Shown piece by piece: positions 1 through 28,994 of a DNA stretch of 28,994 bases. The DNA comes from a virus. Position 1 is the first letter of the stretch. The number at the start of each line of letters is the position of its first letter. Where the stretch lies: positions 1 through 28,994 of the IMG/VR virus record IMGVR_UViG_3300028925_010214; one strand, given 5' to 3'. The translations under genes were made by a program, and so were the position numbers. The notes beneath the pieces are model-generated. The model was not told the DNA's origin. It made no database searches and worked only from the letters and a program-made list of their open reading frames with translations.

Positions 1-72
1 AACATGTACGCCTACATTGTTGGCGAAGGTATTGTGTACGAGTATCTTAATAGGTTGGAGGAACTAGCGTAA
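1..72 (+). CDS. 3' end of an unidentified early gene (partial)
   Basis: An open frame runs in from the left edge (frame 1) and stops at TAA 70-72, giving the last 23 residues of a protein that ends in an acidic helix-like tail (YEYLNRLEELA). The stop overlaps the next start as TAATG, the coupling used repeatedly in this genome, which supports it as a real gene end. Too little is present to assign a function. Confidence 0.6.
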   Translation, partial: NMYAYIVGEGIVYEYLNRLEELA

Positions 73-392
73 TGATTACCATAGACTTTACTTACGACAC
101 CGTGACACCTGAAAGCGCCGAACATGGCGATGTTGCGGAGTGCGGCTTTATTACGCCGGGATTTTGGCGATACCCCAATCTTGAGGACTACGAACGCAAA
201 CAGTGGTCAATTGGTGATCTAGCGTACCTGATCGACTTCGCTAAATCCTTGGGAATTTGTTTTGATGGGGATAATTTTTACTCCGTAGATCCAGACATTA
301 ATTACCGTACGGGCGAGGAGACTACGTACGGAATGCACATTGACGGGGTTACTCCAGCGACGTTCGAGCGGATAGCTAGATTGTTCGATTAG
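72..392 (+). CDS. Conserved-type phage hypothetical protein, 106 aa
   Basis: ATG at 72 overlaps the preceding stop (TAATG) and has GGAGG at 57-61. The protein is acidic and compact with no signal peptide or membrane segment. Two stretches look like small proteins often found in phage early regions: an N-terminal ECGFITPGFWRYPNLEDYE segment (residues about 23-41) and a C-terminal DGVTPATFERIARLF segment. I do not recognise an enzymatic motif and assign no function. About 98 nt of non-coding sequence follows before the methyltransferase-like gene; I see only a short CTAT direct repeat there and no convincing promoter. Confidence 0.75.
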   Translation: MITIDFTYDTVTPESAEHGDVAECGFITPGFWRYPNLEDYERKQWSIGDLAYLIDFAKSLGICFDGDNFYSVDPDINYRTGEETTYGMHIDGVTPATFERIARLFD

Positions 393-490
393 ACCCCTAC
401 CCCTGCTATCACTTGCTATGAGATCGTCGCTTAGAACGGATTCTGAGCGGTCGAGATTGAGACTTTTAACCAAAATTAGGAGAAAATGGA

Positions 491-1096
491 GTGAATGTAT
501 TAATTGCTTGTGAAACGAGTGGAACCGTGCGTGAAGCGTTCCGCGCACTAGGACACAACGTAACCTCATGCGACTTATTACCGTCAGACGACGACAGTCC
601 GCACCATATTGTCGGGGATTGCCGAGAAGTAATCAGTGCTGGTGGTCAAGTGAGGTTAGTCCGTGGTGAGTTTGTCACCGATCCTTGGGATCTAATAATT
701 ATGCACCCGCCCTGTACAGCGTTAGCAGTTAGCGGCAATAGGTGGTACGGTCGAAACATGCCGAAACACCAACAACGGATAGACTCCATCGAATGGACTA
801 TGGATTTATGGGCATTAGCGCAGAAACATAGCAAAAAAGTTTGTATGGAGAATCCTGTCGGTGTGTTGCCACTCAAGCCCACGCAATATATCCAACCTTG
901 GCAACATGGTCACGGTGAGACTAAGAAAACAGGGCTTTGGCTGTGGGGGCTGGATCAATTAGTGCCTAGCGATATAGTCGATGGCAGAGAACAACGTGTC
1001 TGGAAGCTTGGACCGTCACCGGATCGGTGGAAAATACGCAGCAAAACCTTTGACGGAATTGCGCTGGCAATGGCAGATCAGTGGGGGAACAATTAA
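491..1096 (+). CDS. DNA cytosine (C5) methyltransferase-like protein, 201 aa
   Basis: GTG start at 491 with AGGAGA at 478-483, 7 nt away. The fold order fits a C5-cytosine methyltransferase. There is an SAM-site-like N-terminus (VLIACETSGTVREAF, 3-17), a second-strand acidic residue (D28), and WDLIIMHPPC at 66-75 with the Pro-Cys motif (C75 would be the nucleophile). CMENP at 118-122 takes the place of the ENV motif, and RSKTFDGIALAMADQW at 183-198 resembles the closing helix. At 201 residues it is much shorter than cellular Dcm enzymes and has little room for a target-recognition domain. Roles in protecting phage DNA from host restriction, or in base modification, are inference. No cognate endonuclease is adjacent. 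Confidence 0.72.
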   Translation: MNVLIACETSGTVREAFRALGHNVTSCDLLPSDDDSPHHIVGDCREVISAGGQVRLVRGEFVTDPWDLIIMHPPCTALAVSGNRWYGRNMPKHQQRIDSIEWTMDLWALAQKHSKKVCMENPVGVLPLKPTQYIQPWQHGHGETKKTGLWLWGLDQLVPSDIVDGREQRVWKLGPSPDRWKIRSKTFDGIALAMADQWGNN

Positions 1097-1098
1097 CG

Positions 1099-1293
1099 AT
1101 GGACAACTTAACCGTAATGCGTGATCCACTTAATTCAGATTACTATATAGCTAAGTATTCTGCTGATGAGCCTCACGAGATACATAACCTAGCTTTTCGC
1201 GGGTCGCTGCGTGATGCAATTACCGAGGCACTAGATGCTTGGGGACTCGCCGAGGATGATGTGTATATCGAGGCGAGTAACTGGCCGAATTAG
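1099..1293 (+). CDS. Small acidic hypothetical protein, 64 aa
   Basis: I chose ATG 1099, two bases after the methyltransferase stop, with a purine-rich GGGGAA at 1083-1088 as ribosome binding site. An in-frame GTG at 1081 would overlap the upstream gene and has no better signal. The product is acidic, with an N-terminal beta-rich half and a helix around LRDAITEALDAWGLAEDDVY, so it looks like a compact alpha/beta domain. I do not recognise the family. It probably shares a transcript with the methyltransferase-like gene. Confidence 0.65.
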   Translation: MDNLTVMRDPLNSDYYIAKYSADEPHEIHNLAFRGSLRDAITEALDAWGLAEDDVYIEASNWPN

Positions 1294-1422
1294 CCTGGCC
1301 CCAAAAAAAAATTTTTAGGAGGGAATCTGATTCTCGTTTTTACAATCACCATAACCTATTGATTAGTATCATAAATACTGCATTTTTAGAGTAAAAGGTG
1401 CAGGTTATAGAGGAAGCATTAT
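1294..1422 (+). promoter_or_regulatory. Non-coding gap with two short inverted repeats, possible promoter/operator
   Basis: This 129-nt gap is the largest near the left end apart from 2252-2410. It starts with an A9T5 tract (about 1306-1319). It holds a perfect GAATC-T-GATTC inverted repeat at 1323-1333 and an AGTAT-N5-ATACT inverted repeat at 1365-1379. A TTTACA box (1339-1344) followed 19 nt later by TAGTAT (1364-1369) is a weak sigma70-like match. A control region for the downstream mini-protein cluster is plausible but unproven. Confidence 0.3.
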
Positions 1423-1590
1423 ATGTATTCAATCGAGCTTTTATGTGACCTTTGCCAAACACAGTTGGAATATGAACCGGCAGAGTTTGAGTCACTTTCT
1501 GGGCGTCCGACAGTGGAACAATTTCCGCCTGGATTCACTTGTCCAAATTGCGGTAACGAGCAACCAGTTGACTTTTTTACTGATTACTAG
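1423..1590 (+). CDS. Mini zinc-ribbon protein, 55 aa (C8/C11...C40/C43)
   Basis: The ATG at 1423 has AGAGGAAG at 1410-1417 and the frame stays open to TAG 1588-1590. The protein has CDLC at residues 8-11 and CPNCG at 40-44, spaced as in a zinc ribbon, separated by an acidic linker and followed by an acidic tail. This makes a structural zinc-binding mini-protein likely. Whether it binds nucleic acid or a host protein cannot be told. It is the first of three similarly organised but non-identical small proteins within 830 bp. Confidence 0.75.
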   Translation: MYSIELLCDLCQTQLEYEPAEFESLSGRPTVEQFPPGFTCPNCGNEQPVDFFTDY

Positions 1591-1624
1591 TAATGTGTAC
1601 TGACTGATTTTGGAGGTTAAAACA

Positions 1625-1795
1625 TTGAACCTAAAACAATTTTTCATCCGTGACGGTCGGTTTTGCGCCGATTGCAACGCCTACATTTTACCCGACAAAA
1701 TGCCGCAGAAAATGGCGCGCTTTGGCGAGGATTTGGTTTGCATTAAATGTGCGATTTTACGCATAAATTCCGACAAAACTTTGAGGTCACCATAA
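1625..1795 (+). CDS. Mini zinc-finger protein, 56 aa (C14/C17...C39/C42)
   Basis: I place the start at TTG 1625 because GGAGG at 1612-1616 lies 8 nt upstream, the ideal spacing. An in-frame TTG at 1610 would put the ribosome binding site inside the gene. The product has CADC at 14-17 and CIKC at 39-42 with a basic middle (KMPQKMAR), a pattern of one treble-clef or zinc-ribbon unit. The two-CxxC layout vaguely recalls DksA/TraR-type fingers, but the characteristic coiled-coil is absent. Function is unknown; the neighbours are other small CxxC proteins. Confidence 0.68.
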   Translation: MNLKQFFIRDGRFCADCNAYILPDKMPQKMARFGEDLVCIKCAILRINSDKTLRSP

Positions 1796-1796
1796 A

Positions 1797-2075
1797 ATGA
1801 GCGGGATAAAGAACGATTATTTTGACGAGATAACTAGTGATTTGGAGTCATTCGATATCGCCAGATCGCACGCGGCGTGGCATGATTCCATCCACAGTTT
1901 CATAGCCGCCAAGCGCAAAAGGGTTGATATGTTAGCTGCGCTAGATGCTTACTCTACACCTGTCGAATTTGGTGGTTATTTACGCCTAACGCTGATTAAA
2001 CTTTTGTTAGAGGACGCGAGCTACGCTAAAATTGACTTAGCAGCCAAGAATTACTTGCGTGAGATAAAACCGTGA
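1797..2075 (+). CDS. Hypothetical helical protein, 92 aa
   Basis: ATG 1797 follows the previous stop by one base; GAGGT at 1783-1787 serves as ribosome binding site. The protein is predicted helical, with alternating charged and hydrophobic stretches (SFIAAKRKRVDMLAALDAY in the middle, YLRLTLIKLLLEDASY later) and no cysteine cluster or membrane span. Its TGA overlaps the next gene's GTG start, so the two are probably translationally coupled. I do not recognise a family. Confidence 0.65.
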   Translation: MSGIKNDYFDEITSDLESFDIARSHAAWHDSIHSFIAAKRKRVDMLAALDAYSTPVEFGGYLRLTLIKLLLEDASYAKIDLAAKNYLREIKP

Positions 2076-2251
2076 ACCCCGGTGAAGGTCTAGGCCAACG
2101 GTGCGCAGGATGTAACGTTGTACTTGATGCGCTGACCCGTCCACAACGCATTCGCTCCCCACGCTTTAGCGACTTATGCACAGACTGTGTGGATGCAATC
2201 GAAGGGGCTTTGTTCGAGTTTGAGCGTGTGCCGGAAACTGCGCCCGAATAA
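2072..2251 (+). CDS. Mini zinc-ribbon protein, 59 aa (C11/C14...C36/C39)
   Basis: GTG at 2072 overlaps the upstream TGA (GTGA), and the frame runs to TAA 2249-2251. The protein has CAGC at 11-14 and CTDC at 36-39 enclosing a basic segment (LTRPQRIRSPRFS), followed by an acidic helical tail. The spacing between CxxC pairs (21 residues) equals that in the 56-aa protein at 1625, suggesting a shared fold. Its end is followed by about 160 nt of non-coding sequence. Function unknown. Confidence 0.68.
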   Translation: MNPGEGLGQRCAGCNVVLDALTRPQRIRSPRFSDLCTDCVDAIEGALFEFERVPETAPE

Positions 2252-2410
2252 AACCCTTAGTAATTGGAAGCGGAATATAACACCCAGTAATGGTATGCAA
2301 AAAAAAAGGGCCAGTAAGTAGACAAACCAAAATCCAATAAAACTCATAGTAATCAATAATTTACAGTCCCTTCGGTTCAATTTAACTTATTTTTTTTTTT
2401 GGAGATTGAA
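2252..2410 (+). promoter_or_regulatory. Non-coding leader with an 11-T tract in front of the primase
   Basis: The 159-nt gap is A/T-rich. It contains an A9 run (about 2299-2307) and ends in eleven consecutive T residues (2390-2400) directly against the GGAG ribosome binding site (2401-2404) of the primase. I see TTGGAA- and TAGACA-like boxes but no well-spaced -10 partner, so a promoter is possible and not shown. The long T tract would keep the ribosome binding site unpaired or could affect transcription. Confidence 0.3.
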
Positions 2411-3241
2411 ATGTTAAGCATAGAACAATATACCCAGGATTTCCCGGAGGAAGCTGGTCAAACGGCACACATTCATCATTGCCGAGAGGGGAAGGGTAAT
2501 GATGCTTTGTATCTCACACGCAACACGGACGGATCGGTGGTAGGCTACTGTCACCACTGCCATGACCACGGTGTGTGGCGTAATAGGTCATTTAAAAAGG
2601 CTATCCGTGGTGAGAATACAACCACCAAAACTTCGAAAAACCCATATAAACTCCCACCACTAACCGAATGGGATGCCTGTGCGCGATGGGAACAACCGGA
2701 ATTTAGTAGTTTGCCCAAGGAATTTAGACATTGGTGGTTTAAAGCTGGCTTAGATGTCGTTGACCTTGAGTACTTTGACGTTAAATTCTTGGATGGCAAA
2801 CGACCAGCTATTCCATTACGAAACGGATCAGACTTGGTGGGGCTGGCTATGCGGTCCTTCGATTCGAACAGCCCTAAATGGGTTAACTTTGGCAGTATGG
2901 CCGTATCCCCAATTATTCACCCAATCCAGACAAAGTACCACATTCCAAAAACATTGGTAATTGTTGAGGATATTATCTCCGCGTTGCGGTGCTCTAAACA
3001 TTGCCATGCGTTACCACTCATGGGCACGCGTATGTCTGACGTGCATTTTGAAACAGCGCTAGAGTTTGACGGACGGGTTGTAATCTGGCTGGATAATGAT
3101 AGCCGAGAGGTGATAAAAACAGCCCGGAACTACGCATCCCGCTTGACAAGCTTAAAAAGCTGTGACCTAATTACCGAAAAGATTGAGCCGAAACATATCA
3201 TTCACTCGATGGATTTGCATGGGTACTTGACAGATGGATAA
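2411..3241 (+). CDS. DNA primase (zinc-binding plus TOPRIM), 276 aa
   Basis: ATG 2411 has GGAG at 2401-2404; an in-frame TTG at 2399 overlaps that site and is rejected. The N-terminus is a zinc-binding domain, with His and Cys at 20-24 (HIHHC) and CHHC at 47-50, like the template-recognition finger of T7 gp4. The C-terminal half is a TOPRIM domain: VIVEDIISA at 183-191 gives the catalytic Glu and VVIWLDND at 223-230 gives the Asp pair. It would make RNA primers for lagging-strand synthesis. Unlike T7 gp4 it is not fused to the helicase, which is the next gene and overlaps it by 8 nt; the two products probably act together at the fork. Confidence 0.85.
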   Translation: MLSIEQYTQDFPEEAGQTAHIHHCREGKGNDALYLTRNTDGSVVGYCHHCHDHGVWRNRSFKKAIRGENTTTKTSKNPYKLPPLTEWDACARWEQPEFSSLPKEFRHWWFKAGLDVVDLEYFDVKFLDGKRPAIPLRNGSDLVGLAMRSFDSNSPKWVNFGSMAVSPIIHPIQTKYHIPKTLVIVEDIISALRCSKHCHALPLMGTRMSDVHFETALEFDGRVVIWLDNDSREVIKTARNYASRLTSLKSCDLITEKIEPKHIIHSMDLHGYLTDG

Positions 3242-3256
3242 AGAGATATTATCATT
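3227..3256 (+). promoter_or_regulatory. Possible sigma70-type promoter at the helicase start
   Basis: A perfect TTGACA (3227-3232) is followed after 18 nt by TATCAT (3251-3256), five of six consensus bases, and the sequence downstream is extremely AT-rich. It lies across the primase stop and helicase start, so it could give the helicase-polymerase block its own transcript. A TSS there would fall inside the helicase coding region, which weakens the case. Confidence 0.32.
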
Positions 3257-4487
3257 ATTATATAATTATAGTAATTATAAAAGATACTTTAGTTTAATAA
3301 AAGATGATAGATTATCTGAAGATTATAGAGATATATTAAGATCTTTAGGTAGATACTATGAAGATACAGAAAATAAGGATATTGATTGGCTATCATTTGG
3401 TACTTGGTACACAACACTTGCCCACCCCAGCCTAGCAAACGGTAAAGCCTCAGCAATCGTGCAAGCCTGTAAGAATTTAGCTACATTCGACCCTGCCTGT
3501 GCTACCGCAGCACTCAAAAACCTTGCGACCCGCTATCACATGAACGTCATCAGCGAGAAGGCTTTTGAAGCAGTGGAAGGATTGGCCCAGCCAGAGGAAG
3601 TGCGTGACTGCCTGCGTGAGTACAACATGGAAGTCAAGAATGTAGAGTGGGATATAGAATCTCTGGTAGTAACCGACGAACAACTTGCAGGGCAGCTTGA
3701 AGCATTAAAAAACATAGTGCGCTACGAGTGGTCAGTACCCGAGCTAAACTTAATGCTTGGACCCGTAGGCCGTGGTGATTTTCTTTTGCTTGGTGCTCGA
3801 CCAGACGGTGGTAAAACCACGTTCCTGGCATCACAAGCAGTACATTTTGCCAAGCAACTTGAGGAAGGCGAATGCATGTTGTGGTGCAATAACGAGGAAC
3901 CCGAGGAAAGGGTAGCCCAGCGTCGCGTACAGGCAGCTTTAAACTGGACCAATGCAGAGTTGGAAAAGGACACAGCCGCGACAGTGCAAGCCTACAGAAA
4001 GGTTGTCGGACCAAATGCAATCCAAAGCCTCAATAAATCATTTATGACGGTCTATGACGTCGAAGCTGCGATGGAAGCGTACAACCCCAAGATTATCATC
4101 ATCGACCAAATTTGGAAGCTTGGTGGATTCGAGAAGGAACTATCAGGCATTGACAGGTATGCTAAACTAGCCCAGTATGTCCGTGACCTCGCGAAGCACT
4201 TTGGGTGTGTCATAGGCGCTACGCAAATTGATGGAACAGCGGATAACGTTAAGTACCCAGAGATAGGCACGCTGTATGGGTCTAAAACGAGCGTACAGGG
4301 CGAAGCAGATGCTATCCTGATGATTGGTCAAGACAACGAGGCAGGACCAGATGTGCGGTTTCTACGGGCACCGAAAAATAAACTAGCAAAAGCCCACCCA
4401 GATTTTCGTAGCGAAGGGTGTGCGATTAAACTCGACAAGGAACGTGCTCAGATAATTTCGATGCGGGGCAAGTATGAGTATAAATAA
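3234..4487 (+). CDS. Replicative DNA helicase (DnaB/gp4 type), 417 aa
   Basis: ATG 3234 overlaps the primase end by 8 nt. The C-terminal RecA-like core is clear: Walker A GARPDGGKTT at 187-196 (K194), Walker B IIIID at 287-291, and GATQ at 328-331 in the position of the gamma-phosphate sensor. The N-terminal part (1-160) would be the interaction or linker domain. It should form the hexameric ring that unwinds the fork, fed by the adjacent primase and coupled to the polymerase encoded next, whose start overlaps by 14 nt. The first about 55 codons are strikingly AT-rich (all TTA for Leu, all AGA for Arg), unlike the rest of the gene. The core assignment is secure; the N-terminal region I cannot match to a family. 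Confidence 0.88.
   Translation: MDKEILSLLYNYSNYKRYFSLIKDDRLSEDYRDILRSLGRYYEDTENKDIDWLSFGTWYTTLAHPSLANGKASAIVQACKNLATFDPACATAALKNLATRYHMNVISEKAFEAVEGLAQPEEVRDCLREYNMEVKNVEWDIESLVVTDEQLAGQLEALKNIVRYEWSVPELNLMLGPVGRGDFLLLGARPDGGKTTFLASQAVHFAKQLEEGECMLWCNNEEPEERVAQRRVQAALNWTNAELEKDTAATVQAYRKVVGPNAIQSLNKSFMTVYDVEAAMEAYNPKIIIIDQIWKLGGFEKELSGIDRYAKLAQYVRDLAKHFGCVIGATQIDGTADNVKYPEIGTLYGSKTSVQGEADAILMIGQDNEAGPDVRFLRAPKNKLAKAHPDFRSEGCAIKLDKERAQIISMRGKYEYK
3262..3280. repeat. Perfect 8-bp inverted repeat in AT-rich patch
   Basis: TATAATTA (3262-3269), TAG, TAATTATA (3273-3280) form a perfect hairpin-capable repeat, 28 nt after the helicase ATG and inside a stretch with 21 G/C in 120 nt (3241-3360). It could be a DNA-unwinding or protein-binding element, or an mRNA hairpin near the start codon. 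Confidence 0.55.
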
Positions 4488-5652
4488 CTGGTTTAAGGGG
4501 GACTTTACCCGCGTTGTCGTGCTGGATTTAGAGACGACGATAAACGCCCCCGACCCTCATTTTGGTGCTGCGCCATTTTACCCCGATAATCGTGTAGTTT
4601 TGGCAGGGTATTGTGTTTTATTCGGGGAGGATGAGAGTATAGTCACAACAAATAACGTGGACGATTTATGTGCCCTTCTAACCGACGACGTGTTGGTTGT
4701 TGGACACAATCTTGCGTTCGACTTACACTACTTGTATCCGTATTTTGACAAGCTACCATCCTTTACGATTTTTGACACGCAGGTGTTTGAATACTTATCC
4801 ACGGGTAAGTCTAAGGTAATGCCTTCGCTCGAAAACACTGCTTATCGACTTGGAGTACCCTTCACTAAAGATTCCGAGGTCTCCGCGAGATTCAAGGTAG
4901 GTATTGGGTCAGATAAAATCGATAGGGAGTTACTCGGAAAATATTTGGTGGAGGATGTACGAGCAACCAAGGAAATATTTTTAAAACAAAGCAAATCCTG
5001 TACCAGCTATCACTCAATGTTAATGCAGGGCGTACTGGTGACATCTAAAATGTCTTACGTGGGGATGCCTTTTGATGTGACCTCTGCGCAGCTTGAGCGT
5101 ACTACACTGCAAGATAAAATAAACGCCTTATCCGAGACTCTGACAGACAACCTGTCAAAAATGTGGCCCCCACAAGCTAAGGCAGAGTTCAGCCTGGAAA
5201 GCCCGCTACAGATGGCAACTCTACTGTGGGGTGGACCTATCAAAACTCTGCGACAAGCTCCTGTGCTCGACGAGGATGGCAACCACGCAGTATACAAAAG
5301 CGGCCCTAAAAAAGATGAGCATAAGTTCAAGACAGTGGAAGACCAGAGCGAACACCCCGGAATCACGTTGCAAAAAACCCGCAATAACTTTGACCGGTTT
5401 GGTTGGAAGATGAATGCGGACATCGTAGCGTTGGAGCGGATTAAGGGATGTGATAAGCGCGCCGAGAAGCTTTGCTGTGACCTGCTAGACTTCCGACAGT
5501 TAGTGAAGTCAGCAAGCACCTACTTTGACCCTTACATCGAACGGGCAGTGTTGGGGCGTGTTCACCCCTCATACAACCATACAATTGCTCAGACCGGACG
5601 CCTGACAAGCTCGAAGCCAAACATGCAAAATATTTCCGGTAAAGAGGTTTAG
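4474..5652 (+). CDS. polA: Family A DNA polymerase, N-terminal half (3'-5' exonuclease, thumb, start of palm), 392 aa
   Basis: ATG 4474 overlaps the helicase end. The proofreading exonuclease is intact: Exo I DLE (D18, E20), Exo II GHNLAFD (N79, D83) and Exo III YLVED (Y157, D161). Residues about 175-350 correspond to the thumb region and include a charged insert (YKSGPKKDEHKFK, 274-286). The palm begins normally with TGRLTSSKPNMQNI at 374-387, equivalent to the E. coli Pol I motif containing Arg668. Five residues later (SGKEV) the frame ends at TAG 5650-5652, before catalytic motif A. Alone it could proofread but not polymerise. The missing half is encoded 1137 nt downstream; the two add to 660 aa, a normal phage PolA length, so little or nothing is lost. 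Confidence 0.9.
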   Translation: MSINNWFKGDFTRVVVLDLETTINAPDPHFGAAPFYPDNRVVLAGYCVLFGEDESIVTTNNVDDLCALLTDDVLVVGHNLAFDLHYLYPYFDKLPSFTIFDTQVFEYLSTGKSKVMPSLENTAYRLGVPFTKDSEVSARFKVGIGSDKIDRELLGKYLVEDVRATKEIFLKQSKSCTSYHSMLMQGVLVTSKMSYVGMPFDVTSAQLERTTLQDKINALSETLTDNLSKMWPPQAKAEFSLESPLQMATLLWGGPIKTLRQAPVLDEDGNHAVYKSGPKKDEHKFKTVEDQSEHPGITLQKTRNNFDRFGWKMNADIVALERIKGCDKRAEKLCCDLLDFRQLVKSASTYFDPYIERAVLGRVHPSYNHTIAQTGRLTSSKPNMQNISGKEV

Positions 5653-5678
5653 TGTTTGTGTATTTAGGAGAAATAATA

Positions 5679-5864
5679 ATGACTGAAGAAGACTCAAATA
5701 GGGTGTCCCTCATAAGAGGGCATCAGCGTGATGGCGGATACCTGTACGAGCATGTTAGGATGGATATAGAGTTCTTATTGGGTCAGCTTGAGAGGTCTGA
5801 AGCCAGGTTTAAAGATTTGCTTGCCAACTTAGTGAAAACAATCAACGAGGAGATAGATCTATGA
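5679..5864 (+). CDS. Small charged protein inside the polymerase split, 61 aa
   Basis: ATG 5679 is preceded by TTTAGGAGA (TAGGAG at 5665-5670) with 8 nt spacing; an earlier in-frame TTG at 5652 would bury that site and is rejected. The product is strongly charged and largely helical, with a C-terminal amphipathic stretch (MDIEFLLGQLERSEARFKDLLANLVKTI region) that could form a coiled coil. No enzymatic motif is visible. It is the first gene of the three-gene cassette between the polymerase halves, and its TGA overlaps the next ATG (ATGA), indicating coupling to the membrane protein. Confidence 0.7.
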   Translation: MTEEDSNRVSLIRGHQRDGGYLYEHVRMDIEFLLGQLERSEARFKDLLANLVKTINEEIDL

Positions 5865-6523
5865 GTGCTACTAAAACTTTTGCTGCTTTTGAGGAAAATG
5901 TAACCTTCTTACTGCGGTTTCGCTGGTTTCTCTGCTTTGCGTTAGCAGCGGTTATCTTGTGGGTTGGTTTATTGGCTCAGAAATTTACCGAGTTTGAAGA
6001 GGCTAGTTATTTTACCTACGATAAATTGTTTGCATCAGACGCGCTTTTATTTACTGATGCTACGCGGTTGCAAAAGGTAAGCGACGACCTCTATCGCGGG
6101 CAACTTGACACTAAGTCTATTTTGCAGAATTTATCTGAAACTGTTTATGATAACTCTGCTAACTTTACGCTATCTGTTTCCGAATTACGTGACGAGCAGC
6201 AGGTGCATGATTTATACACAGAGACTACGTTTGGTGAACTGCACAATCGACTGTCAGCCAATGAAGCCCTTACCGAAGTCAAGATTAATTTGATATCCAA
6301 AGCACTGGAACTGCGTATTATCCTAACTGAGGATAGCTTGCTGGAGGCTCAGACAATACTTGGGGAATACCGAACGAACTTTGATGAAATTACGCGGGTG
6401 CTTTCTTCATTTCGCAGGGTATCTGAAGAAAATGGTTTGGCACAACCCCCGGTAGCGTCATACTCCTTCTGTGCCGACGGTAACACCGTGTGCAGTACTT
6501 GGACTAAAAAAGAGGAGCAGTAG
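5861..6523 (+). CDS. Single-pass membrane protein with helical extracytoplasmic domain, 220 aa
   Basis: ATG 5861 overlaps the upstream stop. Residues about 22-42 (FLCFALAAVILWVGLLAQ region) form one transmembrane helix. It is preceded by Arg residues (LRFRW) and followed by acidic sequence, so by the positive-inside rule the N-terminus is cytoplasmic and the remaining about 175 residues lie in the periplasm. That part is rich in predicted helix or coiled coil (residues 60-195) and ends with two Cys (CADGNTVC) near a Lys/Glu tail. The architecture resembles an inner-membrane spanin or a superinfection-exclusion protein. The position, between two polymerase halves and far from structural genes, argues against a routine lysis gene. 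Function not assigned. Confidence 0.72.
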   Translation: MSATKTFAAFEENVTFLLRFRWFLCFALAAVILWVGLLAQKFTEFEEASYFTYDKLFASDALLFTDATRLQKVSDDLYRGQLDTKSILQNLSETVYDNSANFTLSVSELRDEQQVHDLYTETTFGELHNRLSANEALTEVKINLISKALELRIILTEDSLLEAQTILGEYRTNFDEITRVLSSFRRVSEENGLAQPPVASYSFCADGNTVCSTWTKKEEQ

Positions 6524-6524
6524 T

Positions 6525-6809
6525 ATGAACTTTGAAGAGTATCGTGCGCGTGTTAAGGGGACTCTACTGTATTTGCAAGAGGATGAAATTATATATCCGG
6601 TGTTGGGTCTTGCTGATGGGGCTGGCTTGGTAACTGGTAAAATAAAGCACTGGCTGCAAGGTGAGGAGTTAGATCGCGTTGAGATTGCCCGCGGGTTAGG
6701 GGATGTGTTGTGGAACGTTGCCGCGCTGGCAAGCGACCTCGGAATATCTTTAGATGATATAGCCGAGAAAAACCTGCAGGAGGTAGAGAGTGATTCTGAG
6801 CCATTTTAA
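6525..6809 (+). CDS. mazG: MazG-fold protein with degenerate metal site, 94 aa
   Basis: ATG 6525 has GAGGAG at 6512-6517. The protein aligns by eye with small phage MazG NTP pyrophosphohydrolases: GLADGAGLVTGKIKHWLQ at 26-43 and LGDVLWNVAALASDLGISLDDIAEKNL at 59-85 match the two helical motifs. The usual acidic ligands are mostly gone, though. The first-motif Glu residues of the common GEAGEV arrangement are Gly and Leu here (DGAGLV), and the Glu of the ELGD motif is Gly (GLGD); only the Asp remains. Canonical (d)NTP or ppGpp hydrolysis is therefore doubtful. Its 3' end carries the ribosome binding site of the polymerase C-half, which overlaps it by 20 nt. It is the last gene of the cassette in the polymerase. 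Confidence 0.78.
   Translation: MNFEEYRARVKGTLLYLQEDEIIYPVLGLADGAGLVTGKIKHWLQGEELDRVEIARGLGDVLWNVAALASDLGISLDDIAEKNLQEVESDSEPF
6778..6784 (+). promoter_or_regulatory. Perfect ribosome binding site for the polymerase C-half
   Basis: AGGAGGT lies 5 nt before GTG 6790 and decides the start of the second polymerase polypeptide. An in-frame TAG at 6784-6786 excludes a longer protein. It shows that the C-half is initiated independently and is not a relic. Confidence 0.8.
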
Positions 6810-7596
6810 AACTGAGGACACGTTTATCGAGTTGGATTATGCCCAGCTTGAGATACGGGTGCTTGCTTTAGCTACGCGAGACAAAAATCTGGTTGAGGAT
6901 TTGGTTTCCGGGCGGGACATGCACACCTACTTCGCCAGCCGCATCTTCGGTAAACCCGTAGAAGATGTGACACAGTCTGAGAGAAAGTTGGCTAAGGGGT
7001 TCTCGTTTCAGCTACAGTATGGCGCAGGGTTTAGGTCAATTGCTGAAAGCTGGAATGTTGATGCGGGGCTTGTTAAGGGGTTTATTCGCGACTACTACAC
7101 CCGCTATGCACAGGTAAAGAAGTGGCAAGCGAAGTCCCTTAAGGAGGCAGAGGCATCCTTTTCCTGGCGCGGGGAGTCAACCAAAGATTCGTTAAGCATT
7201 CCCAGCTATTACCTCAGTAATATATGGGGAGATAAAGAGGCGTTTTTTCTCTTGGCAGATAAGTGGAAAGGAGAATATAAGGTTAGTCCTACCAAGGTAA
7301 AAAACTACCCCATCCAAGGGGCAGGTGCAGACATTATGATTATGATGTTAGGGGTACTTGACCAAGATTTATCCACCAGTTTTGACGGGCGCGTGCGGAT
7401 GCTAAATACGGTGCATGATTCTGTTTTGTTAGAGGCACCCAACTGTTTGGTAGAGGATGTTGTCCACACTGCTAAAAAATCTTTAGAAAGTGTCCCCGCT
7501 GCCCTGCATAAGTTATTTGGTGTAGAGTCACCTGTAGAGTTTCCCGTTGATTATTCTGTGGGTAAAACCCTTGCAGAAGTTAAACAAGCTGCTTGA
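6790..7596 (+). CDS. polA: Family A DNA polymerase, C-terminal half (palm and fingers catalytic domain), 268 aa
   Basis: GTG 6790 follows AGGAGGT by 5 nt. All catalytic motifs missing from the 4474-5652 product are here. Motif A is ELDYAQLEIR (D16). The O-helix is RKLAKGFSFQLQYG at 65-78, matching Arg754, Lys758, Phe762 and Tyr766 of E. coli Pol I as R65, K69, F73 and Y77. Motif C is NTVHDSVLLE with D210, where the common Glu after Asp is Ser. The Phe762 equivalent is a residue type reported mainly in virulent virioplankton. The first residues (ILSHFKTEDTFIELDY) continue directly from the N-half's NISGKEV, so the pair reconstitutes an ordinary PolA. Neither half alone contains a whole palm; a two-subunit enzyme is inferred. 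Confidence 0.9.
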   Translation: MILSHFKTEDTFIELDYAQLEIRVLALATRDKNLVEDLVSGRDMHTYFASRIFGKPVEDVTQSERKLAKGFSFQLQYGAGFRSIAESWNVDAGLVKGFIRDYYTRYAQVKKWQAKSLKEAEASFSWRGESTKDSLSIPSYYLSNIWGDKEAFFLLADKWKGEYKVSPTKVKNYPIQGAGADIMIMMLGVLDQDLSTSFDGRVRMLNTVHDSVLLEAPNCLVEDVVHTAKKSLESVPAALHKLFGVESPVEFPVDYSVGKTLAEVKQAA

Positions 7597-7621
7597 CAAA
7601 ACCAGCGGGTTGTGTTTTAAT
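7593..7621 (+). promoter_or_regulatory. Near-consensus sigma70-type promoter
   Basis: TTGACA (7593-7598), a 17-nt spacer and TTTAAT (7616-7621) make an almost ideal bacterial promoter. It lies across the polymerase stop codon and about 40 nt before the next gene, in one of the few gaps of this block. It would let host RNA polymerase transcribe the ssDNA-binding-protein, nuclease and nucleotide-metabolism genes separately from the upstream block. Confidence 0.6.
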
Positions 7622-7661
7622 ATTGTGGTAGTGTCACATTGAGAGTTTAGGAGATTAGAGT

Positions 7662-8204
7662 ATGCAGAAGACCGGACAATTAGCGTTTATTGGCAAGCCC
7701 TTCGAGAAAAAGGGTGGTGGTTCATCTGGGTCATTCAAGTTGGAGAATGATCCTGTCTACTACAAGTTGTTTAACCACATCCCCCAAGAGGATTGGGCGG
7801 CGCAACCCGGAGACCATATATCATTCAACTATGACGTTAAAGAGTTTGGTGGGAAGGATTATTACAATGCCTCGCCAACAACCATTAAGAAGGTTCCAGC
7901 CTCTAGCCCCGCTACTAACATCTCTACGGTGGGTGCGGCGGGTGTAGACAAGAACCTCAGCCGGGATATGTGCATTCAACGACAAAGCATGATGAAAGTT
8001 TCCGCGGATGTTATCCTAGCAACGACTGAGCAAGGTGCTGATGTAACTGCCACCGCAGAATTAATCATCGCGCTAGCTCGTAAGTTTGTAGACTACACTA
8101 GTGGAGAAGCAGATGTCCCAAAGCCCTTGACTGAGGATAAGGAGGTTACCCCAGAGGATTGGGAAACCGCCGCCGTTGAGTATGGGTATAAGGCGTCAGC
8201 CTAA
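7662..8204 (+). CDS. Putative single-stranded DNA-binding (OB-fold-like) protein, 180 aa
   Basis: ATG 7662 has TAGGAG at 7648-7653. The N-terminal about 90 residues look like an OB-fold strand pattern with aromatic residues (DPVYYKLFNHI, DHISFNYDVKEFGGKDYYNA), and the following segment is Ser/Pro/Thr-rich. A helical stretch (RDMCIQRQSMMKVSADVILATT, then AELIIALARKFVDYT) resembles domains in several phage DNA-binding proteins. The C-terminus has acidic residues (TEDKEVTPEDWE) but does not end in the acidic tip typical of T7 gp2.5. Position between polymerase and exonuclease matches gp2.5-type SSB. This is inference from position and pattern, not a clear family match. Confidence 0.55.
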   Translation: MQKTGQLAFIGKPFEKKGGGSSGSFKLENDPVYYKLFNHIPQEDWAAQPGDHISFNYDVKEFGGKDYYNASPTTIKKVPASSPATNISTVGAAGVDKNLSRDMCIQRQSMMKVSADVILATTEQGADVTATAELIIALARKFVDYTSGEADVPKPLTEDKEVTPEDWETAAVEYGYKASA

Positions 8205-8208
8205 GGTA

Positions 8209-9102
8209 ATGGAATTCGAACCCTGCAAACTTAACACAAACGGCACGAAGCATGTGCTTTTACTGTTTGATGGAGACATTTTAGCGTATAGGGCGGGGTT
8301 TGGTGCTGAAAAAAAGGTGTATTTTGATAAGCGTTCACCCCCCGATATGGGGGGTGCTATTTACACATCCAAAAAAGATGCCAAAGAACACGTAGAACCT
8401 GAGCAGTTAGACTCATACCGGGAACTAGAGCCGGTCGCTAATGCACTGCAGAACTGCAAATCTATGATTGAAAATACAATAAACATGGCTACTACCAGCC
8501 GAGCCGCTACCCGTGAGCAGGTAAGGTACACTACGTTCTTAACAGGCAACAAAAATTTCAGGGTGCACGTTGATCCAGAGTACAAAGCAAATAGAAAAGA
8601 TGTTAAGAAACCGGAACACCTTCCAGCCATAAGAAAATATTTGCAAACACATCACTTTGCACAAGTCTCCGAGGGATGTGAGGCAGATGATTTTTTTGGT
8701 CAGGCGTGTCTTGATGCAAAAAAAGAAAACATGGAGCCTATTGTGGTATCCATCGATAAAGATTTAAACCAAATCGCCGGAATACATTATAATTTTGTAC
8801 GCGATGAGCTTTATGTGGTGACAGAGCGACAAGCGGACAAAGTCTTTTGGAGACAAATGCTTGAAGGTGACAGAGCGGACAACATTACAGGTATAAACCA
8901 GGTTGGTCCAAAGAAAGCAGCAGGTATGATTCCGCACAGCAATAAAGAAACCTTAAAAATGGACAACGACACCGCCAAAGAAGTTGTTATCGGGCAGTAT
9001 AAGAAGGAGTTCGGGGATGAGTGGGAAGAAAAATACAACAAAAACTGCGACCTCCTATGGATATGGCGTAAAGTTCCAGACGAATGCCCGTTTAAAACTT
9101 AG
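8209..9102 (+). CDS. 5'-3' exonuclease (T7 gp6/FEN-like), 297 aa
   Basis: I chose ATG 8209, four bases after the previous stop, though its AAGG ribosome site is close; in-frame starts at 8176 and 8182 overlap the upstream gene. Motifs of the FEN/RNase H family are in order: LLLFDGDILAYRAG (17-30), FLTGNKNFR with DPEYKANR, CEADDFFGQ with the metal-binding Asp pair, VVSIDKDLNQI, and GDRADNITGINQVGPKKA, the helix-hairpin-helix that grips the duplex. It would remove RNA primers and degrade host DNA from 5' ends, as gp6 does for T7. Its 3' end is overlapped in another frame by the endonuclease I gene. Confidence 0.88.
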   Translation: MEFEPCKLNTNGTKHVLLLFDGDILAYRAGFGAEKKVYFDKRSPPDMGGAIYTSKKDAKEHVEPEQLDSYRELEPVANALQNCKSMIENTINMATTSRAATREQVRYTTFLTGNKNFRVHVDPEYKANRKDVKKPEHLPAIRKYLQTHHFAQVSEGCEADDFFGQACLDAKKENMEPIVVSIDKDLNQIAGIHYNFVRDELYVVTERQADKVFWRQMLEGDRADNITGINQVGPKKAAGMIPHSNKETLKMDNDTAKEVVIGQYKKEFGDEWEEKYNKNCDLLWIWRKVPDECPFKT

Positions 9103-9532
9103 AGCAGGCAAACAAGTCTATGTTTTTCGGTCAAATTACGAGAAGCAGGTGGCACAGAACCTACTCAAGAACAAAATAAAGTTCCAGTATGAGCCAAAAG
9201 CCTTCTCCTACTACTACCCTGTACACTCAGGATCTTGTTTTGACTGTAATTCAACCAACGTAGGCAGGAAAACAACCTATACCCCGGACTTTTTTCTAAA
9301 AAGGAGTAAGCTCTGGGTAGAAACAAAGGGTAAGTGGGACGGGAAAGGGCGAACAAAAATACTTTCGGTATTAGAAAGTGACAACGAGCTTACCAGAAAA
9401 AATTTTAGGATGTTATTTATGTATGACAACTGGTTAACTAAGAAGAAGTATCGGCGGTACACTGATTGGTGCGCAGATAAGAGTATTATTTGTGCAGTCG
9501 GGCGGGACATCCCCGAAGACTGGGTAAAGTAA
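9017..9532 (+). CDS. Endonuclease I-like Holliday-junction resolvase (T7 gp3 type), 171 aa
   Basis: AAGGAG at 9004-9009 places the start at ATG 9017, inside the exonuclease gene in another frame (86 nt overlap). The N-terminal GYGVKF and VFRSNYEKQVAQNL resemble the start of T7 endonuclease I. Catalytic residues line up as E42, D91 (YTPDFFL), E102 and K104 (WVETKG), the PD-(D/E)xK set of T7 E20, D55, E65 and K67. WCADKSIICAVGRDIPEDW matches the T7 C-terminal region. An insert before D91 carries CFDC (74-77) that T7 lacks. It would resolve branched replication intermediates and help break down host DNA. Confidence 0.87.
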   Translation: MSGKKNTTKTATSYGYGVKFQTNARLKLRAGKQVYVFRSNYEKQVAQNLLKNKIKFQYEPKAFSYYYPVHSGSCFDCNSTNVGRKTTYTPDFFLKRSKLWVETKGKWDGKGRTKILSVLESDNELTRKNFRMLFMYDNWLTKKKYRRYTDWCADKSIICAVGRDIPEDWVK

Positions 9533-9548
9533 CCAAGGACACGCACAC

Positions 9549-10313
9549 ATGAAGCATGCAATGATTCCAGATACTCAAATCTATCCGGGCAGTGATGTTA
9601 CGCATATTACTGCTGCTGCTAGATACCTTAGAAAGCACAAACCAGAAAAAATTATTCTTATAGGCGATTGGTGGGATATGCCTAGCGTTTCTAGCTACGA
9701 CAGACCCGGTGATAAGGGGTGGGAAGACAAGTGTGTTGAGGCTGACCTAGATGCGGGGTGGTCTGCTATGCGGATGTTTCTGCGAGGGTTACGAACATCA
9801 AAGTACGACCCTGAGATACACTATTTGGTCGGTAACCACGAAGAACGTATTGTAAGAGCATCTAATTCGGCAGACCTGCGTAGGATAGGGAGCCTGCTTA
9901 ACCTGGAAAAGGTGATACTTAACCCCCTAAACGCTCTGGGAGTAACAACCCACCCTTTCCTCACGATACTTGAGCTAGATGGTATTTGCTACAGCCACTA
10001 CTTTGTCAACCCCACAAGCTTATTTTCTAATGCCATAGGTGGGACAATAGAAAGCAAGCTTAAAAATTTAGGGCATAGCTTTACTATGGGCCACCAGCAG
10101 AAAAAACAAACGGGGGAAATTTACACCTGTACTGGCCAACGACGCCGTGGGTTAGTGTGCGGACGCTTTTATCCTGACTACCACGACTATCTAGGCCCAC
10201 AAAAAAACTCCCAAAGTTGGAGTGGCATTTTGTTAAAGCACGAGGTTTTTGATGGTGATTACGACTTGATGGAGGTAAGCATGGATTACTTGTTGAAGGA
10301 GTATACAAGCTAA
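9549..10313 (+). CDS. Calcineurin-type metallophosphoesterase, 254 aa
   Basis: ATG 9549 with AAGGAC at 9534-9539. Metal-binding motifs of the metallophosphoesterase superfamily are visible: IPDTQ (D8, with Gln in place of the usual His), IGDWWDMPS (D40, D43), VGNHEER (N96, H97), a His in CYSHYF and GHQQ near residue 193. Phage members of this superfamily include DNA-processing nucleases and phosphatases. Position directly after two nucleases suggests a DNA-repair or recombination role, but substrate cannot be read from sequence. Its TAA overlaps the next ATG (TAATG). Confidence 0.78.
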   Translation: MKHAMIPDTQIYPGSDVTHITAAARYLRKHKPEKIILIGDWWDMPSVSSYDRPGDKGWEDKCVEADLDAGWSAMRMFLRGLRTSKYDPEIHYLVGNHEERIVRASNSADLRRIGSLLNLEKVILNPLNALGVTTHPFLTILELDGICYSHYFVNPTSLFSNAIGGTIESKLKNLGHSFTMGHQQKKQTGEIYTCTGQRRRGLVCGRFYPDYHDYLGPQKNSQSWSGILLKHEVFDGDYDLMEVSMDYLLKEYTS

Positions 10314-10525
10314 TGTATACTTTAGAGGAGTTTATGTCCTGTGCTGCCGAAAGGTATGACCCTGATGTTATAGTGGACCTTTTAGATTTGTCTAGCAACG
10401 AACTAATACAGGCGTTCCCAGAAAAATTTATTGCCCACCAGCATAGGTTTGATCTCGCCTTCGGCGCGGAGAGCATGGATTATTTTTTGGTAGGTGAAAT
10501 TGATGAACCCAGAGAGGAAACATAA
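10313..10525 (+). CDS. Small acidic hypothetical protein, 70 aa
   Basis: ATG 10313 overlaps the upstream stop (TAATG). The protein is acidic, with a segment ERYDPDVIVDLLDLSSNELIQAFPEKF that resembles small helical proteins encoded near replication genes in other short-tailed phages. No catalytic motif or membrane segment is visible. Coupling to the metallophosphoesterase suggests joint expression. Function unknown. Confidence 0.65.
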   Translation: MYTLEEFMSCAAERYDPDVIVDLLDLSSNELIQAFPEKFIAHQHRFDLAFGAESMDYFLVGEIDEPREET

Positions 10526-10527
10526 AC

Positions 10528-10770
10528 GTGGCAGGTTTAAACACCCCAAAACAGAACACGACGCCCCGAAGCAAAAGTACCACCGCAGCAAAGAAAAAAG
10601 ACTCTATAGAACACGCGACTTACTTGAATGGAGCAATGCTATTAATGACGACGAAACTCCACCTAACTAGAGGAAGCTGGGAATTTACCCACGAACATTT
10701 CCAAGAATGTTACGATGAGGTAGTTGATAAGTATACCGCTGTTACAAAAGGTGCTACCAATGCAAAGTAA
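10528..10770 (+). CDS. Hypothetical protein with basic Thr/Lys-rich N-terminus, 80 aa
   Basis: GTG 10528, two bases after the previous stop, with GAGAGGAAA shortly upstream. The first about 27 residues are Thr/Ser/Lys-rich and likely disordered; the rest is a helical domain (SWEFTHEHFQECYDEVVDKYTA). The basic tail could contact nucleic acid. Its end overlaps the ribonucleotide reductase start by 11 nt. No family recognised. Confidence 0.55.
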   Translation: MAGLNTPKQNTTPRSKSTTAAKKKDSIEHATYLNGAMLLMTTKLHLTRGSWEFTHEHFQECYDEVVDKYTAVTKGATNAK

Positions 10771-12409
10771 TTCTTTTCGCACTACCCTAGGCGAGAACGT
10801 ATTTAGAACAAAGTACGCACAAGGTCCGACAGATAGCTGGCAATGCCTTGCTAGACGCTGCGTTGAGGACGTGTGTGGAGACATGGGTACGGACCGTCAC
10901 GTTATTCTTGGGAAGTCAGACCGTGAGCAACTAGTTCACTACATAACTACCATGAAGTTTATTCCCGGTGGGAGATACCTGTACTATGCAGGTCGAAAGC
11001 TTCACGCTTGGAATAACTGTTTCCTGTTGCGTGCCGAAGAAGATACCCGCGAAGAGTGGTCTAACTTAATATGGAGAGCGAATAGCTGCCTTATGCTAGG
11101 TGGAGGTATAGGGGTGGACTACTCTATTCTTAGGCCATCAGGACGCGCCTTGTCGCGCACAGGAGGCGTTTCTAGCGGACCCCTGCCCCTGATGCAAATG
11201 GTCAATGAAATAGGCAGGAACGTCATGCAGGGAGGCTCTCGACGGTCTGCTATATACGCATCGTTGGACCGAGAACACGAAGACATAAGTGCCTTTTTAC
11301 ATGCAAAAGATTGGCAAAATATGCACATCACAGATAAGGTAACTTTGGCCCAAGCAAAAGAAACTAACTTTAACTTTCCTGCACCACTTGACCAGACAAA
11401 CATCTCCGTAAATTACAGTGACGAGTGGTTGGGTTTAGGTGTCGATGCGTGGAAAGACCCGATATTTTTAGAAAACTGCCAGCAAGCACTTACCACAGGG
11501 GAGCCTGGCTTTAGTTTTAACTTCGGAGACAAGAGCAATGAAACACTTAGGAACGCATGTACTGAGGTTACGAGTGAAGATGATAGCGACGTATGTAATC
11601 TTGGCTCAATCAATCTGGGCAATATCGAGAGTCTGGAGGAATTCAAAGATGTTGTTGCCCTTGCCTCAAAATTCTTGGTATGTGGAACAGTCCGAGCCGA
11701 TTTACCGTACGACAAAGTTCAAGAAGTTCGCAGTAAAAACCGGAGACTCGGACTTGGGCTTATGGGTATCCATGAATGGTTACTTAAGCGTGGTTCCCGA
11801 TACGAGGTAACGCCAGAACTACATTCGTGGTTAGGGGTGTACAAGGATGAGTCTAAGAAAGCAGCCAACGAGCACTGTGATAGACTATACATCTCACGCC
11901 CTATTGCATACCGAGCTATAGCACCGACAGGAACAATTGGTATACTTGCCGGTACCACGACAGGTATCGAACCAGTGTATGCTGTTGCCTACAAAAGAAG
12001 GTATCTTACTGAAGGTACTCGGTGGAAGTACGAGTTTTGTGTAGATGGCACGGCGCAAACACTCATTGACCAGTTAGGTGTTAAGACCTCCTCAATAGAC
12101 TCAGCAAGCGATTTAGCTAGTAAGCCAGAGCAAAGAATTAAATTCCAAGCAGACATACAGGATTACGTTGACCAAAGTATATCATCAACCATTAATCTTC
12201 CTACAGTAGCTAGTGGTACTTTAGGTGTGGATAAGTTTGCTAAAATACTAGCCAAGTATGCAGGCAGATTGCGTGGGCTTACCTGTTACCCGGACGGAAG
12301 TAGAGGAGGACAACCTATTACAGCCGTTGATTACGCTGAAGCGATTAAGCACAAAGGGGTTGTTTACGAGGAGAACGATCCTTGCGGTGGTGGAGTATGC
12401 GGGGTATGA
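10760..12409 (+). CDS. nrdJ: Adenosylcobalamin-dependent (class II) ribonucleoside reductase, 549 aa
   Basis: ATG 10760 with AAAGG about 8 nt upstream; an in-frame TTG at 10724 is rejected. It reduces ribonucleotides to deoxyribonucleotides for phage DNA synthesis. The active site is complete: first redox Cys in WNNCF (C87), thiyl-radical and proton-relay residues in NACTEV (C267, E269), second redox Cys in VCNLGSINLG (C279), phosphate-binding APTGTIGI (388-395), and a C-terminal CGGGVC (C542, C547) that would recycle the disulfide. There is no adjacent small subunit gene, and TTTGIEPVYA is typical of class II enzymes. The reaction needs coenzyme B12, so the host must make or import it. Length fits phage class II enzymes. 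Confidence 0.9.
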   Translation: MQSNSFRTTLGENVFRTKYAQGPTDSWQCLARRCVEDVCGDMGTDRHVILGKSDREQLVHYITTMKFIPGGRYLYYAGRKLHAWNNCFLLRAEEDTREEWSNLIWRANSCLMLGGGIGVDYSILRPSGRALSRTGGVSSGPLPLMQMVNEIGRNVMQGGSRRSAIYASLDREHEDISAFLHAKDWQNMHITDKVTLAQAKETNFNFPAPLDQTNISVNYSDEWLGLGVDAWKDPIFLENCQQALTTGEPGFSFNFGDKSNETLRNACTEVTSEDDSDVCNLGSINLGNIESLEEFKDVVALASKFLVCGTVRADLPYDKVQEVRSKNRRLGLGLMGIHEWLLKRGSRYEVTPELHSWLGVYKDESKKAANEHCDRLYISRPIAYRAIAPTGTIGILAGTTTGIEPVYAVAYKRRYLTEGTRWKYEFCVDGTAQTLIDQLGVKTSSIDSASDLASKPEQRIKFQADIQDYVDQSISSTINLPTVASGTLGVDKFAKILAKYAGRLRGLTCYPDGSRGGQPITAVDYAEAIKHKGVVYEENDPCGGGVCGV

Positions 12410-12429
12410 CATCTTAGGAGGACAGGAAC

Positions 12430-12684
12430 ATGAACTGTTGGCATTGTGAAGAAGAGGTTGAGTGGGAGGAGGATATAGATTTACCAGACGCCGATTGGGA
12501 ATTTGTAACCAATCTACGCTGCACGGTATGCGAGGCATACTACCAAGTTTTTCTTCCCCGAGGTGGTGAGTATGAGTATGAGTACACAGTTGAGTACGAA
12601 GAAGTTGCGACAGTCCTTAACCTCGTACCAAAACTTGAAAAAGCAGCCGGAAAAAAAGCTCCCGACGAAGAGCCGGGAGAATGA
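12430..12684 (+). CDS. Acidic zinc-ribbon protein, 84 aa
   Basis: ATG 12430 has AGGAGG at 12416-12421. CWHC at residues 3-6 and CTVC at 31-34 form a zinc-ribbon pattern. The rest is very rich in Glu/Asp and Tyr (YEYEYTVEYEE), giving a strongly acidic protein with a Lys-rich then acidic tail. It is the last gene of the rightward block, and a minus-strand terminator is embedded in its final codons. A glutaredoxin or RNR partner role is tempting from position but nothing in the sequence shows it. Confidence 0.7.
   Translation: MNCWHCEEEVEWEEDIDLPDADWEFVTNLRCTVCEAYYQVFLPRGGEYEYEYTVEYEEVATVLNLVPKLEKAAGKKAPDEEPGE
12651..12679 (-). terminator. Intrinsic terminator of the leftward (late) transcript
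   Basis: Read on the minus strand: CTCCCG, a 9-nt loop, CGGGAG (+ strand 12659-12664 with 12674-12679), one base and then seven T residues (12657-12651). The hairpin plus U-run lies 15 nt past the stop of the last minus-strand gene, as expected for a late-operon terminator. It overlaps the 3' end of the rightward zinc-ribbon gene. Confidence 0.7.
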
Positions 12685-12693
12685 GAGGTTCGC

Positions 12694-13248
12694 TTATGTC
12701 AGATGGTAATGCCACCACCCAGTTGCTATGTACTTTGTACCAGCTAGTGGTGGGTTACCTCGGTGTTGCCAGGGAAACGCTGCAGGGAAAATTACAAGGC
12801 GTCCTGCTGCAGGTTCTATGCGCTGCTTCTGATTTAAGAATTCAGTTTCGCCGCCCTCCTCAATATCATTTAAATACAATACCCACACCAAAGCGCGGTT
12901 ACTAGTACCCACCTTTCCAGAATGCTCACAATGCCAAACGTGATAACCACCTGTAGGTTCAGTTTTTTGTACTTTAATGTTATATCCGATAACGTGAACA
13001 TTCTCACCGCCGGGAAACTCTGCTAAATAATCATTGAGGTATTGGTTTAAAGCTTTGTTTACTGCTCCTGCCAAGGCTGGGTTGTGGTCTTCTATGTTAA
13101 TCGACCTATCGTGTCTACCAGCCCGCCCCTTAAATTGAGTATCGCCATTGTACCCGGAGTTTTCTTGTATCTCCTCAAACGCTGCAATAACTCTGTCTAG
13201 TATATCTTTCTCTAATACGTTGTTGTATCCTCGTATAAATGAGTCCAT
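12694..13248 (-). CDS. Fe(II)/2-oxoglutarate-dependent dioxygenase (prolyl-4-hydroxylase type), 184 aa
   Basis: I chose the second in-frame ATG (13248), about 10 nt from AGAGG; the first (13257) is too close to that site. The double-stranded beta-helix motifs are present: GGYHVWHCEH at 100-109 with iron ligands H106 and E108, the EEGGETEF segment (130-137) typical of prolyl-4-hydroxylase-like enzymes, the distal His in PWQHRG (H162) and K172 for 2-oxoglutarate. It would hydroxylate a protein, nucleic acid base or small molecule using O2. It ends the late operon, so a virion or late host target is possible. Such genes are frequent in marine phages with unknown targets. Confidence 0.82.
   Translation of the reverse strand: MDSFIRGYNNVLEKDILDRVIAAFEEIQENSGYNGDTQFKGRAGRHDRSINIEDHNPALAGAVNKALNQYLNDYLAEFPGGENVHVIGYNIKVQKTEPTGGYHVWHCEHSGKVGTSNRALVWVLYLNDIEEGGETEFLNQKQRIEPAAGRLVIFPAAFPWQHRGNPPLAGTKYIATGWWHYHLT
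12705..12759. repeat. Compound inverted repeat at the convergence point
   Basis: GGTAA...CCACCAC (12705-12718) pairs with GTGGTGG...TTACC (12747-12759) as 5 bp plus 7 bp with a small internal loop. The enclosed loop holds a further GTAC-TTT-GTAC hairpin. It encodes the oxygenase C-terminus (WWHYH region). There is no T-run on either side, so it is not a standard terminator. Confidence 0.45.
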
Positions 13249-13257
13249 CGTAAACAT

Positions 13258-13312
13258 TCCTCTCTAGTGTGTAACATTTTATTATATTTATATAAATTAT
13301 TTTAGCAGTACT
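13258..13312 (-). promoter_or_regulatory. AT-rich gap with a 12-bp perfect palindrome
   Basis: The gap between the 57-aa gene and the oxygenase is mostly A/T and contains ATTTATATAAAT (13286-13297), a perfect palindrome. It could be a promoter or operator for the oxygenase. No recognisable -35 box was found. The end nearest the oxygenase holds its AGAGG ribosome binding site. Confidence 0.35.
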
Positions 13313-13486
13313 TCAATGCAACACTTCTTCGTATCTTTCTATTGCCTTTTCTATGGCGTCAGATAAAAACAGAAGCTCGTCTAACTCAAGTTTTTTCTGG
13401 CGTAGTTGCATAGCTGCTGCAAAAACAACAATAGTATGCTCTACACTAGTGTACTCAACCTCTGGTAAAAATATTTGTGAGTCCAT
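13313..13486 (-). CDS. Small helical protein, 57 aa
   Basis: ATG at 13486 (minus strand) follows AGAAGGA with good spacing and the frame runs to TGA 13313. The product begins MDSQIFLPEVEYTSVEH and continues as a charged helix (AAAMQLRQKKLELDELLFLSDAIEKAIERYEEVL), probably a coiled coil or helical hairpin. The gene starts 12 nt after the large ejection-type gene ends, so it belongs to the late transcript. Function unknown. Confidence 0.72.
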   Translation of the reverse strand: MDSQIFLPEVEYTSVEHTIVVFAAAMQLRQKKLELDELLFLSDAIEKAIERYEEVLH

Positions 13487-13498
13487 AGTAAGTCCTTC

Positions 13499-16400
13499 TT
13501 AGTTAAAGTCAGGCGTGTCTCGTAAGCTCTTACTCCTAAACACCCCCTCCAGCCGCTGTGTTTCCTTCATGAACGCGGCGAGTGCTTGCCTCTTTGACAC
13601 CGCTATCTCGGGAGGCAGTTTGCTAATTTCTATGTACAGCTTCTTTAGTTTAGGCACACTAAAAAATCTTCGCGGTAAAAATTTGGGGGTCTCGGACATG
13701 ATAGTACCCAATTTAGCGTTGCTCCCTAGAGCAGTTTTAATTGCTGGGTCCATGAATATTTTACGTGCGGCGAATTTACTACCGCTTAAGGTAGCCATAT
13801 CCTCGTATGCCTCCATTAGCTTCTGGTCCTTTACAAAATCTAATTCCAGTATATCTTCGTACTCTTCAAGCATCTGATTGGTTGCATCACTACCCGGAGA
13901 TAGGTTAAACTCTGGGTCGGTTAGCATAGTCCTTATTTTGCTAGCAGCAGAATTATAATGTTTGGTGTAGTTCTCAGATATTTTGAGCGCAGCAAACCCC
14001 ATTGAGGCGGTTAGGTCTACCTCCCGTTCGTTTAAACCAGCTAAGTTTTGACCTTGTCCTGCTATAATTTTATTAAGGTCTTCTATGCTTTCTGGAGCAG
14101 CCGAGTCAGAGCCGAAAGCTTTCGGATATAACGCACGCTCAATATCTTGAGGAGTCAAATTTAAACCCAGAATACTCTTTTCTGATTTTAATAGCCCCAA
14201 GTCTTTGATTGTATCAAGCCCCATCTTTACAAATCCTGGCTGCACTGTTTTATAAAACCTAGGCCAGTTTTCCTCTAGCAAAGCCTCCGCTGCAACAGAA
14301 GTTAGGGCAGGGTCGGTGTAAGGTGCTACAAAGGCTTTAGAAGATTCTAGCAACCCTTCGCTAAGAACTTTTTGAAGAGGCTCGCCATTGGCAAGTGCAG
14401 TTACCGTGGGCATGATCACATTTACAAAAGGGGAGTAAGGATTACTGTAACTTAAGTTTGTATATTTAAGAACATTACGCCCGTTTCTAACTTCGGTGCC
14501 AGTAATAACAAGCGCCCCGTATTTATCCCAAGGTGCCGCCAGATTTCGCAACGCCTCTATTACTTCCTTAGTCCCTTCTGATTCAGCAATCGACTCTGCT
14601 GCTACATAACCCGCACTAGCAACCGCAGGGAAAGCTGCCATACGCATAAGACCGTTGCTAACAAGTCTCATATTGCCATATGCAAAACCCTGCTCTAACT
14701 CTTCAGCACCAAGCTTGAATATATTAAAGGCGTTGCGGAACATCTCAGAGGGATAAGCCGAAAAATTTCCTATAAGGGGCATGCTCCGTACTAAAGCATG
14801 TTCTGTTATAGCAGGTACTCTGGAATAAACGGGCATAACATTCTTAGTGTTCCACGCTGCTCTTTGCGAAAAATAATTGTCGGGTGTAATGTCTGCGCCA
14901 GCTTCCGCTTTAAATATATCCATGCGGTTGGTACGTTGTGACTCAGTTAGGCTATCCCAAATAGATTTTTCTTTACCATACTCAGACATATAGGTTAGTG
15001 TTTTAAAAAAATCATCCGTACCACCATAGAAAGCTTGTGCCTTTTGGTAAGCTTTTGGGAAGGCTCCTGCTAAACCAAACGTACCTATTTTTTCGATTAT
15101 TCCGGGGTCTTCGTTTATATCTTTACCCATACGAGTCAGAATTTGCCCCATGTCTATAGACGACCCTGTCACCCCTAAGCCTCTAAGCGCTTTTTGGGAT
15201 TCTGAAATCTCAGAACTAGAAAAATCTTTAGCTACACCAACAAAATCCTTAACCCATCGTGCGGGGTTACCAGAACCTACCATCGCCAAGGCAGCACCAA
15301 CCCCGTTTCTTACCACAGTAACAGGACTTAGGATAGTTTTCCCGATTTTTAGAACGCCTTGAATCCGCCCAAGTTGCCGACCTGTTGTTTCAAGTGCTAT
15401 ATGCTTACCGTCAAACAGCGGTTTATAATTTGAAAGCTGGCTTAGTATGGGGCGTAGATTAGCTGCTGTTTCTGGTGCTACCCAAACCTGATTGTATTTT
15501 GCGTCAGCGTTTATGTCCCCCTTTGTCAACCTGATTAAGTCAGAATCTTTAGTCCCAAGTAAACGAACTAGTTCTGTTGGCTGTAGTAACCGTCCCCCTT
15601 GTGCTTCTCGGGTGGCATTTAGTTCCCTTGCTGCAGCTTGGCGTGATGTTTCTTGTAGTGGCGCGTCACTGTAGTCAAGGGCATCCTTAGCTACGTTTTG
15701 CCGCATAGGGTTTGCAACAGCTAGCCCGCGTCCTTCTAAACTATCCGCGAGGGTTATCCCAAGCTTAACTCCTTGAGCACGTTTTAATAACCCATCAACG
15801 GACTGCATTACTCGTGCGGCGGGACTGTAGTTTTTACCCCAAATTTTTTGCAAAACCTCAGGTATATTTTTTTTTCGTGCTTCAGTAGTATTTTTTATGC
15901 TGCTGTAGCGTCCCTTTTTAGGGTCGTATAATTGTTCTGCTAAATCCTTAGCAGCTTTATATGCTTCGTCTGTATTCTTTGCCGTGTAAGAAAATAGACC
16001 TGTTTCTGGATCTCTATAAGGGGTCGAGAAAGTTTCTTGTGTAGCGCCTTTAGCATATGCGGGGTTATCAGCCTTTATCCGGCCTAAAAACTCTGGGTCT
16101 CCCGCAATTGTATCTAGTAGTTCCTTAACTACCTGAGGATGTTTAGTAATAAACTTTTCAAACGGAACAGCACGCTTCTTAACCTGGAAAATTTCATAAA
16201 CATTTCTAGCATAGTCGTCGTGTTTGCTTAGTGTATTGAGTAATCCGCTACCAAGGCTTTCATCTGGTGATGCTTTGATGTACTCTTGCACCTCAGAGAT
16301 TAACTCTTTACTCTTCAAAACTGTTGCGCGTAAATCGGGGTTTAAATCTTCCAAAGGTCTTGGTGGTGGTTTCCCATCCAGTACCGCGTTTATAGTTTCA

Positions 16401-17308
16401 ATAGCGTCACTTTTATTGCTGGAGTGGTGTTTGTTAATTTGCCGCTCCATTAATTTTCCTAGGCCATTAATCTCTTTTGTATATCCCGCAGACCTACCAA
16501 CAAGTTCTTCAGCGTGTCTGTTAGAAATAGCGTCATGTGCAGATTTAGGGAGTAGATTGTTCTTCATCCACTCCAAACCAAAAGCTTTACCACCACTAGT
16601 TGATGCCACGCTTCCCATAGCTTTAGACGCTGCACCAAGCCCCGTAGCGACTACCCCACCGCCAAGAACGGAGACTGGGCCTTCGATTATACCCTGCATT
16701 AGCGCTTCAACAGGGTCAACCTGGGACTTAAGATTTAATTTAACCTTGGTCTCTTGGTCTACAACACTTCTATATGAACTACCCGCACCTGTTATAGCGC
16801 TTTCTACAGCCGCAGCTTTTAATACCGGAGCACTCACAGCAAGCTTTGCTTTGGTCTTTATGTAGTTTTTAACACCCGCCTTTGCAGATTGTTTTGCAGC
16901 GAGACTTGCACCACCCGCGAAGCCAAATGTACCTGCACCTAACACGATGCCAGCTATATTACTCGGGTCAGCTACACTTGCTAAAGCATAATCTTTTATT
17001 GTGTCGAACGCAGGAGCACCACCCTCCTGATACCAAGAAGGCATAGCATCAATTGTAGACATCACCCTACCCACAGACTCTAGTTCAGCCTGCTGTACAT
17101 CGTCACCGGCTACATTTTTCCCTAGCTCAAGGGTCTCCATTAAATTTGCGGAGTTCCAACGGTGCTCTGACAAGATGCTATCCCGTAAATTTTCTCTATT
17201 CTCTATAGTGTCCTTGACCTCAGGTACTTTTTCTCCGGATAGCCGTAAAAACTGTATACCATCAGCTAAAAACTGATTGTTAGTTGCCAAAGAATCGTAT
17301 GTTGCCAT
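13499..17308 (-). CDS. Very large internal virion (DNA-ejection) protein, 1269 aa
   Basis: ATG at 17308 with AGGAT upstream. This is the longest gene of the window and sits at the end of the structural block, like T7 gp15/gp16. Most of the protein is predicted helical with long charged stretches. Hydrophobic Gly/Ala-rich segments at about 117-138 and 209-235 could insert into membranes during ejection. I see no lysozyme or transglycosylase catalytic motif by eye, so the enzymatic function found in T7 gp16 is not supported. The role as an ejected channel or tunnel protein is inferred from size, position and the hydrophobic segments. Confidence 0.7.
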   Translation of the reverse strand: MATYDSLATNNQFLADGIQFLRLSGEKVPEVKDTIENRENLRDSILSEHRWNSANLMETLELGKNVAGDDVQQAELESVGRVMSTIDAMPSWYQEGGAPAFDTIKDYALASVADPSNIAGIVLGAGTFGFAGGASLAAKQSAKAGVKNYIKTKAKLAVSAPVLKAAAVESAITGAGSSYRSVVDQETKVKLNLKSQVDPVEALMQGIIEGPVSVLGGGVVATGLGAASKAMGSVASTSGGKAFGLEWMKNNLLPKSAHDAISNRHAEELVGRSAGYTKEINGLGKLMERQINKHHSSNKSDAIETINAVLDGKPPPRPLEDLNPDLRATVLKSKELISEVQEYIKASPDESLGSGLLNTLSKHDDYARNVYEIFQVKKRAVPFEKFITKHPQVVKELLDTIAGDPEFLGRIKADNPAYAKGATQETFSTPYRDPETGLFSYTAKNTDEAYKAAKDLAEQLYDPKKGRYSSIKNTTEARKKNIPEVLQKIWGKNYSPAARVMQSVDGLLKRAQGVKLGITLADSLEGRGLAVANPMRQNVAKDALDYSDAPLQETSRQAAARELNATREAQGGRLLQPTELVRLLGTKDSDLIRLTKGDINADAKYNQVWVAPETAANLRPILSQLSNYKPLFDGKHIALETTGRQLGRIQGVLKIGKTILSPVTVVRNGVGAALAMVGSGNPARWVKDFVGVAKDFSSSEISESQKALRGLGVTGSSIDMGQILTRMGKDINEDPGIIEKIGTFGLAGAFPKAYQKAQAFYGGTDDFFKTLTYMSEYGKEKSIWDSLTESQRTNRMDIFKAEAGADITPDNYFSQRAAWNTKNVMPVYSRVPAITEHALVRSMPLIGNFSAYPSEMFRNAFNIFKLGAEELEQGFAYGNMRLVSNGLMRMAAFPAVASAGYVAAESIAESEGTKEVIEALRNLAAPWDKYGALVITGTEVRNGRNVLKYTNLSYSNPYSPFVNVIMPTVTALANGEPLQKVLSEGLLESSKAFVAPYTDPALTSVAAEALLEENWPRFYKTVQPGFVKMGLDTIKDLGLLKSEKSILGLNLTPQDIERALYPKAFGSDSAAPESIEDLNKIIAGQGQNLAGLNEREVDLTASMGFAALKISENYTKHYNSAASKIRTMLTDPEFNLSPGSDATNQMLEEYEDILELDFVKDQKLMEAYEDMATLSGSKFAARKIFMDPAIKTALGSNAKLGTIMSETPKFLPRRFFSVPKLKKLYIEISKLPPEIAVSKRQALAAFMKETQRLEGVFRSKSLRDTPDFN

Positions 17309-17344
17309 TATTTATCCTAAAATTTGAGCAGAATTATACGGTTA

Positions 17345-18865
17345 TTAAGGTAAGGGATTGAACCTTCCTCTACCCGGATACCCTGAGAAAGTAGCTTGCG
17401 GACCTGGTTCAGCGGGTGGAGTTCGTGGAATTCTGGTAGCTTGTCCACCGCCCCTTCTTCGCGTTAGAGGTTTCCCTTCCCGTTTAGCGGCTCTAGCCAA
17501 GTCCCTCTTGGCAATCCTAGCCTGAGCAGCATCTAGTTTTCTTTGGGATGCCGCACGTTTAATTCGTTTTAACAGGGCTTTGTAGTCTATTCTTGCTTGT
17601 TTAACCACTTGCCGTTTACCGGGTATAATAGTACTTAAAAGCGCGCCGCTCGTAATCACTGCCATTGCCCCTGCAATACCTACTACAGCGCCCTCAGCAC
17701 TTTTTTTTGCCATCTCTTTGAGCGTAAATACTTCTTGACTACGTTCTCTACCTTCTAAATTAGACTCCCCAAAAGCTTTTAGGCGTTTAGCAAAACCCTC
17801 TGGCGCAACCTTGGTTATACCACTACTAACTGCATCAGATATAGAGGACCAAGCAGCAGGAAGATCGACATCAGGTATATTCTTTAAAGCATCAAATATT
17901 GTACTTTGAACTGCCTGCCTATTACTTTCTGGTGTATCTCCGCGTATGTCTGTTTGGTTCCCTCCAGATAAATCAGCGGGTCCCATACCAAAGATGCTGC
18001 CATTCTCAAATCCAGGTATAGTATTGTCAACACCACCTGCAGTATCACTTGTATTACCTTGGGTTCCCAAGCCCACTTCAGGCATATTAGCTTTGTTTTT
18101 TGTATACTCATTGTACAAGGATTTGGCATCCAGACCAAACTCAGCAGCCTTCTTAAAAAAGCCCTGTTCTTCTTCAGCACTGCTGTTAGGGTTGTAATTT
18201 TGTGTAAGGTCTGCTGCTACTCCACCTAGTCCACCTAGATATCTCCCGGCCCGGTCAAATAGGTTTCCATCAGACCCTGTAGAATCAGCATTATCACCAG
18301 AACGTCCTGTACTTTCGGCTAGATTCTCGTTAAGACTATTTGTATTAGGCGAAGTGCTTGGTGTTGCGTCGGGGGCCATCATATAAGTAGGAACAATAGG
18401 GTTTCCAGTAGTAGTAGTAGTAGTAGGAGGAGCGCCTTGTGCGCCTTGTGCGCCTAACATGTCTTTTAACGCGGGGTTATTTGCTACTATCTGGGACATC
18501 TGTGCTTGGTTTCTACTAACGGCTGCTTTCCAGTTACTAATTGCTGCTTCGTATCCACCCTCAGTTAATACATAATCATTTGGTGTAGGTTTCTGCCCCG
18601 CAAGCCTCGATGCGGTATTATTCAATGCGGTAAACACATTTACCGCTCTGTCGCTTACCTTATTTTTTTGCGCGGTTTCGGCAGTCGCTGCTGCTATTGC
18701 TTGGTCCTCTTTCCGTCTTCGGTTGTCACTTATACCTTTAAACACCTCTTGGAGTTGCTTTGACTGCCTAGCTTGTCTCTGTTCTTCTACCTGCACAGCC
18801 TGCGCCATGTTTTGCGCTGCTCCGCTAAAATTCGGGCCTGCTGCCCACCCTTGAAATGCTGCCAT
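17345..18865 (-). CDS. Putative internal virion protein, 506 aa
   Basis: ATG at 18865 with GGGAG upstream. The N-terminus (1-130) is a Gln/Ala/Lys-rich helical region. A low-complexity centre follows, with GAQGAQGAPP, six Thr in a row encoded by six ACT codons, and Asn/Ser/Gly-rich linker. Near residues 390-415 a hydrophobic stretch (VVGIAGAMAVITSGALLSTII) could span a membrane. The C-terminus is strongly basic (KALLKRIKRAASQRKLDAA, then Arg/Gly/Pro-rich), as in proteins that contact packaged DNA. Together with its two neighbours it probably makes the ejected core. No family motif was recognised. Confidence 0.62.
   Translation of the reverse strand: MAAFQGWAAGPNFSGAAQNMAQAVQVEEQRQARQSKQLQEVFKGISDNRRRKEDQAIAAATAETAQKNKVSDRAVNVFTALNNTASRLAGQKPTPNDYVLTEGGYEAAISNWKAAVSRNQAQMSQIVANNPALKDMLGAQGAQGAPPTTTTTTGNPIVPTYMMAPDATPSTSPNTNSLNENLAESTGRSGDNADSTGSDGNLFDRAGRYLGGLGGVAADLTQNYNPNSSAEEEQGFFKKAAEFGLDAKSLYNEYTKNKANMPEVGLGTQGNTSDTAGGVDNTIPGFENGSIFGMGPADLSGGNQTDIRGDTPESNRQAVQSTIFDALKNIPDVDLPAAWSSISDAVSSGITKVAPEGFAKRLKAFGESNLEGRERSQEVFTLKEMAKKSAEGAVVGIAGAMAVITSGALLSTIIPGKRQVVKQARIDYKALLKRIKRAASQRKLDAAQARIAKRDLARAAKREGKPLTRRRGGGQATRIPRTPPAEPGPQATFSGYPGRGRFNPLP
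18407..18424 (-). repeat. Trinucleotide repeat (ACT)6 coding six threonines
   Basis: Six perfect copies of AGT on the + strand (ACT on the coding strand), next to two AGG and to a 9-nt direct repeat coding GAQGAQ (about 18432-18455). It lies within the disordered linker of the 506-aa virion protein and could change length by slippage without breaking the frame. Confidence 0.7.
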
Positions 18866-18892
18866 TATCCTGTCTCCCTTCGAGATGCTTAA

Positions 18893-20068
18893 CTATTTAA
18901 ACATGCCCATAAAACCTTGCGCCGCACTTTCACCACCTGCACCGCCACCTGCGAATAAACTGCCGATACTAGCCGCACCGCTAGCCATGTCACCAAAACT
19001 CATGCCAGACCCAAGAAAACCGTTATCCTTCTTAGCCTGTCCTGCTTTCATTGCTGCAAACTCAAGCGCTGGATTGTATGTACCCATAACTCCTGCTAAA
19101 CGATTCATCTGGAAGTTAGTTGCATCCTCACCAAGCCCCCGGCCTAAGATCATTTGGTTTAGCTGCCTGTCTTGTATGTCACCCATATTACCAAGGTTAG
19201 CATTAAACGCCTCTTGTGATAGACCTGCCCGCTCTAACCCTGCTGTTTCTAGGCCAGAAGCACCAGTAAGCATTCGTTGTAAATTCTCTATCTCAGTGTT
19301 AAAAGCAGTTTGAGCACCTTGGTAAGCACCTATTTTCAGTTGTTGGTTTGCTAAATTATTAGCTCCCTGTAAAGCACCAGCACCTGCGTAAGTACTACTA
19401 CCACCACCTGACCCACCTATTAAGCTAGCTAGCGCCGAGTTATTGAACATGTTATTCTGGTTCGCTTGCATCCCTGCTTGGTCCATGAACAAGTTTTCTA
19501 AACCTTGCCGAGTGTTGTATTGGGAATCCCCGAAGCTACTGTACGCATCCTGCAATTGGTTAGAGCCTACTTGGGCCTGTCCTAGCTGCTGCCCTACCTG
19601 AGAGTTCCATAACCCAGCTTGCCCAACATTTTGGTCTACAAACTGCCGCATCTGTGGTGATAGTTCAGCGCTACCTTCCGTTGTAGTGCCCATAACAGTA
19701 TTTACTGGCACAATTTGTTGAGTAAGGTTCGCTATAGCATCCGCTTGGTTTTCGACGAAGGGCCTTAGTTCGTTTTGAAAACGTGTAGCTTTGCCCCGCT
19801 TACCCCGAGGAGTAGGCCCAAAATCGAAATTCAATGCCGTATTAATAGCAAATTCCGGTTGGCCCGTAGCAGGGTTGAACGAGTTGTTCTCATTCCCTAC
19901 CACATATTGCGAAGGGTCCAAACCAGATGCTTGCATCTCCCGTATAATTTTATTAGTGAGTTCTTGTCCTAAAACTCCATTAGGAATAATCCGTTCACCA
20001 GTGGTCAAATGACCTATAGTGTCGTCACCGTTCCTACCAAGTTCTGCGAATCTTCCTAAATCAAGCAT
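18893..20068 (-). CDS. Virion structural protein, Gln/Gly-rich, 391 aa
   Basis: ATG at 20068 overlaps the upstream gene by 8 nt and has GGGGAG upstream. The N-terminus contains GDDTIGHLTTGERIIPNGVL (14-33), a segment I associate with phage virion proteins that carry a conserved HLT-GE-IP element. The rest is rich in Gln, Asn, Gly and Ala with repeated helical units (QLGQAQVGSNQLQDAY, TGASGLETAGLERAGLSQEAF). The C-terminus is Gly/Ala/Phe/Met-rich and mildly hydrophobic. By position it is part of the ejection-protein group or tail interior. Exact role is unknown. Confidence 0.65.
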   Translation of the reverse strand: MLDLGRFAELGRNGDDTIGHLTTGERIIPNGVLGQELTNKIIREMQASGLDPSQYVVGNENNSFNPATGQPEFAINTALNFDFGPTPRGKRGKATRFQNELRPFVENQADAIANLTQQIVPVNTVMGTTTEGSAELSPQMRQFVDQNVGQAGLWNSQVGQQLGQAQVGSNQLQDAYSSFGDSQYNTRQGLENLFMDQAGMQANQNNMFNNSALASLIGGSGGGSSTYAGAGALQGANNLANQQLKIGAYQGAQTAFNTEIENLQRMLTGASGLETAGLERAGLSQEAFNANLGNMGDIQDRQLNQMILGRGLGEDATNFQMNRLAGVMGTYNPALEFAAMKAGQAKKDNGFLGSGMSFGDMASGAASIGSLFAGGGAGGESAAQGFMGMFK

Positions 20069-20450
20069 GGGTTAACTCCCCGTTCTCGTTCTCATTATCG
20101 TTCGTTTCTATTAGTACAATACCGCCTGCTTCGGAACTTCTTAATGCTTCTTCTTTAGCCTTGTGAAACGCTAATGTAGCGATGGTTGCTTTCTGTACAC
20201 TTTCAACTACTTCCTGGCGCATCTGTGATATTTCCGCAGGAGCGGTTGCTGCCTGTTTAACAACGTCTACAAGTAAATGCTGCATTAACGCAAAGCCGCA
20301 CCCTTTGTTAACTATCGAATCACCTGTTAGTTTATCTGTCCAAATCTGCTCTGCCCATACAGGACACCCATCTTCATCTAAAGATTGCGGGCAACGTTTA
20401 CAATTAAACGCGTTCTTATACTTCTTAGCTGTGAGATAATTTACTTTCAT
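20061..20450 (-). CDS. Cys-cluster protein, possible Zn or Fe-S site, 129 aa
   Basis: I chose ATG 20450, six bases after the collar gene's stop; the in-frame TTG at 20471 would overlap that gene. CKRC (17-20), C29 and CGF (C51) form a four-cysteine set in CxxC-x8-C-x21-C spacing, an arrangement suited to one zinc or an Fe-S cluster. After it comes a helical region (LVDVVKQAATAPAEISQMRQEVVESVQKATIATLAFHKAKEEAL). The C-terminus is Asn/Glu-rich. It sits between collar and ejection genes, so a structural or assembly role is likely. Similar Cys patterns occur in conserved phage proteins whose role is unknown to me. Confidence 0.65.
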   Translation of the reverse strand: MKVNYLTAKKYKNAFNCKRCPQSLDEDGCPVWAEQIWTDKLTGDSIVNKGCGFALMQHLLVDVVKQAATAPAEISQMRQEVVESVQKATIATLAFHKAKEEALRSSEAGGIVLIETNDNENENGELTHA

Positions 20451-20455
20451 GCCTA

Positions 20456-21160
20456 TTAATTCTTCGAGCAAATAAAAGAATTAACATACGAGGGACGATA
20501 GTTACCAGTAACCATAGCGCCAGACAGTGCTGTAGCCATAGTTATTGCTACGGTAGCGTTAGGATTTCCTGTACCTGTAGCGCTTGGGTTGCCAGTAGTA
20601 AGCGTACTAGAGGTGGATACATTACCCGTGAGGTTAAAACTAAGCGGAACATTACCATTTACTTGAGAAGCATTTCCCGTTGCAAAAAAGGTAGAAGCAG
20701 CATTACTATTAGTCATTGCTATACCGCTTCCATCGCCGCCATCAAACGTAGACCCTGTCATATTACCCGCTGCGATAGTATCATTATGAGTGTGTCCTGC
20801 AATATTGTGTGTATGGTTACCTGTGCTGTGCGAATGGTTGGGTACGTTTCCTGTAGTAGCTGCTGCTAACTCTGTGCCACTAACACTCCAATTTCCTGCC
20901 GTGGATTCACCTGTCGCATTTTGTATAATGAGCACTTTGTCGTCGTAGGTTGTAACCAAGGACCACCCATTCGGAGCGGAGGCCCCAACAAAAACCATTT
21001 TAACTCCCGACTCAAATGCTGTTTCAGCTTTGCTAGCAATGGCTGTAGCAATAGCGTTTAATTCTCCATCAACATCAGTGCCGGAAATAATTTTTTCGGC
21101 GTCACCACTATCTAAACTATCTTTAACCGTAAAATTTTGTGTTCTTGTATAATTTGCCAT
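20456..21160 (-). CDS. Tail collar / short tail fibre protein with HxH metal-binding repeats, 234 aa
   Basis: ATG at 21160 has GAAGG upstream. After an N-terminal trimerisation-like region there is a tail-collar segment (GASAPNGWSLVTTYDDKVLII, 59-79). Three HxH pairs follow in a GxHxH-like repeat (H109/H111, H116/H118, H123/H125), as in phage short tail fibres and spikes where trimers bind metal ions along the axis. The remainder is Thr/Gly/Asn-rich with repeated TGN and ends with MVTGNYRPSYVNSFICSKN, typical of collar-domain tips. It probably makes the receptor-contacting fibre or collar. Confidence 0.8.
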   Translation of the reverse strand: MANYTRTQNFTVKDSLDSGDAEKIISGTDVDGELNAIATAIASKAETAFESGVKMVFVGASAPNGWSLVTTYDDKVLIIQNATGESTAGNWSVSGTELAAATTGNVPNHSHSTGNHTHNIAGHTHNDTIAAGNMTGSTFDGGDGSGIAMTNSNAASTFFATGNASQVNGNVPLSFNLTGNVSTSSTLTTGNPSATGTGNPNATVAITMATALSGAMVTGNYRPSYVNSFICSKN

Positions 21161-21162
21161 TA

Positions 21163-24100
21163 TTATCTACCTTCTCGCCCTAGTTTTAAGAATAGCGATA
21201 CTTGGTCTAAGGCGACTTTGTACCCGTTAGAATTAAATCGTACTCCTACGCGCAAACTTCTTCCCGCGCCTGACGAAGACTGGCTTAAATTAACTACGTT
21301 TACAGACCCACCGCCCCATTCACCTTCGTTAGTGTCAGTGTCTTGTCGGGCGGTGTTAGAAAAATCTTGCCCTTCTGTACCTGTCCGAGCAATACTAGCA
21401 GCACGTGCTATTACTGCATGCCCGTTAGTAAAGTCTCCTGCTTCGTTTACAAGATGATAATCACTACCCGCAGCATGTGTGGCGGCAGCATTAATTGTTG
21501 CGCTACCTCCTACAGTAGTGCTCGCTCCACCCGAAGCCGTTACCAAAGCCCCCGAGGTATTAATAGCCGTGAATGTAAAAATCCTTACGGTAGCCATTGC
21601 GGTAATAGTATGTGTCTTATTTAATACAGCAGCAACTATACCATGCCCCAAGTCTACTGCCCCTGCAATAGTAATTAGGTCACCTATTTTATAGTTTGTG
21701 TCTGCTGCTGTAGTAACAGTAATTGTCGAACTAGCAGTTACACAGGCTACGGTAGAAATAGCAGCCGCATTAATTCCGCGTGTTAATCCGCCTAACGTAA
21801 GTACTCCCTCTACTTCTACTATACCATTGTATCTAATTGTCTCCGTTCCAATGCGTATTGTCCCGCTATTGTCGTCTAAAGCTACAGCCATATCTCCGGT
21901 CATTCGTAGCTTTGCATCTTCGTCGTCAGCAGATAAAGCACAAGTGCTTGCGCCGGAAGCTAACTCTGCACCTATAGTAGAAACTGTGGCCGCCCCATTA
22001 TCAGTGTCATACAAAGTATTTGTTAGGCCAACTAGACTATCAAAAATTCTGGAAACATACGGTATAACTTTATGTCCACCAGTTCCGGTAACAGCCGTTG
22101 TAGTAGTATCGCCAGAAGGGATAGTTACCGCAGAGTGGGCTGCTGTCGAGGTAGAAGTAATTCTTAATCTACTCCCTATATTCCAAGGTTGGAAATCAAT
22201 GGTTGGTGGAGAATCAATAGTAACTGTTACAGTACCATCGCCAAAGGCGTTGTTAATAGCAGTCGCAAGGGTTGTAGCAATTTCTTCTTTGTCCTCGTAT
22301 GATGCAGCAGGTAAATTTAGGGTGCCGGAAGTAGTTCCGTTAACCGTGATTTTAAACGGCGCATTGTGCGGTAAAACATACGGATATTGTATGTCTGTTA
22401 AATCTACACCACATAACAAGTAGCCACTAGAGTACCTAGAACTCCACTCAGCCTTACTACCTGGGGCAGACCTACTATCAGATAAGCCCTCACTTAAAAA
22501 CATAGTAAGCCCCGAATAACCACCTTCAGAAAATTGTGTTGTTATCGTAACCTCGTCTGTGCTTTGTCCCTCGATTGTTGCACCAATTTTTTTAAGTACT
22601 TTTAAATTTGACGTATCTAAATCAAACGGATTACTAAGCCACTCACACTCATAGGCTGCCCCATCATCTAGGTAGTTATTATATTTTCCAATTCTACCTC
22701 GGTAGCCTAAGTATGACTCTCCTTCGTGATAGCAAAAACTAAACCACCCAGTATCCACGTACTTAGTAATTCGTGTAGGAATACCGGGGTTTAAAGACGC
22801 TAGGTCAAATACCCAAATCGTACCCGCAGCACTCTTTAACCAGTATTGGCCTTCTTCAGGGTCGTAGTTGCTACGCACACTTGGTAATACTGTTTCTGCT
22901 GAAGCTACATCATCCATTAAAGCTCGTCGAACTAGCACTGAAATGTCCGACAACTCTACTTTGTCACCAGACTGTAAAACCTGCCTTAAAGAGCGTACCC
23001 CGGTAGCAGATAAAAAGTATAAATCGTTACCTACACTTTGTATGCTGTCTTTAGATAAACACCCTACACCTTGTAAGGCCATATTAATTTTAATGTTAGC
23101 CACCGCGTCAGGGCTTTCGTAGACGATAATACTGTTACGCATAAAAGCTACTAAGAACTTATCAAACGAGCTAATAGCCACTAACTCATCGTATCCATTT
23201 TTCCAGGCGCTAAAGTTTGCTGCTAAATCTAACTCACCAGCATTTGCAGCACTAGCCCCTACATACCACTGTTGGTGATTGTTTGCCCCAGAATATACAA
23301 TTACATTTTGGTTTACTCCGGTGGCTGATTTTTGAATCCATAACCTACCAAAAGCGCTGTGTGAAATACTTCCGGTTGGTACGTCTATAGGTGCACCACC
23401 AACGGCTAAATTACTAAGTCCAGCTACTTCTACAAACTCTGCTGCGATACCTACAGAAATGTTACCTACAGTGTTTATTGCGTCAGTAACTTCCTCCGAT
23501 GTTTCAATTTTTACTTGTGTTATTGTTTTAAAATATAGTCCCGGCGATTGTGAGGCACTCGAAACCTTGTCAGCTATATTTAGTTTATGCGTTACTTCAC
23601 TGCTTCCAAGGGCCTTGCGAGCAATTAACTCAGCCCCAGCAGCATCCTTTCCAGTAATCCGTATAAACCTAGTACCTTCGCTAGTTCCCGCAACAGTTAC
23701 AGTAATAATTCTTCCTGTGGTAAAAGTTCCGTTTGCTATTGCTGCATAGCCTGTACCTCCGGTGTCAGTGACCGCAGCAGTTCCAACAACGTGGGTTGTA
23801 CTTGCGCCTGGGTCATCACCTACTAAACTACTACTATAAGCTAACGTCTCGGGCATAGGCAGTACTCCCGCCCAGTTTCCAGCCCCTGTTTTTACAATAG
23901 GAACCTTAGCATTGTCCGTATTAGTACCTACACATACTACTGTCGATACAGACTTATAGTTATTAAATTGCCACTTAGCGTCTGTAGCAGATAATGTTTG
24001 TGATGCTCCTGCTAAAGCCCCACTACGGTCTGTAAATGCTGCTGTGGAAGAACCTACAGGATGGTCATATATTTTTCCTGCGCCCCTAACAATAGCCGAG

Positions 24101-24618
24101 GCTATAAGTAAAGCAGCATCATTGTAGTTGTATGTAAATAAAGTGTTTATTTGTGGCTCGTAATAAACTGCTACAGAGGTTCCTCCTCCGCTTCCTGCTG
24201 TTGCGGATATACCATCTGTGTACACATAATAATAATCATCCGTTAGCTTTGTTAATGAAAATCGCTTGTTTATTTGTGTTGCAGTAATTCCTTGAAAATC
24301 CTCCGCACCTGTAAAAGTTACAAAATCTCCAGAAACTGCTCCGTGAGAATTATCATTAACCTTTACGCGACTTCGTAGCCCTGCAGTTGTTACTACTGCA
24401 AATGGATTTATAAGACTTGAACCCTTTTTCCCTAAATGGTTTGTTAGCGCTGTACTTGCTTCCCAACCTTTTCTATTGGCTAGTCTCCCAGCAAAATCGT
24501 AAGCAATGTTATCTGCTACATCAGCATACGAAGGAGAAGCCTGCATACTTTCACCTTCAAAGTTCAGCCCTGCTTTTCCTGGCGCTCGTAATACAATAGA
24601 TTTTAGTTGACTAGGCAC
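21163..24618 (-). CDS. Tail tubular protein B-like tail protein, 1151 aa
   Basis: GTG at 24618 follows the upstream TAA by two bases and has GGAGGAG 10 nt before it; a TTG at 24645 would overlap the upstream gene. The start (PSQLKSIVLRAPGKAGLNFEGESMQ) and overall beta-rich sequence resemble T7 gp12-type nozzle proteins. It is longer than T7 gp12 (about 790 aa) because of extra beta domains. Two of these look like copies of one unit (SHGAVSGDFVTFTGA near residue 90 and IGDLITIAGA near 975). The middle includes a propeller-like region (GRLWIQKSATGVNQNVIVYSG, DKFLVAFMRNSIIVYES). It would form the distal tail tube or nozzle. Large reverse ORFs over this gene are shadows. Confidence 0.78.
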   Translation of the reverse strand: MPSQLKSIVLRAPGKAGLNFEGESMQASPSYADVADNIAYDFAGRLANRKGWEASTALTNHLGKKGSSLINPFAVVTTAGLRSRVKVNDNSHGAVSGDFVTFTGAEDFQGITATQINKRFSLTKLTDDYYYVYTDGISATAGSGGGTSVAVYYEPQINTLFTYNYNDAALLIASAIVRGAGKIYDHPVGSSTAAFTDRSGALAGASQTLSATDAKWQFNNYKSVSTVVCVGTNTDNAKVPIVKTGAGNWAGVLPMPETLAYSSSLVGDDPGASTTHVVGTAAVTDTGGTGYAAIANGTFTTGRIITVTVAGTSEGTRFIRITGKDAAGAELIARKALGSSEVTHKLNIADKVSSASQSPGLYFKTITQVKIETSEEVTDAINTVGNISVGIAAEFVEVAGLSNLAVGGAPIDVPTGSISHSAFGRLWIQKSATGVNQNVIVYSGANNHQQWYVGASAANAGELDLAANFSAWKNGYDELVAISSFDKFLVAFMRNSIIVYESPDAVANIKINMALQGVGCLSKDSIQSVGNDLYFLSATGVRSLRQVLQSGDKVELSDISVLVRRALMDDVASAETVLPSVRSNYDPEEGQYWLKSAAGTIWVFDLASLNPGIPTRITKYVDTGWFSFCYHEGESYLGYRGRIGKYNNYLDDGAAYECEWLSNPFDLDTSNLKVLKKIGATIEGQSTDEVTITTQFSEGGYSGLTMFLSEGLSDSRSAPGSKAEWSSRYSSGYLLCGVDLTDIQYPYVLPHNAPFKITVNGTTSGTLNLPAASYEDKEEIATTLATAINNAFGDGTVTVTIDSPPTIDFQPWNIGSRLRITSTSTAAHSAVTIPSGDTTTTAVTGTGGHKVIPYVSRIFDSLVGLTNTLYDTDNGAATVSTIGAELASGASTCALSADDEDAKLRMTGDMAVALDDNSGTIRIGTETIRYNGIVEVEGVLTLGGLTRGINAAAISTVACVTASSTITVTTAADTNYKIGDLITIAGAVDLGHGIVAAVLNKTHTITAMATVRIFTFTAINTSGALVTASGGASTTVGGSATINAAATHAAGSDYHLVNEAGDFTNGHAVIARAASIARTGTEGQDFSNTARQDTDTNEGEWGGGSVNVVNLSQSSSGAGRSLRVGVRFNSNGYKVALDQVSLFLKLGREGR

Positions 24619-24620
24619 AG

Positions 24621-25391
24621 TTAATAATCTCCTCCGACATACCAATCACCGCCACCTTGAGACTGCCAAAGATTTTTCTGCTCGTAGGCAATAGCATCTC
24701 CTAGCGCCTGTGCGTAAGCTTGTTCAACGTCACTTGAAAGTTCTCCTTCATCCTCACCCCGTTCGCGAATAGCTAGTGCTAACGCCCGTAGATATACAGG
24801 ATACCAAGGCACTTTAAAATAATCTGTATTGTTAAATAAATCCTCTTGCGGGATAACACACTCGATAGACAAATTATATGCGCTGTTTGGCGTAGGATAT
24901 AAATACGCCTCAACAGACTGGTTAACAGTATTTGTACCATCCGTGCCGTAGGTCGGTGTTATCAACCCCTTAATAGCATATGAAGTTGGTTCTGCGTTTG
25001 TCACACTTGTGTTTTGTGCAAGTTGCCGTAAGTAGTTATATGGATAAACAACTAACCTAACGTTATTTGTCGTGTTGTATACATCCATTAAGCGTGTGCG
25101 AGAGTTAGTGTAAATAACTCCTCCAATAGTTTGTTGCACTGCGTAGGTATTTGTACCTGATACTGTTTCAACTGCGATTGTTTCTTGCAAATCTAACCAG
25201 CCAAAAGCATCTTCTACTTCTCGTTTTGCATCATTAATTAACCTAACCAGCGTATCCGTGTAGTTAGTCATTCCAGTAGTAGTTGCTGGGGATGACGATA
25301 CAGTACTCGTAACCGACGTGACAATAGTGTCGCGAAGACGAATATTTATTCTGTTAACTACATCGAGTAGTGTTACGCCTACTGTAGCCAT
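24621..25391 (-). CDS. Tail tubular protein A-like head-tail adaptor, 256 aa
   Basis: ATG at 25391 with AGGAG about 8 nt upstream. The layout matches the gp11/gatekeeper family: an N-terminal helix (LLDVVNRINIRLRD), NYTDTLVRLINDAKREVEDAFGWLDLQ, a central beta-sandwich (TNTYAVQQ..., RLVVYPYNYLRQL, YLYPTPNSAYNLSIEC) and C-terminal helices (VPWYPVYLRALALAIRERGEDEG). It would connect portal to the tail nozzle encoded directly downstream. Its length is somewhat above T7 gp11 (about 196 aa). Confidence 0.75.
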   Translation of the reverse strand: MATVGVTLLDVVNRINIRLRDTIVTSVTSTVSSSPATTTGMTNYTDTLVRLINDAKREVEDAFGWLDLQETIAVETVSGTNTYAVQQTIGGVIYTNSRTRLMDVYNTTNNVRLVVYPYNYLRQLAQNTSVTNAEPTSYAIKGLITPTYGTDGTNTVNQSVEAYLYPTPNSAYNLSIECVIPQEDLFNNTDYFKVPWYPVYLRALALAIRERGEDEGELSSDVEQAYAQALGDAIAYEQKNLWQSQGGGDWYVGGDY

Positions 25392-25408
25392 ACCGTGCTC
25401 CTGTGTTT

Positions 25409-25434
25409 AAAATAGGGGGAGTTTTACCTCCCCC
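25409..25434 (-). terminator. Possible intrinsic terminator/attenuator between virion genes
   Basis: GGGGGAG (25415-25421) and CTCCCCC (25428-25434) form a perfect 7-bp GC-rich stem with a 6-nt loop. On the minus strand it is followed by TATTTT. The run of U is imperfect, so partial termination, lowering expression of the tail genes relative to capsid, is the likeliest effect. Confidence 0.5.
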
Positions 25435-25441
25435 CGTGAAC

Positions 25442-25747
25442 TTAGATAACTTCGCGAGGAATAACCATCGCATATATGGTGAGACTAGCCAGGTCAAGAG
25501 TACCGCCAGTAGTATTAGCCACTACTACTGTTACAGTATTAGCATCCGTAACTGACGCCGACTGTATAAGGTCTTGGATGTCTAGACTATGGGAAGATAT
25601 AGCAAAATCGCCGAGTTGCGCCCCAGTGACGGTTACTTGAACAGCTTGTTCATCGCCATCTAAAATGGGATCCAAATTTGCTGCCAATGAGCCAACTGCA
25701 TACTTAGTCACAGATTGCCCGTAGTTTGTGCTTGTTGGTAAAGCCAT
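25442..25747 (-). CDS. Beta-rich small virion protein next to capsid gene, 101 aa
   Basis: ATG at 25747 with AAGGAG upstream. The product alternates hydrophobic and Thr/Val-rich strands (AVQVTVTGAQLGDFAIS, NTVTVVVANTTGGTLDLASLTIYAMVI), a beta-sandwich-like composition with no membrane span. Lying between capsid and tail adaptor genes, and separated from the latter by a hairpin that would favour high expression, it could be a capsid decoration protein. This is inference from position and composition; no family motif was seen. Confidence 0.65.
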   Translation of the reverse strand: MALPTSTNYGQSVTKYAVGSLAANLDPILDGDEQAVQVTVTGAQLGDFAISSHSLDIQDLIQSASVTDANTVTVVVANTTGGTLDLASLTIYAMVIPREVI

Positions 25748-25799
25748 GTTAAATCTCCTTCAAGTTTAAATATTTAGATATAAGACCACCGCCTTTTTT

Positions 25800-26720
25800 T
25801 TAGGTAAGAACAGCGATTAAAATGCCCGCATCGTTACGAAGTTCACCAGTACCATAAATAGTATCTGCAGTGAACAAGTCACCAAGAAACTCTTGTTTGT
25901 ACTGGGTTTGGGTACGAACACTCATCTGCTCTACCATAACCATCGAAGATTTATGCGAAAGTAGGCACGCACGCGAACTATTATTGCTCGGCGCATTTGA
26001 AGATACATAGACGGGAATTCCGTAGAGGTCTCCAATTAGACCATTACGAATAGCATTACCGCCGCCAACTTCACCCACAAACGCTTGCTCTGTAAATCGA
26101 GCAATACCGGTAAGATTTTTCTTCTCAACCGGGGGGACTACTAAAAACCTATCAGACATAGGTACATCGGCGTCATCCAGTGTTTGGATAACTTTACGCA
26201 AGCCAACATCGGCAATAGCAGTACCCGCCTGAGAAGCGCTAAATGGAGTGCTACCGTCTGAACCAATGACAGCCGCATCTCCATGATACGCAGCAGCACC
26301 ATCACCACCCTGCAACGCATATGATTGCGTCCAAAGAGCAGTATCTACCTGTTTAGCTAGCGCAAAACCCGCATCATCCGTGTAAAACGAACGCATACTA
26401 GACAGAGCTTGTTTATCCAACAAGTCTTCAACCAAACGAGAGTACTCATAATGCTGGTCGATAGAGATACTAAGCTCCGTATCGGTAGCAGAAATTAGAG
26501 TAACCTGTTGGCGGCTAGTTTTGGCACTTGCATCACCACGGGTGGGTTTAGGAATGTGGACAGTATCGCCCTTTTTTCCATTATGATTCATCTTAGTAAT
26601 TAGGTTTGCCAGTACTAAATTACTTTTGTAAGCGGCAACGACTTCGTCGCTCCACAACTCAGGAATAAATTTATCCTGAGTAGTTGTATTCATCGCTTGT
26701 GCGGCACTAAAATTGGCCAT
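25800..26720 (-). CDS. Major capsid protein (HK97-fold type), 306 aa
   Basis: ATG at 26720 with AGAGGAGA upstream. The sequence looks like HK97-fold coat proteins of short-tailed phages: an N-terminal arm (TTTQDKFIPELWSDEVVAAYKSNLVLANLI), GDTVHIPKPTRGDAS, the spine-helix region (YSRLVEDLLDKQALSS...AKQVDTALW), then RFLVVPPVEKKNL and GLIGDLYGIPVYVSSNAP before the C-terminal strands. The gene lies just downstream of the scaffold gene, the usual order. It should be the most abundant virion protein. The end is followed by an 8-A run (minus strand) right after the stop, without a frameshift extension. Confidence 0.85.
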   Translation of the reverse strand: MANFSAAQAMNTTTQDKFIPELWSDEVVAAYKSNLVLANLITKMNHNGKKGDTVHIPKPTRGDASAKTSRQQVTLISATDTELSISIDQHYEYSRLVEDLLDKQALSSMRSFYTDDAGFALAKQVDTALWTQSYALQGGDGAAAYHGDAAVIGSDGSTPFSASQAGTAIADVGLRKVIQTLDDADVPMSDRFLVVPPVEKKNLTGIARFTEQAFVGEVGGGNAIRNGLIGDLYGIPVYVSSNAPSNNSSRACLLSHKSSMVMVEQMSVRTQTQYKQEFLGDLFTADTIYGTGELRNDAGILIAVLT

Positions 26721-26750
26721 GTTAAGTCTCCTCTAAAAGATTAAAATTAG

Positions 26751-27578
26751 TCATCGAACTCGACCTTCGGCATACGCTTGGGTGATTTCATTTCCTAGTT
26801 GAGCATATCGAGTAGGGTCAGACATCTGTAATCGTATAAGCTCAGACCTACGGTATATTGGTTTTCCTGCCGTAGCTGTTGCTTCAGATGAATTACCTTT
26901 CGACACAGCAGTAGCGGCGCGTAATTCTTCTTCCTTTGCTGTTTGAATTGTTGCTTGGTGCTCTACATCTACCGTAGAACTAACCGCTTTGTATTGCGTA
27001 AGCATTTCATCAGCATAGTCAAAGTCACCACTATTTGCTTTGAGCCACATTTCTTGTCGTGGTTTAGAGTCCATTACCCACTTCTCAAACTGTGCACTGC
27101 TCACAATAGACTCTACGTCTGGATGAGCATTTAGTACTCGCTGCATAGTTTGGTCAGACTGCGCCCTAGTTAACTCTTGTTTAACCGGACGGAGGGCGTC
27201 CTCTACAACACGTTTTACTGCATCAACGGGGTTAAGAATAAAATCATCTTCTGATAATTCCTCCTCTAACGCATCTGCAGATGATTGAGTATTAGATTCA
27301 TGTAGATTTTTTTGTATCAGGTTATCGGCTAACTTTCGCAACTCACCCATTTCATTGCCTTGCTTACCATATTGTTTCTCTAAATTTTGGTAAGACGCTA
27401 CAACATCCTCTACACTTTTATTCCTAAATTTTTCAGGAAGTGCAGGCTCTGCAGCTTGGGCATCTAGTTTGTTTGTGTGTTGCTCAGTAGGTGTCGATTC
27501 CTCCTGAAGCTGTGTAACAAGCATAGAATCCTCAATCTGATCCATAACGTTGCTATCATCTACAAGTATCTCTGCCAT
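26751..27578 (-). CDS. Capsid scaffolding protein, 275 aa
   Basis: ATG at 27578 with GGAGAT upstream. It is acidic, Glu/Gln/Ala-rich and nearly all helical, without Cys. The N-terminus is highly acidic (MAEILVDDSNVMDQIEDS), the centre could form coiled coil (VASYQNLEKQYGKQGNEMGELRKLADNLIQK), and the C-terminus has basic residues (YRRSELIRLQ...YAEGRVR) that in P22- and T7-type scaffolds bind coat protein. Position immediately upstream of the capsid gene fits. It would be expelled from the prohead and absent from virions. Confidence 0.8.
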   Translation of the reverse strand: MAEILVDDSNVMDQIEDSMLVTQLQEESTPTEQHTNKLDAQAAEPALPEKFRNKSVEDVVASYQNLEKQYGKQGNEMGELRKLADNLIQKNLHESNTQSSADALEEELSEDDFILNPVDAVKRVVEDALRPVKQELTRAQSDQTMQRVLNAHPDVESIVSSAQFEKWVMDSKPRQEMWLKANSGDFDYADEMLTQYKAVSSTVDVEHQATIQTAKEEELRAATAVSKGNSSEATATAGKPIYRRSELIRLQMSDPTRYAQLGNEITQAYAEGRVR

Positions 27579-27613
27579 AACGTATCTCCAATCTTAACCT
27601 TTTTACAGGGGAT

Positions 27614-27847
27614 TTAATGGGGTATGCCTAACTCTTTTAAGTTGGCATGGTTTGCTTTCCGGTGTCTTTTTGCCCATTTATCGGCAGACGTTGGAAAACC
27701 AGAATCTATTCCAGGTAATGAGAAATGCCCGCCTGAAATAATTTTTTCTGCCGTCTGCTTTAAACGACAAGGACAAAGTACTGCTACTTCCTTAGACCAT
27801 CTTTCAAAAACTTTTTCACAATTTGAACAACGATAATCGTTAATCAT
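27614..27847 (-). CDS. FmdB-like zinc-ribbon protein, 77 aa
   Basis: ATG at 27847 with GAGGAGGA upstream, overlapping the previous gene by 8 nt. The N-terminal zinc ribbon is DYRCSNCEKVFE (C7, C10) paired with LCPCR (C25, C27). The second pair is CxC, tighter than the usual CxxC. The C-terminal part (GGHFSLPGIDSGFPTSADKWAKRHRKANH) matches a tail often seen in zinc-ribbon proteins encoded next to capsid genes in phages. Function unknown; a late regulatory or assembly role has been suggested only by position. Confidence 0.72.
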   Translation of the reverse strand: MINDYRCSNCEKVFERWSKEVAVLCPCRLKQTAEKIISGGHFSLPGIDSGFPTSADKWAKRHRKANHANLKELGIPH

Positions 27848-28103
27848 CGCTGCTGTCCTCCTCTTCTCCTTCTTGAGAATTTATTTGTGTAACTTCATTT
27901 TGTAAAACTTGTTCAATCTCAATCATAAAATGCAGCATACTTAACGATCCTCGCTGCTGCCAAAAAATCTTCTCATCCGGTATACTTAGTACATTATTTT
28001 GCTGGGTATACATCTCAAGTAAACGATCTTTGATTATTCCCCAACCCTCTGTACTAAGTGTACTAAACATAGTGTCATACTTATGTTGTTCAGCTATATC
28101 CAT
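27840..28103 (-). CDS. Hypothetical acidic protein, 87 aa
   Basis: ATG at 28103 follows GGAGAGGG and lies 8 nt beyond the end of the GW-rich gene. The product is helical (EQHKYDTMFSTLSTEGWGIIKDRLLEMY) and ends in a very acidic tail (EEGEEEDSSDD). The tail is encoded where the next gene's ribosome binding site lies. No recognised motif. Part of the tightly overlapped late operon between tail-fibre-associated and scaffold genes. Confidence 0.65.
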   Translation of the reverse strand: MDIAEQHKYDTMFSTLSTEGWGIIKDRLLEMYTQQNNVLSIPDEKIFWQQRGSLSMLHFMIEIEQVLQNEVTQINSQEGEEEDSSDD

Positions 28104-28111
28104 AGTTGTTT

Positions 28112-28315
28112 TTACCCTCTCCGTCGCATTTGTTTCAACAGTATTAGTGCAGATACTTCTTCGTCATCTTGCAATCTATACTGCTGTTGTTTTAATTTTT
28201 TTAGTCTGTTTTGCTCTACCCTAATTCCCGTTAAACTTGATATGCTACCAGCACCATTCCACCTACCTTGCCCCCAGCCTCCACGACTCCAACCTTGGTT
28301 AGTAAAGTTAGCCAT
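28112..28315 (-). CDS. Small Gly/Trp-rich protein, 67 aa
   Basis: ATG at 28315 overlaps the upstream TAA (TAATG). The N-terminus is Gly/Trp-rich (NQGWSRGGWGQGRWNGAGS), a repeat style found in small phage virion-associated proteins; the C-terminal half is a basic helix (RVEQNRLKKLKQQQYRLQDDEEVSALILLKQMRRRG). Function is unknown. Strong overlap with neighbours supports a real gene. Confidence 0.62.
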   Translation of the reverse strand: MANFTNQGWSRGGWGQGRWNGAGSISSLTGIRVEQNRLKKLKQQQYRLQDDEEVSALILLKQMRRRG

Positions 28316-28494
28316 TAGAGTGCATCTTTAGAAACCCAAACAGCCGCAGCAATTACGACTAGACCAACGGCCCAAAAAAACTTTTTTACTAGTGATTTTC
28401 CTACTTCGGCATATACTTTTTCTAAAGCCTTGTCTGCAGCGCGTTGTGCTATAAGCTCTATGTCGTCTGTAGTAAGTACTCTCGGGTCAGTCAT
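28315..28494 (-). CDS. Small single-TM protein, holin candidate, 59 aa
   Basis: ATG at 28494 and TAA ending at 28315, which overlaps the next ATG. The N-terminal 35 residues form a charged helix (DDIELIAQRAADKALEKVYAEVG). One transmembrane segment follows (FFWAVGLVVIAAAVW, about 39-53) with Lys residues on both sides and a short tail (SKDAL). Size, single hydrophobic segment and late position make it a holin or other small membrane protein candidate. No endolysin gene is adjacent within the window, so the call stays tentative. Confidence 0.65.
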   Translation of the reverse strand: MTDPRVLTTDDIELIAQRAADKALEKVYAEVGKSLVKKFFWAVGLVVIAAAVWVSKDAL

Positions 28495-28500
28495 ATCTTT

Positions 28501-28806
28501 TTACTCTGGAATCCTTACTTTAATTTCAGTCTGCCAATCAACCCAAGTCGTTGTGCTGTTCTTGGCGTCGTCGTATTGCATTCCAAACTGCTCGCCCATG
28601 CTCTTGAGATTGTACTCGTCGGCGCGACGTTCTTTATATGTTTTTGTGGGCGCGACGTAAGAGGCAGGGGTATTACCATCGTCTAGCCATTCGGCTACTT
28701 CGGGGTCCGCAATGCTAATACTAGACCGCCCATCGGGCGATGCAATAACATCATTATCCGCACTCGTGTATTTCCAGCCCGAGAAATCTCTCATAAAATC
28801 TCTCAT
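28501..28806 (-). CDS. Tail-fibre-associated protein, 101 aa
   Basis: I chose ATG 28806, which overlaps the upstream TGA (ATGA). The in-frame TTG at 28854 lies inside the upstream gene. The C-terminal half (YKERRADEYNLKSMGEQFGMQYDDAKN...WVDWQTEIKVRIPE) resembles the conserved end of small proteins encoded next to tail-fibre genes in many phages (RAxEYPPxxDQLDxLY...IKxxYPK type). The N-terminal half (SGWKYTSADNDVIASPDGRSSISIADPEVAEWL) is a separate beta-rich segment. A structural or assembly-chaperone role is inference. Confidence 0.62.
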   Translation of the reverse strand: MRDFMRDFSGWKYTSADNDVIASPDGRSSISIADPEVAEWLDDGNTPASYVAPTKTYKERRADEYNLKSMGEQFGMQYDDAKNSTTTWVDWQTEIKVRIPE

Positions 28807-28994
28807 AGCTCTGCTCCCGTAAATAAGATAACCGCATCGGCATTCGCGCTCCAAAGTGTTACGGCATTACCGGCCACAAGACCTGACCCTACCGTAACGG
28901 ACAACCGAATCCCGTCCAGGCCTCCAGAGCCAAAAGATATTGCCGTTGATTCCGCCCGACCGCTAGCGGCTACCGTAAGAGCAAAATGGTCTGA
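28803..28994 (-). CDS. C-terminal end of a beta-rich structural protein (partial)
   Basis: An open frame enters from the right edge and ends at TGA (28805-28803), overlapping the next ATG. The visible 63 residues alternate hydrophobic and small residues (GGLDGIRLSVTVGSGLVAGNAVTLWSANADAVILF), consistent with a beta-sandwich in a virion or fibre protein. The window cuts off its start, so nothing more can be said. Confidence 0.6.
   Translation of the reverse strand, partial: SDHFALTVAASGRAESTAISFGSGGLDGIRLSVTVGSGLVAGNAVTLWSANADAVILFTGAEL

Follow-up and report, generated by a model that had tools for sequence, protein, structure and literature searches.

In T4-like phages, the family B DNA polymerase (43A/43B) and NrdA are both split, with a homing endonuclease or a spacer between the parts, and the two polymerase halves of phage 25 co-purify with polymerase activity (PMC2988022). 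Among family A polymerases, MEP401, MEP402 and most of their group (OM43, Methylophilales phages) have been described with a DNA polymerase in two ORFs, an intron being left possible (PMC10580990, 2023). A polymerase in two ORFs with a variable insert also occurs in Icepovirus (ICP2, ICP2_2013_A_Haiti, Saratov-12 and others) and in Vibrio phage VP41s3, some records of which annotate a joined CDS or hypothetical proteins. Two half-length DNA polymerase families, PHROG 9556 and PHROG 2573, exist as automatic clusters without a statement of a split.

We studied a stretch of 28,994 bases of a virus record (called here the window), whose family A polymerase is likewise encoded by two ORFs. As in MEP401 and MEP402, an ORF with the exonuclease and the N-terminal part of DNA_pol_A is followed by an ORF with the C-terminal part, with small ORF(s) between them. 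The window resembles these MEP401-type and Zobellviridae-like phages in replication gene order and polymerase clade, as distant relatives on the tree. Unlike the window, MEP401 and MEP402 have their break about 13 residues later, just before motif A (between EIKTLFLSRYGE and MILNADAKALEW; site 2 below), and belong to another clade, which conserves a small ORF of its own. Icepovirus and VP41s3 share the break of the window (site 1), but their halves are only about 30% identical and their slot holds an HNH gene or nothing. The T4-like 43A/43B proteins resemble the window in being a phage enzyme in two polypeptides; by contrast, the polymerase families are unrelated, and the window's kind is split throughout its clade and accepts cargo other than endonucleases in the slot as well. 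The earlier note, made from the letters of the window, knew of no described family A split at such a site, a point to be amended given the 2023 report on MEP401 and MEP402. Within the literature covered, what appears to be new is the proof of two ORFs, the extent of the split across the clade, the earlier break at site 1, the exchange of cargo and a possible re-fusion (L027); earlier reports are possible.

Two ORFs encode one family A polymerase

The plus strand of the window encodes, in order, a primase-like protein, a helicase, the polymerase N-half, three small ORFs, the C-half, an unassigned ORF, an exonuclease, an endonuclease, a phosphoesterase and a ribonucleotide reductase, after which the virion genes follow on the minus strand. 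The ribonucleotide reductase (window 10724-12409) has 561 aa and its MEP401 counterpart is somewhat longer, with 620 aa. The operon is tightly packed around the break: the 1137 nt that separate the polymerase halves contain numerous stops and run as 26 nt after the N-half, ORF 1, a 4-nt overlap, ORF 2, 1 nt, ORF 3 and a 20-nt overlap with the C-half (Table 1).

Table 1. Positions in the window of the two polymerase halves, their motifs and the ORFs between them
Feature	Position	Strand	Basis
Polymerase N-half: 3'-5' exonuclease, thumb, first palm strands	4474..5652	+	Pfam PF00476 (64-132), PF01612, PHROG 17, PHROG 9556
Palm motif TGRLTSSKPNMQNI, last conserved N-half element	5593..5634	+	Alignment A2
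Cargo ORF 1, 61 aa (start ATG 5679 likely; GTG 5652 possible)	5679..5864	+	ORF list
Cargo ORF 2, 220 aa, one N-terminal hydrophobic segment	5861..6523	+	ORF list
Cargo ORF 3, 94 aa, MazG-like	6525..6809	+	PHROG 229, E 4.5e-16
AGGAGGT ribosome binding site of C-half	6778..6784	+	Sequence
Polymerase C-half: palm core, fingers	6790..7596	+	Pfam PF00476 (147-379), PHROG 2573
Motif A, DYAQLEIR	6835..6858	+	D16 in all of 50 C-halves
Motif B (O helix), R65 to Y77	6982..7020	+	R65, K69 invariant (50 C-halves)
Motif C, His-Asp	7414..7419	+	H209, D210 at least 90% conserved (50 C-halves)

The N-half (392 aa, ending at TAG) matches the first part of the DNA_pol_A profile (E 5e-14) and PHROG 9556 (441 long) over positions 3-440. 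Its 3'-5' exonuclease domain scores slightly under the Pfam cut-off (E 1e-4) and has the DEDD residues, D18, E20, D83 and Y157-D161 being invariant, the four acidic ones across 51 N-halves. Modelled alone with AF2, the N-half reaches a pLDDT of 90.5, and its structural matches are family A polymerases of phages and bacteria; the sole large part of low confidence is formed by the palm strands, some 20 residues at its end (pLDDT 36-52), as would be expected if the C-half completes them, other causes being possible. The C-half (268 aa, GTG start) takes the second part of the DNA_pol_A profile (E 4e-38) and matches PHROG 2573 (336 long) from position 8. Motif C of the window reads HDS rather than HDE. 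The AF2 model of the C-half has a mean pLDDT of 94.9 and matches Pol I structures in Foldseek. A Shine-Dalgarno-like motif precedes 55 of 97 C-half starts, compared with a background of 13%. Both halves were thus found as the earlier note had described them, the N-half by the ORF list, Pfam and the alignment, and the C-half, with its start, ribosome binding site and motifs A, B and C, by the ORF list, the sequence and Pfam.

The Pfam DNA_pol_A domain is divided between the halves without overlap, so that together they hold the domain with its motifs A, B and C: two intact ORFs jointly cover one enzyme, as in split replication enzymes of the gp43A/B kind. The break falls between the QN motif and the helix preceding motif A. 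On the chain of the Klenow fragment, the N-half profile stops at residue 357 and the C-half profile begins at residue 366, so that about 8 Klenow residues belong to neither, and compared with the fused relative L027 the window is 4 residues short at the join; the view that the halves meet with no obvious gap is therefore nearly right, apart from these few residues. By sequence and predicted structure, each half covers its own part of a single Pol I fold.

Each half had been judged functional-looking from its sequence, and we found no decay: dN/dS is 0.035-0.20 for the N-half and 0.02-0.12 for the C-half (pairs that are not saturated), which places both under purifying selection. A family A, B or C polymerase besides the split one was found neither in the window contig nor among the 7-12 related records searched, of which three are complete phage genomes: each of 12 related records has one family A polymerase, in two pieces, and families B and C (PF00136, PF07733) are absent from the seven related records tested.

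Distribution of the split among relatives

Relatives were collected by scanning IMG/VR with each half and with an alignment of each, and a few records of the phages collection were added. Among the matches listed, 128 distinct loci have both halves at the junction: 99 are split, 28 are fused and one (L052) is an intron case. As the scans kept the best 80 hits, the ratio of 99 to 128 describes the clade and not all phage polymerases, and counts from metagenomic relatives depend on assemblies. The nearest relative, L007, has the same split, with halves 75% and 85% identical to those of the window; since it and nearly the whole clade share the split, this is more than chance.

Two nearby split positions exist, both between the QN motif and motif A. 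Site 1, seen in the window, ICP2, VP41s3 and others, has QN.SGK or similar at the end of the N-half and MIL.HF or MS.IK.CF.SRF at the start of the C-half. At site 2, the break of the MEP401 clade, the N-half extends about 13 residues further, and MLLNADAKALEW or similar opens the C-half. The site-2 rows form a single group on the trees, and the window clade (30 rows in the tree) is all site 1 except L027. With Autographiviridae as the root, the tree shows a broad split clade, near which stand three unsplit metagenomic rows (L105, L111, L165) and the distant, cultured and unsplit phages VpV262 and SIO1. Both trees give 3 changes between the split and unsplit states, and as the deep branches are weak, one origin or more are both compatible with them. 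In the phage clade of the window, the split is old and inherited, judging from these sequences.

The fused state of L027 comes from a 1-nt deletion at the ATGAG overlap of its split relative L028 (L027:2300-2450, L028:2540-2600). This may be a natural re-fusion or, as it is a single contig, alternatively a sequencing error; a fusion of this type was sought elsewhere and seen in the L027 contig only. In the contig of L145 (G006), a 767-aa open frame is listed for both polymerase hits, yet the locus has a TGA and other stops between them. The Podoviridae isolate ctOsX528 (Manatee Spring, L204:2489-4613) is annotated with two DNA polymerase CDSs and, between them, an ORF named R67 dihydrofolate reductase.

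The junction as a gene slot

Over the 97 loci measured, the distance from the stop of the N-half to the start of the C-half ranges from overlaps up to 1456 nt; 28 are overlaps, 16 of them of exactly 4 nt (ATGA). The cultured Icepovirus phages show this most clearly. In ICP2_2013_A_Haiti, Saratov-12, Saratov-15 and Rostov-5342 only 9 nt separate a TAA stop from an ATG. In ICP2, ICP2_2006_A, JSF27, JSF23, JPW and MJW the junction spans 475-555 nt, and the ICP2 and MJW records label the insert an HNH endonuclease. The flanks align at about 84-88% identity, and the polymerase remains two ORFs in isolates that have the HNH insert and in those that lack it. The joined polymerase CDS annotated for ICP2 (L004:4965-7533) and ICP2_2006_A (L211:1965-4533) conflicts with these insert-free relatives.

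What the junction holds also differs among phages whose flanking DNA is 91-97% identical for kilobases on either side. It is empty in L012 and carries an HNH_3 protein in L010, L013, L015 and L031, an MT-A70 methyltransferase in L014 and an 89-aa ORF in L011 and L029. Cargo is thus exchanged among near-identical phages at the exact junction. A homing endonuclease is absent from the slot of the window, and HNH genes occur at the same break in the L010 group and in ICP2.

As for the cargo of the window, ORF 2 has no match in Pfam or PHROG and a pattern scan gave no relative; a protein 40% identical to it is found in the slot of L007, together with a relative of ORF 3 (39% identical; the Pfam MazG match of ORF 3 is under its cut-off) and, additionally, a DUF3310 gene. 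A homologue of ORF 1 (60% identical) lies outside the slot in the early region of L034 (L034:2511-2708, opposite strand), where a homologue of the DUF3310 gene of L007 is also found (L034:3155-3376; likeness judged by eye), so that the cargo looks like ordinary phage genes. The three-gene cassette that the earlier note reported inside the polymerase is present, as interchangeable cargo and not as a component of the device.

Proposed assembly in trans and alternative explanations

We consider it very likely that one polymerase forms in trans from the two polypeptides and that their junction serves as a slot for genes, with a homing endonuclease as its probable founder. Both halves would be translated from one operon as stable polypeptides, the C-half from its own ribosome binding site. 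The N-half would supply the thumb, the first palm strands and the exonuclease for proofreading; motif A, motif C and the fingers would come with the C-half, and by binding each other the halves would complete the palm sheet and yield one ordinary, active polymerase; the family B halves of phage 25 are a precedent for such assembly. An endonuclease gene would have entered this conserved site, the halves would have acquired a stop, a start and a ribosome binding site, and after the later loss or replacement of the endonuclease the split would have persisted. For the lineage of the window we infer this origin, HNH genes being absent from its slot.

The earlier note had named an assembly join, RNA or protein splicing and a second complete polymerase as findings that would speak against two polypeptides. 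Misassembly is ruled out by recurrence of the split in about 100 distinct, independent records, cultured phages included, and an intein by the lack of an intein-like extension on either half. A self-splicing intron, whose removal would leave a mature mRNA encoding one polymerase, deserves more attention, as phage polA genes do carry group I introns, the report on MEP401 and MEP402 left one possible and the joined CDS of ICP2 implies one. Providencia phage PSTRCR_114 (L052), which is related but outside the clade, is a likely example at a nearby site: it has a weak group I match (E 4e-4, below the Rfam cut-off), its second exon supplies the missing QNLPRDG in frame, and it looks like a true intron case. 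However, relatives with a 4-nt overlap or a 9-nt gap remain two ORFs with nothing to splice, so no intron is needed; the insert content differs completely between relatives; no Rfam intron and no signal like that of PSTRCR_114 was found in the window or ICP2, lax thresholds included; and in the window neither a catalytic intron RNA with exons joining in frame nor any in-frame coding upstream of the C-half start was found. The gap-free relatives and the Rfam searches led us to reject the intron, which we rate as very unlikely. Translation could also join the halves, by ribosomal frameshifting or read-through into a full-length protein; the 4-nt overlaps of many relatives make slippage conceivable, and a 1-nt deletion relative to L028 is enough to make L027 one ORF. 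Against this, the many stops between the halves of the window, the stop and separate ATG of the 9-nt-gap Icepovirus junctions and the absence of a common slippery site at overlapping junctions (by eye) make it exceedingly improbable.

That the split gene is a decaying remnant in a phage replicated by another polymerase is conceivable in that interrupted genes often degenerate and the window record is possibly incomplete, but we give this a nearly negligible chance: the dN/dS values are low, the catalytic residues are kept over 50 lineages and the 7-12 related records yielded no further family A, B or C polymerase. The halves might instead act separately, the N-half as a free exonuclease and the C-half as a partial polymerase or regulator. 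The exonuclease domain of the N-half is complete and the C-half is modelled confidently alone; yet the N-half always retains the TGR..QN palm strands, the C-half is always without a thumb, and the halves are retained together in genomes with no complete polymerase, so that separate action, too, seems very improbable. The central proposal of the earlier note, a family A polymerase of two polypeptides assembled in trans, remains the reading with the best support, and decay, misassembly and an intron are rejected as causes of the break.

Significance of the split and further observations

These results suggest that a replicative family A polymerase can be broken inside the palm, stay broken across a deep phage clade and host genes at the break, which bears on the origin of obligate two-subunit enzymes and shows where, in nature, a polymerase can be divided into two parts. 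Since some cultured phages have an insert and others do not, the split is directly testable. Joined annotations such as that of the ICP2 record probably need correction, and surveys that use polA as a marker will meet half genes.

More tentatively, HNH endonucleases might cut the empty junctions of co-infecting phages, spread in this way and make room for replacements, an essential replication gene thus serving both as a permanent cargo port and in competition between phages; we regard this reading as possible but less likely than not.

In PSTRCR_114, the apparent group I intron lies in polA near the split site, carries an HNH gene and is annotated as two polymerase CDSs (L052:2845-3720). Some 20 loci of the MEP401 clade keep a small acidic ORF of about 77-91 aa in the slot (L051:7276-7509 and the slots of L144-L200), which might act as a third component or simply be a coupled gene.
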